From NCBI RefSeq assembly GCF_011065895.1, contig NZ_JAALCR010000003.1, positions 248,001 to 312,000 on the forward strand: a stretch of 64,000 bases of DNA, written 5' to 3'. Origin of the DNA: Paludisphaera rhizosphaerae (GTDB taxonomy: Bacteria; Planctomycetota; Planctomycetia; Isosphaerales; Isosphaeraceae). Of the stretch, positions 1 through 64,000 are shown piece by piece. The position numbers and the translations under genes were made by a program. Position 1 is the stretch's first letter, and each line of letters begins with the position of its first letter. The notes below the pieces were generated by a model, which was given only the letters and a program-made list of their open reading frames with translations, was not told where the DNA came from and did no database searches.

Positions 1-915
1 CAGCCCCGTCACCTGGGCGACGTTGTAGCAACTGGCGTGCTTCGAGTTGGGCGGCAACAGCTCATCAACGTTCGGCCCTTCATTCACCCGACCGGCCGCC
101 CAGTACTGGCCGCTCGAATTCGCCTGGCTCGCCGTCCCCGCCGCCCGCATCGCGTTGCACGTCGCGATGTACGTGTTCAACGTGGTCAGGCCCGACGGCA
201 TGACCTGGTCGGCCCCCGACCCGTTGACGTTGGTGCCCGGCCACGCCACGCAAGCGTACGTCTCGGCCCCGTTGACCGTCGCGGTCGTGTTGTCCCCGAT
301 CAGCTTCTCGCTGAACGCGATCGTGTTGCTCGTCCCGTCGGTGCAATCCCTCAGGCCGTACACGCAGAGGGCCGCGAACATCCCCAGGCCCGCCCCCGAG
401 GAATTGTTGATCGGCGAGTACGTGTTGAACTGAGCGCCGACGCTCGCCCCGTAGTTCGTCCCCATCTTGAAGGTGCTGCCGCCCGTGTCCGACGGGCACA
501 GGTACCCCGCCACCGACGAGTTAAAGACCGTCGTGTTCAAGGCCGTAGCTGTCGCCACGGCCCCGACAACCGCCTCGACCTGCATGTTGAACGCGTTGAA
601 CAGGGCCGATTGCTCCATGTTCGGCAGCACGAACAGGAGCACGCTCGGGCCGTGCCCGACCCCCGTGTCTTGGATCCCCGTCCCGGCGGAGCCCGCCAGC
701 ATCGGGAACGATTCATAGGACGAGTGGTAGTTGTGCAGCGCCAGCCCGATCTGCTTCAAATTGTTGACGCATTGGCTCCGTCTCGCCGCCTCGCGAGCGG
801 CCTGCACTGCCGGCAACAACAGCGCGATCAAGACGGCAATGATGGCGATCACCACCAGGAGTTCGATCAGCGTAAACGCGCGCGCAAGGCGCGCACCGCC
901 CGAAGGACGCATCAT
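1..915 (-). CDS. DUF1559 family pilin-like protein (partial, runs off left edge)
   Basis: This is a type IV prepilin-like protein of the DUF1559 family, a heavily amplified planctomycete family whose role is unknown. The first of two adjacent ATGs lies 6 nt after AAGGAGA. A 13-residue basic leader precedes the hydrophobic helix [20 protein letters not shown]; the residue before the Phe is Ala instead of the usual Gly, so processing by the prepilin peptidase is likely but not certain. The helix is followed by the family pattern [11 protein letters not shown] and [14 protein letters not shown]. The frame stays open for all 305 codons in the window, and the last part shows the family-typical [12 protein letters not shown]. 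Members usually have about 300-400 residues, so only the C-terminal tail is missing. The protein is probably anchored in the inner membrane or assembled as a pseudopilin. Confidence 0.93.
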
Positions 916-1298
916 GAATGGTCTCCTTCACGTAGAGAACCGCGATGTAAGAATGACGGCCGGAAACGGCCTGCGAAACAATGACGACCGGGACAGGAAA
1001 CATTCGCCATGAGCCATTTGCACGACGGCTCGACCTCGTGTTATCGGCGAACCGATCTTGAAACGCAAGAGGCGACGAGAAAAAAACCTCTTAGAAACGT
1101 CAGCATGTTCTTAATGAGGATTTGCATGACCGTCTCCTCTCCATGTCCTACTGAAATGAGCCTGGGTGCGAGGCGTGCCGTGAGGGCGGCGGAGCGCCGG
1201 ACCCGTTGGAGGGAGGGCCGTAGACGGAGCGCCCGGAGGAACCGAAGATAGACGCGGGATCGCAAGCCGCAGCGGGACGCGAAGGGAACAAGCTGCCG
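916..1298. other. Intergenic region between DUF1559 and GT-C genes
   Basis: This 383-nt stretch separates two divergent genes, so it must hold both promoters. Apart from the short peptide frame at 1041-1127 and an A-run near 1080, I see no convincing paired -35/-10 boxes, repeat or RNA. Confidence 0.5.
1041..1127 (-). CDS. Candidate 28-residue peptide upstream of the DUF1559 gene
   Basis: A short frame encodes 28 residues, beginning MQILIKNMLTFLRGFF and ending in a basic tail SRSVRR. It starts 5 nt after a good Shine-Dalgarno (GGAGAGGAGAC). It lies on the same strand as the DUF1559 gene, whose start is 126 nt further on. The mix of a hydrophobic segment and basic ends fits a small membrane-associated or leader peptide. 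No family is recognised. Its shortness means it could be chance; the ribosome binding site is the only positive evidence. Confidence 0.3.
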   Translation of the reverse strand: MQILIKNMLTFLRGFFLVASCVSRSVRR

Positions 1299-3104
1299 AT
1301 GAGTGAGCGCGGTGGAAAGTCGTGGAGAGAGCGGTGGGGGGACCCGATCCTGGGCCTTCTGATCGCCTCGGCCACGCTGGTCTTGCTGATCGCGACGCTG
1401 AACGACTACGGCATGGCGTGGGACGAGGGGTTCACGGTCGAGCGCGAGGAACGCCTGCGGGAATGGTTCGCGAAGGTCGGCGGCGCGGGGTCGTCCGTTC
1501 GCCATGCGCGAGCGATGAGTCTCTCAAAGCTCGAGTCGCGCGGATCGTACCTGGCGAAGGCGGGGGCCTCGGCCTCGTCGCCCTGGAGCCGCGAGTCGTT
1601 GCGGTTCTACTGGCCGTTCGCGCGGGAGGAGCCGAACGGGCACCCTCCTCTCTATGCGCTTCTTGGGCTGGCCGGCTGGGCGGTGAGCCATGACTCTCTG
1701 TCGCCTCCAGGCTCGTACCGGCTTGGACCGGCGGCGCTGTTCGCGGCGACGGTCGGCGTCGTCTATGTCTTCATGGCTCGGCGCTACGGCCGAGTTGCGG
1801 GGCTCATGGCGTCGTTCGGCCTGGTCGCGATGCCCCGGATGTTCGCCCACGCGCACCTGGCCTCGTACGACGTGCCGACACTCTGCTTCTGGTTCCTGGC
1901 CGTGGTCGCATTCCTGAAGGCCGTCGAGCCGTCGCCCGGGAATCGTTGGTGGCTCTGGACGGCGGCCTTCGGCCTCGCCTGGGGCTGCGGGATGGCCACC
2001 AAATTCACCGGCTGGTTCATCCCGTTCCCACTGATCGCCTGGAGTCTTTTCTACCTCGACCGGCGCTCCGTGCGAGTTCTGGCCTTGGGGGGCGTGGTCG
2101 CCGCCCTTGTGGTCTACGCCACGAACCCGACCTGGTGGGCGGAGCCGATCCAGGGCCTGCGCGCGTTCCTCGTCTCGAACCTGACCCGGGACCAACTGCG
2201 CCCGATCCCGACCTACTTCCTCGGGCGGCTCTACCGGTTCTCGCTCCCCTGGTACAACACCCTGGTCATCACGGCAATCGTGACGCCTCCATTGACCCTG
2301 GCGCTGGCGCTGCTCGGCAGCGCCCGGGTCGTCTCGGGCCGGTTCCGCGACCGCGAGGGGACGCTCTTATTCCTCTGCTGGGTGTTCTTCCTGGTCCTCC
2401 GCGCCCTACCGAACGCGCCTGGGCACGACGGCGAACGCCAGTTCCTGACGGCGTTCGTGTTCCTGGCCTGTCTGTCGGGAATCGGCCTGACCGCCCTCGG
2501 GGAATGGATCGGCCGCATCCCCGGCCTCGACCGCCCCGCCCTCGGGCGAGGATGTCAGGCCATAGCCCTGACCGCCGCGCTGGCCCTCGGAGGGTGGAGC
2601 ACCTGGCGATATCACCCGCTGCAACTGTCGTACTTCAACGCCCTGATCGGCGGGCTCTCGGGCGCGACGCGGGCGGGAATCGAACCGACCTACTACTGGG
2701 AAGCCGTAACGCCGGACGTGCGCGACTGGCTCAATACGCATACGGACGAGGGACGGACGATCGCCTTCTGCTTCCCGGCGGTGACCTTCGAGTACCTTCA
2801 CGATTGGGGCCAGCTCAAACCCTTGCCCCTGATCCTGCCCGCAACGCCTCCCCAGTGGTACGTGGTGATGAACCGCACGGGGCATCTGCTGTTCCAGTCC
2901 ATGAGCCTCCCGCGGTTCCTGCTGGAGCACGGCAAGCCGGCTTACGTCAAGTTCAGCAGCGCCGCGCCGGATGTGCCGCTCGTCCTGATCTATTCCGGCG
3001 TCGAGGTCTCCGCGGCCGACCTCATCCTGAAATGGTCGGACGGCAAGCAGCCGAATTCAGCCAAGGATGAACACCGATCAGCCCCAGATTTGAAGACGCC
3101 CTGA
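1299..3104 (+). CDS. GT-C fold membrane glycosyltransferase (family 39/ArnT-like)
   Basis: This is a polytopic inner-membrane glycosyltransferase of the PMT/ArnT class, which moves a sugar from a polyprenyl-phosphate donor to a periplasmic acceptor. A first membrane helix (about residues 15-34) is followed at 41-45 by WDEGF, matching the acidic Asp-Glu catalytic position in the first periplasmic loop of GT-C enzymes. Many more helices follow up to about residue 420, then a soluble C-terminal domain of about 180 residues. The 601-residue length suits the family. The start lacks a strong ribosome binding site (GGGAA about 12 nt upstream). It is a single gene that ends 204 nt before the sigma-factor fusion. 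Substrate cannot be read from sequence; lipid- or protein-linked envelope glycan is likely. Confidence 0.8.
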   Translation: MSERGGKSWRERWGDPILGLLIASATLVLLIATLNDYGMAWDEGFTVEREERLREWFAKVGGAGSSVRHARAMSLSKLESRGSYLAKAGASASSPWSRESLRFYWPFAREEPNGHPPLYALLGLAGWAVSHDSLSPPGSYRLGPAALFAATVGVVYVFMARRYGRVAGLMASFGLVAMPRMFAHAHLASYDVPTLCFWFLAVVAFLKAVEPSPGNRWWLWTAAFGLAWGCGMATKFTGWFIPFPLIAWSLFYLDRRSVRVLALGGVVAALVVYATNPTWWAEPIQGLRAFLVSNLTRDQLRPIPTYFLGRLYRFSLPWYNTLVITAIVTPPLTLALALLGSARVVSGRFRDREGTLLFLCWVFFLVLRALPNAPGHDGERQFLTAFVFLACLSGIGLTALGEWIGRIPGLDRPALGRGCQAIALTAALALGGWSTWRYHPLQLSYFNALIGGLSGATRAGIEPTYYWEAVTPDVRDWLNTHTDEGRTIAFCFPAVTFEYLHDWGQLKPLPLILPATPPQWYVVMNRTGHLLFQSMSLPRFLLEHGKPAYVKFSSAAPDVPLVLIYSGVEVSAADLILKWSDGKQPNSAKDEHRSAPDLKTP

Positions 3105-3110
3105 AGCATC

Positions 3111-3170
3111 ACTGAGGGCTGCGTTTCGAGGACGAAGTCGGTGCCGATGCTCGGCTGCGCGACGCTCCGC
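3111..3170 (-). pseudogene. Decayed copy of the 3' end of the secreted-protein gene at 6090-6626
   Basis: On the minus strand this piece reads RSVAQPSIGTDFVLETQP, which aligns with the last residues RTTPQPTLKTYFVLETQP of the intact gene beyond the sigma-factor fusion. At DNA level 26 of the first 28 bases match (3111-3138 against 6088-6115), with decreasing similarity over about 30 more. The stop codon TGA of the intact gene has become TCA here. The two copies are in the same orientation and flank the sigma/thioredoxin gene, so this looks like a scar of duplication or insertion, not a working gene. Confidence 0.65.
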
Positions 3171-3308
3171 GGCCGCAAGGCTGGCGGAAAGCGCCCGGGC
3201 GGGTAATTGGTGTCGACCAGGCGGCGAATTCGAAGAAAGTTCGTGAGGCCCCGGAGCAGTCGGATACTACACGGAGGGATAAGCGACTCGAAGAGAGGGA
3301 CGAACGGT

Positions 3309-6083
3309 ATGGTGGGCGGCTCGGCGGAGGAGGCACGACGGTTGTTCCGGGTCGGGACGCTCGGTGCGATCCCGGACGGCCGGCTCCTGGATCGGTTCCT
3401 CTCCGAGAATGAGGAAGCGGCCGAAGCGGCGTTCGAAGAACTGGTGAGACGACACGGCCCGATGGTCTTCCGCGTTTGTCGGGGCGTCCTCCGAAATCCG
3501 CAAGACGCCGAGGACGCCTTCCAGGCGGCCTTCCTCGCCCTGGCGACGCGGGCGGCGACGATCCGTCAGCGCGAGTCGGCGGGGAGTTGGCTGTTCGGCG
3601 TCGCTCGCCGAGCGGCCCTGCGGCTCCGTCGCTCCGCCGCGAGGAGAAACTCGGCCCACCGGGCCGCGGCCGAGCGGTCGCCGAGGTGTTACCTACCTCC
3701 TCCTGACGACGAGCTGGGCCCTGAGGTCCTTTTCGAGGAGATCGACGCCCTCCCCGGGCGCCTCCGCGAATCGGTGATCCTCTGCTGCATAGAGGGCCTG
3801 ACCTACGATGCCGCGGCGGATCGACTCGGCCTAACCGAGGCCGCCGTGCGCGGCCGACTGGCCCGCGCGAGGGAAAAGCTGCGCAGACGCCTTCTGCGAC
3901 GAGGAATATCGGTGCCGATCGGCCTGCTGCTGACCGCTCTGGCCCGTCCGGCCGAGGCCGTCCCCCTCGCTCTGCTGCGCTCAACCACGAGGATCTCGCT
4001 CGGGCTCGCGACGGGTAGTTCCATCGCGGCCCTGGCCAGGGGAGTTTTGCAATCCATGATGCTTCATCAATTGAAAAACGTCGCCGTCGCATCGCTCGCC
4101 CTCTCGGCCGGACTTTGGGCGTTAGGGGCATTGGCCTCGACGGAGAAGCCTCACGGCCAGGAAACGCCGCCGGCCGCGCCGCCCCAACAGGCTCCCAGGA
4201 CGAAGCCCGCCCACCCCAGCTACCGGATGGTGGGGACGGTGCGCGTCGAGGGGACCGGAGAACCCGTCGCCGGCGCGACGATCCAGGTCTTCGCGGGAGA
4301 CAGCGGCCCCGATCACCGGGGCGACCTTCGAGAGGCGCAGTCCGACGCCGAGGGCCGATATTCCATCGACCTCGGCAAGGGCTACGTGCGCGCGTGGACG
4401 ATCCGGGCCCCGGCCGGCTACTGGGCCCCTGACAACGGCAAGAATATCGAGGACGTCGTGCTCAACGAGGCCCAGCCGGAGCATAGGAAGGATTACGTGG
4501 TCCGTCGCGCCCCCACCTGGCACTTCCAGGTTCTTCGACCTGGGCAAGTTGAACCGAGGCCGGAGCAAATGATCGCGGGCCAGTTCCTGGGAACCGCCGA
4601 TCCGACAGGGCTCCTCCGGGTGACGGTCCCCGACGAGTCGAAGGACGTCCAGGTCGGCGTTTCAAAAACGCCCGGAGGCTTACCCTCAGTCAGGGCGGCC
4701 GCGATCGAGCGTCAGGACAGGGGATTTCGCCCCGACGCCGTGGCGTCGATCGAAAAAGAGGAAGGCGACCCCGTCCGCTTCCGGCTCGTGGACAAGGACG
4801 GCAAAACCGCCTCGCTGGTCCAGGCTCCGAGCCGGTGTCGGCTCGAACCGAGAATCGAGAACGGCCGGGTCGTCGTTCAGATCCTGATGCTGGAGCCGAA
4901 CGCGCAGGACTACGGCGACCTGATCGGCAAGGTTGTCGACGGCTCCGGTGGGCCGATCGCGACTGCGCGATTGGCCTTGGTCTGGCATGACGAGCAGAAT
5001 GGATCGAGCGGGATGTCCGACTTCACGGCGACCACGGACGATCGGGGCGAGTTCCGCCTCCGCTCGATCCCCCGGAGGTCCCCCGTCGGGAAGTCGGTCA
5101 AGATCGGCCTGGTCGTGACGAAGGACGGTTTCGCCGGGGTCGACGCACCACCCTTTCACTTCGCCCCCCCGACCGGCGAGACAACACAAACCGCGCCGAC
5201 GATCACCCTGAACCCCGGGACGACCTTCAACGGCGTCGTCCTCGACCCCGAAGGAAAACCCGTCGAGGGAGCCTGGATCGAGCCGGGCGGCTCTTATGCA
5301 GCCCGCAGCCAGTTCACCAAAACGGACGCGGCCGGTCGGTTCGCCGTGAAAAACCTTTCCGAGGGGATGGCGTCGCTCAACATCCACTATGGGAAGCTCT
5401 TAGCGGGGGGGAAGTTCCCGGCATTCCGGGACTCGGCACCGATCACCATCAAGCTCGCCCCTGCACCAGACGCCGCGGCGATGACGGCGCGTGCGGAGGC
5501 GGCGAAGGCGGCCCGCGAGAAATACAAGTCCCTCGCTATCGGCGCCCAAGCGCCGGAGTTGAACGCCGGCGACTGGTCCGACGGCCGACCGCGCTCGCTG
5601 ACGGAGCTTCGGGGGAAAATCGTCTTCCTCAACTTCTGGGGTGCCTGGTGCACGCCCTGCGTCGCCGAGTTGCCGACTCTGGAAAAACTTCGCGCCGAGT
5701 ATGAGCCGAAGGGCGTCGTGTTCCTGACGATCCATACACCGGGCGAGCCGTCGAAGGACGCCGTCCGCACGCTGCTGGAGAAGAACAAGGCAACATCCTT
5801 GCCGTTCGCCTTCGACCGCGACCTGGAAAGCCTGGAGCGTCAAGAAGACGGCGCGACTGCCCGCCTTTACGGCGTTCACGGGTTTCCGACGACCATTGTC
5901 ATCGACCGCGTCGGCAAGGTTGCCTTCCGCACTAACGACTCGGACATTCGCCCCCGGATGGAGGCCATCATCAAGGAGTTGGGCATCGATCCGCAGAAGG
6001 CAGACCAGCAGGCTTTCCTCCGAGTCGGTGAGAGGCTATATCGCTCGGCGATCGAGGAAGCGTTGAAGTCCCCGTCGCCGTGA
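3309..6083 (+). CDS. ECF sigma factor fused to membrane helix, Cna-B-like domains and thioredoxin
   Basis: The 924-residue protein joins a transcription factor to an exported redox domain. Residues about 40-110 are sigma-70 region 2 (DAEDAFQAAFLALATRA, GSWLFGVARR) and 140-195 region 4 (LTYDAAADRLGLTEAAVRGR). A hydrophobic segment at about 257-276 is followed by a Pro-rich linker. Three carboxypeptidase-regulatory/Cna-B-like segments follow (begins VGTVRVEGTGEPVAGA near 308; later LIGKVVDGSGGPIATA and FNGVVLDPEGKPVEGA). The C-terminal 150 residues are a TlpA/redoxin-type thioredoxin with WCTPC, Cys781 and Cys784. The start at 3309 has AGAGGGA about 9 nt upstream; an in-frame start 34 codons earlier adds only basic residues. 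ECF factors with long C-terminal extensions are known in Planctomycetes. The thioredoxin could report envelope redox state to the sigma domain, which is inference. No separate anti-sigma gene is adjacent. Confidence 0.9.
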   Translation: MVGGSAEEARRLFRVGTLGAIPDGRLLDRFLSENEEAAEAAFEELVRRHGPMVFRVCRGVLRNPQDAEDAFQAAFLALATRAATIRQRESAGSWLFGVARRAALRLRRSAARRNSAHRAAAERSPRCYLPPPDDELGPEVLFEEIDALPGRLRESVILCCIEGLTYDAAADRLGLTEAAVRGRLARAREKLRRRLLRRGISVPIGLLLTALARPAEAVPLALLRSTTRISLGLATGSSIAALARGVLQSMMLHQLKNVAVASLALSAGLWALGALASTEKPHGQETPPAAPPQQAPRTKPAHPSYRMVGTVRVEGTGEPVAGATIQVFAGDSGPDHRGDLREAQSDAEGRYSIDLGKGYVRAWTIRAPAGYWAPDNGKNIEDVVLNEAQPEHRKDYVVRRAPTWHFQVLRPGQVEPRPEQMIAGQFLGTADPTGLLRVTVPDESKDVQVGVSKTPGGLPSVRAAAIERQDRGFRPDAVASIEKEEGDPVRFRLVDKDGKTASLVQAPSRCRLEPRIENGRVVVQILMLEPNAQDYGDLIGKVVDGSGGPIATARLALVWHDEQNGSSGMSDFTATTDDRGEFRLRSIPRRSPVGKSVKIGLVVTKDGFAGVDAPPFHFAPPTGETTQTAPTITLNPGTTFNGVVLDPEGKPVEGAWIEPGGSYAARSQFTKTDAAGRFAVKNLSEGMASLNIHYGKLLAGGKFPAFRDSAPITIKLAPAPDAAAMTARAEAAKAAREKYKSLAIGAQAPELNAGDWSDGRPRSLTELRGKIVFLNFWGAWCTPCVAELPTLEKLRAEYEPKGVVFLTIHTPGEPSKDAVRTLLEKNKATSLPFAFDRDLESLERQEDGATARLYGVHGFPTTIVIDRVGKVAFRTNDSDIRPRMEAIIKELGIDPQKADQQAFLRVGERLYRSAIEEALKSPSP

Positions 6084-6089
6084 CACGAC

Positions 6090-6626
6090 TCAGGGCTGCG
6101 TTTCCAGGACGAAGTACGTCTTCAAGGTCGGCTGAGGCGTCGTCCGCTCGTGCATCAACCCAAGATAGAGCCCTGGACCGATCAGGCGAATCTCATCGCG
6201 GTTCTGAGCGTAGACGCGCGAGGTGCCGGTGTAGTCGAGGATCAAGGACGGCTGACCGTCGAACCAACTCGTCCCCTGATATAGACGACCCTTGACGGCG
6301 GGGACCCCGAAGAAGCGGTTGACGGCGATCGTTCCAGAGGAGTCGACCACCTTCCCCTGCCAGATCAGCCGGCCGCCGGCGGACATGGCCGCGTTCCGGC
6401 GCGATCCCGGAGCCGGCAGAACCGTCCCCTTGACCTTCCCGGTCGGCAGGCCAGCCACACTCCCTTGCGTGTAGACGGCCTGCAACTGGGCCTCGTTCAT
6501 GCTCAACAAGCTGGAAACGCTCAACGGCTGAGCCGTCGCCTGCGCATGAGCCGTCGTAGTCGTGAAAACCGCCGAAACCAGGGCCGCGGCGATCAACGGG
6601 GGGATCGACAGACGAAGCGTGGCCAT
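6090..6626 (-). CDS. Small secreted protein of unknown function
   Basis: The 178-residue protein has a clear Sec signal peptide: hydrophobic core at about 8-22 and cleavage expected after AHA at 26-28. The mature part has Gly-rich beta-strand character (GRLIWQGKVVDSSGTIAV, RLYQGTSWFDGQPSLIL) and no cysteine. I do not recognise the family. It converges on the sigma/thioredoxin gene with 6 nt between stops. A decayed copy of its 3' end lies at 3111-3170 on the other side of that gene. No strong ribosome binding site precedes the ATG. Confidence 0.75.
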   Translation of the reverse strand: MATLRLSIPPLIAAALVSAVFTTTTAHAQATAQPLSVSSLLSMNEAQLQAVYTQGSVAGLPTGKVKGTVLPAPGSRRNAAMSAGGRLIWQGKVVDSSGTIAVNRFFGVPAVKGRLYQGTSWFDGQPSLILDYTGTSRVYAQNRDEIRLIGPGLYLGLMHERTTPQPTLKTYFVLETQP

Positions 6627-6829
6627 GAGGTCGGGCTCGCGAGGGCTGGGGTGGGAACCATGCGCAGCACAGGAACCTCGATCGGTCCCTCGTCAACCAC
6701 GGCTTGACGGTTCCAGCGAGAGAAAGCCCCGAAACCTCCGATGATCCGGCCTGACCAAGAGAATCGGGCCTGCCTGAGACGAAATGTCGCCTAAACCCTT
6801 CGTGGTCGCTTGGCCGGACGTCAGTCGGG

Positions 6830-6858
6830 TTGACAGCCCGGCCGACCCACGGTTAAAT
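6830..6858 (+). promoter_or_regulatory. Candidate sigma-70 promoter for the MBOAT cluster
   Basis: A perfect TTGACA at 6830-6835, a 17-bp spacer and TTAAAT at 6853-6858 (4 of 6 consensus positions). It is the only consensus -35 in this long intergenic region and points at the MBOAT cluster 400 nt downstream. Confidence 0.4.
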
Positions 6859-7014
6859 CGCCGCACCTGACCGGGACGCGTGCGAGCAACCGTTGCTGAA
6901 CCAGGAACGAAGGACTCGGCGCGGGGGAGAGATACCAGGATCCTTAAGAAATTTCAAGATAGAATTTCTCGCGAGGATCCGACAGGGATTTCAGGCGTAC
7001 CAAGGATGGTGACC

Positions 7015-7057
7015 GTTGCGGGGCGACCCGATTCAGGGATGGATCGGGCCCCGCAAC
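7015..7057 (+). repeat. Strong hairpin in the MBOAT leader
   Basis: Perfect 10-bp inverted repeat GTTGCGGGGC/GCCCCGCAAC with a further CCGAT/ATCGG stem inside, separated by a 3-nt bulge. There is no T-run after it, so it does not look like an intrinsic terminator. It could be part of a structured 5' leader. Confidence 0.45.
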
Positions 7058-7261
7058 CGTGACGAACTGGATCGCTCCCGGCGACCCATCCTTCCTTCTC
7101 AGGACGCCTCCGCTCCTATTGATCGAAACGCGACGCCCGACGGCGACGCGCTGAAGCTTCACCGGGCCGCCGTCGGCCCGGCGATTCAAGGATGAACGCC
7201 CAGCCGGCCTCGCGCCACCGCGAGTCGGCCGGGTCGAGCAGGTTCGAGGAAGGGACCGCCT

Positions 7262-8671
7262 ATGGGGCCGAACGTCGGAAACCCGAGCGCGTCACGCACG
7301 TCGCCCCACAGGACGTTTCGCCCACCGGCGCGTCCTGCGGTTGAGCGACGACGCGAATGGTTGAAGCGGTTGTACGCGGACGAACCGGCGAACTGCAAAC
7401 GAGCCCTCGTCCCGTTCCTCCGGAATCTGCTCTATTTCGGCCTGATCTTCGCAGTATGCCTGCAATACCGGATCGAGGGCCGCGCCTTCCAGCTCTTGCT
7501 TCAAGTGGCCGGTCTGGCGTTTCCGATCCACTACCTAGCTCCGTATCGCTGGAAGAAGGCCGTGTTCCTGGCGGCTTCGGTCGCCGGGTTGTTCCTGGTG
7601 TTCGGGACGGACGTCGGCGCGGTGATCGTCGCTTTTTCGGCGACGATGATCGGAATCGCCCGACTTCCCGTCTCGTGGAACCTCCGGGTCGGCCTGCTGA
7701 CGGCGTTGACGGTCTTTCTCACGTGCGGTCGGCCGATCGCGTTGTTCGAGGCGGTACCCTCGACGGTCTGGCCGGTGCTCGGCTCGATGTTCATGTTCCG
7801 CATGATCATCTACATGTACGAGTTGAAGCACGCGAAGAAGCCGGAGTCGCTCACCGACGCGGTCGGTTATTTCTTCCTGCTGCCGAACTACTGCTTCATG
7901 CTCTTCCCCGTCGTCGACTACCGGACCTGGCAACGCGGCTTCTTCGCCGCTCCGGTCCACGACGTCCAGCGCCGGGGGCTGGAGATGGTCTTTCGCGGGG
8001 TGGTGCAGCTGATCCTCTACCGGCTGATCGATCAAGAACTGCTGATCCCGTCGTCGGAGGTCCATGGTTTCTGGAGCCTGATCGGGTTCCTGACGTTCAA
8101 CTACCTGGTGTACCTCCAGGTCTCGGGACAGTTCCACGTCGCCTGCGGCATGTTGCACATGTTCGGCTATCAGCTTCCGGACACGCACCACCATTACCTG
8201 CTCGCGACGGGGTTCACCGACTACTGGCGCCGGATCAACATCTACTGGAAGGACTTCATGGTCCGACTGGTGTTCAACCCGGTCGTCTTCCGCCTCAAGA
8301 AGTGGCCGCAGCCCGTGGCGCTGTCGGCGGCGACGGTGGCGGTCTTCTTCGTGACCTGGCTGCTGCACGCCTATCAATCGTTCTGGCTGCGGGGCGACTG
8401 GGGCTTCACCGTCCCGGACGCCGTCTTCTGGAGCGTGCTGGGCGGCTTCGTGCTGGTGAACGTCCAGATGGACGCTCGCCGCGGGCCGGTCCGACCCAAG
8501 TCGAAACAGGCCGGCGACGCCGCTCCGCGGTTCGACGTCCGCGGGCAGGCGGTCCGCGGGCTCAAGATCGCCGCCACGTTCGCGACCATCACACTGCTGT
8601 GGTCGCTCTGGAACAGTCCGAGCCTCGCGGCCTGGTTCGAGTTACTGGCCCGCGGCCTTCAGGCGTCGTGA
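7262..8671 (+). CDS. MBOAT family membrane O-acyltransferase (DltB/AlgI-like)
   Basis: This 469-residue polytopic protein belongs to the membrane-bound O-acyltransferase superfamily, whose members pass acyl groups across the membrane to envelope glycans or lipids. About ten hydrophobic segments lie between residues 51 and 460. The family core is seen in YWRRINIYWKDFMVRLVFNP (321-340) and in WLLHAYQ (366-372), where His369 sits at the invariant catalytic histidine position. GAGGAAGGG precedes the ATG by about 7 nt. It is the first gene of a tight cluster: 22 nt to an SGNH hydrolase, then an adenylation enzyme and an acyltransferase. The MBOAT plus SGNH pairing matches DltB/DltD and AlgI/AlgJ logic, so transfer of an activated acyl or aminoacyl group to an extracytoplasmic acceptor is likely. 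Confidence 0.82.
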   Translation: MGPNVGNPSASRTSPHRTFRPPARPAVERRREWLKRLYADEPANCKRALVPFLRNLLYFGLIFAVCLQYRIEGRAFQLLLQVAGLAFPIHYLAPYRWKKAVFLAASVAGLFLVFGTDVGAVIVAFSATMIGIARLPVSWNLRVGLLTALTVFLTCGRPIALFEAVPSTVWPVLGSMFMFRMIIYMYELKHAKKPESLTDAVGYFFLLPNYCFMLFPVVDYRTWQRGFFAAPVHDVQRRGLEMVFRGVVQLILYRLIDQELLIPSSEVHGFWSLIGFLTFNYLVYLQVSGQFHVACGMLHMFGYQLPDTHHHYLLATGFTDYWRRINIYWKDFMVRLVFNPVVFRLKKWPQPVALSAATVAVFFVTWLLHAYQSFWLRGDWGFTVPDAVFWSVLGGFVLVNVQMDARRGPVRPKSKQAGDAAPRFDVRGQAVRGLKIAATFATITLLWSLWNSPSLAAWFELLARGLQAS

Positions 8672-8693
8672 CAGAGGGGGGAACCGAACGGTC

Positions 8694-9926
8694 ATGGCGC
8701 TCATCCAGACCACTTCGCTCCGTGCGGCCCGCATCAGCATGCTTCAGGCGGCGGCTCTCGTGGCGATCTCGCTGTTGCCGATCCCATCCGGCTGGGTGAA
8801 ATCTCACCGGCTGCTGGCCTCGGCGACCTCAAACCCGTCCGACCGGGCGGACGCCGACCACCATGCCACGGGCTACTACGAGGGCCTCGTCGGCGGCGCC
8901 GAGGGCCCCGGCGGGCGCGGCGAGTTGACGCTCAAGCTGATGGGCAAGCCCAACGGCTGGGTCCGGTTCAACGACGCCGGCGTCGTCCGCCACCTCAAGG
9001 CCGACTTCCTCCACTTCGAGCTGATCCCGAAGATGGACAGCGTCCTCTTCAGCCAGCCGTTCGTGACGAACTCGCACGGCATGCACAGCCCGGAGGTGAG
9101 CGTCGAGAAGCCGCCGGGCGTCTTTCGGATCGCCCTGCTCGGCGCATCGATGGATATGGGCTGGGGCGTGAAATACCAGGACGATTACGCTTACCAGCTT
9201 GAGGGGTGGCTGAACACCCACGCCCAGCATCAGGGCTTTTCCTCGAATCGCAAGTTCGAGGTCCTGAACTTCGCGGTGGCCGCCTACAGCCCGCTCCAAC
9301 GGCTGGAGTCGTTCCGCCGCAAGGCGAAGGAGTTCAAGCCCGACCTGGTGATCTTCTCGTCGACCATGCTGGACACGCGCCTGTCCGAGATCCACCTCTG
9401 CGACGCCTTCCGCATCAAGGCCGACCTGACCTACGACTTCGTCAAGGAGGTGGTCCAGCGGGCGGGGATCACCGACGCCGAGCGTCAGCTCGACACTCGC
9501 GGCGAATTGAAAGGCAAGGAGTCGATCAAGCGAAAGTTGGACCCCTACCACTGGGAGTTGTACGACGACGTCGTCACGACGCTCGCCGCCGACTGCCGGG
9601 CCTCCAACATCCCGCTGATGATGCTGATCATCCCCCGCGTGGGCAAGGACGCGGACCCGTCGGCTCGGGCCGAGTCGGTCGGCCGACTTCAGGCCATCGC
9701 GAGTCGGCACGCCCTGCCGATCTACGACCTGCTGGATACGTTCGACGAGATCGACCCGGCCGAGCTGGAAATCGCCGCCTGGGACGACCATCCCAACGCC
9801 CTGGGTCATCACCGACTGTTCCTGGCCCTGACTCACAAGCTGGTGACCGACCAGGACCGCTACCAGTTGCTGTTCCCCGGTCGCAAGGCGGTGGCCGAGT
9901 CGGCCCTGCCTCACGACCTCCCCTGA
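8694..9926 (+). CDS. SGNH-hydrolase-like protein, membrane-anchored partner of the MBOAT enzyme
   Basis: The 410-residue protein starts with a hydrophobic segment (about 18-31) that should act as signal or anchor, leaving an extracytoplasmic domain. The SGNH/GDSL block I appears as LLGASMDMGWG with the candidate nucleophile Ser152. The last block appears as WDDHPNALGHH with the candidate catalytic pair near Asp365 and His366. It sits 22 nt after the MBOAT gene and 1 nt before the adenylation gene. In the DltB/DltD and AlgI/AlgJ systems an SGNH-type protein works with the MBOAT protein to finish acyl transfer to the polymer, and this one probably has the same job. The polymer is unknown. Confidence 0.75.
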   Translation: MALIQTTSLRAARISMLQAAALVAISLLPIPSGWVKSHRLLASATSNPSDRADADHHATGYYEGLVGGAEGPGGRGELTLKLMGKPNGWVRFNDAGVVRHLKADFLHFELIPKMDSVLFSQPFVTNSHGMHSPEVSVEKPPGVFRIALLGASMDMGWGVKYQDDYAYQLEGWLNTHAQHQGFSSNRKFEVLNFAVAAYSPLQRLESFRRKAKEFKPDLVIFSSTMLDTRLSEIHLCDAFRIKADLTYDFVKEVVQRAGITDAERQLDTRGELKGKESIKRKLDPYHWELYDDVVTTLAADCRASNIPLMMLIIPRVGKDADPSARAESVGRLQAIASRHALPIYDLLDTFDEIDPAELEIAAWDDHPNALGHHRLFLALTHKLVTDQDRYQLLFPGRKAVAESALPHDLP

Positions 9927-9927
9927 C

Positions 9928-11556
9928 ATGACCGCCCCCGCAACCGCGCGCAACGGACCAGACCCCATGGACGGACGCCATCTCAGCCGATTGCTGGACG
10001 AGGCCGCCGCGTCGCGGCCGGACCGGACCGCCGTGGAGGACGAGCAGGGACGATCGCTGAGCTACGCCGAACTGGCCCGCGCCGCCGACCGCATCGCGGC
10101 CCGGCTCGCGCGCTGGGGCGTCGGCCGAGGCGACCGTGTCGGACTGTGGCTTCCCAAGAGCCTGGAATCGGTCGCGGCGATTCATGGGATCCTCCGCGCC
10201 GGGGCCGTCTACGTCCCCGTCGACCCGACCGGCCCCGCCGGCCGCGCCCAGGGGATCTTCGCCGACAGCGGGGCCCGCGTGGTCGTCGTCGCGGCGAAGC
10301 TCGCCCCGGCCCTGCGCGCCGCCTGGACCGACCGTCCCGACGCTCCGCGCTTGATCGTCGCCGAGGATGAGGCGGCGGTCGCCCCCCTGGTTGACGGCGA
10401 TTCCACCTGGGCCGACGTCCTCGCCGACGACGCTCCGGCCCCCCTGCCCCCCCCGCGAAGCCCCGACGACCTGGCGTACATCCTGTTCACGTCGGGATCG
10501 ACCGGGAAGCCGAAGGGGGTGATGCTGTCGCACGCCAACGCCTTCACGTTCCTGGATTGGTGCCGCGAGTCGCTGGGCCCCTGGGTCGACGGCGACCGCT
10601 ATTCCTCGCACGCGCCCTTTCATTTCGATCTGTCGATCTTCGACCTGTTCGTCTCGTGCCTGAACGCCGGGACGCTCGTCCTGATCGGCGAGACCCTTGC
10701 CAAGGAGCCCGCGGCGCTCGGCGACTACATCCAGGACAAGCGGATCGACGTCTGGTACTCGGCCCCCTCGATCCTCGCGATGATGACCGAGCACGGGCGG
10801 ATCGACCGCCCCGGCTTCCGGGTTCCGCGACTGGTCCTGTTCGCCGGCGAGGTCTTCCCCATCGCCCCGCTCCGCAAGCTGCGGACGCTCTGGCCGGACG
10901 CGAACCTCTGGAACCTCTACGGTCCCACCGAGACCAACGTCTGCACGGCGCTCGAGATTCCCCGCGTCATCCCCGACGAGCAGGAAGGGCCGTTCCCGAT
11001 CGGATTCGCCTGCCCGCCACTGGTGGGTCGGGTCGTCGATGAAGAAGGGAAAACGCTGGCGACGGGCGCGCTGGGCGAGTTGGTCATCGCCGGGCCGGGC
11101 GTGATGCGCGGCTACTTCGGCCGGGACGACCTCACCGCGGCGGCCTTCTTCACCGACGAGCACGGCGTGAAGTGGTATCGCACGGGCGACCTCGTCATCG
11201 ACGACGGAGCCGGCTGCTATAACTTCCACGGCCGCCGCGACCGCATGGTGAAGAAGCGCGGGTATCGGATCGAGCTGGGCGAGATCGAGTCGGCCCTCTA
11301 TCGCCACGACGGCGTCGACCGCGCGGCGGTGATCGCCGAGAGCGGGGACGAGGGGGTCGCGATCGCGGCGTTCGTCGCGCTCAAGCCCGAGGGGAAGAAG
11401 TCGCTGATCGCCATGAAGCGGCATTGCTCGATCCACCTGCCGAACTACATGATCCCCGACCGGATCACGTTCCTGGACCGTCTGCCGGCGACCTCGACGG
11501 ACAAGATCGACTACCAGAAGCTCAAGGCCCTGTCCGCGTCCGCCCCTGGAGAGTGA
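9928..11556 (+). CDS. Stand-alone adenylation enzyme (DltA-like, ANL superfamily)
   Basis: The 542-residue protein is an AMP-forming ANL enzyme. Core motifs are present in order: YILFTSGSTGKPKGVMLSH (184-202), LYGPTET, YRTGDLV, GRRDRMVKKRGYRIELGEIE and the C-terminal lysine motif STDKIDYQKL. FHFDLSIFDL (231-240) places Asp234 at the position that binds the amino group in amino-acid-activating A-domains, favouring an amino acid over a fatty acid. There is no fused carrier, condensation or thioesterase domain, and no carrier-protein gene fits in the 1-nt and 5-nt gaps beside it. In dlt operons the equivalent enzyme loads D-alanine on DltC. Here the acceptor must lie elsewhere or be a different molecule. 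An alternative ATG at 9967 would remove 13 residues. Confidence 0.85.
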   Translation: MTAPATARNGPDPMDGRHLSRLLDEAAASRPDRTAVEDEQGRSLSYAELARAADRIAARLARWGVGRGDRVGLWLPKSLESVAAIHGILRAGAVYVPVDPTGPAGRAQGIFADSGARVVVVAAKLAPALRAAWTDRPDAPRLIVAEDEAAVAPLVDGDSTWADVLADDAPAPLPPPRSPDDLAYILFTSGSTGKPKGVMLSHANAFTFLDWCRESLGPWVDGDRYSSHAPFHFDLSIFDLFVSCLNAGTLVLIGETLAKEPAALGDYIQDKRIDVWYSAPSILAMMTEHGRIDRPGFRVPRLVLFAGEVFPIAPLRKLRTLWPDANLWNLYGPTETNVCTALEIPRVIPDEQEGPFPIGFACPPLVGRVVDEEGKTLATGALGELVIAGPGVMRGYFGRDDLTAAAFFTDEHGVKWYRTGDLVIDDGAGCYNFHGRRDRMVKKRGYRIELGEIESALYRHDGVDRAAVIAESGDEGVAIAAFVALKPEGKKSLIAMKRHCSIHLPNYMIPDRITFLDRLPATSTDKIDYQKLKALSASAPGE

Positions 11557-11561
11557 CTCCC

Positions 11562-12566
11562 GTGAAGCACCTTGCTCGTCGCATCTTCACCTGGAAGTTC
11601 TACTTCTACGAGCTGCTCCTGCCGGGCCTGGGCGCGATCCGCCCTGAGCGGGCCGACGCGATCGTCCGCTCGGCCGGCTGGGGATCGACGTACCTCCGCC
11701 CCGGCCGTCGGTCGCGGTTGAAGACGGCCATGGATCGCGTCAACACGCTGCTGAAGCGCAGCGACGCCGACCGAGCCGACTGGCGTGCGCTCGCCGAGAG
11801 CGCCGCGAGATTCACCGCCCGCGACTACCCGCTCGACGGCGTCGGCGACGCCGAGGCCCTCGCCCGCTTCGACGTGTCGGGCTTCGACGACGTGCAAGAA
11901 GCGCTGGGCAAAGGCCGAGGCGTGATCCTCGTCGGCAGCCACATGGGGGCTCACATCGCCGGGATGCACTGGCTCTTCCGTCGCGGCCTGCCGATCCGGG
12001 CGCTCGTCCAGCGCCCCAAGCACGTCTCACGCGAGTTGAACCGTCGCTTCGACGAGGCCGTTTCACCGTATCCCCAGTCGGAGTTCTTCCTCCGACGCGG
12101 CCTCCCCGCGACGGCGGCCGTCGAGCGGATGATGCAGGCGCGGTCGGCTCTCCGCGACGGCCTGGCGCTCTACCTCAACGGCGACATCGTCTGGGAAGGC
12201 TCGAACACCCGGACCTGCCGGCTCCTCGGCCGCGACCACGAGTTCCTCGCCGTCTGGGCCGAGTTGGCCTGTCTCACCCGCGCCCCGGTCTTCTTCGTCT
12301 TCTGCCGACACCTCGACGCCGGCCGGTTCGCCATCGAGTTCAAGCGACTCGACCCGGCCACCCCGAACAAGCCCGACCTCCTTCTCGCCGCGTACCTGGC
12401 CGAGGTGGAAGCTCAGGTCGCCCGCGACCCCTCGGAAGCCGTCGCCTACCTCACCTGGCCCTGCTACACCGAAGCCCCCGAAACGGCCGTCGCCCGCTCC
12501 CGCCGCCAGGAGCCCCCGTCCCGCCGAATCGAAGCCCGCGAAGAGGCCGACGTGGTCTCGGCCTGA
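11562..12566 (+). CDS. Lysophospholipid-type acyltransferase (LpxL/HtrB-like) with altered active site
   Basis: The 334-residue protein resembles the lipid A acyltransferase group of the LPLAT superfamily. The central block GVILVGSHMGAHIAGMHW (120-137) corresponds to the family's H-x4-D/E catalytic motif, and SALRDGLALYLNGDIVW to the later substrate block. His127 is kept, but the acid four residues further is Ile132. This is either a divergent active site or a non-catalytic member. The GTG start at 11562 is chosen because it lies just after the upstream stop, is followed by a typical basic/hydrophobic N-terminus (VKHLARRIFTWKFYFYELLL) and avoids a 46-residue overlap. Its place at the end of the MBOAT cluster suggests work on a lipid or lipid-linked acceptor in the same pathway. 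Confidence 0.7.
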   Translation: MKHLARRIFTWKFYFYELLLPGLGAIRPERADAIVRSAGWGSTYLRPGRRSRLKTAMDRVNTLLKRSDADRADWRALAESAARFTARDYPLDGVGDAEALARFDVSGFDDVQEALGKGRGVILVGSHMGAHIAGMHWLFRRGLPIRALVQRPKHVSRELNRRFDEAVSPYPQSEFFLRRGLPATAAVERMMQARSALRDGLALYLNGDIVWEGSNTRTCRLLGRDHEFLAVWAELACLTRAPVFFVFCRHLDAGRFAIEFKRLDPATPNKPDLLLAAYLAEVEAQVARDPSEAVAYLTWPCYTEAPETAVARSRRQEPPSRRIEAREEADVVSA

Positions 12567-12666
12567 ATCGCAAAGACTCGGCCGACTCATCCCGGGTACG
12601 CGATTTGCGTTGTCCACCCTCAGCGGGGAGAACGCAAGATCCGACACCCGGCATGAGAATCTCACC

Positions 12667-13785
12667 ATGAAGGCCAAGCGAGTCACGAGCGGGAAGGTGC
12701 GTTACGGGATCGTGGCCGGCGGGGCGATCTCGCAGGGCCACTTCATGCCGGGCGTGCGGAACACGAAGAACTCCGAGTTGACGGTCCTCGTCACCGGAGA
12801 TCCGGAAAAAGCGGCCGTCCTCAAGGATGAGTTCGGCCTTCAAAACACGTATCACTACGACGACTTCGACAAGCTCCTGGAAGCGGACGAGGTCGACGCG
12901 CTCTACGTCGCCACGCCCAATCATCTGCACACGCCCTACGTCGTGCCAGCGCTCAAGGCGGGGGTCCACGTCCTGCTGGAGAAGCCGATGGCGGTCTCGG
13001 AAGAGGACTGCCAGGCCATGATCGCCGCCGCGAGGGAATCAGGCGCGAAGCTTATGATCGCATACCGCCTCCACTTCGAGCCCGCAACCGTCGCGGCGAT
13101 CGAGCAGGTGCGCGACGGCGACATCGGCGAGCCTCGCGTTTTCACGTCGACCTTCTCGCAGCCCCTCGATCCAGACAACCACCGCGCCAAGCACGGCTTC
13201 GACGACGGTCCCGTGTATGACATGGGCGTCTATCCCATCAACGCCTGCCGACAACTTTTCGGCACGGAGCCGATCGAGGTCCACGCCGTCGCCTCGCGCA
13301 ACGAAGATTGGGGCCTCGACCTGGACGATACGGTGAGCGTCACGCTCCGATTCCCCAACGGCGGCCAGGCTGTGTTCGTCGCCTCCTACGCCATGGACAA
13401 GTTCGAGCACTATTCACTGGTCGGCACGAAGGGAAGCCTCGAATTCCAGCCGGCCTATTCCTACGGCCACGGCCTCGAATACGACGTCACCACGGGCGGC
13501 GAGACCGAACACAAGTCATTCCCCGAAACCGACCACTTCGGCGGCGAGGCGGAGTATTTCTCCAACTGCATCATCAACGACGTCGATCCCGAGCCCGACG
13601 GCGAGGAAGGTTGGTGCGACGTCCGAATCGTCGAGGCCGTCCGCCGGGCTCTCGAAACGGGCAAGCCCCAGAAGCTCGAGCCGTACACCCGCCAACGTCG
13701 GATCGAGCCCGACCAGGTGATGGGACTGCCGCCGGCCGCCAAGGTGGAGTTGGTCGACGCCGCCGACCCGGCTCGAAAGAACTGA
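12667..13785 (+). CDS. Gfo/Idh/MocA family NAD(P)-dependent oxidoreductase
   Basis: The 372-residue protein has the N-terminal Rossmann fold (YGIVAGGAISQGHF near residue 13) and the family signature LLEKPMAVSEEDC, whose lysine serves in catalysis. A C-terminal alpha/beta domain follows with the expected DMGVYPINACRQLFG block. Such enzymes oxidise or reduce sugars and inositols. The ATG at 12667 is preferred over an upstream TTG because the Rossmann fold begins right after it. It starts 100 nt after the MBOAT cluster and is followed by a strong hairpin, so it may be the last gene of that unit. Substrate unknown. Confidence 0.88.
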   Translation: MKAKRVTSGKVRYGIVAGGAISQGHFMPGVRNTKNSELTVLVTGDPEKAAVLKDEFGLQNTYHYDDFDKLLEADEVDALYVATPNHLHTPYVVPALKAGVHVLLEKPMAVSEEDCQAMIAAARESGAKLMIAYRLHFEPATVAAIEQVRDGDIGEPRVFTSTFSQPLDPDNHRAKHGFDDGPVYDMGVYPINACRQLFGTEPIEVHAVASRNEDWGLDLDDTVSVTLRFPNGGQAVFVASYAMDKFEHYSLVGTKGSLEFQPAYSYGHGLEYDVTTGGETEHKSFPETDHFGGEAEYFSNCIINDVDPEPDGEEGWCDVRIVEAVRRALETGKPQKLEPYTRQRRIEPDQVMGLPPAAKVELVDAADPARKN

Positions 13786-13816
13786 AGCCTCTGCCTGGCT
13801 CCGCAGGGAACAAGAT

Positions 13817-13853
13817 GAGCCGTGGCGGGCCGCGCGCGCCCCCGCCACGGCTC
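13817..13853 (+). terminator. Intrinsic-terminator-like hairpin after the oxidoreductase gene
   Basis: A perfect 13-bp stem GAGCCGTGGCGGG/CCCGCCACGGCTC with an 11-nt loop is followed by TTT. It starts 32 nt after the stop codon. The T-run is short, but stem strength and position fit the end of the 7.3-13.8 kb unit. Confidence 0.6.
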
Positions 13854-14056
13854 TTTCGCTCCCACTTCTTCGCATAAGCATCCACGCCTAGGTCGGCTCG
13901 ACGGTCCTCGTCGAGGAGTTCGCGTCCCGAACGTCGATTTCCGGCCTCATCGCCCTGATGGTCGGAATCGCTTTACTGACTCTCATCGCTCTCAACGATC
14001 AACCTAGCTATACTTCCAGGGGTTGTCCCATACTGATTCAAGTCTGGAATGACCCA

Positions 14057-15304
14057 ATGACCCCATCCTCCGTCCCGCCTCCCGCCTCCAAGACGAACAG
14101 CAGCGTTGATGATCGAACTTCAGAAGCGACCTCGACATTCTCCGAAGCCAAAGCCGTAGCCGACGAAGCAGGATCGAAGGATCGGAAGTCCCCCTCGCCC
14201 GGGCATGTCCCCGCGTTGGACGGTCTCCGGGCGTTCGCCGTTGTGGCGGTGATGTTCTTCCACGCCCGCGCGCCGTTTTCCGAATTGGGGATGCTGGGGG
14301 TCGACCTCTTCTTCGTCCTCAGCGGGTTCTTGATCACATCGCTCATGCTGGACGAGCACTCGCGGACGGGCCGGATCGACCTGATCAAGTTCTGGGCGAG
14401 GAGGTTCCTGCGGCTGGCCCCAGCGTACTGGCTCTATATCGCCGGAGTCACGCTGGCCATTGCATCGGGCCTGGGATGGACTCAGGAGAAGTACGGGTGG
14501 ACTGCCTCCGACCTCGTCAGATCGTTCTGGCTTTACTACTGCAACTACGCCCCCTGGCCGATCTGGGAGCACCAGGTCGTTACGGCTCACCTTTGGTCGT
14601 TGGCCGTTGAAGAGCAGTTTTATCTCCTCTGGCCGCTCATCCTGACGATGGCTTTGAGCCTCGGCCTGACTCGAAAATCGACGGCGATCGCCACCTGGGT
14701 TCTCGTCGCCGGGATGGCGGCCCGCAACATCCTCGTTCCGCCGTACATGGACCTGCGGCTCGAAATGCGGGGACTGGCGATCGTCGTGGGATGCGCCTTC
14801 GCGCTGAGCATGGCGGCCTGGCCAGGACTGGCGGAGGTTCTCGGCCGGCGACGGGTCGGCGAAACCGCCGCGGCGGCGGTGCTCTTGCTGCTGATCGTCG
14901 CAACGCTGGCCCTGCGACGGGGCGTCCTCGACATGCAGGTGCTCTGGGCCGGCGTCGTCCCCGTGCTCGCCGTCGGGCTCGCGATCGTCGTAGGCTACCT
15001 CTGGCGGCGGAGCGAGGGGCCTCTGGACTCAGCCCTGAGTTGGCGCCCCCTGGTCCGGATCGGCCGGATCTCTTACGGGCTCTACCTCTACCATTTTTTG
15101 GTGCTCCACCTCACAGGATTCGCGCTCCCCGGCATGGAGGCCTCACATCCCGGGCTCTACAAGCCGATCCGAATGGTGGTCTACCTGGTCGGGTCCTACC
15201 TGCTGGCCTACCTCAGCTACCGTTTCGTCGAGGCGGGATTTCTCCGTCTCAAATCGCATCTCCGACCGCACGGCGGCCACGAGCCAGCCAAGAGCGCTGC
15301 ATGA
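14057..15304 (+). CDS. Acyltransferase 3 family membrane protein (OafA/YrhL-like)
   Basis: The predicted 415-residue protein has about ten membrane helices and acyltransferase-3 signatures: LDGLRAFAVVAVMFFHARAP with the conserved histidine, GVDLFFVLSGFLITS, and the RR motif in FWARRFLRLAPAYW. This family O-acetylates or acylates exported glycans and lipids. A 50-residue polar, Ser/Thr-rich N-terminal tail precedes the first helix. The ATG at 14057 is chosen; an in-frame ATG at 13958 would add 33 residues ahead of it. It is the third acyl-transfer gene in this stretch, which supports an envelope-decoration theme. It is probably a separate transcript, since a terminator-like hairpin lies upstream. 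Confidence 0.85.
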   Translation: MTPSSVPPPASKTNSSVDDRTSEATSTFSEAKAVADEAGSKDRKSPSPGHVPALDGLRAFAVVAVMFFHARAPFSELGMLGVDLFFVLSGFLITSLMLDEHSRTGRIDLIKFWARRFLRLAPAYWLYIAGVTLAIASGLGWTQEKYGWTASDLVRSFWLYYCNYAPWPIWEHQVVTAHLWSLAVEEQFYLLWPLILTMALSLGLTRKSTAIATWVLVAGMAARNILVPPYMDLRLEMRGLAIVVGCAFALSMAAWPGLAEVLGRRRVGETAAAAVLLLLIVATLALRRGVLDMQVLWAGVVPVLAVGLAIVVGYLWRRSEGPLDSALSWRPLVRIGRISYGLYLYHFLVLHLTGFALPGMEASHPGLYKPIRMVVYLVGSYLLAYLSYRFVEAGFLRLKSHLRPHGGHEPAKSAA

Positions 15305-15437
15305 CTGCCGTCGAACCCACAGCGCGGCGTTGCAGGCGTCGTGCTCCGCGTGTTCGACGACGTAAGGACATCGCAACCGCGAGCCGTCGTTCACGATTGT
15401 CAGCCATCCGAATTCCTGGGAGGATGGTCCGTTCGAT

Positions 15438-15469
15438 CCAGGAGGGCTTCTTGAGAAAGCTCCTCCTGG
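15438..15469 (+). repeat. Hairpin between acyltransferase and xseA
   Basis: CCAGGAGGGCTT pairs with AAGC(t)CCTCCTGG: a 12-bp stem with one bulged T and a 7-nt loop. There is no T-run. It could end the acyltransferase transcript or lie in the xseA leader. Confidence 0.4.
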
Positions 15470-15582
15470 TCCGTGCGTTCTCGCCACCGACGTCGGCCGG
15501 GAGTGTTGGAACCGTCGGGGCGTAGTGCCGTATCGAAGCTCGATCACCCCACCGGAACCTCAAGGACGACGATCGGACCACC

Positions 15583-16743
15583 ATGGCGAGCTTTCCCTGG
15601 TTCCAGGGTTCAGACAACCCGTACGGCGTGGTCTTTGAAACCGTCGGCGGGCTGACCGAGCGCATCAAGGACGCGCTTGAGGCTGAGTTCGGCGGCGTGG
15701 CGGTCCGGGGCGAGATCTCGAACCTCGCCCGTCCGCGTTCGGGGCATCTCTATTTCAGCCTCAAGGACAATCAGGCCTCCGTCCGCGTGGTGATGTGGCG
15801 GACCGACGCCCAGCGCCTCCCCTTCGATCTGGCCGACGGACTGGCCGTCCGGCTTGTCGGCCGGGTCACGGTGTACAGCCCGCGCGGGGAGTATCAGATC
15901 ATCGCCCAGGCCGTCGAACCCGAGGGCATGGGCGCGCAGGAGTTGGCGTTCCGACAACTCTTCGCCCGGCTCTCCGCCGAGGGCCTGTTCGACCCCGACC
16001 GCAAACGCCCCCTGCCCCGATTCCCCCGACGGATCGCGGTCGTCACCAGCCCCACCGGCGCGGCCGTCCGCGATTTGCTTCAGGTCACCGGCCGGCGGTG
16101 GAAGGGAACGGACGTCGTCATCGTGCCGACCCGCGTCCAGGGGATCGGCGTGGGCCGTGAGATCGCCGCCGCCCTGGAACTGGCCGGACTCATCCCCGGA
16201 GTCGAGGTCGTCGTCGTCGCCCGAGGCGGCGGCAGTGCGGAGGATCTCGGCCCGTTCAACGACGAACTCGTCGTGCGGGCGATCGCCGGCTGTCCCGTCC
16301 CCGTCGTCGCGGCCGTCGGCCACGAGATCGACGTGACCCTTGCCGACCTGGCCGCCGACCGACGCGCCCTGACCCCCAGCGAGGCCGGCGAACTCGTCGT
16401 TCCCGACGCGGCTGAGATCGCCATGCACCTGGACCGACTCGGCCAGGCGCTCCACCACGCCGGGGCGGGAAGGCTCCGCGAAACCCGAACCAATTTGGAC
16501 TCCCTCGCCCAGGCTCTGCTCCAGGCGGCTCGCCAGAACCTGGAACACCGCAAGCACCGCCTCGACCGCCTCAAATCCTCCCTCGAAGCCCTGAATCCCC
16601 AGGCCGTTCTGGCCCGGGGCTACAGCCTCACCCTGACCGAAGACGGGCGCACGGTCGTCCGCGACCCCTCCCAGGCCCCTCCAGGCGTAATCATCCACTC
16701 TCTACTCGCCAACGGCCGCCTCACCTCCCGCGTCGAGGATTGA
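15583..16743 (+). CDS. xseA: Exodeoxyribonuclease VII large subunit
   Basis: This is the catalytic large subunit of exonuclease VII, which degrades single-stranded DNA from both ends in the cytoplasm and needs several copies of XseB. The 386-residue protein shows the N-terminal OB fold (VRGEISNLARPRSGHLYFSL) and the nuclease core with VVARGGGSAEDL and GHEIDVTLADLAADRRALTP. The coiled-coil region (about 290-345) that binds XseB follows, then the C-terminal LARGYSLT. It is shorter than the E. coli protein (456 residues) because the coiled coil is reduced. In most bacteria xseB follows directly; here it lies 7.5 kb away at 24309 on the same strand behind two surface-protein genes. Confidence 0.95.
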   Translation: MASFPWFQGSDNPYGVVFETVGGLTERIKDALEAEFGGVAVRGEISNLARPRSGHLYFSLKDNQASVRVVMWRTDAQRLPFDLADGLAVRLVGRVTVYSPRGEYQIIAQAVEPEGMGAQELAFRQLFARLSAEGLFDPDRKRPLPRFPRRIAVVTSPTGAAVRDLLQVTGRRWKGTDVVIVPTRVQGIGVGREIAAALELAGLIPGVEVVVVARGGGSAEDLGPFNDELVVRAIAGCPVPVVAAVGHEIDVTLADLAADRRALTPSEAGELVVPDAAEIAMHLDRLGQALHHAGAGRLRETRTNLDSLAQALLQAARQNLEHRKHRLDRLKSSLEALNPQAVLARGYSLTLTEDGRTVVRDPSQAPPGVIIHSLLANGRLTSRVED

Positions 16744-16822
16744 GCCGTATTCGAGAAGCTCCGTAAAGAAAATTCCACAAGCAGCGCCCTGGAAAGATGA
16801 GCCGACTGGCGTACATTTCTGC

Positions 16823-16852
16823 TTGATCGCGATTTGATAATCTGGGTATTCT
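16823..16852 (+). promoter_or_regulatory. Possible promoter for the first giant surface protein
   Basis: TTGATC (16823-16828), an 18-bp spacer and TATTCT (16847-16852) lie in a locally AT-richer stretch 150 nt upstream of the start codon. Each box matches 4 of 6 consensus positions. Confidence 0.28.
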
Positions 16853-17004
16853 AGGCGGTCGATGCTGGCAGCGCCTGATGTCCGAACGCGCCAATCGATA
16901 CACGCCATGCACCGCGCATGGCTGCATACGCCGTTGACATCAGGACTTCGATCCGCACTCTCCGCCAATCGATCGGCATCTTTGCATCCGAGAGGCACTC
17001 TTCC

Positions 17005-20000
17005 ATGATGACGACGAAGACGACGCACCAGGGACGTCTGAGCGTGGACTGGAGGTCCTGGAGTCAAGGCAAGGGCGCGGGGCGTCGCAGGCGACACGTC
17101 CGAGGAGAGACGCTGCGGAGGATCGAGGCTCTGGAGGATCGGCGGCTGCTGGCGGCGACGATCAACATCGACGCCGCCGCCTTGCTGAGCTACGCGACCG
17201 ATTCCGCCGCGACCGAGGCGCTGACGATTTCGGTCTCGGGAACAACGTACACGTTCTCGTCGGATCAGATGATCAACGTGGCCTCAAACGTTCCCGGTCT
17301 GACCGTGACGGGGGACGGAGGCAATGTGGTCACCGTCGACGGGATCACCGGCCTCGCCGTGAGCGTCAACACGGCATCCAGCGAGGTGACCCTCCTCAGC
17401 TCGAACGTGGCCACGGAGATCGATCCGGGGACGAGCGCCGGAGCAAGCCAGCTGAACATTGGCGCCGGAGATCTGTCCGGTCTCAGCAGCGTGATCACGA
17501 TCGCTCCCGGCGGCTTGGGGACGGGGCCTGACTTCAATGTTACGGTCGACGGCTCGGCGGGCGCGACGGCCGGCGTCTGGAACCTGGCGCCGATCGGCTC
17601 GGTCTCCCAGTTGACGGGGATTGGCGCAGGGGCCGCGGTGACCTACACCCCCGGCCGCATCGGCGGGTTCACGCTGTTGAACGCCGCCCTGCAGGCGAAC
17701 TCGTTGACCGTTGATTTCGCCGTCGGCAACCCACTCCCCACCGCCATCATGGCCTACAACGGCGGAGCCACTGCTTCCTCCGCGGCCAAGAGCGACCTGA
17801 TTCTGATCGGCGACCCAGAGGTCGCGTTCACGAGCGAGACCTACACGACCGGCGGCGGAACCGGGGGCTCGTTGCAGTTCCTGGACGAGGATTCCAACTC
17901 GACGGGGATCGACTTTTCGGGCGTGTCGTCGCACAGCGTCTACGACACGGTCGTCGTGGCGTCGTACGTGTTCAATTACACGGGCGATCCTTCGGTCGGC
18001 GTGACGGCCTCGGCCGGCGAGAATTCCGCCAATACGGGGAACCTCCAGACGCTCAAGATCGCCTCCGACGGCTCGCCCGCCCAGTTCGTCGACGTCCACC
18101 TCGCCAACAAGACGGCGGTCACGGTGAATCAGCTCGGCGGCGGCGATTACACCAGCACGGTGAACTACGCGATCACCGATCCGGTCGCCGGCCTGAGCAG
18201 CCTGACGTTCGTCTCGGGAAGCGGGTCGGACGCGTCGCACCTGATTGCCCTGCCCCCGGCAGTCGCGACGTCCGTCCAGCAGGGGGGCGGCAGCGACCAG
18301 ATGTTCGTGACGCTCGCCGGGACGACCGCCGCGACCTCGACGACCGTCGACGGCGGCCCCGGAACGGATTCGCTGAGGATCGACGCGGGCGGGCTCGCCC
18401 TGACCGCGTCCAACTTCACCGTCAATCCGGACGGTTCGACGACGGTCTCGGGCGCGCCGGTCACCGGCGCGGGCCTCACCTACAGGAACTACGAGAGCGT
18501 CACCGTCACCGACGCCGCGGCGCCGACCCCCACCGTCTTCGGCGTCCCGGTCCACGGCACGGAGGGCCTGCAACTGGTCAACGTGCTGGTGGGCGCGTTC
18601 ACGGCGCCGGGCGGGTTCAAGGCCTCGGACTTCGCCGCCACGGTCGCCTGGGGCGACGGCAAGTCGGACGCCGGCGTGATCGTGCAGGACGCCTCGAATC
18701 CCGCGGTCTACTACATCTACGGGACCCACACCTACCAGACGCCGGGCGTCTTCACCACGACGATCACCGTGCGGCCTCTCGCCGGCACGGGGGTGAGCTT
18801 CATCGGCGGGATCCCGGTCACGTTCGTCTCCGAGGGCGGGGATCCGGTCTCCCAAAGCCAGAGCGCGATCATCCAGGACGCAGGGCTCTCCCTGGCCGTC
18901 CAGGCGTTCTCCGGCGTGGAGAACAAGCCGCTGGCCACGACCTCCTCGATGATCGTGGCGACGTTCACGGACCTGGGCGGCATCGACCCGACCCAGGCCA
19001 ACCCGGCCGGGCAATACACGGCGACGATCTTCTGGGGCGACGGCTCGGTGGGCGTGGGAAGCCTCACGATCACCCGCAACGGCCTCTCCAGCCAGTTCAT
19101 CGTCAGCGCCGCGCCGCACACGTACACGACCCCCGGCACGTACACGGTCACGGTGGTCGTGAAGCAGGCTGACGGCGGCGCCACGGCGGTCGCCTCGAAC
19201 TTCGCGCACATCGCCGACGCCGCGCTGACGGCCGCGACCCCGCTGGCGGTCAACCCGGTTACGGAAGCCTCTCAGTTCGTCGACCTGGCGATCAGCGCGT
19301 TCAACGACGCCAATCCGCTGGCGACCGTCGATCAGTACAAGGTCCTGGTCGACTATGGCGACGGCACCGGCCTCCAGGCCGCCACGGTCGTCCAGCCCAA
19401 CGGGATCGGCACGACGTTCTACATCCTGGGCACGCACACCTACGCCAACACCTTGGCCGCGGGCGCCAGCCCCATCACCACGGTCGGAACGTCGCCCGCG
19501 ACGGCCGCCACGCTTAATGGGACGTACACGCTCAAGATCTACGTCCAGGACACCTTCGGCTCGGCCGTGAACCTGACCAACACGCTGGCCGTCGACGACC
19601 GGGCCCTGACCGTCGCCGGCACCCTCGACTCGGCGTCGGACACGGGGATCTCGAACACCGACGGCGTCACCAACGACAATACGCCGAGCTTCACCGGCAG
19701 GGTCAGTGAGGGCGGGTCGACCGTCGCGCTGTACGCCTCGCTCAACGGCGGCTCGCCGTTCCTGATCGGCTCGACCTCGGCCGACGCCGCGGGCGTGTGG
19801 AGCATCACGCCGGCCGCGGCGCTGGCCGACGGCGGTTACACGATCTCCGCCCAGGCGATCGACTCGTTCGGCCACACCGTCGGCGCCCTGACGACCATCC
19901 GGTCGGGCCTGGTGATCGACACGGTCGGTCCCAAGATCACCAACGTCCTGCTCGACGGCTGGCGAGGCCAGGTGATCGTCACGCTCGAGGACTTCGGCGG

Positions 20001-20547
20001 GGTCTCGAACATCGGCTCCGGCCTGGCCGCGTCCGCCGTCCAGGACGCCAACAACTACGTTCTCACCAAGCTGCTGGCGAAGAATACGAACCTCCGCCCG
20101 TGGCTGATCACGTCGATCTCGGTCTCGCCCGGATCGACCACTGGCGAGCAGGTGGCGACCATCCAGTTCAACGGCGGGGCCCAGATCCGAGGCGGGAAGT
20201 ACCTGTTCAAGGCCCTTTCCGTCGACCCGACGAACCTCTCGGGGATTCGCGACATCGCGGGCAACGCCCTCGACGGCGAGTTCTACGGGTATTTCCCGTC
20301 GGGGAACAACGTCAACGGCGGGAACTTCGTGGCGGAGCTCGACGCGATCCACCACACCGTCTATCCGCCCAAGACCCAGGTGGGAACGGCCACGCCGGTC
20401 TCGCCGGCGGGTCGTGCGGCGACCGGCGCGTACCTGAGCAGCGACGGTACGCTCACCCCTTCGGCGTCGGCGGCGGTTAAGCTGTCGGCGGCCCGGCAGG
20501 TCGCGACGTCGGCCCGCGCCGCGCGGCTGGCGGCCCTCCGCTCCTGA
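17005..20547 (+). CDS. Giant LEPR-XLL-type surface protein with PKD-like and Ig-like domains
   Basis: The 1180-residue secreted protein starts with a long basic segment and the planctomycete LEPR-XLL-like export signature RRIEALEDRRLLAA (38-51). Residues to about 510 are Thr/Ser/Gly-rich beta repeats. Next come PKD-like units with WGDG and HTY motifs (about 515-590, 630-735 and 760-850), then a bacterial Ig-like domain (about 866-970). The C-terminal module of about 150 residues contains IAGNALDGEFYG and a PSGN block. Cysteines are absent or nearly so. The ATG at 17005 follows GAGAGG by 9 nt. A tandem paralogue starts 93 nt downstream. Such proteins are thought to form surface adhesins or cell-envelope matrix; the ligand is unknown. 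The pair interrupts the usual xseA-xseB neighbourhood. Confidence 0.82.
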   Translation: MMTTKTTHQGRLSVDWRSWSQGKGAGRRRRHVRGETLRRIEALEDRRLLAATINIDAAALLSYATDSAATEALTISVSGTTYTFSSDQMINVASNVPGLTVTGDGGNVVTVDGITGLAVSVNTASSEVTLLSSNVATEIDPGTSAGASQLNIGAGDLSGLSSVITIAPGGLGTGPDFNVTVDGSAGATAGVWNLAPIGSVSQLTGIGAGAAVTYTPGRIGGFTLLNAALQANSLTVDFAVGNPLPTAIMAYNGGATASSAAKSDLILIGDPEVAFTSETYTTGGGTGGSLQFLDEDSNSTGIDFSGVSSHSVYDTVVVASYVFNYTGDPSVGVTASAGENSANTGNLQTLKIASDGSPAQFVDVHLANKTAVTVNQLGGGDYTSTVNYAITDPVAGLSSLTFVSGSGSDASHLIALPPAVATSVQQGGGSDQMFVTLAGTTAATSTTVDGGPGTDSLRIDAGGLALTASNFTVNPDGSTTVSGAPVTGAGLTYRNYESVTVTDAAAPTPTVFGVPVHGTEGLQLVNVLVGAFTAPGGFKASDFAATVAWGDGKSDAGVIVQDASNPAVYYIYGTHTYQTPGVFTTTITVRPLAGTGVSFIGGIPVTFVSEGGDPVSQSQSAIIQDAGLSLAVQAFSGVENKPLATTSSMIVATFTDLGGIDPTQANPAGQYTATIFWGDGSVGVGSLTITRNGLSSQFIVSAAPHTYTTPGTYTVTVVVKQADGGATAVASNFAHIADAALTAATPLAVNPVTEASQFVDLAISAFNDANPLATVDQYKVLVDYGDGTGLQAATVVQPNGIGTTFYILGTHTYANTLAAGASPITTVGTSPATAATLNGTYTLKIYVQDTFGSAVNLTNTLAVDDRALTVAGTLDSASDTGISNTDGVTNDNTPSFTGRVSEGGSTVALYASLNGGSPFLIGSTSADAAGVWSITPAAALADGGYTISAQAIDSFGHTVGALTTIRSGLVIDTVGPKITNVLLDGWRGQVIVTLEDFGGVSNIGSGLAASAVQDANNYVLTKLLAKNTNLRPWLITSISVSPGSTTGEQVATIQFNGGAQIRGGKYLFKALSVDPTNLSGIRDIAGNALDGEFYGYFPSGNNVNGGNFVAELDAIHHTVYPPKTQVGTATPVSPAGRAATGAYLSSDGTLTPSASAAVKLSAARQVATSARAARLAALRS

Positions 20548-20564
20548 TCTCGACCGCCGCGATG

Positions 20565-20594
20565 TCCGCGCCCGGCCTTGTCACCGGGCGCGGA
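20565..20594 (+). terminator. Hairpin after the first giant surface-protein gene
   Basis: A perfect 11-bp stem TCCGCGCCCGG/CCGGGCGCGGA with an 8-nt loop lies 17 nt after the stop codon. No T-run follows, so it may terminate weakly or protect the 3' end between the two paralogues. Confidence 0.4.
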
Positions 20595-20640
20595 TTCGCG
20601 CGCGCTGCACGCATCATCCTGATTCGCTACGGAGAGTTTC

Positions 20641-23600
20641 ATGCACCGGGATCGCCTCTCGTCGCTCCGTGATCGCTTCCTCCCCTCTCGTCGTCGACCG
20701 CGGAGGTCCTCGCGAAGGCTCTTTGGGGTGGAGGCTCTGGAAGGGCGCCGCTTGCTGGCGGCCTCGCTGGACGTGACCACCGGTTCGCTCGCCTTTCAGG
20801 CGACCGGCAGCGCGATGAACCTGTCGATCTCGGTGGATTCCTCGAACGTCTATACTTTCCGCGACCCCACCCAGACGATCACGCTCGGCTCGGGCGCCAC
20901 GTCCGCCAGTTGGACGATCTCGCCCGACGGCCACACTGCGACGGGGCCCGGGGCGTCGATCTCCTCGATCGCCGTCGTCGGCGACCCGGGGACTTTCAAC
21001 GATGTGGTGAGCGTCTCCTCGACGGGCGTGCCGACGAGCATCACCACGGGCCTGGGAGCTGACACGTTCTACTTCACCGCTCCGACGATCACCGCGGCGG
21101 TCACGCTCTCCAACGCAGCCGGGGGAGCGACCGACTCGGACGCCGTGAACTACGCCCTCGGCGGCGTCGACGCGACGTTCGCCACCGGCGCGCTGGGGCG
21201 TGAGACGCTGCAAAGCGCCGCGACCGGCGCGGGGCTGATCAGCGTGACCTCGGTCAAACCGCTCTACACCTCGTCGTTCCCCGACATCGCCCTTCAGCCG
21301 GCGCAGCTCGACCTGAATCTGAACAGCCTCTACGTCACGCCGACGGCCCTCAGCACGACCCTGTCGATCGCCAGCAACGTGATCCAGGCGTCGGTCCAGG
21401 GGGGGCCGGTCCACACCTTCACGCCGGGGACGATCGACGGTTTCACCGTGGGCGGAACGACCGCCGGAAGCACCCTGACGGTCGACTACACCAACGGCGT
21501 CCCTTACGGCCCGAGCCTCGACTTCGCGCCTCCCGTCGCGACCTCCGGCGCGTCGAACACCCTCGTCCTCAAGGGGGGGACCTTCACCCAGCAAGCGTAC
21601 GTGGCCTCGAGCCCCGGCGCGGGGAGCATCGTTTTCCCCAACCGCACCGTCGGGTCGTCCACGATCACGAACGTCATCGACTTCTCCAACCTCAGCCCGA
21701 TCATCGACACGGTCACGGCCACGGGCTTCACCTTCTCGGCTCCGAGCGGGGCCCAGTCGATTGAGATGCTCGCCGGCTCGGTCGTCTCGGGCGTGCAGAC
21801 GACCCGGATCCGCAGTACGACGTCCGCGTTCGAGCAGGTCGACTTCGCCAACAAAACGAACGTCTCGGTCACGACGGGGACCGGCGCCGACACGATCTCC
21901 GCCGATCTTTCGACCCCAGCCCGGGGCCTGAGCACGGTGAGCATCGCCACGGGAGACGGCGACGACACCATCGTTCTGCTGGGCGCGGCCGCGACCGTCA
22001 AGACCACCATCGACGCCGGCGCGGGGGCCGGCAACCTGATCGACCTCAGCAACGCCAACAGCCTCGCCGGGCTGAAAGGCGACGTCTACGCCCTGGCGAC
22101 GGGCGGCTCGACGGAGCTGCTTCTCGACGACTCGGCCAACACGGCGGCCGACTCCTTCACCATCTATCGCGGCCGGATCACCGGCGGACCGCTCGGGACG
22201 TTCGTCGACTACGGCGGAAGCGGCGTGACGAGCGTGGACCTGCGCGGCGGAAGCGGCAACGACACCTTCACCTTCGTGAACTTCGGCGGTCCCACTTCGG
22301 CTCAGACCTACAATGTCGCCGGCGGCTCCGGGACGGATTCGCTGATCGTCAACTCCTCCGTCGCCCCCACCGACATTACGACGGCAGGCGTGCTGAACTT
22401 CGGCTCGGGCCAGCCTAGCATCGACTATACTTCAATTGAACAAATCACAATCAACGTCGGCATGGGAACGCCCGTCGGGACGGCCGTGACGATCAACGCC
22501 GTCGAGGCGCAGGCCTTCGTCCAGCGGACGGTCGCCCGGTTCTCAGACGCCTCGCCGACGACCGGCGCGGTCTATTACGCCTCGATCGACTGGGGAGACG
22601 GCTCGCCGATCTCCGGCGGCCAGATCGTCGCGGCCGGCGTCACGGGCGTTTATGAAGTCCTGGGCAACCACTCCTACGCCGCCGCCGCGACCAGCTACCC
22701 GGTGACGGTCACCGTGACCCGCCAGGGGGGCGGCTCCGGTGGCTCCACGACCACCGTCGTCGACGGCGTGCCGATCACGGTCAATAACGGGGTCTCCCAG
22801 AACGTCGTGATCTCGTCCAAGGCCGTCGTCGCCGCCGCGCCTCTCAGCGCCCAGGCCATCCCGTTCAGCGGCCGGGCCAACGCCCCGCTGGTGAACAACA
22901 ACGGCGGCATCCAGGTCGGCTCGTTCACGGACTCGGGGACGAACCTCGATCCCTCGGCCTACACCGTCGCGATCTCTTGGGGCGACGGCACGACCACGGG
23001 CCCGACCCAGATCACGACCACCGGGACCGCCGGCGGGAGGGTCTACAACATCTTCGGCAACCACTACTACACCCAACCCGGGACCTATCCGATCACGATC
23101 CTGGTGACCAAGCCTCCGGTAGCCGTGACGGCCCCGGCGGTCGCCCAGGCGCCTCCAGGAGCGCAGGCGGTGGCCGCGACGACGGTGACCATCCTCCCGG
23201 CCGCCTTGACCACCATCACCGGCCGGCTCAATCCGGCCAGCGATTCGGGCGTCTCCAACAGCGACGGGATCACCAACGTCGTCCAGCCGACCTACTCCGG
23301 TCTGGTCGACTCGCCTGGAGCCACCGTCGCGGTCGTCGCCACCTCGCCCGTCACGGGCGCCCAGACTCTCCTGGGGGCGACCCAGGCCGACGAGGCCGGC
23401 GCGTGGAGCGTCACCTCGGGCGCGGCCCTGACCGACGGCTACTACTTCATCACGGTTTACGCGGCCGACCGCTACAACTCCAGCAACGTCGTCTCCACCA
23501 TCCTCAGCCAATCGCTGCTGATCGACACGTACGCCCCCCGGATCCTGGCCGCCGCCTTCGTCCCCAAGTCGGGCTACGTCCAGCTCGTCTTCCAGGACTA

Positions 23601-24039
23601 CGGCGGCGCCGGCGGCGGATCGGGGATGGCCCTATCGACGATCCAGGACCCAAGCAATTTCACTTATTCGTTTGTCTCCTCGGTCGTGAAGGGCTACCGG
23701 CCTCCCTCGCAGTGGCTCGTCGGCCCGATTACCGTGACGCCGGCCACGACCAGCGGCCCGCAGACCGCCAACATCGTCATCAACGGCGGGAAGGCGATTC
23801 GCGGCGGCGTGTACCAGATCATCGCCCGGTCGAAGTCCTCCACTCTGGCGTCGGGCCTGCAAGATCTTGCCGGCAACGCGCTCGACGGCGAGTTCTACGG
23901 GACGTACCCCTCGGGCAACGGCGTCTCGGGAGGCGACTTCACCGCGCGGTTGGATTCGATCCACAACCGCGTCTACGCCCCAGGGACGAACATCGGCCCC
24001 GGCACCACCACGACGCCGCGCCGAAACGTCCGCCGCTGA
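20641..24039 (+). CDS. Second giant LEPR-XLL-type surface protein, tandem paralogue
   Basis: The 1132-residue protein has the same layout as its upstream neighbour: basic N-terminus with VEALEGRRLLAAS (about 29-41), a long beta-rich Thr/Ser/Gly region, PKD-like units with WGDG (about 620-693 and 737-826), an Ig-like domain (about 853-960, PASDSGVSNSDGITN against SASDTGISNTDGVTN in the neighbour) and the shared C-terminal module with LAGNALDGEFYG. GGAGAG lies 6 nt before the ATG. The N-terminal halves have diverged far more than the C-terminal 270 residues, as expected for a duplicated gene whose exposed part evolves fast. It probably acts on the cell surface; its function is not known. Confidence 0.82.
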   Translation: MHRDRLSSLRDRFLPSRRRPRRSSRRLFGVEALEGRRLLAASLDVTTGSLAFQATGSAMNLSISVDSSNVYTFRDPTQTITLGSGATSASWTISPDGHTATGPGASISSIAVVGDPGTFNDVVSVSSTGVPTSITTGLGADTFYFTAPTITAAVTLSNAAGGATDSDAVNYALGGVDATFATGALGRETLQSAATGAGLISVTSVKPLYTSSFPDIALQPAQLDLNLNSLYVTPTALSTTLSIASNVIQASVQGGPVHTFTPGTIDGFTVGGTTAGSTLTVDYTNGVPYGPSLDFAPPVATSGASNTLVLKGGTFTQQAYVASSPGAGSIVFPNRTVGSSTITNVIDFSNLSPIIDTVTATGFTFSAPSGAQSIEMLAGSVVSGVQTTRIRSTTSAFEQVDFANKTNVSVTTGTGADTISADLSTPARGLSTVSIATGDGDDTIVLLGAAATVKTTIDAGAGAGNLIDLSNANSLAGLKGDVYALATGGSTELLLDDSANTAADSFTIYRGRITGGPLGTFVDYGGSGVTSVDLRGGSGNDTFTFVNFGGPTSAQTYNVAGGSGTDSLIVNSSVAPTDITTAGVLNFGSGQPSIDYTSIEQITINVGMGTPVGTAVTINAVEAQAFVQRTVARFSDASPTTGAVYYASIDWGDGSPISGGQIVAAGVTGVYEVLGNHSYAAAATSYPVTVTVTRQGGGSGGSTTTVVDGVPITVNNGVSQNVVISSKAVVAAAPLSAQAIPFSGRANAPLVNNNGGIQVGSFTDSGTNLDPSAYTVAISWGDGTTTGPTQITTTGTAGGRVYNIFGNHYYTQPGTYPITILVTKPPVAVTAPAVAQAPPGAQAVAATTVTILPAALTTITGRLNPASDSGVSNSDGITNVVQPTYSGLVDSPGATVAVVATSPVTGAQTLLGATQADEAGAWSVTSGAALTDGYYFITVYAADRYNSSNVVSTILSQSLLIDTYAPRILAAAFVPKSGYVQLVFQDYGGAGGGSGMALSTIQDPSNFTYSFVSSVVKGYRPPSQWLVGPITVTPATTSGPQTANIVINGGKAIRGGVYQIIARSKSSTLASGLQDLAGNALDGEFYGTYPSGNGVSGGDFTARLDSIHNRVYAPGTNIGPGTTTTPRRNVRR

Positions 24040-24055
24040 CGACCAGTTATCGAAC

Positions 24056-24195
24056 CTCCGGATGCCAATCCGGGGTCATAGCGGCCTTCCCGCCTCGCGG
24101 GGAAGGCGGTTCGAAGAGCCGGATGAGAGGGGATCGGCGTCGCCGTAAGGGCGACAGGTCGGATGCAAGTCCGACTCCGGTCGTTCCCTCATCCG
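24056..24195 (+). ncRNA. Candidate structured RNA between surface-protein gene and xseB
   Basis: Five inverted repeats are packed into 140 nt: 24056-24075 (CCGGAT/ATCCGG, loop GCCA), 24084-24107 (GCCTTCCC stem), 24107-24121 (CGGTTC/GAGCCG), and a three-way junction. The junction is closed by CGGATGAG (24120-24127) with CTCATCCG (24188-24195) and holds stems GTCGCC/GGCGAC (24139-24155) and GTCGGA/TCCGAC (24158-24175). The strings CGGATG and CAAGTCCG recall motifs of bacterial group II introns, but there is no reverse transcriptase or domain V. No riboswitch class was firmly recognised. An intrinsic terminator 67 nt downstream makes a terminated RNA or attenuator plausible. Confidence 0.4.
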
Positions 24196-24261
24196 ACTGC
24201 AATCCAAAGGCGCATCCTGAAGGCCGATCGGCTTGGCCGGCCGATACCGAATCGCTAAGGT

Positions 24262-24295
24262 GAGGGGGACGACCCACGACCCCCTCGCCCTTTTT
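24262..24295 (+). terminator. Strong intrinsic terminator just before xseB
   Basis: GAGGGGG (24262-24268) pairs with CCCCCTC (24280-24286) across an 11-nt loop, extends by GG/CC after one mismatch, and is followed by TTTTT (24291-24295). It ends only 14 nt before the xseB ATG, inside the space needed for its ribosome binding site. Readthrough or attenuation control of xseB is therefore likely. Confidence 0.72.
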
Positions 24296-24308
24296 GCGAT
24301 CCAGGACC

Positions 24309-24734
24309 ATGCCCGACGAGCCCGAGATCCGCTTCGAAACCGCCCTGGCCGAACTGGAAGAGATCGTCGACGCCCTCCAGCGCGGCGAGCCCGAGCTGGA
24401 CGCCGCGCTGGCGAAGTACCAGAAGGGCGTCGAGCTGCTGAGCCGCTGCTACGGCCTCCTGGAGCGAGCCGAGCGGTCCGTCTCCGTCCTCGACGCCTTC
24501 GACGAGGCCGGCGAGCCCGTTACCTCCGCCTTCGACCCCACCGCGACCATCGACCTGGCCCGCACCGCCGCCGCTACGATCGTCGCCTCCGTCGAGATCA
24601 CCCCCGCCGAATCCGACGAGCCCGCCCCCAAACCCCGCAAGCGTCGCACGACCAAACCCGCGACAACGCCCGAACCAGACCCCGAGCCGAAGCCCGCCGA
24701 ACCAGAATACGACCGCTTCGACCCGCCGTTCTGA
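24309..24734 (+). CDS. xseB: Exodeoxyribonuclease VII small subunit with long C-terminal tail
   Basis: Residues 1-60 match the XseB helical hairpin (RFETALAELEEIVDALQRGE, LDAALAKYQKGVELLSRCY), which wraps the XseA coiled coil to form active exonuclease VII. The family usually has about 70-85 residues; this protein has 141, because a low-complexity tail rich in Pro, Glu, Ala and basic clusters follows (for example PAPKPRKRRTTKP). The ATG at 24309 has a weak AGGA 5 nt upstream; a TTG 15 nt earlier is less likely. It is separated from xseA by two surface-protein genes and preceded by a terminator. Confidence 0.88.
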   Translation: MPDEPEIRFETALAELEEIVDALQRGEPELDAALAKYQKGVELLSRCYGLLERAERSVSVLDAFDEAGEPVTSAFDPTATIDLARTAAATIVASVEITPAESDEPAPKPRKRRTTKPATTPEPDPEPKPAEPEYDRFDPPF

Positions 24735-24801
24735 GATCCGCAAGGGGGCATCGGTTGACGGTCAGGTCGTGGGACGAGAAACAGCGATGCTCCCAGGCGT
24801 G

Positions 24802-25602
24802 TTAGCCGCTGCGCCGCCGCGACCGGACCGTCAGGCCGGCGATGGTCGCGGCGGCTAGATACAGGATCGACGGCTCGGGAACCGGCGAGGGGGCCGCAAG
24901 CCCGGGAGGGGTCAGGATGAACTCGGACGAGATCCCCGAGCCGTTGTAGATTTGGACGAGGATGTCGCCCCGGTCGTCAATCGACGTGGCATCGAGTATC
25001 CCGCCGTATTTGGCCAGCAATTCGGGCGGGATGAGGTCGCGAACCTGGGTCGCTATGCCGGTCGTCGTGTCGACCAACGTCGGACCGCCGTTGGCCAGCC
25101 TGATAAGAATCTGGCCCGTTTCGCTGAGCTGAGGGACCCCGTAGTAGTGGGAATGGTCATGGGCGAGTTGGATGAACATCCCGAAGTACCCATTAGCTTG
25201 CCTCACGGTGTAGCCGACCGCCGGATCGCCCTCGGGATGGATGCTCCGGGAGACCGCGATCGTTCCCAGGACGACCCCGGAACTGTTCATCGCGCTGGGC
25301 AGCATGGTGTAAGTCGTCAGAATGGGCTCGAGCGCCCCCTGGTACACCCGGGTTGTTGGCAGGCTGTCGAAGAAACCGGCGGGCTGGGAATGCGGATCGA
25401 TCCACGTCGACTGGAAAGGGAATGCCTCGCCCGTCGTCCGGTTGACGATCACGCCGGCATTCGGCGCGGAGTTGCCGATGTCCTGGCTCATCCCGACATA
25501 CGTCGCCGTGTAATACGGGACCGCTTCCGTTCGTGAGGGTGCGGCGAGACAGACCGCAAAGACGACGATCCCGAATGCAAACTTCCACCCTGGGCGAATC
25601 AT
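24802..25602 (-). CDS. PEP-CTERM sorting-signal exported protein
   Basis: The 266-residue protein has an N-terminal signal peptide (about 7-25) and the tripartite C-terminal exosortase signal: SPVPEPS, a hydrophobic helix (ILYLAAATIAGLTV) and a basic end RSRRRSG. Such proteins are cut by exosortase and linked to the envelope or exopolysaccharide. Internal segments with MNSSGVVLG and SIDDRGDILVQ resemble the short 'N..G.vvG' beta-propeller repeats of HAF-type extracellular proteins. The ATG at 25602 is 7 nt after GGAGGG. It converges on xseB. No exosortase gene is in the window. Confidence 0.85.
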   Translation of the reverse strand: MIRPGWKFAFGIVVFAVCLAAPSRTEAVPYYTATYVGMSQDIGNSAPNAGVIVNRTTGEAFPFQSTWIDPHSQPAGFFDSLPTTRVYQGALEPILTTYTMLPSAMNSSGVVLGTIAVSRSIHPEGDPAVGYTVRQANGYFGMFIQLAHDHSHYYGVPQLSETGQILIRLANGGPTLVDTTTGIATQVRDLIPPELLAKYGGILDATSIDDRGDILVQIYNGSGISSEFILTPPGLAAPSPVPEPSILYLAAATIAGLTVRSRRRSG

Positions 25603-25672
25603 GGCATCCCTCCAGCAGGTCACGCCCCGGGCCGTGATGGCGTCATGCGTGGCCTCGAAATCGGCTGGGAGG

Positions 25673-25720
25673 GTAAATCGATTCTAAAATTTGGTCAATA
25701 TTTAAGATAAATAAATCACA
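25673..25720. promoter_or_regulatory. AT-rich island upstream of the PEP-CTERM gene
   Basis: About 48 nt with only about ten G or C bases, in a genome that is otherwise very GC-rich. Read on the minus strand it contains TTGACC with TACCCT 17 nt further on, a weak promoter match for the PEP-CTERM gene whose start lies 70 nt away. The composition alone marks it as a likely promoter or binding region. Confidence 0.35.
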
Positions 25721-25848
25721 GCGAGGAACGGTATCATCCGACATGCCGTGATTGCGGCCACGGGCGGGCGGGACTCGGTGTCCGTTCCTGTTTCCCCACA
25801 CACCGGGAGGACCGGTGCCAATAGACACACGCCCCTGCTATCGCCCCC

Positions 25849-26247
25849 TCAAGCTCCGGGATACTCTTCGAGATAAACCGGCTCGCCTCGCGCGACGATC
25901 GACGCTCCACGCCCGCGGACGATCAGCCACTCACTTTCTCCTGTCACAGCCCTGAGCGAGACTCTTCCGAGAAAGTTCAAGGGTAAGGGAATCTTGTTGT
26001 CCCAGCAGGTCTCCTCTTCGAAGAACTGCCCGTCCGCAAGGTTGACGGGGACCGTCACAGGAAGCGATTCGGCGACGGCGGCGGCAATGATCAGGTCGAG
26101 TTCCAGCAGCCATCCGGTGCCGACGTCGACGCCCGGTCGCCCTTCCGACCGGTGGACGTAAGCCGGCGCGAACCGAAGCACGAGATTCCCCGACTCCCAG
26201 GCGATCCCCGCGAGCCGGGAATCATGGATCTCGATCATGCTGTTCAC
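25849..26247 (-). CDS. Hypothetical protein, formerly coupled to miaE
   Basis: The 132-residue protein has no signal peptide or membrane helix. It shows alternating hydrophobic strands (AGIAWESGNLVLRFAPAYVH, SEWLIVRGRGASIV) and I do not recognise a family. The GTG at 26247 has GAGGGG 8 nt upstream; an ATG at 26238 is the alternative. The GTG overlaps the TGA stop of the miaE 3'-end remnant by 4 nt (GTGA), a typical sign of translational coupling. This suggests the gene once followed a complete miaE copy. Confidence 0.6.
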   Translation of the reverse strand: MNSMIEIHDSRLAGIAWESGNLVLRFAPAYVHRSEGRPGVDVGTGWLLELDLIIAAAVAESLPVTVPVNLADGQFFEEETCWDNKIPLPLNFLGRVSLRAVTGESEWLIVRGRGASIVARGEPVYLEEYPGA

Positions 26248-26353
26248 AGCTCGTTCCCCTCACCGCTGTGCATCCTCGGTCCCGGCGGCTGTTCGGCCAG
26301 GGTGGGCGCCTCTGCCCTGAGAAGCTGATCCCAGCGAGCCTCCACGCGTCCGT
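26244..26353 (-). pseudogene. Remnant duplicate of the miaE 3' end
   Basis: On the minus strand this stretch encodes ARWDQLLRAEAPTLAEQPPG followed by PRMHSGEGNEL and a stop. It aligns with SRWTELLMAEASILAKQPPG and PRMHSGS at the end of the intact miaE at 27907. At DNA level 36 of the first 38 bases match (26263-26300 against 27914-27951), falling off over about 50 more. The frame is still open, but nothing upstream encodes the rest of the protein. Together with the intact copy it flanks the XRE/nucleotidyltransferase pair as a direct repeat. Confidence 0.75.
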
Positions 26354-26386
26354 TTGGACAGCGGACTCCAGAATACCAGGCCGCCC

Positions 26387-26436
26387 TGGACATACTACAC
26401 AGGACGGTTATCATTAATAACACTCTGTTATAAAAC
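26387..26436 (+). promoter_or_regulatory. Promoter with phased operator half-sites for the XRE gene
   Basis: TGGACA (26387-26392), a 16-bp spacer and TATCAT (26409-26414) form a promoter with 5 of 6 matches in each box. GTTAT at 26407, inverted ATAAC at 26417 and GTTAT at 26427 are spaced exactly 10 bp apart and overlap the -10 box, giving the palindrome GTTATcattaATAAC. This is the layout expected for binding by the XRE repressor encoded directly downstream (autoregulation, inferred). Confidence 0.6.
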
Positions 26437-26439
26437 CAA

Positions 26440-26467
26440 AGCCAAGGTCATACCGCAAGCCTTGGCT
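26440..26467 (+). repeat. Leader hairpin before the XRE gene
   Basis: AGCCAAGG pairs with CCTTGGCT around a 12-nt loop, between the promoter and the ribosome binding site (GGAGAG near 26478). It could stabilise the transcript or modulate translation. Confidence 0.4.
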
Positions 26468-26489
26468 CTTTGACGCTGGAGAGCGAGCG

Positions 26490-27302
26490 ATGGACGTCGA
26501 AGGCGATCGATCGACTCGCACGGTGGTGATCGGCCCGCATTTGGCCGCGGCGCGTCTTGAACGAAGGCTGAGCCAGGCCGAGTTGGCTACTCGTTGCGGC
26601 CTGTCCCAAGCCCAGGTCTCTTACTTCGAGCTTGATCGCCGTAGGCCCACGATCGATCAACTGGTCCGACTCGCCGGCGCCCTGGACGTCTCCCTCCACC
26701 GGCTGATCGTGGGTTCCGACCGGCCGGGCGGCGACTTGCGCGATCTGGCCGTCGAGCTACGACGGCTGGGCCTCGTCGATCTCTGGGTCGCGGACCCGAT
26801 CGTCCCGGGCGCCTTCCGGCGACCAGAGGAGGTGATCGCCTTGGCCGTATCAGGAGACGCGCCGGCCCCACGCGTCATCGAGGCGGTCCCGGCGCTCCTG
26901 GCGTGGAATCGTCTCAATCCTGTCCTGCAGAGGGCCTACGGTCGGACGGCCGGGCCGCGGATCCTCCGGCGGCTGGCCTGGCTCGCCGACGTCGCCCTGG
27001 CCATCGATCGTCGCAGGGGCTTCCCTGGCGGCTGCCGGAGTGAGCAACTCTCCCGCTTCGCACGAAAAGTCCCGGCTCCCGCGCCTGGGTCGGACGATTG
27101 GGACGACCTCGGTCGACCGATGGAAGGAGTCCCGAAATCGCCCGTCTGGAAACGGTGGCGGATCAACTACGAGGCTGATCTGGAGCGGTTCGAGCAGCGG
27201 GCCCGAGATCTGGACCAGACAGTCAAATCGTCTGGAGTGCGCCGCCGACGACGTGGTGGCATCGCCGAGAGGACGGATGGGGAGGCATCAGGTGGGACCT
27301 GA
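26490..27302 (+). CDS. XRE-family HTH regulator, likely antitoxin of a nucleotidyltransferase pair
   Basis: The 270-residue protein has a lambda-repressor-type helix-turn-helix at about 14-69 (LSQAELATRCGLSQAQVSYF, then RPTIDQLVRLAGALDVSLHR). A helical C-terminal domain of about 190 residues follows (AVPALLAWNRLNPVLQRAYG, RILRRLAWLADVALAIDRR), and the tail is basic. It overlaps the downstream nucleotidyltransferase gene by 26 nt, so the two are co-translated. The arrangement of HTH regulator plus DUF6036/AbiEii-type nucleotidyltransferase matches type IV toxin-antitoxin modules. The promoter carries three phased GTTAT half-sites that it probably binds. Confidence 0.78.
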   Translation: MDVEGDRSTRTVVIGPHLAAARLERRLSQAELATRCGLSQAQVSYFELDRRRPTIDQLVRLAGALDVSLHRLIVGSDRPGGDLRDLAVELRRLGLVDLWVADPIVPGAFRRPEEVIALAVSGDAPAPRVIEAVPALLAWNRLNPVLQRAYGRTAGPRILRRLAWLADVALAIDRRRGFPGGCRSEQLSRFARKVPAPAPGSDDWDDLGRPMEGVPKSPVWKRWRINYEADLERFEQRARDLDQTVKSSGVRRRRRGGIAERTDGEASGGT

Positions 27303-27861
27303 CGAAATCATCCGTTTCCTTGAGGCCGTGGACGCGGAGTTGGAAGGACGGGCCGCGGAAGGCGAGCGGCTCGACCTCTACTTGATCGGCCGGTCGGCGC
27401 TGATCCTCCGCTACGGGCTCAACGTCGGGACGAGAGACGTCGACGTCGTCCATTTCCACGGCTCGGCACTGGAACTCGCCGCCGTGGAGGCCTTTGGCAG
27501 GGGGACCGCGAACGCCGAACGCTTCGGGTTCTATCTTGAGTCGGTGCCCCAGGGGCTACCACCGATCCCAGCGACCTATCGCTCCCGGTCGGAGCCGATC
27601 CCGGGTCGATGGCGAGTCCTCAGGCCCATGCTTCCCGATCCCCACGACCTTGCCGTGACCAAACTGAAGCGGTTCCACGCCAAGGATCGCGAGGACCTGC
27701 AGATCCTCTGCGATTCGGGCGAACTGGACGCCAACGGCTTGAGACAAAGCCTCGATTCGGCCTTCGCCTGGTCCGAGAAGGACGACCCGGATCGAGATAT
27801 CGCGGCCAGGAACCTCGCACGGGTCATCGAGTACCTGGAGGGGAGAACACGCACCCTGTAA
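27277..27861 (+). CDS. DUF6036/AbiEii-like nucleotidyltransferase, likely toxin partner
   Basis: The 194-residue protein has a minimal nucleotidyltransferase core: YLIGRSALILRYGLNVGTRD followed by VDVV, with the Asp-x-Asp metal-binding pair. The family usually shows G[GS] at the start; here it reads GRS. The AbiEii-type C-terminal block appears as DLAVTKLKRFHAKDREDLQI. The ATG at 27277 follows GAGAGG by 6 nt and overlaps the XRE gene. A longer in-frame extension to 27040 lies within the XRE gene and is rejected. AbiEii-type enzymes block growth by transferring nucleotides to tRNA or other targets; whether this one does is inference. Confidence 0.75.
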   Translation: MGRHQVGPDEIIRFLEAVDAELEGRAAEGERLDLYLIGRSALILRYGLNVGTRDVDVVHFHGSALELAAVEAFGRGTANAERFGFYLESVPQGLPPIPATYRSRSEPIPGRWRVLRPMLPDPHDLAVTKLKRFHAKDREDLQILCDSGELDANGLRQSLDSAFAWSEKDDPDRDIAARNLARVIEYLEGRTRTL

Positions 27862-27906
27862 CCCACGCCAAATCGAAGCACCAGACCTTCCCCCGGAAGG
27901 CGTTCG

Positions 27907-28530
27907 CTATGAGCCGCTGTGCATCCTCGGCCCCGGCGGCTGTTTGGCCAGAATGGACGCCTCGGCCATGAGGAGTTCGGTCCAGCGGGATTGGACTTCG
28001 GCGTCGGGCAAGACGTGGCCGGCGAGTTCGAGGAAGACGCGGTAGTGGCCCAACTCGGACGCTCCCAGCCGGCTGTAGAAGCGCGAGAGTTCGCGGTCGC
28101 TCTCGGCGGAGACGCGAGCCAGCGCCAGGAACCGTTCGCACGAGCGGGCCTCAATGAGGGCTGAGATCAGGAGCCGGTCCACCAACTCCTCGTTCCCCTG
28201 CCCTTTCCGCACGAGCAACCGCAGCGCATTGGCGTAGGCGTTCTTGTGGGTCCGCTCCAGATGGCCGCCGCGACGGGAGAGCAAGCGGACGACCGAGTTC
28301 AGGTGCGCGGCTTCATCCTGGGCGATCGAGGTCAGGGTCGTGGTCCAGATCTCGGGCGGGGTGGGCTCGGGCCAGCGGTTGAGCAACTCCATCGCGTTGG
28401 CCGCGGCCTTCTTCTCCAGATAGGCGTGGTCGTTGAGGAGCGCCAGGGGCTCCTCAAGGGCCTTTTCAGCCCACTCGTCGGGCGTCCGGGATAGCAACGG
28501 AAGATCTTCAACCGACTCGGCGAGGCCCAT
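27907..28530 (-). CDS. miaE: tRNA 2-methylthio-N6-isopentenyladenosine-37 hydroxylase
   Basis: The 207-residue protein belongs to the ferritin-like di-iron MiaE family, which hydroxylates the isopentenyl group of ms2i6A37 in tRNA. Di-iron ligands are seen in the helix around HAYLEKKAAANAMELL, in DEAAHLNSVVRLL (ExxH), in EARSCERF and in ELGHYRVF (ExxH). The ATG at 28530 is preferred to an upstream start. Its 3' end is duplicated at 26244-26353. It is divergent from ispA. The modification depends on prenyl transfer by MiaA, so closeness to isoprenoid genes is suggestive but may be chance. Confidence 0.9.
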   Translation of the reverse strand: MGLAESVEDLPLLSRTPDEWAEKALEEPLALLNDHAYLEKKAAANAMELLNRWPEPTPPEIWTTTLTSIAQDEAAHLNSVVRLLSRRGGHLERTHKNAYANALRLLVRKGQGNEELVDRLLISALIEARSCERFLALARVSAESDRELSRFYSRLGASELGHYRVFLELAGHVLPDAEVQSRWTELLMAEASILAKQPPGPRMHSGS

Positions 28531-28791
28531 GATCCAGCCTTCTCCACGATTCCACACCAATGACTGCACGCAGCCCCAGACCGCGACGTCTTCGCAGATT
28601 ACCCAGAATCACGCAGCGACCCCACTCCCGCCACCACAAGCCGCCCGAATCGACTTTATGTCGCAAAGTTTTCTCGGCAGCCATGTAGACAAGGCGGGGG
28701 GGAATGTCCACAATAGCAGCGGGCTCGGGGGGTTGGGAGGAAGGACCCCTCCTTCGGGAACGTTCCGCCCGGCGGGACGCGATCCCGGGAC

Positions 28792-28819
28792 TTGTCCGGC
28801 CCACCACTCCTTGTAACAT
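28792..28819 (+). promoter_or_regulatory. Possible promoter giving a near-leaderless ispA transcript
   Basis: TTGTCC (28792-28797), a 16-bp spacer and TAACAT (28814-28819) put the transcription start about 1 nt before the ispA ATG at 28827. There is no Shine-Dalgarno sequence ahead of this ATG, which fits leaderless translation. Each box matches only 4 of 6 positions. Confidence 0.3.
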
Positions 28820-28826
28820 CACCTTC

Positions 28827-29765
28827 ATGACGATCAGTTCAGAAGCCCTGACCACGTCGACCCTCGACGAGTACCTGGCCGAGCATCGCGCCCGAGTGGA
28901 GGAAGCTCTGGCGGCGGCCCTGCCCGAGCCGGGCTCCGACGGCGAGGCGGCCTGCCCTGAGCGGCTGGCGTCGGCGATGCGATACAGCCTGCTGGCGGGC
29001 GGAAAGCGGCTGCGGCCGGTCCTCTGCCTGATGGCGGCGGAGGCCTGCGGCGGCTCGTGGCGAGACGCCATGCCGGCGGCCTGCGCCCTGGAGATGATCC
29101 ACACCTATTCCTTGATCCACGACGACCTGCCGGCGATGGACGACGACGACCTGCGTCGCGGTCGGCCGACCTGCCACAAGGCGTTCGACGAGGCGACCGC
29201 GATCCTCGCCGGCGACGGCCTGCTGACCTTGGCCTTTGAGGTCATCGTCAAGGGCGTCGCGCCGGCGTCGGCGGCCGCGGAATGCGTCCGGATCCTGGCC
29301 GAAGCTTCGGGGCCCTCGGGCATGGTCGGCGGTCAGATGGCCGACCTGGAGGCCGAGGACCGCGCCGGCGAGGGGCTGGACGGCTCGGCGGCTGAGTTGG
29401 AGGCGATCCACCGCCGCAAGACGGGCGCCCTGTTGCGGGCCCCGCTGGAGATGGGCGCGGTGATCGCCGGCGCCCCGGACGAATGGCGAGACGCCCTGGT
29501 TCGTTACGGTCGGGCGGTCGGCCTGGCGTTCCAGATCGTCGACGACCTTCTCGACGTCGAGGGGGATGAGGCCAAGCTGGGCAAGCGAGTCGGCAAGGAC
29601 TCGGGCCACGGCAAATGGACCTATCCCCGGTTCCTGGGAGTGGCCGGCAGCCGGGCCAAGGCCCGCCAGCTCGCCCAAGAGGCGGTCGCCGCCCTCGCAC
29701 CGCTGGAAGCGCGTGGCGGGCGGCTCCGCGACCTGGCCACGGCTCTTTTGGAAAGGGAGTCTTGA
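28827..29765 (+). CDS. ispA: Polyprenyl diphosphate synthase (farnesyl/geranylgeranyl type)
   Basis: The 312-residue cytoplasmic enzyme condenses isopentenyl diphosphate with allylic diphosphates. Both Asp-rich motifs are present: DDLPAMDDDDLRRGRPTCH (first) and DDLLDVEGD (second). GGKRLRPVL binds diphosphate. The residues before the first motif (HTYSLIHDD) match the E. coli IspA type, so farnesyl diphosphate is a likely product, though a C20 product cannot be ruled out. The ATG at 28827 lacks a ribosome binding site. Its stop overlaps the dxs start (TGATG), so the two genes are translationally coupled. Confidence 0.9.
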   Translation: MTISSEALTTSTLDEYLAEHRARVEEALAAALPEPGSDGEAACPERLASAMRYSLLAGGKRLRPVLCLMAAEACGGSWRDAMPAACALEMIHTYSLIHDDLPAMDDDDLRRGRPTCHKAFDEATAILAGDGLLTLAFEVIVKGVAPASAAAECVRILAEASGPSGMVGGQMADLEAEDRAGEGLDGSAAELEAIHRRKTGALLRAPLEMGAVIAGAPDEWRDALVRYGRAVGLAFQIVDDLLDVEGDEAKLGKRVGKDSGHGKWTYPRFLGVAGSRAKARQLAQEAVAALAPLEARGGRLRDLATALLERES

Positions 29766-31777
29766 TGCTCAACCCCGACTCGATCCTGTCTCGCATCGGC
29801 TCCCCCGCGGACCTGAAGGATCTGTCCGACACGGAGCTTGAGCAGCTCGCCGACGAGATGCGAGCCGAGCTGCTCGGCGTCGTGGGAAGGCGAGCCGCGC
29901 ACTTCGCGAGCAATCTGGGGGTCGTCGAGCTGGCTCTGGCCCTGCACCTGACTTACGACTTCTCGCGCGATCGTATCATCTGGGACACCGGCCACCAGAT
30001 CTACCCCCACAAGCTCATCACCGGCCGCGCCGCCGAACTGCACACGATCCGGACCAGGGGGGGCCTGATGGGCTACCCCAACCCGGCCGAAAGCCCCTAC
30101 GACCTGTTCATGACCGGCCACGCCGGCTGCGCCCCCTCGACCGCCCTGGGCCTGAAGCTCGGCGACGAGATCATGGGCCGCGGCGACGCCCACTCCGTGG
30201 CGGTCATCGGCGACGGCGCGTTCCCCTCCGGCATCGTCTTCGAGGCCCTGAACCACGCGAGCGGCTCGCGAAGCAAGCTGCTGGTCATCCTCAACGACAA
30301 CAACATGTCGATCTGCCCGCCGGTCGGCGGCCTGGCCAATACGCTCGACCGGGCGCGGATGTCCACGACCTACCACGACTGGAACAAGCGGGTGAAGTCG
30401 CTGCTGCCGTCGATCCCCCTCGTGGGCGAGACGGCCGAGCGCTGGCTCCAGCAGATCAAGGACGGCGTCAAGGCTTCGCTCCAGCACGGGATGCTCTTCG
30501 AGGAGCTGGGCTTCACCTACCTCGGCCCCATCGACGGTCACGACCTGAAGGGTCTGCGGACCTACCTTGAGAAGGTCAAGGCGATGGACGGGCCGATCCT
30601 GCTCCACGTCCTGACCAACAAGGGCCACGGGTTCGAGCCGGCCGTGAAGGACCCGGTGAAGTTCCACGCCCCGAACCCCTTCACCAAGGCCAAGGAAGGG
30701 ATCATCCCCCTCAAGATCGCCTCGGTGGAGACCTACACCGACGCCGTCAGCGCCGCCTTGTTCGACGCCTGCGGCCGCAACCCTCATGTCGCCGTCCTGA
30801 CGGCCGCGATGTGCGAGGGGAACAAGCTTCAGAAGGTCCGCGAAACCTACCCCAAGCAGTTCTTCGACGTCGGCATCTGCGAGAGCCACGCCGTCGCGGC
30901 GGCGGCCGGCATGGCCAAGGCCGGCGCGCGGCCGGTCGTCGACATCTACAGCACGTTCCTCCAGCGCTCGTACGACCAGATCTTCCAGGAGGTCTCGCTC
31001 CAGAACCTCCCGGTCGTCTTCTGTCTCGACCGCGCCGGGGTGGTCGGTGCCGACGGACCGACCCACCACGGGACGTACGACCTGGCCTACATGCGGATCT
31101 TCCCCAACATGGTCGTCATGGCCCCCGGCGACCGTTTGGACGTCGGCCCGATGCTCGACTTCGCCCTCGCCCACGACGCGCCGGTGTCGCTGCGATATCC
31201 CCGCGCCGCCACCGAGACGATCGCCCGCGAGCCCCAGCCGATCGAGGTCGGCCAGGCCGAGGTAATCGAGTGGGAAAGCGACGGCATGATCGTGGCCTGC
31301 GGCGCGATCCTGGGCACCTGCGTCCGCGCCGCGACGATCCTCCACGAACGGTACGGCCTGAACGTCGGCGTCATCAACGCCCGGTTCATCAAGCCGCTCG
31401 ACAAGGCGACGATCGGCAAGGCCATCGAGGAAGCCGGGTTCGTCCTGACCGTCGAGGAAGGCTGCCTCGCCGGCGGCTTCGGCTCGGCCGTGCTTGAGGC
31501 GGCCAGCGACGCCGGGCTCTCCACCCAGCACGTCCGCCGCCTGGGCCTGCCCGACCGCTTCATCATGCACGCCGAACGCGAGGAGCAACTCGCCGAGGTG
31601 GGCCTGGACGTCGACGGCATCGTCGCCTCCGCCGTGGAGCTGGCCCGCACCGTCGGGCTGGAGTTCTCGGACCTTGGCCCCGGAGCGACGACGGTCGCCT
31701 CCGATCCAGGGGCGGCGAACGGCGCCCCCCACGCCAACGGATCGGCGATCGCCGCTGGTTCGCCGACCCCGAAGTAA
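29765..31777 (+). CDS. dxs: 1-deoxy-D-xylulose-5-phosphate synthase
   Basis: The 670-residue enzyme joins pyruvate and glyceraldehyde 3-phosphate with thiamine diphosphate in the first step of the MEP isoprenoid pathway. GHQIYPHKLITGR, GDGAFPSGIVFEALNHA and ILNDNNMSI give the substrate histidine and the ThDP/Mg site. The transketolase pyrimidine domain (CESHAVAAAAGMAKAG, YSTFLQRSYDQ) and C-terminal domain follow. A C-terminal tail of about 40 residues is Ala/Gly/Ser-rich and unlike the family. The start overlaps the ispA stop by one base, so both isoprenoid enzymes are made together. nadK follows after 39 nt. Confidence 0.95.
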   Translation: MLNPDSILSRIGSPADLKDLSDTELEQLADEMRAELLGVVGRRAAHFASNLGVVELALALHLTYDFSRDRIIWDTGHQIYPHKLITGRAAELHTIRTRGGLMGYPNPAESPYDLFMTGHAGCAPSTALGLKLGDEIMGRGDAHSVAVIGDGAFPSGIVFEALNHASGSRSKLLVILNDNNMSICPPVGGLANTLDRARMSTTYHDWNKRVKSLLPSIPLVGETAERWLQQIKDGVKASLQHGMLFEELGFTYLGPIDGHDLKGLRTYLEKVKAMDGPILLHVLTNKGHGFEPAVKDPVKFHAPNPFTKAKEGIIPLKIASVETYTDAVSAALFDACGRNPHVAVLTAAMCEGNKLQKVRETYPKQFFDVGICESHAVAAAAGMAKAGARPVVDIYSTFLQRSYDQIFQEVSLQNLPVVFCLDRAGVVGADGPTHHGTYDLAYMRIFPNMVVMAPGDRLDVGPMLDFALAHDAPVSLRYPRAATETIAREPQPIEVGQAEVIEWESDGMIVACGAILGTCVRAATILHERYGLNVGVINARFIKPLDKATIGKAIEEAGFVLTVEEGCLAGGFGSAVLEAASDAGLSTQHVRRLGLPDRFIMHAEREEQLAEVGLDVDGIVASAVELARTVGLEFSDLGPGATTVASDPGAANGAPHANGSAIAAGSPTPK

Positions 31778-31816
31778 ATCGACCCCGACCGGTCCCCGGC
31801 GCGCGGGAGCCCTCCC

Positions 31817-32722
31817 ATGGCGACGACCCCCGAAAGCGCCGGTCCCGGACCGGCCGGCCTCCCTCCCCTGCGGCTGATGCTCCTGGGGAACGGCAGCCGC
31901 GATGAGGCGCGACAATACGTCGAACGCGTCGAGACGGCCGTCCGCACCGTGCCGGACTTCGACCTGGTCGGCATCGACCTGACGGCGAACTCCGACCTCA
32001 CCCGTTGCCCGGCCGACGTCGCCATCGTCGTCGGCGGCGACGGCACGGTCCTGCACACGGTCCGTCGCATGGACGGCCGGCCCACGCCCGTCCTGGGCGT
32101 CAACGCCGGCCGGCTCGGGTTCCTCGCCGACCTGACGATCGAGACCTTCCTGGAACGCCTCCCCGACCTCGCCTCACGCCGGTTCACGATCGAGAACCTG
32201 ATGACGATGTCGGTGACCGTGACCTCGGTGAAAGGCCCGACGCGCGTCTTCCGGGCCCTCAACGACGCCGTCATCCGCGCCGCGCCCTACTTCAAGATCA
32301 TCGAGATCGGACTCTCGATCGACGGCGAGAGCGTGATGAGCTACCGGGGCGACGGCCTGATCGTGGCCACGCCGGTCGGCTCGACGGCCCACAGCCTCTC
32401 CGCCGGCGGGCCGATCCTCCCCCCCAACGCCCACATGTTCGTGGTGACGCCGATCTGCGCCCACACGCTCACCCAGCGCCCGCTGGTCGACGGCGGCCAC
32501 AAGACCTATGAGCTGACGTCCCACGGCGAGGGGATCGCCACGATCCTCGTGGTGGACGGCCAGATCCAGATCCCCCTCCAGGACGGCGACCGCGTGACGA
32601 TCCGCCGTGGCGACCCGCCCTTCCCCATCGTCCGCCTCCCCGGGCACAGCTTCTACCGCACCCTTCGCGACAAGCTCGGCTGGGGAACCTATCCCGTCGG
32701 CGACCGCGGGCCGAGGTCGTAG
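31817..32722 (+). CDS. nadK: NAD kinase
   Basis: The 301-residue cytoplasmic enzyme phosphorylates NAD to NADP. It has the VGGDGTVLHTVR motif, the NE/D motif as ALNDAVI, and the Gly-rich GDGLIVATPVGSTAHSLSAG. The usual TPTGSTAYSLS appears here as TPVGSTAHSLS. GGGAG lies about 5 nt before the ATG. It follows dxs in the same direction with 39 nt between, so it is probably the third gene of the ispA-dxs-nadK operon. The NADPH it supports is used by later MEP-pathway enzymes. Confidence 0.93.
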   Translation: MATTPESAGPGPAGLPPLRLMLLGNGSRDEARQYVERVETAVRTVPDFDLVGIDLTANSDLTRCPADVAIVVGGDGTVLHTVRRMDGRPTPVLGVNAGRLGFLADLTIETFLERLPDLASRRFTIENLMTMSVTVTSVKGPTRVFRALNDAVIRAAPYFKIIEIGLSIDGESVMSYRGDGLIVATPVGSTAHSLSAGGPILPPNAHMFVVTPICAHTLTQRPLVDGGHKTYELTSHGEGIATILVVDGQIQIPLQDGDRVTIRRGDPPFPIVRLPGHSFYRTLRDKLGWGTYPVGDRGPRS

Positions 32723-32833
32723 CCGCCTGGGGACGCATCGCCATTTGGCCTCTCTTGCACCCTGATCGGCCTCCTGATAAGAGTGCAACCGCCCGAGCCA
32801 TCGCACCGACCTGATTCAGAGAGGCGGAATCAC

Positions 32834-33400
32834 ATGCGCATCTCCGACACGGCCACCGTCTACGTCCTGGCGAGCATGGCCCTGACCACGTCGATCGCCG
32901 GCATGTCCCTGGAGTCGGCCTCGACGCTCCCTTCCTTGCCGCTCCTGGCGACCGAAGTCGCCACTCCGAAGCATTCCCCCGCGCTGGCCTGGGCCGGACG
33001 AGCCCGGTTCGAGGAACAACTGAGGAAGCAGTACCTCGCCGACCTCGGCACGAAGATCTCCCTGGGCCTCCTGCCGGACGACCCGTTGCACGCCCAGTTG
33101 CTCGAAGAGTTTCCGAAGCGAGGACGCAGCCACCAGGAACGCCTGACGGCCTCCTACGCCTGGCTCGCAAAAAAGGCCGATATTCGCGTGAACGGCTGGA
33201 GAGGAGCCCTGCTGAACGTGGTCGCCACCCCCGAGGGTCACGAGGTTACGGTCGCCCTCAGCCCGGCCCTCTCGACGCCCCGAGGTGGGGGTCTAACGGC
33301 CATGCCGATCAGCGAGCGATATCTCAGAACCGACAAGGGATGGACCTTCCTGGGCGCTGACCCAGCGGAGGGAGCCCCACCTATTCTCACGTTCCATTGA
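32834..33400 (+). CDS. Hypothetical secreted protein
   Basis: The 188-residue protein has a probable signal peptide (hydrophobic about 9-26, TVYVLASMALTTSIAGM). The mature part has a helical segment (RFEEQLRKQYLADLGTKISL) and a beta-rich C-terminus. No family recognised. The ATG at 32834 is preceded by AGAGGCGG; 17 upstream in-frame residues are charged and rejected. It lies 111 nt after nadK and may share its transcript. Confidence 0.6.
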   Translation: MRISDTATVYVLASMALTTSIAGMSLESASTLPSLPLLATEVATPKHSPALAWAGRARFEEQLRKQYLADLGTKISLGLLPDDPLHAQLLEEFPKRGRSHQERLTASYAWLAKKADIRVNGWRGALLNVVATPEGHEVTVALSPALSTPRGGGLTAMPISERYLRTDKGWTFLGADPAEGAPPILTFH

Positions 33401-33494
33401 GCCTCGAGAATCGCCGGCATTCCCGGAAACGTCGATGGACTCCCTCTCGATCCTCTGGTCGATCTCAATGGGGAACACTCCAGAGGGAGACGCC

Positions 33495-33932
33495 ATGAAG
33501 CTCGACCCCGAGACGAACGAGTCACGTCCTTCGCCATCCCCGCTTCTGACGCTTCGCGTGCTGCTCGTCGCATGGAGCGTGAGTGCGGCGGTCGTCGGTC
33601 TCGGAACAGGCCTTTTTGAATGGTGGTATGAGCCGGAACGTGTTCCACCCTTCGAGACCCTGTCGACGTACATCCTCTGGCGGAGCCTGAGCGCGGCCCT
33701 TGCGACAATCGTCTGTGGGCTGGTCGTCTACTCGTTTCGCCGAGATCGGGATGACTCGTCCTGGCTCCTGATGCCGGGTGTCTTGATCGCCATGCCGATC
33801 TCGCGAGCCCACTCCGTTCCCGAAGTCTTGCTCGTTGGAGTTCTGATGGGGCTCGTCATCACGGGCGTGAGGCGCATCAGCTCACGAGCCGTCGACCGCC
33901 GCGATCCGGCGAACGAGGCCGACGGCGTTTGA
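33495..33932 (+). CDS. Small membrane protein of unknown function
   Basis: The 145-residue protein has three hydrophobic segments (about 18-40 LLTLRVLLVAWSVSAAVVG, 58-80 and 90-120), so it should span the membrane three or four times. The tail is basic then acidic (DRRDPANEADGV). The ATG at 33495 follows AGAGGGAGA by about 6 nt and is better supported than an ATG 20 codons upstream. No family recognised. Confidence 0.6.
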   Translation: MKLDPETNESRPSPSPLLTLRVLLVAWSVSAAVVGLGTGLFEWWYEPERVPPFETLSTYILWRSLSAALATIVCGLVVYSFRRDRDDSSWLLMPGVLIAMPISRAHSVPEVLLVGVLMGLVITGVRRISSRAVDRRDPANEADGV

Positions 33933-33959
33933 CCGACGACGAAGAACAGTCCCGGCGGC

Positions 33960-34970
33960 TCAGCCGATCTCCAGCACGATCTTGCCGAACTGGCCGGCCT
34001 CGTCCATGTGGCGATGCGCAGCGGCGGCGTCGGCCAGGGGGAAGACGCGGTCGACGACCGGGCGGAGTGAGCCATCGGCGAACTGTTCGAGCATCGCGGC
34101 GAAGTCGGCCGGCGAACCCATGGTGGTCCCCAGCAGGTTGAGCTGCTTCCAGAAGATCCGTCGCGTCTCGACTTTCGGGACCGGCCCCGTCGTCGCGCCG
34201 AAGTTCACGAGCCGCCCGCCGGGCCGGAGCAGGTCGAGGCACTCGTTATAGGTCTCGCCGCCGACGCCGTCGATCACCACGTCGACGCCCTCGCCGCCGC
34301 TCATCTCGCGGAGTTTCGCGGCCCAGTCGGAATCCTTGTAGCAGACGCCGCCGTCAGCCCCCAGGGCCTTCGCCCGTTCAAGCTTCTCAGGACTGCCGGA
34401 CGAGACGAAGACGCGCGCACCCAACTTCTTCGCGAACAGCAGCGCGAACGTGGCGACGCCGCCGCCGATCCCCGGAATGAAGACGGCCTCGCCGGCTTTC
34501 GTTGCCGCCCGGCTCACGAGCGCTCGATAGGCGGTCAGCCCCGCAAGCGGAATCGCCGCGGCCTCGTCCCAACCGAGGCCTGTCGGCTTGGGGTGGATGT
34601 TCCCCGCCGGGACCTTCACGAGCAGGGCGTACGTCCCGTTGTCGGGGAGGCCCAGGATTCGGAACTTCGGCCCGAAGAACCGTTCGTCGGCGCCCCAGTC
34701 GAGGCTCGGGTTGATGACCACCTCGCGGCCGACGAGTGCAGCGTCGGCCCCCTCGCCGACCGCCTCGACGACCCCCGCCCCATCCGAGCCCATGATGATC
34801 GGCAGCTTGATCCCCGCATACGCTCCGGTCCGGATCCAGACGTCGCGGTGATTGAGCGCCGCGGCCTTCAGCCGCACGATCGCCTCGCCCGGACCCGGCT
34901 CGGGATCGCGGACGTCTTCCAACCGAAGGAGATCGGGACCGCCCAGATCGCGGAGCAGGATGGCTTTCAT
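33960..34970 (-). CDS. Zinc-free medium-chain dehydrogenase (quinone oxidoreductase type)
   Basis: The 336-residue protein is a medium-chain dehydrogenase/reductase of the NADPH:quinone oxidoreductase kind. The GroES-like N-terminal half has ALNHRDVWIRTGAYAG and MGSDGAGVVEAVGEG. The Rossmann half has GIGGGVATFALLFAKKLGA and DVVIDGVGGETYNECLDLL. Structural zinc cysteines are absent. Substrate is unknown; candidates are quinones or enals. The ATG at 34970 starts directly with the family MKAILL. It converges on the small membrane protein gene. Confidence 0.88.
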   Translation of the reverse strand: MKAILLRDLGGPDLLRLEDVRDPEPGPGEAIVRLKAAALNHRDVWIRTGAYAGIKLPIIMGSDGAGVVEAVGEGADAALVGREVVINPSLDWGADERFFGPKFRILGLPDNGTYALLVKVPAGNIHPKPTGLGWDEAAAIPLAGLTAYRALVSRAATKAGEAVFIPGIGGGVATFALLFAKKLGARVFVSSGSPEKLERAKALGADGGVCYKDSDWAAKLREMSGGEGVDVVIDGVGGETYNECLDLLRPGGRLVNFGATTGPVPKVETRRIFWKQLNLLGTTMGSPADFAAMLEQFADGSLRPVVDRVFPLADAAAAHRHMDEAGQFGKIVLEIG

Positions 34971-35144
34971 GATGAGATCCCTGTTGATTCCGAACGGTCG
35001 ACGAACGGCGAGCACGACGCCTGCCCGTATCGTAGTGCTGCACCGGCCCAGGTCAATCGACTGGTTGCCCGGCCTCTGACGTCGGAATACTCTGAGATGT
35101 AAGCTCCTCGATCGCCTTCCCCTCTGAAGAGAGCCACCGTGAAC

Positions 35145-35175
35145 CTCCCTTCTCCCCTGGTGGGAGAAGGGAGGC
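35145..35175. repeat. Perfect 13-bp palindromic element
   Basis: CCTCCCTTCTCCC and its complement GGGAGAAGGGAGG flank the 5-nt loop CTGGT. Polypyrimidine/polypurine palindromes with a CTGGT loop recur in intergenic DNA of many GC-rich bacteria in a REP-like manner; only one copy is seen here. No T-run follows. Confidence 0.5.
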
Positions 35176-35229
35176 GGGACCAAGCCCTGCAAGCGAGTCC
35201 TCGATAGGTCAAGGAGCGAAGGAGCAACC

Positions 35230-35427
35230 ATGACCGAAGAGCCGGATCACGACGCCAGCAAAGAACCCGAACCGGTCGACGATCGCGAGGCGATGGAGCA
35301 GATCGCCGTGGAAATGGCCGAGCTGCTTCGTCGCATGGCCGAGTTTCAGAAGGAGATGGAGCCGTTCCTCCCACTCCTCCTGGAGTCCGAGGAATCGCCC
35401 GATGACGAACCGCCTCAGGGCGCCTGA
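35230..35427 (+). CDS. Small acidic coiled-coil protein
   Basis: The 65-residue protein has acidic ends (EEPDHDASKEPEP and ESEESPDDEPP) around one amphipathic helix (MEQIAVEMAELLRRMAEFQK). The ATG follows GAAGGAG by 6 nt, a strong ribosome binding site. The helix could dimerise. No family recognised. It converges on the gene at 35431 with 3 nt between stops. Confidence 0.6.
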   Translation: MTEEPDHDASKEPEPVDDREAMEQIAVEMAELLRRMAEFQKEMEPFLPLLLESEESPDDEPPQGA

Positions 35428-35430
35428 CCG

Positions 35431-35865
35431 TTAGTCTCGCCGACGAGGCTTCATGGTCTCGTCGAGGTCGTCCAGAAGCGCTTCCAGCCCTTCGAGGTGG
35501 ACGGACGCGGGCGAGCCGCCGGGCCTTGGGATGACCCTGGGCGTCCCGAGGTCGATGCTCTCGATGTAGGTCGTCCCCGGCGTGGGCGTGGGCTCGGGGG
35601 TTGAACCGCCGGCGAGCCGCATGTCGATGCGGTCCTGGATCATGGAGACCGTGTTGACGATCTGCATGAGGCCGTCGTATTCGTCCTGCTCGGCCTGGTC
35701 GAGGCCCCCCCGCATGGTCTTCTCGACGAGCGCGTCGAGCCGCGCCTTGACGTCGTCGGGCGCGTAGAGGTTCGTGAAGACCTCCGCCGCCTCGGGCGTC
35801 AACTGGTCGACGATGGAGTCGAGGAGCCGTTCCAGCAGGGTCGTCGGTGGTGGGGTGTTCGCCAT
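35431..35865 (-). CDS. Conserved-looking hypothetical protein
   Basis: The 144-residue soluble protein has a helical N-terminal half (LLERLLDSIVDQLTPEAAEV, ALVEKTMRGGLDQAEQDEYD), a Pro/Thr linker (GSTPEPTPTPGTT) and a short C-terminal helix. The pattern 'mrGgLdqaEqdEYdgLmqivn' suggests a helical domain repeated in planctomycete hypothetical proteins. Function unknown. Confidence 0.6.
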   Translation of the reverse strand: MANTPPPTTLLERLLDSIVDQLTPEAAEVFTNLYAPDDVKARLDALVEKTMRGGLDQAEQDEYDGLMQIVNTVSMIQDRIDMRLAGGSTPEPTPTPGTTYIESIDLGTPRVIPRPGGSPASVHLEGLEALLDDLDETMKPRRRD

Positions 35866-35996
35866 GCCCGCATCATAACCGCGGCGTCGCGGCTGGGAAT
35901 GCCGTTTCGCCGACGCCGAAGCCCGCCTTGACCCCCGTCGCCATTCACGAGAAGATCCGCCTGGTGTTCAAACGTTTCCCAGGGAGGAGAACGACC

Positions 35997-36764
35997 ATGG
36001 CGAGCGAGCCTCGGAAGCCGGGCGAATTCTGCTGGATCAACATCCTGAGCCCCCAGCCGGAAGCAGCGAAGGCGTTCTTCAGCAGCCTGCTCGGTTGGGA
36101 GTACGGCGACATCCCCGGGATGGGCTGGTTCATCCAGGCCGGAGGAAGCCCCGTCGGCGGGTTGTTCGACCTGGAGGGTCCCAACACCCCGCCGGGCACG
36201 CCGGCCGGGATCGGCGTCATGGTGCTGGTTGAGGACGCCGACGCCATCGCCCAGCGGGCGAAGGACCTGGGAGGCGATTCCAGGCCCGCGTTCGACGTCG
36301 GCCCCCAGGGGCGAATGGCCGAAATCATCGCCCCCGACGGCGCCAAGATCGACGTCTGGCAAGCGAAAGGGATGGCCAGTACCAGCGCCGACCGCGCACT
36401 CCCGGGCGTCCCCAACTGGATCGAGACGATGACCCCCGACGCCGAACGCGCAGCCCGGTTCTACACCGACCTGTTCGGCTGGACGGTCGAGAAGGTCCCG
36501 AATTCGGCGGTCGACTATTCGATCTTCAAACTCGACGGCGTCCCCGCCGCGGGACTGATGCCGCGTCCGGCGGACCTGGAAAAAGTTCCGCCGCACTGGG
36601 CCGTCTACATGACGGTCGCCGACGCCGACGCAACGGTGAAGAAGGCCCTCGAACTCGGCGGCACGGTCTTCGTCCAGCCGCGCGACATCCCCAACTACGG
36701 CCGCTTCGCCGGAGTGATGTCGCCCCAGGGGGTGCATTTTTACATCATCAAGCACGCGATGTAG
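35997..36764 (+). CDS. Two-domain VOC (glyoxalase/dioxygenase-like) protein
   Basis: The 255-residue protein has two vicinal-oxygen-chelate domains in tandem (about 8-125 and 135-255). Each shows the paired beta-alpha-beta folds: EAAKAFFSSLLGWEYGDIPG in the first and ERAARFYTDLFGWTVEKVP in the second. Such proteins include metal-dependent isomerases and small-molecule resistance proteins; the substrate cannot be told. The ATG at 35997 follows AGGGAGGAGAAC. A longer frame upstream lacks VOC features. A hairpin terminator follows the stop. Confidence 0.88.
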   Translation: MASEPRKPGEFCWINILSPQPEAAKAFFSSLLGWEYGDIPGMGWFIQAGGSPVGGLFDLEGPNTPPGTPAGIGVMVLVEDADAIAQRAKDLGGDSRPAFDVGPQGRMAEIIAPDGAKIDVWQAKGMASTSADRALPGVPNWIETMTPDAERAARFYTDLFGWTVEKVPNSAVDYSIFKLDGVPAAGLMPRPADLEKVPPHWAVYMTVADADATVKKALELGGTVFVQPRDIPNYGRFAGVMSPQGVHFYIIKHAM

Positions 36765-36778
36765 CACCGCATCGAGCC

Positions 36779-36802
36779 CGCCCCGCGTGGGATCGCGGGG
36801 CG
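36779..36802. terminator. Hairpin between convergent VOC and surface-protein genes
   Basis: A perfect 9-bp stem CGCCCCGCG/CGCGGGGCG with a 6-nt loop lies 15 nt after the VOC stop and 26 nt from the stop of the convergent gene, so it may serve both. No T-run. Confidence 0.45.
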
Positions 36803-36827
36803 AGTTCGACGGGTGGAGCGGTTCGGG

Positions 36828-37994
36828 TCAAAGGTGCCCGAGGCGTCGGCGGATGTTCAGGTCGCCATTGTCGTTCGAGGTGTAGCTGATGAGGTACTGG
36901 CCGGAACCGTTGATGCTCACCGAGGGGTCGATCCGGTTGCCGGCGTCGTGGAAGGTTACCTTGTCGGTGGCCGAGACCTCGGCGACGAGGGCGTGAGTCC
37001 CCGTGGAGACGGCTCCGTTGTAGACGACCACGTAGGCGCCGCCGGTCCGGGCGAGGGCGACCTTCGGCCGGGTTTCACTCAGCGAGTCGGCCGTGATCGC
37101 CTTCGTGAGGCCGAAGAATCCCGAGGCGGAGAGCCGCCGGGCGGAGATGTCGGCGTTGCCGTTGGTCGTGGTCTGCCAGGCGATGACGGCGTTGCCGGCG
37201 TTGTCCATGGAGACGCTCGGGTTCGTTTCCGTGGCCGAGGTCGCCGCGACGACCTGGCTTGAGAGGATCGCGCCCGCCGCGGTGTAACGATTCACCAGAA
37301 TGTCGTGGTTGTTGACGCTGGAAGCGACCTCGAAAGCCACGTCGAACCGGCCGTCGGGCGTCATCGCGACAGATGCGTCGTCCTCCGTCAGCCCGCTGAT
37401 CGCGAGGTTGGTGGTGCCAAGGAGGTTGTTGGCGGAATCATACCGCTTGGCGAACACGTCGGGGTGGTTGTTGTTCGTGTCGCGGGTATAGGCGACGACG
37501 AAATCGCCGCGGTCGTCCATGGCGACCGACGGATCGTGCTCGCGGAAGGTGCCGACGCCGACGCCCACGGTCCCGCCGACGCGGGCGCCTGACGGGCTGA
37601 ACCGCTGCGCGAGGACGTTGGAATCGCTCCCCGGCCCGTCCTGGACCCAGCTCACGACGAAGTCACCGTTCTTGTCCATGCCGACGGAGGGCGTCCGCTC
37701 GTTGAACGGAGTGTTGACGACGACGATCTCCGGGCCGACCTTCTGGCCCGCGGAGTTCAGGCGTTGGGCGAGGATGTCATGGTCGGTGGCGCTGAAGGTG
37801 TCGACCCAGACCACCACCGACGAGCCGTTCGCCGAACTGGCGTTCACCGAGCCGAACTGGGCGTTGCGGGTGGTCGTGTTCACCGTCCCCGAGATCTCCG
37901 ACGCCAGCGACATGAGCTGTCGGCCTTCGAGGGTTTCGAGTCGGGGACGCCTCTTGCTGCGACCGCGAACGGACCTGAAGACGGTGCCGGCCAT
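36828..37994 (-). CDS. LEPR-XLL-type secreted protein with repeated beta-propeller-like units
   Basis: The 388-residue protein begins with a basic stretch and RPRLETLEGRQLMSLASE, the same class of export signature as the two giant surface proteins. The rest is built of about seven repeats of 45-55 residues. Each has a block such as PSVAMDDRGDFVVAYTRDT or PSVSMDNAGNAVIAWQTTT, followed by DVFAKRYDSANN or DISARRLSASG. This spacing fits a seven-bladed beta-propeller like the FG-GAP or tandem-repeat surface proteins of Planctomycetes. GGAGG lies 7 nt before the ATG at 37994. The ligand is unknown. Confidence 0.8.
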   Translation of the reverse strand: MAGTVFRSVRGRSKRRPRLETLEGRQLMSLASEISGTVNTTTRNAQFGSVNASSANGSSVVVWVDTFSATDHDILAQRLNSAGQKVGPEIVVVNTPFNERTPSVGMDKNGDFVVSWVQDGPGSDSNVLAQRFSPSGARVGGTVGVGVGTFREHDPSVAMDDRGDFVVAYTRDTNNNHPDVFAKRYDSANNLLGTTNLAISGLTEDDASVAMTPDGRFDVAFEVASSVNNHDILVNRYTAAGAILSSQVVAATSATETNPSVSMDNAGNAVIAWQTTTNGNADISARRLSASGFFGLTKAITADSLSETRPKVALARTGGAYVVVYNGAVSTGTHALVAEVSATDKVTFHDAGNRIDPSVSINGSGQYLISYTSNDNGDLNIRRRLGHL

Positions 37995-38561
37995 GGGAAC
38001 CTCCGTGAGTTCGTGGGTCGAGTCGTTGAGCGTGGGGACGGGTCGCGTCGACTCCTCCCTCCGCTCGTAACTCAACAACCGCGGCTGCAACCCAACAGGC
38101 TTTCCAATTTTTTCCTCCGTCCCGCCTTCCTCTCGCAGACCGACTGCGCCGGATGGACGACTTGCATCATCTGGGAAGGCCCGACTTCCCCGATCCTCCT
38201 CCGTTTTTCGTCCTCATGATCCAATTCTGCGACACCATGCCTTATAGAGCGTGTTCCTTGACAACCCGGCTGTCGGAGTGGATGCGCGGAGCGACCACGG
38301 GGCCCCCGCCGTGGGGAGTCTTCCGCGCTCAAGGCCGCAGGAATCCGTCGTGAGTCGCTCTCCGCAGGATCCCGAAAACGGGTCGAACGAAGCCACCGAA
38401 AAGGACGACCAGCCCAACCGCAACTCGCTTAATATCAAACGGTTACACCGACGCACCCCCGCCCCCCGCGAGGCGCGACCGAAGCCAATCGAACCCACCC
38501 ATCGAGATCGACGGGCGAGCGGGAGACCGCCCCCCAACCGAGGTGGGGGGCGGCGCGAAGG
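37995..38561. other. Intergenic region between two minus-strand genes
   Basis: This 567-nt stretch lies downstream of the arylsulfatase and upstream of the LEPR-type gene. Apart from the terminator hairpin at 38527-38553 and a pyrimidine-rich plus strand, I see no convincing gene, repeat or RNA. It should contain the promoter of the LEPR-type gene, which I cannot place. Confidence 0.5.
38527..38553 (-). terminator. Hairpin after the arylsulfatase gene
   Basis: A perfect 10-bp stem CCGCCCCCCA/TGGGGGGCGG with a 7-nt loop starts about 9 nt after the sulfatase stop codon (reading the minus strand). No clear T-run follows. Confidence 0.55.
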
Positions 38562-40736
38562 TTACTTGCCGATCTCGACGAGGACCGAATCGACGGTCCC
38601 CTTGAACGCGTGCGGCGACGCGTAGGGGCCGACCGTGCCGGCGGCGTCGCGGCCGACTTGCAGGCCGTCGACGGGCTGACGCGGGATCAGCTTTCCCTGG
38701 GCGGATTCGGCGGCCTTGCCGTCGACTTCCAGGGTCAACTTGCCGGTCGCATCGAGTTTGGCGACGAGGGTGTGCTCGCCCGGCGTCAAAACGTCGCCGG
38801 CGATCCGGGTCATGTTGTTGCGGCCGGTCCCCGTGCGGACCAGGAACGTCGGCCGGGCGTCCTCGACGTAGAGCGTGTAACCGGCGGCCGCCCCGCCGTG
38901 GGCGACGATGACGCCGTCCGGCTTCTGGGCCCGGGTGGTCACCTTCGCCGTGACGGTGATCGGCTGGGAAGCAATGTTCGGCGCGGCGCCGTCGCGGAGG
39001 TCGGCGTCGGCCTTGAGGTCGAACCGGGTCTGCTTGCTGACGGTCCGAGCCGGGGCGGCTCGCCAACTCCCCAGCGGCAGGACGTTGGCCCGAGCGGCGT
39101 AGGCGTCCCAGGCGGAGGCCATCGCGTGGACGCGGTCGGGATGCTTGGCCGCCAGGTCATGCAGCTCGGAGCGGTCCTCGGCGATGTTGTACAGCTCCCA
39201 GGGCTGATCCGATTTGGCCACGAGCTTCCAGTCGCCGTCGCGGACAGCGCGGTTGCCCTCGTGCTCCCAGAAGATCGGACCGGGACGGTTCAGCGACTCG
39301 CCGTTGAAGGCCGGGCGGAGGCTGACCCCCTCGCGAGGCTTGATCGCCTGGCCGTCGAGGGTCGTCGGGTAAGGAGCGCCGGAGAGATCCACGCAGGTCG
39401 CCATCAGGTCGATGAGATGGCTGGGCTGGGCTTCCAGCTTTCCCCGTCGCTCAGGCTTGATGCCGGCCGGCCAGTGAGCGACGAGCGGGGTGGAAATGCC
39501 GCCTTCGTGGGTCCAGTGCTTGTACTCGCGGAAAGGGGTGTCGCTGACGTTCGCCCAGCCTCGGCCGTAGGCGACGTAGGTGTCGGCCGGTCCCGGCATG
39601 ACCCCTGGCCCGGTCCGGACCTGACGGCCGTCGCGAGTCTGCATCGGCGGCGAACCCTTGAGCTGGAGGTCGTCCGGCCCCATCGGCTTGAGGTCGCTCA
39701 CCGGGGCCTGGGTCTTCTCGCGGCCCATGTCCTCGGCGCAGGCGCCGTTGTCCTGGAGGAAGAGGACCAGAGTGTTGTCAAGCTGGCCCGTCGTCTTGAG
39801 CTGGCTGACGATCCGGCCGATGCCGGCGTCCATGACCTCGACCATCGCCGCGTAGACTTCCTTGCAGCGGGCTTCGCGGGCCTTGTCGGACACGGCCGCC
39901 CAGTCCTCGGCGATCGGCGACATCTCAGCGTTCTTCGGAAGGAGGCCCATTTCCTTCATCTTCTGGAGCCGAGCTTCGCGGAAGGGGGCGTAGCCGGCGT
40001 CGAATTTCCCCTTGTACTTCGCCACCACCGCGTCGGGCGCCTGCATCGGCCAGTGGGCCGCCGTGTAGGCGACGTACATGAAGAACGGCTTCTCGGGCGA
40101 TTCCTTCTGATGCTCGGCGATGTACTTGACGGCGTTGTCCGAGATGGCGTCCGTGAAGTAGTACGACTCGGGCTTGTACTCCGGGTCGTTCTCAATGGTG
40201 ATCAGCTTGTCCTGCCGGCAGAGGTTGCCTGGGTCGAAGTAATTCGCAGCGCCGGCGATCGTGCCGTAATACTTGTCGAATCCCCGGCCGAGAGGCCAGG
40301 TCGAACGGTCGCCGTTGGGGCCAGTGAACCTCGTGACGTGCCACTTGCCGAGCATGTAGGTCCGGTAGCCGGCGGGCCTCAGAACCTCGGCGATCGTGAC
40401 CGCATTGCGGTTCAGCACCCCGCGATAACCCTCGACCCCGCGGTCCTCCATCATGTGGCCGATGCCGGCCTGGTGGGGATACAGGCCCGTCAGCAAGGCC
40501 GCTCGCGTCGGGCAGCAGCGGGCCGTGTTGTAGAACTGTGTGAACCGCACGCCCCCCGACGCCAGCGCGTCCAGGTTAGGCGTGGTCAACTCGCCGCCGT
40601 AGCAGCCGAGGTCCGAGAACCCCATGTCGTCGCTCATGATAAGAACGACGTTCGGCCGCTTCGCCTCATCGGCGACCGCCTCGATCGTCCCCAGAGCGAG
40701 CAACCCCGCGACCAGAGTCCCGCATAGAAACCTCAT
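38562..40736 (-). CDS. Type I (formylglycine-dependent) arylsulfatase with C-terminal lectin-like domain
   Basis: The 724-residue exported enzyme hydrolyses sulfate esters, probably from sulfated polysaccharides. A signal peptide (1-22) precedes the alkaline-phosphatase-like core, which has VVLIMSDDMGFSDLGCYGG (metal-binding Asp pair) and ARCCPTRAALLTG. In that signature Cys74 fits C-x-P-x-R and should be converted to formylglycine. GKWH follows at the second sulfate-binding site. A beta-sandwich of about 140 residues at the C-terminus (ITVTAKVTTRAQKPDGVIVA, LVAKLDATGKLTLEVDGKAA) resembles a LamG/concanavalin-like module. It is divergent from a DUF1501/SMP-30 pair. Planctomycetes carry many such sulfatases. 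Confidence 0.93.
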   Translation of the reverse strand: MRFLCGTLVAGLLALGTIEAVADEAKRPNVVLIMSDDMGFSDLGCYGGELTTPNLDALASGGVRFTQFYNTARCCPTRAALLTGLYPHQAGIGHMMEDRGVEGYRGVLNRNAVTIAEVLRPAGYRTYMLGKWHVTRFTGPNGDRSTWPLGRGFDKYYGTIAGAANYFDPGNLCRQDKLITIENDPEYKPESYYFTDAISDNAVKYIAEHQKESPEKPFFMYVAYTAAHWPMQAPDAVVAKYKGKFDAGYAPFREARLQKMKEMGLLPKNAEMSPIAEDWAAVSDKAREARCKEVYAAMVEVMDAGIGRIVSQLKTTGQLDNTLVLFLQDNGACAEDMGREKTQAPVSDLKPMGPDDLQLKGSPPMQTRDGRQVRTGPGVMPGPADTYVAYGRGWANVSDTPFREYKHWTHEGGISTPLVAHWPAGIKPERRGKLEAQPSHLIDLMATCVDLSGAPYPTTLDGQAIKPREGVSLRPAFNGESLNRPGPIFWEHEGNRAVRDGDWKLVAKSDQPWELYNIAEDRSELHDLAAKHPDRVHAMASAWDAYAARANVLPLGSWRAAPARTVSKQTRFDLKADADLRDGAAPNIASQPITVTAKVTTRAQKPDGVIVAHGGAAAGYTLYVEDARPTFLVRTGTGRNNMTRIAGDVLTPGEHTLVAKLDATGKLTLEVDGKAAESAQGKLIPRQPVDGLQVGRDAAGTVGPYASPHAFKGTVDSVLVEIGK

Positions 40737-40932
40737 GCAGGCGTCTCCCCATTCACCGTCCGGCGCACCTGAAATCGCTCCGGTCGCCGCCCCGAGGCGC
40801 GCCCGGAGAGGGGCGGCGGCGTATTCCGACCGATCCTAGCGACCCAGGAACGATCCCGACAGAGTCAGGCGGCCTGGAGAGCCCGTGCAACTCCCTGGCG
40901 GGCTCGTCTGTCATCGATCAAAATGAGACGTC

Positions 40933-42390
40933 ATGAGCCGATCACACGACGCACCGCTGGGCCGCCACCTCCTCGACCGCCGTGGCTTCTTGTCGCATAT
41001 GGCGACGGGCGTGGGCGGCATCGCCCTCAGCGCCATGCTCGCCGAAAAAGGCCTGCTCGCCGCCGAGCCTCCGGGCGGTCCTCTGGCTCCCCGCGCTCCC
41101 CACTTCGCCGCGAAGGCGAAGCGCGTCGTCCACATCTACTGCACGGGGGCCGTCAGCCACCTGGACACCTGGGACTACAAGCCCGAGCTGATCAAGCGTC
41201 ACGGCCAGCCGATGCCTGGCTCCGAAAAGCTGGTGACGTTCCAGGGGGAAAACGGAGCGCTGTCGAAGAGCCCCTGGGAGTTCAAGCCTCGCGGCGAGAC
41301 GGGGAAGTACGTTTCCGAGTTGATCCCCCACCTGGCGGAGCGGACCGACGACCTCTGCTTCATCCACTCGCTGACCTCGAAGACGAACACTCACGGCCCC
41401 GGCGAGATGTTCATGTCGACCGGCTTCACGCTGGAAGGCTTCCCGAGCATCGGCGCCTGGGTCAGCTATGCGCTCGGGACCGACGATCAGGACCTGCCGG
41501 CGTACGTCGCCATCCCGGATCCTCGCGGCGACCCGCAGCAGGGCCCGGCCAACTGGACCAACGGCTTCCTGCCGGCCGTCTTTCAGGGGACCTCGTTCAA
41601 CGCCGACAAGCCGATCCGCCACCTCGCCCGGCCCGCGAACGTCTCCCCTTACGACGACCGCGCCGTCCGCGACATGATCCGGATCCTGAACGACGAGCAT
41701 CTGGCCCGGAACCCCGGCGACGACGAGCTATCGGCCCGGATCGCCGCGTACGAGCTGGCGGCCCGGATGCAGCTCAGCGCCCCGGAGGTCGGCGACCTCT
41801 CGCGCGAGAGCCCGGCGGTGCGTTCGCTCTACGGGCTCGACGACCCCAACCCCCTGCTGGCGGGCTTCGGCCGCAACTGCCTGCTGGCGAGGCGGCTGAT
41901 CGAGCGGGGCGTTCGGTTCGTCACCCTCTTCAACGGGGCGTTCGCCATGGGCGAAGGCGCGCTGAACTGGGACGGACACCGTCGGATCAAGTCGGACTAC
42001 GACCGCCACGGGCCGATCCTGGACAAGCCGGCCGCCGCCCTGTTGATCGACCTGAAGGAACGTGGTCTGCTCGACGACACGCTGGTCGTCTGGTCGACCG
42101 AGTTCGGCCGAATGCCCACGTTCCAGAAGGGGACCGAGGGTCGCGACCACAACCCCAAGGGCTTCACCGCCTGGCTCGCCGGAGCGGGGGTCAAGCGGGG
42201 GTTCAGCTACGGCGCCACCGACCCCTTCGGCCACCAGGCCGTCGAGAACGTCGTCGACGTCCACGACTTCCACGCCACAATCCTCCACCTGCTCGGTCTG
42301 GACCACGAACGTCTCACCTACTACAACAACGGGGCCCAGCGCCGGCTGACCGACGTCCACGGCCACGTGATCCGCGAAGTCCTGGCCTAA
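40933..42390 (+). CDS. DUF1501 family Tat-exported protein
   Basis: The 485-residue protein has a Tat-type N-terminus ([17 protein letters not shown], Arg16-Arg17) and the DUF1501 sulfatase-like/alkaline-phosphatase-like fold. Landmarks are [33 protein letters not shown] and [19 protein letters not shown]. The family is usually encoded next to a DUF1549/DUF1553 cytochrome protein; here it is followed instead by an SMP-30 lactonase 34 nt downstream. Function is undetermined; a role in breakdown of complex polymers is often supposed for these pairs. Confidence 0.9.
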
Positions 42391-42424
42391 AACCGACCTG
42401 ACCCGATCGAGGAGCCCGTCCGCC

Positions 42425-43348
42425 ATGTCCGCGTCCGTCCTCGCCTTGCTGCTCGCGCTGCCCTCGGCCCTGGGAGGCCAGCAGGGCGACGACCCGTCCG
42501 CCGTCGTCGAGCCGCTGGAGACGGTCGAGAAGCTCTGGGGAGACGGGACCTTCACCGAGGGAGGAGCCGCCGCGGCCGACGGCTCGATCCTCTTCTCCGA
42601 CATCGGCGACCGGATCATGCGGTTCCATCCGGACACCGGCGAAACGACCGTCTTCCGCGAGCCCAGCCACCGGGCGAACGGCATGATCTTCGACGCCAAG
42701 GGCCGGCTTATCGTCGCCGAGGGCGCCAACACCGGCGGCGGACGTCGCATCTCAATCACCAGCCCCGACGGCGAGTGCCGAACCCTGGCCGACCGGTTCG
42801 AGGGCAAGCGGTTCAACAGCCCCAATGACGTGACCGTCGACCGCAAGGGTCGGGTTTACTTCTCCGACCCCCGCTACGTCGGAGAAGAACGACGCGAACT
42901 GGAGTTCGAGGGCGTCTTCCGCGTCGACCCCGACGGCCGGATCGCCAAGCTGGAGACGACCGCGACGAAGCCCAACGGCCTGACGCTCAGCCCCGACGGC
43001 AAGACCTTGTACGTCGCCGACAACGGCCCCGAGCGCCGCGCCCTCATCGCGGTCGACCTCGACGAAAAGGGGAACGCCTCTAACCCCCGGGTCATCCACG
43101 ACTTCAAGGCCGATGCAGGCATCGACGGCATGACGATGACGACCGACGGCCGGGTCGTCGCCGCCACCCCGAGGGGAGTGGCTGTCTTCGCCCCCGACGG
43201 CCACCGACTCGCCCTGATCCCAACGCCAGAGGCCGCCGCCAACGTCGAATTCGGCGGCGACGACCACCGCACCCTCTACATCCTGGCCGGTTCCAGCATC
43301 TATCGCATTCCCACCAACATGACGGGCTTCCACGTCTCGCCGAAGTGA
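42425..43348 (+). CDS. SMP-30/gluconolactonase-like beta-propeller protein
   Basis: The 307-residue protein begins with a short hydrophobic segment that may act as a signal peptide. Six-bladed propeller motifs of the SMP-30/LRE family follow: TEGGAAAADGSILFSDIGD, RFNSPNDVTVDRKGRVYFSD and PNGLTLSPDGKTLYVADNG, which hold the metal-binding Glu, Asn and Asp. It would hydrolyse a sugar lactone or similar ester. It is in an operon with the DUF1501 gene (34 nt gap), suggesting a shared extracellular sugar-processing role. It converges on a methyltransferase gene with 2 nt between stops. Confidence 0.88.
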   Translation: MSASVLALLLALPSALGGQQGDDPSAVVEPLETVEKLWGDGTFTEGGAAAADGSILFSDIGDRIMRFHPDTGETTVFREPSHRANGMIFDAKGRLIVAEGANTGGGRRISITSPDGECRTLADRFEGKRFNSPNDVTVDRKGRVYFSDPRYVGEERRELEFEGVFRVDPDGRIAKLETTATKPNGLTLSPDGKTLYVADNGPERRALIAVDLDEKGNASNPRVIHDFKADAGIDGMTMTTDGRVVAATPRGVAVFAPDGHRLALIPTPEAAANVEFGGDDHRTLYILAGSSIYRIPTNMTGFHVSPK

Positions 43349-43350
43349 CC

Positions 43351-44304
43351 TCACACCTTCCGTCGTCCCGCGACGTTCACCCCCGAGCCGATGATGAGGT
43401 CGTGGTCGTAGGTCCAATCGTAGAGTCGCCCCGACTTCATGGGGCGAAGTTCGACGAGGTCCTCGAAGCCTTCTTCCTCGAACCATGAGCGAAGCTCGGC
43501 GAGGCTGTGGTGGGACTGATAGGCCGGCGCCCACCAGTCGAAGTTGTCGCAGACGCGAAGGGTCCAGTCGGGGTGGGCGGAGAAGTTGACGAGCTTGTTC
43601 AGCGTCCGGTTCAGGATGGGGACGCTGCCGACCGCCCCCAGGCCGACGCACAGCGGTTCCAGCACTCGCGCGGGGAGCCTCGTGGTGACGGCCCGAACTC
43701 CCGAGTTGATCCACTCCTGCGGCGCGATGTTCTTGCGGTAGAGCCAGACCGCCAGCCGGCCCCCCGGCTTGACCCGCCGCGCAATCGCCGCGAAGGCCCG
43801 ACGAGGGTCGGGGGAGTGGTGAAGGACGCCGATCGAGAAGACGAGGTCAAAGGCGTCCTCGACGACAGGCGGGTCAAGCAGGTCCCCCTGGACGATCTGG
43901 ACGTTGGGCAGGCCGGCGCACATCTCAGCCGCCTTGTCGACGGCGCTGCTGAGGTCGACCCCCAGTACATTCGCTCCGTGTTCGCCCAGCAGCCGAGCAT
44001 ACCGGCCGCCGCCGCAGCCCGCGTCGAGCACGAGCTTGCCCGCCATGTCGCTCGGCGGAACGCCCGTCTTGGCCTCGAAGGTGGCCTCGTCCTCCTCGGG
44101 CCGGACGACCTCATACCGGTTCCACTGCCGGCCGAAGCTGCCGACATAGGGATCACCCGCCAGCCGAGGGACGTTCTTCAGGATCGGATAGCGTTCGGCT
44201 CCATCGTCCGAGACCAGCTCGTCCCCCTCGACGTGCATCGGCGACCGGGAACGGGGAGAGCGCAGGAAGCTGATCAGGTCGGCGTTAAGGGCGGGTCCGG
44301 TCAT
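43351..44304 (-). CDS. Class I SAM-dependent methyltransferase
   Basis: The 317-residue protein has an N-terminal segment of the Trm112-like kind (LISFLRSPRSRSP ... ELVSDDGAERYPILKNVPRL) fused to a Rossmann methyltransferase domain. SAM motif I is VLDAGCGGGRYARLLGEHG, followed by VLGVDLS and the motif IV-V stretch FDLVFSIGVLHHSPDP. The closing part carries aromatic residues (FDWWAPAYQSHHS). Small-molecule methylation is likely; the substrate is unknown. Its start is 43 nt from that of the divergent tilS gene. Confidence 0.85.
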   Translation of the reverse strand: MTGPALNADLISFLRSPRSRSPMHVEGDELVSDDGAERYPILKNVPRLAGDPYVGSFGRQWNRYEVVRPEEDEATFEAKTGVPPSDMAGKLVLDAGCGGGRYARLLGEHGANVLGVDLSSAVDKAAEMCAGLPNVQIVQGDLLDPPVVEDAFDLVFSIGVLHHSPDPRRAFAAIARRVKPGGRLAVWLYRKNIAPQEWINSGVRAVTTRLPARVLEPLCVGLGAVGSVPILNRTLNKLVNFSAHPDWTLRVCDNFDWWAPAYQSHHSLAELRSWFEEEGFEDLVELRPMKSGRLYDWTYDHDLIIGSGVNVAGRRKV

Positions 44305-44347
44305 CGTTCTCTCGGCGAGGCGAGGGCGGGTCGGGTATCCTGCAAGG

Positions 44348-45760
44348 ATGGGAAGCGATCCGAGTCATGATCATACCGGCCCCCCCGCATGGCTGGAAGC
44401 CGTCCGCCGCCGCATCGCCGGCTGGCTGGGAGAGGGACTCGGCCCCGTCTGGGTCGTCGCCGTATCGGGCGGCGGCGACAGCGTCGGACTCTTGCGGACG
44501 CTCCACGGCCTGAGAAACGAGTTCGGCCTGAGCTTGAGCGTCGCCCACCTGAACCACGGCGTCCGCGGCGAATCGGCCCGTGAGGACGCCCTGTTCGTCG
44601 CCGATCTGTCCGGCTCGCTCGGTCTGCCGTTCGACCTCGGCTCATGGGCCCCGACCCGCACCGGCCACTTCGAAGCCGACGCCCGCGCCGCGAGGCACGC
44701 GTGGCTGGCCGGCATCGCGAAAGAGCGAGGCGCAGCAGCCGTTGCGGTCGGCCACACTCGCGACGACCAGGCGGAGACGATCCTTCACCGGATCGTCCGC
44801 GGGACCGGCCCGCGCGGACTCGCCGGCATTCCCGCCAGACGCCCACTCGCGCCGGGCGTGACGCTCGTTCGGCCCTTGCTCGACGTGTCCCGTCGCGAAA
44901 TCCACGACGAACTTACCAGGCTCGGCCAGAACTTCCGCGAGGACGCGACGAACGCCGACGTGAGCCACACTCGCGCCCGGATCCGGCACGACCTGATCCC
45001 GAAGTTGGAGGCCGACTACAACCCCCAGGTCGCCGCCGCCCTCGCCCGCCTGGGAGGGTTGGCGGCGTCCGAGCAAAGGCTGCTCGACTCACTCCTCGCC
45101 CCAGTCATCGCGGGGTTGGTCCGCAAATCCAGCCCGTCCGAGATCGTGTTTGAGCGTCGTTGCGAGGAGTGGCGAAATCCACTCCTCGCCAGGGAGATCG
45201 TGCGCCGAGCCTGGCAGAAGGCCGGCTGGCCTGAGCGCTCGATGACCGCCCAACGTTGGCGAAGACTCGCCGAAGCCGTGGCCGCGGGCGTCCCCGCCGA
45301 GCACCTCGGCGAGGGCGCCTCGCTCCGCGTCGAGGCTGACACGCTGATCCTGGATCGCTCGAATCGGTCGAGGCCGCTCATCGACGACTGGTATGCGTTG
45401 GAGGCGCCGGGCTCGATCACCATTCCCTGGGCGCACGGAGACCTCATCGCGATCGACGAGCAGGACGAGGACTTCGACGAAGTCGTCGATCGTGATCAGA
45501 TTCATTTCCCGCTGACCGTCCGCACGGCCTTGCCTGGGGAGCGGTTCGATCCGCTGGGCATGGACGGGCGGCGGCAGAGGGTTGTGGAGTTTCTGCGCCT
45601 TCGTCACGTGCCGCGTGAGCATCGAGCGACGTTCCCCGTCGTCGCCGATCGCAAGGGGATCATCTGGGTCGTCGGCCACCGGATCGCCGAACGGGTGCGG
45701 ACGCGGGAAACGACCCGCCGAAGACTCGGCCTGCGGTGGCTTCCCCACGGCCCCGTCTGA
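44348..45760 (+). CDS. tilS: tRNA(Ile)-lysidine synthase
   Basis: The 470-residue enzyme ligates lysine to C34 of tRNA-Ile(CAU) using ATP, an essential step for reading AUA codons. The PP-loop SGGGDS is at 40-45, followed by VAHLNHGVRGESAREDA and VGHTRDDQAETILHRIVRGT. The middle helical substrate-binding part and the C-terminal domain (PLTVRTALPGERFDPLGMDG, VPREHRATFPVVAD) are both present, so this is the full-length two-domain form. It is the first gene of a same-strand run with a GT-C enzyme and an AsmA-like protein. Confidence 0.93.
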   Translation: MGSDPSHDHTGPPAWLEAVRRRIAGWLGEGLGPVWVVAVSGGGDSVGLLRTLHGLRNEFGLSLSVAHLNHGVRGESAREDALFVADLSGSLGLPFDLGSWAPTRTGHFEADARAARHAWLAGIAKERGAAAVAVGHTRDDQAETILHRIVRGTGPRGLAGIPARRPLAPGVTLVRPLLDVSRREIHDELTRLGQNFREDATNADVSHTRARIRHDLIPKLEADYNPQVAAALARLGGLAASEQRLLDSLLAPVIAGLVRKSSPSEIVFERRCEEWRNPLLAREIVRRAWQKAGWPERSMTAQRWRRLAEAVAAGVPAEHLGEGASLRVEADTLILDRSNRSRPLIDDWYALEAPGSITIPWAHGDLIAIDEQDEDFDEVVDRDQIHFPLTVRTALPGERFDPLGMDGRRQRVVEFLRLRHVPREHRATFPVVADRKGIIWVVGHRIAERVRTRETTRRRLGLRWLPHGPV

Positions 45761-45857
45761 AGTTGACGGGTCCGACGGATTGGTCTAGGATTCGCGCCGA
45801 CTTCGGCCGCTCCCACGGGGGGGATGGGTCGTTCCACGTCCCGAGGGAGGGCTGCGC

Positions 45858-47153
45858 ATGCCGAGGACGTCAGGCGCCGCCGATTGGCTCGGGAGAATAA
45901 CAGGTCGTCCGCTGGCCCTGGCCGTCGAGGTCGGGTTCCTGCTGCGAATCATCGCGGCGGACCTGGTGGAATGGCGCGTCCAGCAGGCCGGTTCCAACCG
46001 CGTCTGCCTGCTACCGGACGCCGAATACTACTGGAAGCTCGCCCAGACGATCCGCGAGGGCGACCTGTTCCAGATCATCGATTTTGGCGACATCCCCCAT
46101 TTCGCCCTGCGTACACCCGGCTACCCCTTGTTCCTCGCCGTCTGCCGGGCCGTGACCGGCGATCGACCGATCGGCGCTCGACTGATCCAAGCGGCACTCG
46201 GAGCGGCATGCGTCTGGCTGGTGTTCCGCCTGTGCCGCGCGACGCTCGGCGATAACGAGTGGGGCCGGGCCCCGTTGATCGCAGCCGCGATCACGGCGGT
46301 CCATCCGTATTTCATCGTCATGTCTGCGCTGCTGCTGTCCGAGGCTCTGTTCACTCCTCTGCTCCTGGCGTTCCTCTGGACGCTCGCGGTGATCTGGAAC
46401 CGCGAGACCGTCCGGCCGATCCTCGTTCCGGCGATCGGAGCCGGGGCTCTCGCCGGCGCAGCAGTGTTGACTCGCCCCTCGTGCCTGCTTTTCTTTCCGG
46501 CGGCTTTCGCGGCGTGGCTGCTGTCCCGGGCGTTCGCGAGGAAGACGTTGCAGCCAGCGTTCATCGCATCGCTTGCTGCTTCGGCGGCGTTCGCGGCGGT
46601 GATGGCGCCCTGGTGGATCCGCAACCATCGGATCTACGGCGAGTTCGTCCCGACGGCCCTCTGGATGGGAGCGAGCCTCTACGACGGCCTGAACCCATCC
46701 GCGACCGGCGCCAGCGACATGCGATTCCTCGAAGCCCCCGACATCTGGCCGCTCGACGAACGCGACCAGGACGACCTGCTCAGACGACGGGCGTTCGCGT
46801 TCGCCCGCGAAAACCCGTTGCGGACGCTGGAGTTGGCTGTGGTGAAGCTCGGCCGTTACTGGAGCCCCTGGCCGAACGCGGAGGGCGTCCGTTCGGTCTG
46901 GCTGACTCTGGCGGCCGGGCTGGCGATGACGCCCCTGCTCGGGCTGACCGCGTTCGGCCTCTGGTCGCTCCGGGGCGATGCTCGCGCGTGGGTTCTATTG
47001 GCTGGGCCGATCCTGTACTTCGCCCTGCTCCACACGGTGTTCGTCAGCTCGATGCGATATCGGACGCCCGGCGAGGTCCCGGCGATGGGTCTGACGGCCG
47101 TGGGCCTTTTGCATCTCGCCGGGGCGCGGCCGCCGAAAGCTCAGACGGCCTGA
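45858..47153 (+). CDS. GT-C membrane glycosyltransferase (family 39-like), second copy
   Basis: The 431-residue polytopic protein has about ten hydrophobic helices. LLPDAEYYWKLAQTIREGD in the first periplasmic loop has the acidic residues (Asp, Glu) expected of PMT/ArnT-type GT-C enzymes. RTPGYPLFLAVCR is the common loop-1 end. It is shorter than the 601-residue enzyme at 1299, because the soluble C-terminal domain is missing. GAGGG lies about 7 nt before the ATG. It sits 31 nt before the AsmA-like gene, so co-transcription is likely. Confidence 0.78.
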   Translation: MPRTSGAADWLGRITGRPLALAVEVGFLLRIIAADLVEWRVQQAGSNRVCLLPDAEYYWKLAQTIREGDLFQIIDFGDIPHFALRTPGYPLFLAVCRAVTGDRPIGARLIQAALGAACVWLVFRLCRATLGDNEWGRAPLIAAAITAVHPYFIVMSALLLSEALFTPLLLAFLWTLAVIWNRETVRPILVPAIGAGALAGAAVLTRPSCLLFFPAAFAAWLLSRAFARKTLQPAFIASLAASAAFAAVMAPWWIRNHRIYGEFVPTALWMGASLYDGLNPSATGASDMRFLEAPDIWPLDERDQDDLLRRRAFAFARENPLRTLELAVVKLGRYWSPWPNAEGVRSVWLTLAAGLAMTPLLGLTAFGLWSLRGDARAWVLLAGPILYFALLHTVFVSSMRYRTPGEVPAMGLTAVGLLHLAGARPPKAQTA

Positions 47154-47184
47154 TATCCACGCGAGACGGGAGGAGACGCTCGGC

Positions 47185-50100
47185 ATGGGGTTCTGGCGGC
47201 GACTGGTGAAATTCATGCTCTGGAGTGCGATCGTCGGCCTAACGCTGACGACGGCCGCGGTCTGGTTCGCCTACGCCTTCGTCACCGACGGCGATACGGT
47301 CGCGCGGCTGATCCGGGCTGAGTTGCGGCTGTTCTTCCCCCGCGCCCAGTTGGAGTTCGGCAGGATTGACTTCCGCCCGCTTCGTGGCAAGGCGACCCTC
47401 AAACAGGTGTCGACCCTGCAACACGTCGACGGCCAGCCCTTCGAAACGGCCTCGATCTCCTGGATGGAAGTGCGGTTCGATCCCTGGCGGTTGCTCCACG
47501 GCGAAGCCGAGCCCTCCGAGGTGGTCGTCATCCAGCCGAAGCTGCGGATACGACGTAAGAAGGACGGCGGTTGGAACCTGATGGACCTTCCCGCACGTCC
47601 CTGGCCGACGGCCGTCATCGAGAACCCGCCCCCCGTAGAGGTCAAGAACGGCACCGTCGAGATGATCCTCGACCCCGAGTCCGACACCCCCACGCCGACG
47701 GCGATCCTCCGCGAGGTCTCCGTACGGGTCAAACCGGCCGCAGGCGGTCGGCTCCACTTTGAGGGCACGGCCAAGGGCGATCTGTTCGCCACGGCCGTCG
47801 TCAGTGGATCCATCGACCCGGCGACCGGCGACCTTGACCTGTCCGGCGGCCTCTACGGTTTGACGATCTCCGACACCCTGCACCGCCGTCTGCCACCTGA
47901 GGTCGCCGCCGCCTACGACGCGATGGCGCTCGAGTCAGGCGTCGTCGACGTCGACCTGAAATCCCTGGCCTTCCGCCCCAACGCCGCGCCTCAGTCCCAG
48001 TTGACGTACGACGTGGAGGCCCAGATCCGCGGCGGCGTCTGCGCCTGTCCGTCTCTCCCCTTCCCGATCAATGAGCTGTCCGCAAGGCTGAAAGTCCACG
48101 ACGGCGACGTCACCATCGTCCACGCCGACGGCGCCAACGGTACGTCTCGCTTCCGCGCCTCGGGGACGATCGGTCGAGGCGACCCGCTCTCAGCGCCCCT
48201 CAAGCTCCAGATCAGCGCGACCGACCTGGACCTGGACCAACGGCTGCGGGAGAAGACTCCCCCTCAGTTCGATGAGCTCTGGGACGTGTTCAAGCCGGTC
48301 GGCCGCGTCGACGTGCTGGCGGATGTCTCACGCTCCGGGAGCGGGCCGGTCGCGCTGGCGGCGTCAGTGAACCTCCGGGGCGTCTCAGCCCTTTACCGCC
48401 ACTTCAAATACCCGTTGAAGAACCTCACGGGAAAACTCGTGCTGCAGGGTCGACGGCTGACCGTCGACGTCAAGGGGCCGGTCGGCGACAAACCGGCGCG
48501 GCTGATGGGGACGGTTGACAACCCCGGCCCGGACGCCGTGGTCGACCTGGCCGTCGCGGCCGAGGCCCTTCCGATCGACGCCGCATTTCTCGACGCTCTC
48601 CCCCCCGACGTCCGCCGACAGGTCGACGCGTTCAGGCCGTCCGGCTCGGTCTCGGGCAAGGCGAGGATCCGGCGGGTTCCCCTCGCCGGTCCGCCTCCGG
48701 TGAAACCCGAAGGTTGGCTGGCCATCGACGCCGACCTCGATCTCGACCCCCGCCTCTGTCAGATCACCTGGGCCGGCATGCCATACCCGATCCGGGACCT
48801 CTCCGGACGGCTCAGCCTCCACCCCGACCTCTGGATCTTCGAGAATCTGTGCGGCCGCAACGGCCAGGCCGTCATCAGGGGTTCCGGACGCGTCGAGCGG
48901 ATCCCCGGCCCCGACCTACCCAACGGCGACCCTCCGTTGCGGATCGCCATGAAGATCGACGCCCAGAACCTCCCGTTCAACACTGAGCTGCGCGACGCCT
49001 TGCAGCCGGCCTGGCGGAAGTCCTGGTCGATCATCAACCCCCGAGGCGCCAGCAACGTCGCCGCCAGAATCACCGTCGAAACCGACAAGCCGACCAAGGA
49101 CGACATCCAAGTCGACATCGCCCCGCTGGCCGAGTCGAGCATCGCCCTGGTCATCCCCAAATCGCCGGAGCCAGGGGTTGAGCCCGGCGCGACGATCGAG
49201 CTGGCGATGCAGGACGTCCTCGGCACATTCAAGTTCGTGAACGGCCGGGTTTATATGAGCGACGTTCGGTTCAAGTTCCACGGCGCCGACGTGGAGTTCC
49301 CGGCGGGAGAGGTGCAAGTCGAGGACAGCGGACGGTTCGAGCTGTCGGTCAAGGATCTGTGGGTCCGCAATCTCCTCTTCAGCGCCGGCCTGCGTCGGGT
49401 CATGCCCTCGCTCATGGCCCAGTTCGCCATCAGGCTGGACGACGGCCACGCCTTCTCGGCGCGCGGGAACATCGACATCGGCTGGAACGGCGAGCCGGGG
49501 ACGCCCGCCTGGTGCCGGTGGCAGAACACCGGCGTCGTCCTGATGGACAACAAGCTCAAGGCCGGGATCCCGCTGGAGCACGTCAACGGCAAGCTCAAGG
49601 ACGTCTGGGGGTGGTCGGACGGCCGCTCCCTGGAAGTCCACGGGATCCTGGATATCGACAGCGTGTTCTTCGCCGATCTTCAGCTCAGTCAGCTTCAGGG
49701 GCCGTTGACGATCAAGGACGGCGTCGCCGAACTCAAGAGCCTGAGAGGCTCCCTGCTAGGGGGAGTGGTCTACGGCAACGGCCGGCTCAGCCTGTCCGAC
49801 GCCCCCAGCTATGCGGGCTCGGTTCAACTCTCTGGAGCGCAGCTTCAGGAATACGCCAAGAGCGTCCCGGGCCGGCAGTCGTACCGGGGTCTGCTCAACG
49901 CCGAGGCGACGTTCAGCGGCCAGGGCTCCGACGTCCGAACGATCCAGGGCCGAGGCGAAGCCCACGTCGTCGACGGCGACATCGGCGAGTTGCCGTTCGT
50001 TCTTCGCTACCTCCGAGGTTTCAACAACTTCCTGAGAACTCCCAAGACGTCCGGCCGCACGATGTTCGACTCCGCCGACCTCGTCTTCCGGATCGACAGC

Positions 50101-50349
50101 GGCAACACCCACTTTCAGGAGATCAAGCTGACCGGCGACGCCGTCAGCCTGAGGGGGACCGGAACCCGCGACCCGTCGGACAAGATCGACCTGACGTTCG
50201 ACGTCGCCTACGGTCGCAACAACTTCGACGTCCCCATCCTCAGGGAAGCGACCGGCCTGCTGGGGAAGGTCAAGGTTTCGGGGACGCTGTCGTCGCCGCA
50301 GTACAATCTGGTACCCCTTCCCGTCTTCGGGTCCTTCCGACGTCAGTGA
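47185..50349 (+). CDS. Giant AsmA-like envelope protein
   Basis: The 1054-residue protein has an N-terminal membrane helix (about 10-30) and then a very long periplasmic beta-rich body of AsmA/TamB/YhdP character. Repeating strands such as VSGSIDPATGDLDLSGGLYG and RLKVHDGDVTIVHADGANGT occur. The C-terminal AsmA-like block is typical: GVAELKSLRGSLLGGVVYGN, LNAEATFSGQGSDVRTIQGR, then LTFDVAYGR and the ending GTLSSPQYNLVPLPVFGSFR. Proteins of this group form hydrophobic grooves that carry phospholipids between inner and outer membranes. This one supports a Gram-negative-type envelope. GGGAGGAGAC lies 8 nt before the ATG. Confidence 0.82.
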   Translation: MGFWRRLVKFMLWSAIVGLTLTTAAVWFAYAFVTDGDTVARLIRAELRLFFPRAQLEFGRIDFRPLRGKATLKQVSTLQHVDGQPFETASISWMEVRFDPWRLLHGEAEPSEVVVIQPKLRIRRKKDGGWNLMDLPARPWPTAVIENPPPVEVKNGTVEMILDPESDTPTPTAILREVSVRVKPAAGGRLHFEGTAKGDLFATAVVSGSIDPATGDLDLSGGLYGLTISDTLHRRLPPEVAAAYDAMALESGVVDVDLKSLAFRPNAAPQSQLTYDVEAQIRGGVCACPSLPFPINELSARLKVHDGDVTIVHADGANGTSRFRASGTIGRGDPLSAPLKLQISATDLDLDQRLREKTPPQFDELWDVFKPVGRVDVLADVSRSGSGPVALAASVNLRGVSALYRHFKYPLKNLTGKLVLQGRRLTVDVKGPVGDKPARLMGTVDNPGPDAVVDLAVAAEALPIDAAFLDALPPDVRRQVDAFRPSGSVSGKARIRRVPLAGPPPVKPEGWLAIDADLDLDPRLCQITWAGMPYPIRDLSGRLSLHPDLWIFENLCGRNGQAVIRGSGRVERIPGPDLPNGDPPLRIAMKIDAQNLPFNTELRDALQPAWRKSWSIINPRGASNVAARITVETDKPTKDDIQVDIAPLAESSIALVIPKSPEPGVEPGATIELAMQDVLGTFKFVNGRVYMSDVRFKFHGADVEFPAGEVQVEDSGRFELSVKDLWVRNLLFSAGLRRVMPSLMAQFAIRLDDGHAFSARGNIDIGWNGEPGTPAWCRWQNTGVVLMDNKLKAGIPLEHVNGKLKDVWGWSDGRSLEVHGILDIDSVFFADLQLSQLQGPLTIKDGVAELKSLRGSLLGGVVYGNGRLSLSDAPSYAGSVQLSGAQLQEYAKSVPGRQSYRGLLNAEATFSGQGSDVRTIQGRGEAHVVDGDIGELPFVLRYLRGFNNFLRTPKTSGRTMFDSADLVFRIDSGNTHFQEIKLTGDAVSLRGTGTRDPSDKIDLTFDVAYGRNNFDVPILREATGLLGKVKVSGTLSSPQYNLVPLPVFGSFRRQ

Positions 50350-50444
50350 GTGGAATCCGACTTCGCCCGCCCTGAGTTTCAGGCGTCCGTTCTTCCAGAT
50401 TCCCCGCCGTCCGTAGTATCCTCGGGATCCTGGAGGAACATCGC

Positions 50445-51524
50445 ATGCGCACCAGCCGGACCGTATCCACCTGGATCATCGCCGCCCTGACGTTCGCGGG
50501 GACGACCGCCGCCGAGGAGCCGGCGACGCCGAAGAAGCTGTCCGTCGTCACTCCCATGAAGGAGGGGCTGAACGTCACCGGCATGAACGGCCGGGGCGAC
50601 GTCGTCGGCTTCCACTGGGAGCCCGAGAACGGCAACCCGGACATCCTCTACGAGGCCCCGTTCTTCGCCCGCGGCGAGGACGTGGTCCGCCTGCCGCTGC
50701 TGAAGGGCTATACGTCGACCTTCCCGGCCGCCGTCAGCGACGACGGCGTGGTCGTCGGCCGCGCGAGCAAGCCGGCGCCGCCGAACACCTACGTCTTCCT
50801 CCGCAATCAGGCGTTCGTCTGGACGGCCGAGAAGGGGATCCAGGGTCTGGGCGCCCCGGCTCCGGACGGAGCCTCGTTCGCAACGGGCGTCAGCCGAGAC
50901 GGCCGGCGCATCACCGGGATCGGGGTCGGCGACTACCGTCTGCGCGGGGTTCTCTGGGAGCGCGACGGCGACGGCTGGAAAACCGTCGTTCTGCCCGAGG
51001 CCGACCAACTCGGCTCCAACGTCCTGGCCATCAGTCCCGACGGCAAGCGTCTGGCCGCCGTTCAGAAGGGGGAGACCTCGCTCTGGACGGAGGTCGAGCC
51101 CGGCCAGTGGCGCCGTGAGCCCCTCTCCGTCGGCAAGCTCGAATTGCTTCCGCGAGGCGTGAACGACGCGGGCATGGTCGTCGGCGTTCGACACTCCCCC
51201 GACGGCAGCATCCACGCCGTGGTCTGGACCCGTGAGTCGGGAGCGAAAGCGCTGAGCCTTCCTCCCGGCTTCCAGCACGGTCAGGCGAGCGCCGTGAATA
51301 ACGCGGGAGCAGTCGTCGGTCAGATCGACGGCCCCCACGGCGAGCTTCCCGGTCCTCGGGCGTTCGTCTATGAGGCGGGCAAGCTTCGCATCCTCGACGA
51401 GGGCGGCCCCGACTTCGTCTGGGCCACCACGATTGACGACGCCGGCCACGTCTCCGGCGTGCTGGAGACGGAGGAGGAGGTCCACGCCGATCCGCCCCCC
51501 GCCGCCCCCGCGAAAAAGCCCTGA
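50445..51524 (+). CDS. Secreted HAF-repeat-like protein
   Basis: The 359-residue protein has a signal peptide (about 1-23, cleaved near TTAAEE) and repeated units of the pattern 'vs.dG.vvGr', for example AAVSDDGVVVGRAS, GVNDAGMVVGVRH and AVNNAGAVVGQIDG. These resemble HAF repeats that build extracellular beta-propellers. The tail is Pro/Ala-rich. GGAGGA lies 6-7 nt before the ATG. Function unknown; it is followed by an exported peptidase 68 nt downstream. Confidence 0.72.
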   Translation: MRTSRTVSTWIIAALTFAGTTAAEEPATPKKLSVVTPMKEGLNVTGMNGRGDVVGFHWEPENGNPDILYEAPFFARGEDVVRLPLLKGYTSTFPAAVSDDGVVVGRASKPAPPNTYVFLRNQAFVWTAEKGIQGLGAPAPDGASFATGVSRDGRRITGIGVGDYRLRGVLWERDGDGWKTVVLPEADQLGSNVLAISPDGKRLAAVQKGETSLWTEVEPGQWRREPLSVGKLELLPRGVNDAGMVVGVRHSPDGSIHAVVWTRESGAKALSLPPGFQHGQASAVNNAGAVVGQIDGPHGELPGPRAFVYEAGKLRILDEGGPDFVWATTIDDAGHVSGVLETEEEVHADPPPAAPAKKP

Positions 51525-51592
51525 CGCGCTTTGGTAGGCGTTCTAGGATTGGAGGGTCGGTCGTCGATGCCTTCCCTCCGAGGTTCCACGCC

Positions 51593-52498
51593 ATGGACTC
51601 GATGCAGCCCCAACTCCCCCGTCGGGCGATGCTCGCCGCGTCGCTGTCCGTCGTCGCCGCGCCGGCCGTAGCTCGCGTGCAGGAGGCTTCGGAGCGAAAC
51701 TTCCTAGCGCCTTCGGGTTACGGCGTCGAGTTCCGTCACACGGTCCCCGAGCTGATCGGCGACCTGCTCCGCACCGAACGCGGCGACCCGAAGATGGAGG
51801 CGGTGGTCCCTCATCACGAGTGGTACTCGGAGCACGCCCGACGATCGTTCGGCTCGTGGGGCCCTTCGCCGCGCCGATATCCGCCGCCGGCGATCGCGGA
51901 AGGAAAGTCAGTCGAGTGGCGTCGCGAGCGGGTGATCGCCGCGGCGCTGCGGTTCGTGGGCTACGCTTATCAGCACCATCACATCCCCGACTGGGATCCC
52001 CCGGCCGACTGGCCCTGGAAGTCGACCTGCGCCGGGCGCAACGGCAAGGGTTTCGATTGCAGCAACTTCACTAGCTTCGTCTACAACCAGGCGTTCGGCG
52101 TCCACATGAACAGCGACGTTGAACGTCAATCCGAGCTGCGTGAAGCCGAGTTGAACGACGAGCGCCGGGCCGTCCGCATGGAGCGAATCACGCTCCCCGA
52201 AGACCATGAGGCGCGTCTCGAAACGCTGCGGACGGGCGACCTGCTTTACATCCTGGGAAAACCGGGAGGGAAGGTGACGCACGTCGTCCTCTGGATCGGC
52301 TCGATCGGCCGATCGGGGTCGGGCCTGCCGCTGATCCTGGACAGCCACGGCAGCGGCGTGGAGGACGACCAGGGCCGCCCGATCCCCTGCGGCGTACAGC
52401 TCCGGCCGTTCCGTCCTCGTTCGTGGTACGACCGTTGCGCCAGCCACGCGCACCGGATCTTTGAGGACCGCGAGGAACGCGTGGGGGTGCGACGCTGA
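51593..52498 (+). CDS. Exported NlpC/P60 family cysteine peptidase
   Basis: The 301-residue protein has a Tat-like N-terminus (LPRRAMLAASLSVVAAPAVA) and a C-terminal NlpC/P60-type domain. The catalytic Cys156 lies in GKGFDCSNFTSFVYN, the His in GGKVTHVVLWIG and the third polar residue near LILDSHG. Such enzymes cut peptidoglycan stem peptides or related amide bonds. A 100-residue N-terminal region before the domain has no known features. It converges on the phosphatase gene with 24 nt between stops. Confidence 0.85.
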   Translation: MDSMQPQLPRRAMLAASLSVVAAPAVARVQEASERNFLAPSGYGVEFRHTVPELIGDLLRTERGDPKMEAVVPHHEWYSEHARRSFGSWGPSPRRYPPPAIAEGKSVEWRRERVIAAALRFVGYAYQHHHIPDWDPPADWPWKSTCAGRNGKGFDCSNFTSFVYNQAFGVHMNSDVERQSELREAELNDERRAVRMERITLPEDHEARLETLRTGDLLYILGKPGGKVTHVVLWIGSIGRSGSGLPLILDSHGSGVEDDQGRPIPCGVQLRPFRPRSWYDRCASHAHRIFEDREERVGVRR

Positions 52499-52522
52499 GG
52501 CGACCGGCGAAACCACCCCCGA

Positions 52523-54187
52523 TCAGGGTTCTTCGGCATGGCGGCCGAAGCAGACGATCGTGACGTCGTCGAGCGGCGGTCGATCCTTCAGGTGGCGGCC
52601 CAGGGTGCGCAAGATGGCCTCGCCGACCTCCTCCGCGCCGCCGGTCGTCCGGGCGAGGGTGTTTCGGAGACGTTCCGCCCCGAGCGCGCCGCCCGATTCA
52701 TCGACGGCGTCGACCAGCCCGTCCGAGTACAGCACGACGACCTCGCCGGGCGCCAGGTCGTACAACGACGGCGAATACGACGCATTTCGATCGACGCCCA
52801 GGGGAGGGCCGGAGCCGGGGCATTCCAGGGCCTCGATCCGACCGTCGGCGCGGCGGACCAGAGGCGCGGGGTGGCCGGCCGAGGCGAGCGTCAACCGGTG
52901 GGTCGCCGGGTCGACCTCGGCCATGAGCATCGTGATGAAGCGGTTGGCGACGCCGGAATCGCAGCAACTCTTGTTGACGTACGGAAGGACCTCGTCCGGC
53001 GGAAATCCTGCGCGGGCGAGCAGCCGAACCTCGGGGCAGGCGCCGGCCATGAGGATCGCCGCCGGCATGCCGTGTCCGGCGACGTCCCCCAGACTGACGC
53101 ACCATCGCGAGGGCGCCTCCGGCGAAGCGTCGGGATCTTCCACGCGCACGTAGTCGTACAGATCGCCGCCGACGTCCTGGGCCGTCCGGTAGAACTCCCA
53201 GAAGGTATAGCCGGGGATCTCAGGGCGCGACCGAGGCAGCAGGGCGCGCTGAATCTCGGCCGCCGCGGCCCAGGAGGCCTGCTCGTGCAGCAGCCGGTCG
53301 TTCTCGACGGCCGCGGCGATCGGCACGGCCAGAGCTGCCAGAAGATCCAGGTCTTCCTCGCGGAACCGTGCGTTGGGCGAGGCGCCGTCGAGTTGAACCA
53401 TGCCGATCGGCGAACCATCGCGACCCAGCAAGGGAGCGCAGACAGCCGTGCGGATGGTCGCCGAAAGGCTCTCGCGATCCTTGAAGCGTTCGTCGACGAA
53501 AACGTCCTTGATGAGCAAGGCTCGCCCCTTGCGGAGCACCTCTTCGACGATCGTCCGGCTCAGCAGCGGGGGCCGACCCACGGGCCCCCTGACCTTGCGG
53601 AACGCCCGCAGCGGGAACGTACCGTCGGGCTCGGCCGTCGCCACGAATCCGCGTTCCGCCCGAGGCAGGGCGGCCAGCAGCCCCCCCAGGGCGTGGGAGA
53701 GGCGTTCGTCCAGGTCGAAGGCCCCTCCCAGGGCTCGGACGACCTCAAGCACCCCCCGAAGCGCATCGGCCGGGTGGGCGGAGCGCTGGACGAGTCCCGT
53801 CGAGCTCAGGTCGTCGAGCGTCCCCAGGACGGTCGACCGCGCCACCTCTCCGGGCCCTCCCACCCGCGCCGCCGGCTCGTGGAAGATCAGCTCATAGTCG
53901 ACGATCTTGATGCGTGAGCCCTCGCGCACCGGAGTAGGCTCGAACGGCTTCAGCTTCACGCCGTCGACGAACGTGGAATTCTTGCTCATCAGGTCGACGA
54001 CGCGATAGGACCCGTCGAACCGACGTTCAATCCGCGCGTGGTAAAGCGAGACCCTGGGATGATCCAGAACCACGCCCACCTGGGGATGTCGGCCGATGTG
54101 CAGGTCGGTGCCGCGCACTTCGACGATCCGCTCCGTCCGGCCGTCCCGCAGCAATTCCAGCGAGGCGCCGACGTAATCAGAGAACAT
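52523..54187 (-). CDS. FHA-GAF-SpoIIE-type serine phosphatase
   Basis: The 554-residue protein has three domains. FHA (about 25-95) has HIGRHPQVGVVLDHPRVSLY and KNSTFVDG and should bind phosphothreonine. GAF (about 140-300) includes VCAPLLGRDGSPIGMVQLDG. The PP2C/RsbU-SpoIIE phosphatase domain (about 315-550) has metal-binding motifs DVGGDLYDYV, SLGDVAGHGMPAAIL and LYSDGLVDAVDE, closing with DDVTIVCFGRH. It would sense a phosphorylated partner or small molecule and dephosphorylate an anti-sigma antagonist or similar protein. No partner switch genes are adjacent. Confidence 0.92.
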   Translation of the reverse strand: MFSDYVGASLELLRDGRTERIVEVRGTDLHIGRHPQVGVVLDHPRVSLYHARIERRFDGSYRVVDLMSKNSTFVDGVKLKPFEPTPVREGSRIKIVDYELIFHEPAARVGGPGEVARSTVLGTLDDLSSTGLVQRSAHPADALRGVLEVVRALGGAFDLDERLSHALGGLLAALPRAERGFVATAEPDGTFPLRAFRKVRGPVGRPPLLSRTIVEEVLRKGRALLIKDVFVDERFKDRESLSATIRTAVCAPLLGRDGSPIGMVQLDGASPNARFREEDLDLLAALAVPIAAAVENDRLLHEQASWAAAAEIQRALLPRSRPEIPGYTFWEFYRTAQDVGGDLYDYVRVEDPDASPEAPSRWCVSLGDVAGHGMPAAILMAGACPEVRLLARAGFPPDEVLPYVNKSCCDSGVANRFITMLMAEVDPATHRLTLASAGHPAPLVRRADGRIEALECPGSGPPLGVDRNASYSPSLYDLAPGEVVVLYSDGLVDAVDESGGALGAERLRNTLARTTGGAEEVGEAILRTLGRHLKDRPPLDDVTIVCFGRHAEEP

Positions 54188-54352
54188 GGTCCCCCCCGCC
54201 TACAATCCGCGTCCTGCTCACGGAGACGCTCATCAGGCCTCGCCCGCGCACACCACCAGCGCCGCCTGATTGAACGCACGCCGCCGCCTTATATTACCAA
54301 GACGGGCAAACGGAGTCTCGCCGCGCAGACCCCGCCGCGACTCATCCAACCG

Positions 54353-56323
54353 TCAGCTCGCCCGACTCCCCTGCCCCAGCAAATAGGTCTTCAGGAAGAG
54401 GACCTCCACAGCCTGCTGGAAGTCCTGGTTCGGCTTCTTGGCGAAGCCGTGGCCCTCGTTCTTCCCCACGACGTACCACACCGGCACGCCGTTCTTCTTC
54501 ACCGCCGCGACGAGTTGTTCGGATTCCGACAACGGTACGCGGGGGTCGTTAGCCCCCTGGACGACCATGATCGGAGTCTTGATATGACCCGCGTGGTTGA
54601 GAGGCGAAACTCGTTCCAAAAACTCGCGCATCTTGGGGTCGCGCTCGTCGCCGTACTCGGCCCGCCGAAGGTCGCGGCGGTAGCCCTGCGTGTTCTCGAG
54701 GAACGTCACGAAGTTCGAGATGCCGACGACGTCGATCCCACACTTGATCCGGTCGTTGTAAGTCGTCTGCACGGCCAGCGACATGAACCCGCCGTACGAA
54801 CCGCCGGCGACAGCCACGCGCGTCTTGTCCAGGTCGGGCTGAGCGGCGATCCAGTCGAGCAAGGCCCCGATGTCCTTGACCGAATCCTCGCGTAGGAACC
54901 CGTTGTCCAGTTGGAGATACGACTTCCCATAGCCGTCCGACCCCCGGACGTTCGGGGCGATCACGACGATCCCCAGCTCGTTGATGAGGTAGTTCGTCCG
55001 CCCCAGGAATCCGGGGCGGAACTGGCTCTCGGGCCCGCCGTGGATCTGGATCAGCACCGGCCGAGGACCGGTCGACGGCTTCGACGGCTTGTAAACGAAG
55101 GCCGGGATCGCCTTGCCGTCGAAGGTCGGGAACCGGATCAGTTCGGGCGAAACGAACGTGGACGCGTCGAGTCCGCCGGTCTCGCTCTCGGTCCAGCGGG
55201 CGGGCATGGCGCCTCCGTCGTCCACATTCGTCGAGAAGGCGTCCGAGGACGTCTGCGACGTGGCGAGCGTGAATCCGACGTCGTGAGAGCCGGGGCGGAA
55301 TTCCAGACCACCGATCTGACCAGGCGGGTGAACGACGCGGCCGATGGTTCGCCCGTCGGCTCCACCGAACAGGTGGAGGACGCTGAATCCGTCCTCGTTC
55401 ATCACGGCCAGGAGATACTTGCCGTCGTCCGAGAGGTCGAACTCCTCAACGTCCCAGGGGATGACGGCCGAGAGGATCGACTCAACGCCCGTCGCCAGAT
55501 CGTAGATGGCCAGACGGCGGAACTCAGCGCCTCGATCGGTGGCGTAGAAGATCGACTTCCCATCCTTCGACCATCGCGCGCCGGAGACTGCCACCTTCGG
55601 CTCTCCGGCGAGGGGCTTCGGCGTGATGGTGCGGACAGCGCCGGTCGCGACGTCGACGACGTGAAGGTACGACTCGTTGATCGAGATGTATTCCTCGGCG
55701 ACGACCGCCTTGCCGTCAGGCGACCAGTCCGCGACGTTCCACTGGCCGGAGACCTCCTTGAGCATCCTTTTGAACGCAGAATCGGCCGGCGAGGCCAGGT
55801 AGAGGTCCATGTCCTTCCCGTTTCGGGCGTTGCCGCTCCAGGCCAGCACCTCGCCCGAGGGAGACCACTTCACCGATTCGTGACGGCTCTTGCCGTCGGT
55901 CAGGCGAACAGGCACGCCCCCCTCTCGACCGAGGAGGAAGTACTGGTAGTTCTCCGCGCCCCCTTCGTCCATCGTGAAGAGGAATTGCCCTCGCTTCGGC
56001 CGCGGCGACACACCCAGCACACGCTCGGGAGAGAAGGTCAATTGCCGACGCGCCCCGCCCGGTGAGGCGACGTGGTGGACCTGCATCGTGTCGGCGAACC
56101 GGGTGGTGATGTACATCGACCGAGCGGCGCCCTCGTCCCAACCCTGGAAGCTCGCCGACCGGATGTTCTGGTAGCGGTTCAGCGCCGAGGCGATCGACTG
56201 AGGGATGGCCGGAAGACCTTCGGCGCGGATCGATTCGGGCACGGGAAGCGTCGGTTCCTGGGCCGAGACGAGATTCGCGAACGCCAGCAGGACGGAGAGC
56301 ATGAACGTCGAGACGCGCGGCAT
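54353..56323 (-). CDS. S9 family prolyl-oligopeptidase-like serine peptidase
   Basis: The 656-residue exported protein has a signal peptide (about 1-22), an N-terminal beta-propeller (repeats such as SRHESVKWSPSGEVLAWSGN) and a C-terminal alpha/beta-hydrolase. The nucleophile lies in VAGGSYGGFMSLAVQ, the acid in GANDPRVPLSESEQL and the histidine in NEGHGF. The size and order match dipeptidyl-peptidase/acylaminoacyl-peptidase relatives (S9B/S9C). The ATG at 56323 has GGAG 10 nt upstream; a GTG 15 nt earlier lacks a site. It starts 32 nt after the DUF1549/DUF1553 gene on the same strand, so joint expression is likely. Confidence 0.9.
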   Translation of the reverse strand: MPRVSTFMLSVLLAFANLVSAQEPTLPVPESIRAEGLPAIPQSIASALNRYQNIRSASFQGWDEGAARSMYITTRFADTMQVHHVASPGGARRQLTFSPERVLGVSPRPKRGQFLFTMDEGGAENYQYFLLGREGGVPVRLTDGKSRHESVKWSPSGEVLAWSGNARNGKDMDLYLASPADSAFKRMLKEVSGQWNVADWSPDGKAVVAEEYISINESYLHVVDVATGAVRTITPKPLAGEPKVAVSGARWSKDGKSIFYATDRGAEFRRLAIYDLATGVESILSAVIPWDVEEFDLSDDGKYLLAVMNEDGFSVLHLFGGADGRTIGRVVHPPGQIGGLEFRPGSHDVGFTLATSQTSSDAFSTNVDDGGAMPARWTESETGGLDASTFVSPELIRFPTFDGKAIPAFVYKPSKPSTGPRPVLIQIHGGPESQFRPGFLGRTNYLINELGIVVIAPNVRGSDGYGKSYLQLDNGFLREDSVKDIGALLDWIAAQPDLDKTRVAVAGGSYGGFMSLAVQTTYNDRIKCGIDVVGISNFVTFLENTQGYRRDLRRAEYGDERDPKMREFLERVSPLNHAGHIKTPIMVVQGANDPRVPLSESEQLVAAVKKNGVPVWYVVGKNEGHGFAKKPNQDFQQAVEVLFLKTYLLGQGSRAS

Positions 56324-56355
56324 GAGCGAAGGCTCCACGGACGAGGTCGGTTCAA

Positions 56356-59121
56356 TCAGGGAGCATAAACGAATTCATTCGCGTTGTAGAGGGCCCGACA
56401 GAACGCAGGGCCGCCTCGCGAGCGGATCAGAGCGGCGGCGGCCGTCCTCTCGGCGGGATTCGGCGATCTCCCCAGGGCCAGCATGAAGCCGCGCTCCGCC
56501 TGCCGTTCGGGATCGGGTCCAGCTTCGGCGGCGACCCGGCGAGCGAAGGCCTCGGCCTGCTGGACGATGAACCCGCTGTTCAGCAGGTCGAGCGCCTGCA
56601 GGGCCGTCGTCGACGTGTTCCGCCGGGGGGCGACGAGCGCGGCGTCCGGGCAATCGAAGGATCCGAAGGTCGGGTCCTGGCGACTCCTCGGTTTGAACTG
56701 GTAGACCATCCGACGGAAGGCGTCCGGCCCCAGCTCGACGCGTGGCTTGTAGATGGCGACGTAGTTCGAGTTCCGCTCCCAAATGTTGTAGCCGGGTCCG
56801 CCCATCTTGGGATCAAGCAGGCCGCTCGCGGCGAGGACGGCGTCGCGGATGGCTTCCGCCTCCAGCCGACGTGGGGTCACCCGCCAGAGGAGTCGATTCT
56901 GGGCGTCGACGGCGTGGGCCTCCGAGTCGATCCGCGACGATTGGCGATAGGCCGCGGAGAGGACGATGAGTCGGTGGATCGGCTTGAGCCGCCAGCCCTC
57001 GGCGATGTAACGCGAGGCCAGCCAGTCGAGCAGTTCCGGGTGGGAGGGCGCTGTCCCGTTGAAGCCGAAGTCTCCCGGCGTGGCGACGATCCCCCGACCG
57101 AAGTGGTAGTGCCAGAGCCGATTCACCATCACCCGAGCCGGCAGCGGATTGGCCGGGTCGCCGATCCAGCGGGCCAGCGCCAGGCGACGTTCCGCTTCGG
57201 TGGCGTCCGGCGTCCCCTCCCAGGCCCAGCCGGGCTTCACGGCGGCGATGGCCGACGGCGAGACCTCTCCACCAGGCTGCATGGGATCGCCGCGCCGGAG
57301 GACGTGCGTCGGCCCGGGCTGCGCGAACATCGCCGCGTAGACCGAGATCGTCTCCCCGAGGCCGGCGAGTTCCGCGTTGAGTTCCTCTCGACGCTTTCGC
57401 AGAGACTCGGCCTCGGGCGCGACCTTCGCCGCTGGCGCCCCCGGCCGATAGCTAGCGCGATCCATCGAGGTCGCGACGACCTTCCACGAATCGGCCGTCT
57501 CGGCGGCCTCGACGATATAGTGGATCGGAAGCCGATCCCGATACGAGCCCAGGCGGTCACGTCCCCAGACGACGCGGTCGATCAGCACGGGTTCGGGCCA
57601 GGAGACGGTCGCCACCCCGCGTCCCGGCGAATGCGAGATCCAACTCCGCGCGTTGCCGTGGACGCCGTCGTTCAGGTGGACGATCTTGTGAATCGACACG
57701 TTGGGAAGCTCTGACGACGCCGACGCCTTCCCGCCGTTCGACGCCAGGGCCACGTTCAGGGGTTCGTCGCCGGCCGAGTAAACCTCCAACTCGTCGATGC
57801 ACGGCTCGATCGGGTCGGCCGTCGCCAGAATCGTCATGCGGACCATCCGGGCCTTCACGGGCTCGAACCGTTCCACGTTGCGGCGAGGGTCGACCATCGG
57901 GCGGGAAGGGGCGTCGGCCTCGGGCCGTGCAAGGGGCTCGAACCGATCCAGCGCCAGGTCGACGGCCGCGAGTTCCTTCCGGACCACGGCCGCTCGCTCA
58001 CGGCGTTCCTCCACGTCGGGTGCGAGGATCGGCCGCGAGCCGTGGTTGACGCCGGCGAAGACGGCCTGAAGCGCGTAGTAGTCCTTCTGAGTGATCGGAT
58101 CGAACTTGTGGTCGTGGCAGCGGGCGCAGTTGACGGTCAGACCGAGGAACGCCGTCCCGGTCGCGGTGATGACGTCGTCCAGGTCGTCGACGCGCTGCTG
58201 CTTCATCCCCTCGATCGTCGCGTTGCCGACGATGTCGTGTGTTCCGCCCACAAGAAACCCGGTGGCCGATCGGACCAGCCAGTCGACGTCAGGCCCCGCG
58301 GGGAGAGCGTCGGCGGCCAGTTGCTCAGCGACGAACCGGGGGAACGGCGTGTCGCGGTTGAACGCCCGGATCACGTAGTCGCGATAAGGCCAGGCGTTCA
58401 TGCGAGGCATGTTCGTTTCGTACCCCTCGCTCTCGCCGAACCGGACGACGTCCAGCCAGTGCCGCGCCCAGCGCTCGCCGTAGTGAGGGCTGGCGAGCAT
58501 TCGATCGACGAGCTTTTCGTAGGCGAGCGGATCCGGATCGGCGACGAACGCCGCCACATCCTCGGGCGAGGGCGGCAGTCCGATCAGGTCGAACGAGACG
58601 CGGCGGATGAGAGAGGCGCGGTCGGCTTCAGGGGCCATCGCCAGGCCGGCCTCGCGGAGCTTCGCCAGGATGAAGGCGTCGACCGGCGTACAAACGCGGG
58701 CGGCGTCCTCGGCGACGAGAGGCGGCGGCACGGGTGCGGCGATCGGCCTGAGCGACCACCAGTCGGCTCCGGCGCGAGGGGGCGTGATCGGCTCTCGTCC
58801 GTAGGCGGCTCCCGAAGCCACCCAGGAGCGGAGGATCTCTACCTCCTCGGGCTTGAGGGGCGTTTTCGGCGGCATCTCGCCGGACGCGACCTTCTCAATC
58901 AGCGGCGACTCGTCCGGCTTCCCCGGCTCGATCGCGGGGCCTCCCTCGCCCCCCGCGAGCGCCGAGTCACGCCGGCTGAGGTCCAGGCCCCCCTTCTTCG
59001 CATCGCCCCCATGACATCGCACACACGAGGCGGAGAGGATCGACGCCGCGTTGGGTGCCTCCCCTGCACATGCGGCCGAGACGATTAGCGACAGGACGGT
59101 CGTCGTGATGATCGTGCGCAT
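56356..59121 (-). CDS. Planctomycete cytochrome/DUF1549/DUF1553 protein
   Basis: The 921-residue exported protein has a signal peptide (about 1-19), a PSCyt1 cytochrome-like domain with the haem-type motif SCVRCHG, then DUF1549 with a second motif CARCHDHKFDPI. A discoidin-like segment lies in the middle (VNVALASNGGK-type region near 455-560), followed by DUF1553 with RVMVNRLWHYHFGRGIV and SAAYRQSS. The family is planctomycete-specific and proposed to help in attack on complex carbohydrates. Its ATG overlaps the stop of the upstream 191-residue membrane protein gene (TGATG), so they are coupled. It lacks an immediately adjacent DUF1501 partner downstream. Confidence 0.92.
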   Translation of the reverse strand: MRTIITTTVLSLIVSAACAGEAPNAASILSASCVRCHGGDAKKGGLDLSRRDSALAGGEGGPAIEPGKPDESPLIEKVASGEMPPKTPLKPEEVEILRSWVASGAAYGREPITPPRAGADWWSLRPIAAPVPPPLVAEDAARVCTPVDAFILAKLREAGLAMAPEADRASLIRRVSFDLIGLPPSPEDVAAFVADPDPLAYEKLVDRMLASPHYGERWARHWLDVVRFGESEGYETNMPRMNAWPYRDYVIRAFNRDTPFPRFVAEQLAADALPAGPDVDWLVRSATGFLVGGTHDIVGNATIEGMKQQRVDDLDDVITATGTAFLGLTVNCARCHDHKFDPITQKDYYALQAVFAGVNHGSRPILAPDVEERRERAAVVRKELAAVDLALDRFEPLARPEADAPSRPMVDPRRNVERFEPVKARMVRMTILATADPIEPCIDELEVYSAGDEPLNVALASNGGKASASSELPNVSIHKIVHLNDGVHGNARSWISHSPGRGVATVSWPEPVLIDRVVWGRDRLGSYRDRLPIHYIVEAAETADSWKVVATSMDRASYRPGAPAAKVAPEAESLRKRREELNAELAGLGETISVYAAMFAQPGPTHVLRRGDPMQPGGEVSPSAIAAVKPGWAWEGTPDATEAERRLALARWIGDPANPLPARVMVNRLWHYHFGRGIVATPGDFGFNGTAPSHPELLDWLASRYIAEGWRLKPIHRLIVLSAAYRQSSRIDSEAHAVDAQNRLLWRVTPRRLEAEAIRDAVLAASGLLDPKMGGPGYNIWERNSNYVAIYKPRVELGPDAFRRMVYQFKPRSRQDPTFGSFDCPDAALVAPRRNTSTTALQALDLLNSGFIVQQAEAFARRVAAEAGPDPERQAERGFMLALGRSPNPAERTAAAALIRSRGGPAFCRALYNANEFVYAP

Positions 59122-59696
59122 CAGAATTCATCCCGCCTGATGAGGGCCAGTCGTTCGAGCTGCGCCGCCAGCCACCCCTGGACGCGGTCGACGGTTGGGA
59201 ATCGGCTGACCAGGACCGCGATCAGCACGGCGGCGACGCCGAGGGCGATCGGGTGGCCCTCGATCATATAGGCGAGCACCGCGAAGAACGCAGCGCCCTC
59301 GTTCAGGGCCGAGGCCACGATGAGCTGCGTTTGGAACACCGGCAGGAGGCGGCCGGAGTCACCGGCCGGATAAATCTGTCGCTCGCCCGAATCGAGCAGC
59401 TTCGTCTCGTCGAGCGGCGGGCCCTTGGCGATCTGCCGGAGTGCGGTGTCCGTCATGAGCTTGGGAATGGCGAACGACGCGATGACGCTCGTCAAACCGA
59501 AGAAGACCGCAATCGCCGTGATCATGGGCAGGCCCAGGATCCCCGGAGTATTGGGATCCAGCGGCTTGTCATCCCGCAGCAGCCCCAGAACGATGACCGA
59601 GAAGAATACGACGCCGATCGTCAAGGCAGCCACGATGATCTGCATGACCCGAGTGACGGCCTGCACGCCGTCTCCGTCGTCGATCTTGGACATCAT
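59121..59696 (-). CDS. Small membrane protein coupled to the DUF1549/DUF1553 gene
   Basis: The 191-residue protein has four hydrophobic segments (about 19-40, 57-78, 123-145 and 148-166), with a soluble loop at about 82-120. No family is recognised. It lies between the DUF1501 gene (24 nt upstream) and the DUF1549/DUF1553 gene, whose start codon overlaps its stop by one base. This position suggests it is made with the cytochrome-type protein, perhaps as a membrane partner (inference). Confidence 0.72.
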   Translation of the reverse strand: MMSKIDDGDGVQAVTRVMQIIVAALTIGVVFFSVIVLGLLRDDKPLDPNTPGILGLPMITAIAVFFGLTSVIASFAIPKLMTDTALRQIAKGPPLDETKLLDSGERQIYPAGDSGRLLPVFQTQLIVASALNEGAAFFAVLAYMIEGHPIALGVAAVLIAVLVSRFPTVDRVQGWLAAQLERLALIRRDEF

Positions 59697-59720
59697 CGAG
59701 CCCCCCTTCGCGTTGGTTCG

Positions 59721-61190
59721 TCAGGCCATGATATCGGGGATGACGTGGCCGTGCACGTCGGTCAGGCGACGGTCGACGCCGTCGTGGCGGACCGTCAACC
59801 GCGTGTGGTCGATCCCCAACAGGTGGAGAATCGTGGCGTGCAAGTCGTAGACCTCGGTCGGATGGTCGCGGTCAGCCGGCTTGAAACCCGTCTCGTCGCT
59901 CGGCCCGTACGAGACGCCCGGCTTCACGCCACCGCCGACCAGCCAGCTCGTGAAACAGTGTGGGTTGTGATCGCGTCCTTTACCGCCCTGGCTTGAGGGC
60001 ATCCGGCCGAACTCGGTCGTCCAGAGAACGATCGTGTCGTCGAGCAATCCCGTTCGTTTCAGGTCCTGGATCAGAGCCGAAGCCCCCCGAGCCATTCCCA
60101 GAGCCAGCGGGCCGTGGTCGCGGCCGACGTCCTCGTGCGAATCCCAGTTGCGGCGGGGGAAGCCGTTGTCGTTGCCGCTCCAGATCTGCACGAACCGCAC
60201 TCCCCGTTCCAGCAAACGTCGCGCAACCAGGCAGCGGCGTGAGAAGACGATCGTCTCCTCCTCGGCGTTGATCTCCTTCGGGAACGACGAGGGGACGTGG
60301 TCCAGGCCGTAGAGCTTCAAAACCTCGGCCGGCTCCTTCGAGAGGTCGAGCGCCTCGGGAGCGGCAAGCTGCATCCTCGCGGCCAGCTCATACGACTGGA
60401 TCCGGCCTTCAAGCCGGCCGTCGCCGGGATGAGCGGCCACATGGGCTCGATTGAGCCGGTTCAACGCCGCGACGCCCGCCGCATCGGCCGCGCGGCCGGC
60501 GAAGGCGACGCGCTCGTCGGGGAAGAGGTCGGCGATGGGCCGTTTCGCCGAGGGGTTGACGACTGTCCCCTGGCATTGCGAGGGGAGGAACGCGGCGTCC
60601 CAGTTCTTCGACCCGTTCGACGCCAGCCCGCGAGGGTCGGGGAGGACGACGAACGCCGGCAGGTCGTCGCTCATCCGTCCCAGGCCGTACGAAACCCAGC
60701 TCCCCATCGAGGGGAAGCCTGGGCGGTTGAACCCCGTCGTTTGCAGGAGCGTACCCTGGCTGTGCACGCCCGTCTTGCCGACCATGTTGTGGATGAAGGC
60801 GATGTCATCGACCACGGAACCCAGCGGAGCGACGACGTCCGAGAGCATCTTGCCCGTCGCCCCGTAAGGCTTAAAGTCCCAGATCGGCCGCAGCCAGGGT
60901 CCGAGGCCGTCCTGGAAGGTCTCCACCTTCTCACCGAAGCTCGACGGCTGGCCGTGCCGCTTGACCAACTCCGGCTTGTAGTCGAACAGGTCGACGTGGC
61001 TGGCCCCGCCGGCCATGAACAACTGCACGACCCGCTTCGCCCTCGGCGCGTGGTGCAGGCCACCGTCGGGCCGGATCTTCAGCCCGCCCGTCGCGTCGGC
61101 CGCGAGCAGGCCGTCGCCCCCCAGCAGGCTCGCCAGCGCGATCCCGCCAAGCCCTCCCCCGCTCCTCCACAAGAAATCTCGACGGTCCAT
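59721..61190 (-). CDS. DUF1501 family Tat-exported protein
   Basis: The 489-residue protein starts MDRRDFLWRSGGGLGGIALA, a Tat-like signal with Arg3-Arg4. DUF1501 landmarks follow: AKRVVQLFMAGGASHVDLFD, IVLWTTEFGRMPSSQGGKG and GRDHNPHCFTSWLVGGGVKP. It begins 5 nt after the stop of the DUF1549/DUF1553 gene at 61196, the classical pair order in Planctomycetes. The ATG at 61190 is chosen over a start 17 codons earlier, which would overlap that gene. The two DUF1501 proteins in the window share the core but have different N-terminal spacers. Confidence 0.92.
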   Translation of the reverse strand: MDRRDFLWRSGGGLGGIALASLLGGDGLLAADATGGLKIRPDGGLHHAPRAKRVVQLFMAGGASHVDLFDYKPELVKRHGQPSSFGEKVETFQDGLGPWLRPIWDFKPYGATGKMLSDVVAPLGSVVDDIAFIHNMVGKTGVHSQGTLLQTTGFNRPGFPSMGSWVSYGLGRMSDDLPAFVVLPDPRGLASNGSKNWDAAFLPSQCQGTVVNPSAKRPIADLFPDERVAFAGRAADAAGVAALNRLNRAHVAAHPGDGRLEGRIQSYELAARMQLAAPEALDLSKEPAEVLKLYGLDHVPSSFPKEINAEEETIVFSRRCLVARRLLERGVRFVQIWSGNDNGFPRRNWDSHEDVGRDHGPLALGMARGASALIQDLKRTGLLDDTIVLWTTEFGRMPSSQGGKGRDHNPHCFTSWLVGGGVKPGVSYGPSDETGFKPADRDHPTEVYDLHATILHLLGIDHTRLTVRHDGVDRRLTDVHGHVIPDIMA

Positions 61191-61195
61191 GATTG

Positions 61196-64000
61196 TCAAT
61201 CCACGAAGATAAACTCGTTCATATTGAGAATCACGCGACACGCGCTCGCGACGCCGTGTTCGGCCGCCAGTTCATCGAGCGCGTCCAACTCCTCGGCCGA
61301 CGGTTGGCGGGCCAGCGCCAGCACGAACGCCCGCGTCACCTGCGCCCGGCGTTCACCGGCCGACGCGGCCCGATCGGCGAGAGCCTTCGCGGCGGTCAAC
61401 ATCAGGCCGTTGTTGTACAGGGCCAGCGCCTGGAGCGGCGAGACCGATTCCCCCCGTCGGTCGACCTGCATCGACGGATCGGCGCAATCGAGGACCGTCA
61501 TGAACGGCTCGGGCCGCGACCGCGCCAGGAACCGATAGACGGCTCGACGGCGGATCGTCGGATCGTCGGGACGCATCAGCTCATATTCATAATGCGGCGA
61601 GTGTTCGGGACGCTCCAGCACGAAGTCGCGGAAGGGCGGGCCGTACATCGACGGGTCGAGCATGCCCGAGACCGACAGGGCCGCATCGCGAACGGCCTCG
61701 GCCTCAAGCTTGCGGCGGGGCGACCGCCACAGGTAAGCGTCGTCGGCGTCGATCGTGGACGAAGTCGGCTCGTCGGCCGAGGTTTGCCGATAGGCCGCGC
61801 TCGTGACGATCAAGCGGTGCAGCGTCTTGAGCGAGCGCCCGCCGTCGCGAAACTCGACGGCCAGCCAGTCGAGCAACTCGGGATGAGTCGGCGGCTGGCC
61901 CATCTTGCCAAAGTCGCTGGGCGAGGCGACGAGCCCTCGGCCGAAATGATACTGCCAGACGCGGTTGACGATCACCCGCCAGGTGAGCGGATTGCGATCG
62001 TCGGTCAGCCATCGCGCCAGCGCAGCTCGTCGTTCGCCTTCGGGGCGATCGGGCGAGACGTGCAGGTCGCCGGGCCACTCGCGAAAGACGTTCAACGCCC
62101 CCGGGCCGACTTCCTTCCCCGGCCGGTCGACGCTGCCGCGATCGAGCATGTAGATCGGCCTGGGCCGGCCGCCGTCCGGCCCCGTTCCGCGAAAGGGGGA
62201 CGAGCCTCCGTCGTGGATCGTCGCCGCGTAGACCATCCGGGGTTTCGGCAACGCCGCGCGTTCGGCGTCGATCCGTCGAAGCGTGTCCTCAATCCGCTGC
62301 AAGTCGGCCTGAACCTTGGCATCAACGGCTTTCGCCAGCAACGCTGTACGCTCGGTCTTCAGCCTTTCAACGTCGCCGCCACGGCCGGGGGCAATCCCGT
62401 CGACGAGGTTCGCCGCCCGCCACCGGGGCGGGGCTTCGATCGAGTCAAGGGCCGAGACCTTCGCGTCGCGGGCGACGTTCGCGCCGGAGGGGTCGTACAC
62501 CTCCAACTCGGCAAGGGCGAAGTTGTAGTCGTTCAGCCGTTCGGCCAATCGCGTGGCCGTGACGCGGACGAAACGGCCGCGCGCCGATGCGGCAAAGCTG
62601 CGAGGAGAGACGCCCGGGTTGGATTCATCGGCCGCGGTTCTGTCGGCGAGCATCGCGACGCCCTTGCGGAAGTTCGGGTCGTCGGAAGTCTCCAGCTTGA
62701 AGCGGACGGGAAAGCCAAAGCCGTCGCCGATCCCGTTGAAGGCATCGCGACAGGGACGAACCAGGACGCGAACGATGTCGACCGAGCGCCCCAGATCGAC
62801 CTGCACCCACTTCGCGACGTCGTCGCGGGCGGCGAGGGCGCTGTGGTAGCCGTACTCGGGACGGTCGCCGGTCGATGCGGCGGTCTCGGCGATGCGACGG
62901 TCCAGCTCTGTCAGTGCCGGTCCTGCCTGGCCGGCGATCAGCTCGCGCAAACGGCTGCGTTCCTCTTCCGCCCGCTTCTTCGCCGCGAGCAACTCGACCG
63001 CCCTGCGTCCCACAGCCGGGTCGTCGTAAACGGGTCGGTCGGCGCGGTCGACGGCGGCGAAGACAGCGTGAAGGCGGTAATAGTCCTCCTGGGCGATCGG
63101 GTCGAACTTGTGGTCGTGGCACTGGGCGCAGCCGACAGTCAGCCCGAGGAACGTGTCGACCGTCGTCCGGACCATGTCGTCGCGGTCGAGATGACGGGCG
63201 ACCTTGCCGTCGGACTTGGTCTCGGGCACCTCGGCATGGCCGACGAAGTCCCACGGGCCGGCGGCGAGAAAGCCCAATGCCGCAATGGCGTTCGGATCGT
63301 CGGGGAAAAGGACATCGCCGGCGACCTGCTCGGCGACGAACCGGTCGTACGGCTTGTCGGCGTTGAACGCCCGTATCACGTAATCGCGATACGGCCAGGC
63401 GTTGGGCCGAGGCTTGTCCTTGTCGTACCCGTGCGAATCGCCGTAGTGAACGACGTCCAGCCAGTGCCGCGCCCAGCGCTCGCCGTATCGCGGGCTGGCA
63501 AGGAGCCGGTCGACGAGCCTCTCATAGGCCAGCGGGTCCGGATCGGCGACGAACTCGGCCACGTCTTCCGACGAGGGAGGGAGTCCGGTCAGGTCGAACC
63601 AGAGCCGACGAGCGAGTGTGCGGCGGTCGGCCTCAGGAGAAGGCCGCAAGCCTTTCTCGCGGAGCTTCACGCGAAGGAAGGCATCGATCGGGTTTCGCAC
63701 CGCAGGGGCGTCGGCGACGTCCGTCGGCGACGGTACGGGTGGTCGCGACAAGGGACGAAGCGACCACCACGAGCGTGGGTCGTCCCCCGCCTCGGGCCAT
63801 TCCGCCCCCTGGTCGATCCAGGCGCGGAGCGTCGCCGCCTGGGCGGCGGTTAATCGCTCGCCCTTCGGGGGCATGACGCGGTCTTCTTCCATCCCCGAAA
63901 CGAGCTGGACGATCAGGCTCCCGGCGCCGTCGCCGGGGTTGATCGCCGGCCCCTCGTCGCCGCCGCGAAGGGCGTCGGCCTTGCGGTCGAGCCTGAGGCC
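61196..64000 (-). CDS. Planctomycete cytochrome/DUF1549/DUF1553 protein (partial, runs off right edge)
   Basis: At least 934 residues are visible. The frame continues to the window edge as GLRLDRKADALRGGDEGPAI, the part of PSCyt1 that follows its haem motif, so the signal peptide and first CxxCH lie outside. DUF1549 shows CAQCHDHKFDPIAQEDYYRL. A discoidin-like part (YNFALAELEVYDPSG) and DUF1553 (RVIVNRVWQYHFGRGLV, SAAYRQTS) follow. It is a paralogue of the protein at 56356 and the direct partner of the DUF1501 gene 5 nt downstream. Three more stretches align along the whole length, so the pair arose by duplication. Confidence 0.93.
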   Translation of the reverse strand, partial: GLRLDRKADALRGGDEGPAINPGDGAGSLIVQLVSGMEEDRVMPPKGERLTAAQAATLRAWIDQGAEWPEAGDDPRSWWSLRPLSRPPVPSPTDVADAPAVRNPIDAFLRVKLREKGLRPSPEADRRTLARRLWFDLTGLPPSSEDVAEFVADPDPLAYERLVDRLLASPRYGERWARHWLDVVHYGDSHGYDKDKPRPNAWPYRDYVIRAFNADKPYDRFVAEQVAGDVLFPDDPNAIAALGFLAAGPWDFVGHAEVPETKSDGKVARHLDRDDMVRTTVDTFLGLTVGCAQCHDHKFDPIAQEDYYRLHAVFAAVDRADRPVYDDPAVGRRAVELLAAKKRAEEERSRLRELIAGQAGPALTELDRRIAETAASTGDRPEYGYHSALAARDDVAKWVQVDLGRSVDIVRVLVRPCRDAFNGIGDGFGFPVRFKLETSDDPNFRKGVAMLADRTAADESNPGVSPRSFAASARGRFVRVTATRLAERLNDYNFALAELEVYDPSGANVARDAKVSALDSIEAPPRWRAANLVDGIAPGRGGDVERLKTERTALLAKAVDAKVQADLQRIEDTLRRIDAERAALPKPRMVYAATIHDGGSSPFRGTGPDGGRPRPIYMLDRGSVDRPGKEVGPGALNVFREWPGDLHVSPDRPEGERRAALARWLTDDRNPLTWRVIVNRVWQYHFGRGLVASPSDFGKMGQPPTHPELLDWLAVEFRDGGRSLKTLHRLIVTSAAYRQTSADEPTSSTIDADDAYLWRSPRRKLEAEAVRDAALSVSGMLDPSMYGPPFRDFVLERPEHSPHYEYELMRPDDPTIRRRAVYRFLARSRPEPFMTVLDCADPSMQVDRRGESVSPLQALALYNNGLMLTAAKALADRAASAGERRAQVTRAFVLALARQPSAEELDALDELAAEHGVASACRVILNMNEFIFVD

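Follow-up and report, generated by a model that had tools for sequence, protein, structure and literature searches.

A conserved four-gene cluster of Isosphaeraceae as the probable membrane and activation part of an MBOAT–SGNH acylation system with an unlinked prolyl carrier

Results

Four open reading frames (ORFs) lie on the same (+) strand at positions 7262-12566 of the window (the whole 64,000-nt stretch of Paludisphaera rhizosphaerae DNA that was analysed). Judging from sequence comparisons, the cluster probably (roughly 0.6) provides the activation step and the membrane steps of a scattered MBOAT–SGNH envelope-acylation system that is fed by a prolyl carrier. Gene order, protein folds, the match of the specificity pocket, the carrier and dehydrogenase families and co-occurrence were computed. 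Co-occurrence was scored in 59 genomes (37 Isosphaeraceae and 22 others), and an outside set comprised 49 loci that are more distant and encode a related adenylation enzyme. The features are listed in Table 1.

Table 1. Coordinates of the cluster genes, of sites within them and of the unlinked genes (window positions unless a contig is named)
Feature	Position	Strand	Basis
MBOAT-family membrane acyltransferase, 469 aa	7262..8671	+	AlphaFold model and Foldseek
MBOAT candidate catalytic pair, Asn326 and His369	8237-8239, 8366-8368	+	kept in 37/37 rows
SGNH transferase, 410 aa, N-terminal hydrophobic segment	8694..9926	+	PF13472, E 1.4e-4, under curated cut-off
GYYE motif, SGNH residues 60-63, candidate acyl-shuttle tyrosines	8871..8882	+	alignment conservation
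Stand-alone adenylation enzyme, predicted L-prolyl-carrier ligase, 542 aa	9928..11556	+	TIGR01733; PDB match 6o6e
Specificity pocket, residues 234-339: D234, L235, F238, Y277, L304, A306, L330, V338, C339 (K526 outside this span)	10627..10944	+	alignment
LpxL/LPLAT-like acyltransferase, 334 aa, GTG start at 11562	11562..12566	+	PF03279
Unlinked carrier, own genome	C23:9600-9848		carrier-family profile
Prolyl-carrier-dehydrogenase-like gene, own genome	C49:22092-23231		PDB match 4irn

Conservation of the four-gene cluster

The tight packing of the four ORFs described in the earlier note was confirmed, with intergenic gaps of 22, 1 and 5 nt. Among 39 Isosphaeraceae MBOAT loci (L039-L077), the order MBOAT–SGNH–adenylation gene was found in 30. 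An MBOAT–SGNH pair without the adenylation gene was present in six, so that pairs of this kind may draw on different donors, and another three loci were cut. An LpxL-like gene followed the adenylation gene in all 26 of the 30 clusters that could be evaluated, the others ending at a contig end. With the order kept in 30/39 loci and the acyltransferase next in 26/26, the arrangement is not due to chance. The flanking genes were rejected as members of the pathway. Outside the genus, the oxidoreductase gene was not seen at the locus and the ExoVII gene only in L052; no other locus had the AT3 or PMT protein.

The MBOAT and SGNH proteins

At E 0.001, ORF 1 matched neither Pfam nor NCBIfam models, and its sequence matched nothing when compared directly with the PDB up to E 1. 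Its AlphaFold model (pLDDT 86.8), when searched with Foldseek, retrieved DltB (8jem/6bug) at the top, followed by PORCN and HHAT (best E 2.5e-8, TM about 0.5-0.6), and on these matches the protein is assigned to the MBOAT family, in keeping with the earlier reading. The Dlt-like MBOAT/SGNH/adenylation arrangement that had been proposed is supported. The alignment comprised 37 of 40 rows (L075 and L077, which are cut, and L078, from another family, were left out), and the conserved Asn and His were taken to be the MBOAT catalytic pair. No conserved Tyr was found at the C-terminus of the MBOAT protein; any Tyr within the last 40 aa occurred in 6/37 rows.

The naming of ORF 2 as an SGNH protein agrees with a weak GDSL/SGNH match. 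In an alignment of 30 rows, from which cut or divergent copies were excluded, Ser152, Asp364 and His366 were invariant (30/30), and by analogy with the SGNH family these residues would have the catalytic roles. Tyr61 and Tyr62 of the GYYE motif were likewise present in 30/30 rows. A YY pair within the first 110 aa was also found in 28/28 divergent SGNH proteins, of which 21 are second copies and seven come from pairs without the adenylation gene.

An MBOAT was found in 39 of the 49 outside loci, mostly fused to an SGNH domain, and the model of such a fused protein contained DltB-like and SGNH folds. GYY[E/D] was present in 37/38 large MBOAT proteins of these loci, of which 29/38 rows entered the fused-protein alignment. 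The position of the motif in the fused AlphaFold model is uninformative because residues 535-549 have pLDDT <50. The tyrosines of the motif are candidates for an acyl shuttle.

The adenylation enzyme and its predicted substrate

ORF 3 scored 362.8 bits against TIGR01733 (amino-acid adenylation), above the cut-off of 317.4, which bears out its naming as an amino-acid-type adenylation enzyme. The closest single PDB domain was 6o6e, an L-proline--[L-prolyl-carrier protein] ligase, with 346 bits, and the best DltA reached 232; the total of linear gramicidin synthase, which was higher than that of 6o6e, is the sum of two domains. The positions of the specificity pocket were transferred from GrsA. 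At eight of the nine aligned positions the residue was identical to that of 6o6e, K526 lying outside the alignment, and all nine positions were identical to 6o6e in 37/49 outside adenylation enzymes. The pocket residues were invariant in 27/27 orthologues, except F238 (26/27); of the 30 genes available, 27 entered this alignment, from which L040 and the cut genes L049 and L069 were left out. The substrate is therefore likely to be proline and not alanine, as predicted from the pocket, and alanine, which the likeness to DltA had suggested, was dropped after the proline-ligase match.

A true Dlt system, in which D-alanine (or alanine) is activated and placed on a surface polymer, would account for the DltB-like fold of the MBOAT protein and for the match of the DltA model TIGR01734 to the adenylation enzyme (290.4 bits). 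This explanation is very improbable, since that score falls below the DltA cut-off of 559.85, the carrier described below reached 19.7 bits against the DltC model TIGR01688 (cut-off 52.35), and over the pocket region the PDB ranking put the prolyl ligase first (129.9 vs 65.7 bits). An orthologue of the adenylation enzyme was found in 36/37 Isosphaeraceae genomes vs 0/22 other genomes. In G008 (85% complete), the carrier and the dehydrogenase were present, and the adenylation orthologue and the MBOAT were not found.

An unlinked carrier protein

No carrier domain was found within the four-gene cluster, and the sole PF00550 match on its contig, C3, lies about 235 kb away. A six-frame scan with two carrier profiles retrieved none in the 39 Isosphaeraceae cluster loci or in 31 near loci, and a carrier hidden in the cluster gaps was rejected; L078, from another family, gave one weak match (E 5.7e-3). 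On such grounds a carrier-free route could be proposed, in which acyl-AMP made by the adenylation enzyme goes either to the LPLAT protein, as a carrier substitute, or to the membrane enzymes. However, a dedicated carrier was found away from the cluster in 37/37 Isosphaeraceae genomes vs 0/22 others at E<1e-25, and a carrier of the same family was present in 44/49 outside loci (E 4e-25 to 7e-36 with the profile of Isosphaeraceae carriers), so that this route is hardly credible. The earlier reading without a carrier consequently fails, and its suggestion that a lipid-type acyltransferase takes the place of one is unsupported. A linked carrier in relatives, which that note had named as evidence against its proposal, exists in the distant relatives and is missing from the Isosphaeraceae clusters (0/39).

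In 42 of these 44 outside loci, about 120 nt at most separated the carrier gene from the adenylation gene. The carrier was undetected in four outside loci (L187, L194, L219 and L222, the first of which ends at a contig end), and the match in L182 was weak. Six control carriers scored E 0.0019 or worse against the Isosphaeraceae profile. Conversely, a profile built from 34 outside carriers retrieved the unlinked gene as the best match in 37/37 Isosphaeraceae genomes (E <=1.1e-31), and the runner-up in the own genome was an AcpP-like carrier with E 8.5e-4. These matches suggest that the adenylation enzyme pairs with the unlinked carrier.

It could also be that the unlinked carrier serves ornithine-lipid synthesis and that the adenylation enzyme uses another carrier. 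The gene adjoins olsH/olsG/olsI in its own genome and lies beside the Ols locus in many Isosphaeraceae, its product exceeded the cut-off of the ornithine-lipid ACP model NF052616 (165.5 vs 130 bits), and the available text of PMC12493201, which also reports a knockout in the genus Singulisphaera, leaves the acyl donor of OlsI open. According to the same text, though, OlsH requires neither ACP nor CoA, and ornithine lipid was formed in an E. coli extract. Moreover, the carrier was kept in five genomes without a detected OlsH (G016, G017 and G025, 93-99% complete, and the less complete G015 and G022), it was not found in six f3 genomes with OlsH, and the same family occurs within the adenylation locus of the outside set. 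The ornithine-lipid explanation is accordingly unlikely, and the name ornithine-lipid ACP that NCBI gives to the carrier probably derives from the genes around it. OlsH and a phosphodiesterase were both rejected as true partners of the carrier, since each is lacking at some loci or in some genomes in which the carrier is kept.

A prolyl-carrier-dehydrogenase-like gene

The best PDB match of the dehydrogenase of the own genome was the prolyl-ACP dehydrogenase 4irn (397 bits), followed by an entry named butyryl-CoA dehydrogenase (325), which ranked above RedW (293). Orthologues were found away from the cluster in 34/37 Isosphaeraceae vs 0/22 other genomes, and in 9/34 the distance to the carrier was 13 kb or less; the gene was missing in G020 (92% complete), G026 and G036. 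In the outside set, 40/49 loci contained the gene, and in 36 of them it came right after the adenylation gene. Because the carrier and the dehydrogenase are both absent from the examined Isosphaeraceae clusters, their pairing with the cluster draws on homology and on co-occurrence, which tracks shared ancestry.

The ligase, carrier and dehydrogenase types are those of pyrrole natural-product pathways, and the system might make a secreted small pyrrole metabolite and not a surface modification. The PigA/RedW models were the best for two outside dehydrogenases, under both model cut-offs, and tryptophan-halogenase matches were found in 2 of the 104 neighbour proteins of the outside loci. Against this stand the MBOAT gene in most outside loci, glycosyltransferases as the commonest neighbour family (7/104), and the near-universal presence of the gene set in one bacterial family, which is unusual for secondary metabolism. 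A secreted metabolite is thus quite unlikely.

The LpxL-like acyltransferase

ORF 4 exceeded the cut-off of PF03279, Lip_A_acyltrans (30.7 vs 22.3 bits), in agreement with its earlier naming as LpxL-like, and its profile matched phosphatidylinositol mannoside acyltransferase structures (E 3e-7). In the alignment of all 26 proteins the HX4(D/E) motif lacked its acid, position 132 being I, L or V in 26/26. A dead enzyme is not concluded, since His127 and Asp208 were both invariant (26/26).

The LPLAT protein might place the carrier-bound amino acyl group on a lipid, with the MBOAT–SGNH pair performing a separate O-acylation. Its constant position directly after the adenylation gene agrees with this, as do LPLAT-family paralogues within about 200 nt of a stand-alone carrier in at least eight genomes, among the 19 with matches listed. 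A precedent is described for V. cholerae, where glycine is put on LPS by the LPLAT protein AlmG together with a carrier and an adenylation enzyme (PMC3783018). On the other hand, the outside loci contained a single weak LPLAT match (L228) among 49 while the MBOAT stayed in 39, and the adenylation pocket is of the proline type. No molecule named AlmE occurred among the 60 of 147 PDB matches listed. An AlmEFG-like branch is doubtful, and the LpxL-like protein is regarded as an Isosphaeraceae-specific addition of uncertain role.

Discussion

For the scattered MBOAT–SGNH system with a prolyl carrier, we infer every reaction, the nature of the acceptor, the tyrosine shuttle and the part played by the LPLAT protein as follows. 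The adenylation enzyme would activate L-proline and load it on the C23 carrier, and the C49 dehydrogenase would probably oxidise the carrier-bound proline to a pyrroline- or pyrrole-2-carboxyl thioester. From the carrier, the acyl group would be taken across the membrane by the MBOAT protein. The SGNH protein would then hand it on to an acceptor outside the cytoplasm, most likely a glycan, with the GYYE tyrosines perhaps relaying the acyl group during the transfer. The LpxL-like protein may be a second, lipid-directed user of the carrier-bound group. The role proposed in the earlier note, in which an acyl group is moved to the envelope, is on the sequence evidence supported as likely.

A wider reading, to which we give somewhat less than even odds, is that an envelope system of many bacteria (Planctomycetota, Proteobacteria, Acidobacteria, Gemmatimonadota, Verrucomicrobia and Anaerolineae) activates proline, oxidises it on its own carrier, so that a pyrroline or pyrrole acyl group results, and exports this group through a usually fused MBOAT–SGNH enzyme, the Isosphaeraceae having split the loci and added an LPLAT branch towards lipid.

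If this is true, the donors of MBOAT–SGNH systems (acetyl from acyl-CoA and D-alanine from DltC) would gain a third, a prolyl or pyrrolyl carrier, and a module of pyrrole antibiotics would be tied to envelope chemistry across many phyla. A near-universal Isosphaeraceae gene set would receive a function, a carrier name in the databases that is likely to derive from context only would be corrected, and the acyl-tyrosine shuttle would become testable where its usual site is empty. No description of an MBOAT–SGNH system with a prolyl carrier was recognised in the open-licence PMC literature, to which the search was confined, and this is therefore weak evidence of absence.

Comparison with known systems

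The Dlt system (DltABCD, DltX) likewise has an adenylation enzyme, a small carrier, a DltB-fold MBOAT and an SGNH transferase. It differs from the system described here, in which the pocket is of the proline type, the carrier lies outside the operon, a dehydrogenase and an LPLAT protein are added, and the DltA and DltC model cut-offs are missed. With the prolyl-carrier modules (PltF/PltL/PltE and RedM/RedO/RedW), the system shares the proline pocket, the stand-alone carrier and, probably, the prolyl-carrier dehydrogenase; here these are coupled to MBOAT–SGNH and not to natural-product enzymes, and in Isosphaeraceae they are off-cluster.

PatA/PatB and other MBOAT–SGNH O-acetyltransferases (PMC12148441) have in common with the present proteins the MBOAT and SGNH parts, an invariant MBOAT His and the SGNH Ser/Asp/His. 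In contrast to them, the donor is here predicted to be a carrier thioester and not acyl-CoA, and a conserved MBOAT C-terminal Tyr is lacking, with GYYE on the SGNH side instead. AlmEFG (PMC3783018) resembles the system in its adenylation enzyme, carrier and LPLAT-type transferase, and differs from it in that an MBOAT–SGNH pair and a proline-type pocket are present here. The planctomycete OlsH/OlsI/OlsG locus (PMC12493201) is connected with the system through the adjoining carrier gene; its enzymes are different, and the carrier and OlsH each occur without the other.

The four-gene cluster and its conservation

The four open reading frames that the earlier note had read as a Dlt-like acylation cluster were all found as described, including the gaps of 22, 1 and 5 nt, and their family assignments were upheld. 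The MBOAT protein matched nothing at E 0.001 in Pfam and NCBIfam, and DltB was the top solved match of its AlphaFold model, which was built on 37 orthologues. The SGNH protein gave a weak GDSL match with Ser152, Asp364 and His366 invariant, the amino-acid-type adenylation enzyme scored above the TIGR01733 cut-off, and the fourth protein proved to be an LpxL/LPLAT relative. Elsewhere in the window, a single ORF of 958 aa encodes an ECF sigma factor fused to carboxypeptidase-regulatory repeats and a redoxin domain. An AT3-type acyltransferase (PF01757) lies ∼1.4 kb downstream of the cluster, and it was absent from the relatives' loci when looked for there.

MBOAT relatives (E below 1e-20) were detected in 36 of the 37 Isosphaeraceae genomes (a fragment in G036, none in G008), and 40 MBOAT loci, 39 from Isosphaeraceae and one (L078) from another family, were compared by tblastn. 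MBOAT, SGNH and adenylation genes stood in order in 30 of the 39 loci, and the acyltransferase came next in 26/26 uncut ones. Three of the other loci were cut and six held an MBOAT–SGNH pair with no adenylation gene; such pairs may form a sister acylation system with a different donor. A second SGNH gene, placed between MBOAT and SGNH and encoding a protein ∼30% identical to that of the window, was present in 21/39 loci, none of them in the window's genus. In L078 (genome G052, another planctomycete family), a 902-aa MBOAT–SGNH fusion-like ORF was observed, without an adenylation gene in the fetched stretch.

Coordinates and loci of the features discussed (G, compared genome, G000 being P. rhizosphaerae; C, contig; L, fetched locus)
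Feature	Location	Remark
MBOAT gene	window 7262-8671	+
SGNH gene	window 8694-9926	+
Adenylation gene	window 9928-11556	+
LPLAT gene	window 11562-12566	+
958-aa ORF	window 3207-6083	
AT3-type acyltransferase	window 13958-15304	
Unlinked carrier	G000:C23:9600-9848	
Dehydrogenase	G000:C49:22092-23231	
Linked planctomycete locus	L212:1477-9112	MAG
Pairs without adenylation gene	L050, L054, L059, L070, L075, L077	
Second SGNH gene	L047-L049, L051-L053, L055-L058, L060-L065, L071-L074, L076	
LPLAT paralogue beside carrier	G007:C116, G013:C9, G014:C4, G016:C160, G017:C1, G024:C2, G025:C1, G031:C1	
Further carrier, reverse search	G015	partial second copy, 1.2e-26
Further carrier, reverse search	G006	second carrier, 3e-14
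Further carrier, reverse search	G033	second carrier, 5e-7

Proline as the predicted substrate

Among single adenylation domains of the PDB, the L-prolyl-carrier ligase 6o6e came closest (346 bits vs 232 for DltA); the 422 bits of linear gramicidin synthase are two domains summed, with ∼218 at best per domain. At the specificity positions, mapped from GrsA, 8/9 residues were identical to those of 6o6e (D L [F/L] Y L A L V C; Lys526 lies outside the alignment), and the pocket was invariant in 27 orthologues save for F238 (26/27). From a scan of named genomes that gave 462 adenylation loci, the best 80 were kept: 31 near loci and 49 outside loci, whose enzymes are ∼46–51% identical; exactly the 6o6e residues were found in 37/49 outside enzymes.

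An unlinked carrier and a putative dehydrogenase partner

The genome of P. rhizosphaerae contains nine PF00550 matches. One of them is a stand-alone carrier gene with a close relative in 37/37 Isosphaeraceae, and the carrier-free reading is very unlikely. The near loci held no carrier (0/31). In the outside set, 44/49 loci encode one that belongs to the unlinked gene's family; the loci are not independent, since 7/49 come from Mesorhizobium. These loci, many of them from MAGs, derive from Verrucomicrobia, Anaerolineae, Acidobacteria, Burkholderiales, rhizobia, Gemmatimonadota and others. In 42 loci the carrier and adenylation genes were no more than ∼120 nt apart, and in L208 and L210 the distance was ∼3–3.6 kb; no carrier was found in L187, L194, L219 and L222, and only a weak one in L182. 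When a profile of 34 outside carriers was searched in reverse, the unlinked gene was the top match in 37/37 Isosphaeraceae (E 1.1e-31 to 2.9e-37), other matches there being generic (E above 1e-5) with three exceptions, and the best matches beyond the family were in G042 and G046 (∼1e-19). In the planctomycete locus L212, two MBOAT–SGNH pairs are followed by the carrier and then the adenylation gene. Because MBOAT and SGNH are split there as in Isosphaeraceae and the carrier is retained between SGNH and the adenylation gene, this locus may represent the ancestral, still linked arrangement that predates carrier relocation.

An acyl-CoA-dehydrogenase-fold enzyme of one family was present in 40/49 outside loci; in 36 of these its gene immediately follows that of the adenylation enzyme, and in the other 4 it has a different position within the locus. 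A profile of ten such enzymes matched prolyl-ACP dehydrogenase 4irn best (554.8 bits), followed by RedW-type 5zw0 (439), and for two outside copies the top models were PigA and RedW, both with scores under the cut-offs. Orthologues at E 1e-80 were found in 34/37 Isosphaeraceae vs 0/22 other genomes (19/19 vs 0/11 in a subset at 1e-60). The best match of the P. rhizosphaerae enzyme, encoded away from the cluster, was again 4irn (397 bits); an entry under the name butyryl-CoA dehydrogenase came second (325) and RedW third (293). Dehydrogenase and carrier genes lay within 13 kb of each other in 9/34 genomes (G006, G012, G014, G022, G023, G025, G029, G031 and G035); in the draft genome of P. rhizosphaerae they are on two contigs, each ∼11 kb or less from a contig end, and could be linked there. 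Tryptophan-halogenase matches were observed in 2/104 neighbour proteins of outside loci L186–L230, which may point to halogenated pyrroles in certain strains.

The unlinked carrier gene adjoins olsH/olsG/olsI, and it bears the NCBIfam name "ornithine lipid biosynthesis ACP" (NF052616), which probably reflects this neighbourhood. According to PMC12493201, which does not settle the donor of OlsI, OlsH requires neither ACP nor CoA and ornithine lipid forms in E. coli extract. Across the 59 genomes, whose shared ancestry makes Fisher statistics descriptive only, the adenylation orthologue occurred in 36/37 carrier genomes vs 0/22 without the carrier (in G015 it is a mere fragment where the contig ends; G008 has none), and OlsH in 32/37 vs 6/22. 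This comparative sequence evidence points to the prolyl ligase as the carrier's partner.

The membrane step and the LpxL-like acyltransferase

In most outside loci having an MBOAT, it is fused with SGNH (∼770–970 aa), and the model of the fused L202 protein (pLDDT 84) matched DltB and, separately, SGNH hydrolases. A GYYE motif is kept in the SGNH protein after its N-terminal hydrophobic segment; YY was present in 30/30 SGNH rows and 28/28 divergent SGNH proteins, and GYY[E/D] in 37/38 large outside MBOAT proteins, the one without it (L201) having a separate SGNH gene. The GYYE loop is a low-confidence prediction in the L202 model. Among 104 scanned neighbour proteins of outside loci, glycosyltransferases (7/104) and sugar transferases (3/104) mildly hint at a glycan as acceptor.

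With at most 36 candidates scored in each genome, the cluster-type LPLAT (E 4e-113 or better) was found in 33/37 Isosphaeraceae and none past 1e-15 in the 22 other genomes. It adjoins the adenylation gene in 31 of the 33; in G022 and G029 it is on a different contig because the adenylation contig ends there. It is not a component of the outside systems, with a single weak match in L228. The protein retains His127 and Asp208 and lacks the HX4(D/E) acid; work on LpxM suggests that a His/Asp pair may by itself function as a dyad (PMC6286764). In at least 8/19 genomes, an LPLAT paralogue and a stand-alone carrier gene lie no more than ∼200 nt apart, which suggests that the donors are carrier-bound.

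Comparison with known systems

The acyl-shuttle tyrosine of PatA and DltX is in a C-terminal motif, as stated in PMC12148441, whereas the cluster MBOAT has no such conserved C-terminal tyrosine; the GYYE tyrosines of the SGNH protein are proposed as the putative acyl shuttle instead. For the LPLAT, the nearest known idea would be, by analogy, AlmG of V. cholerae, as presented in PMC3783018 and PMC11631085.
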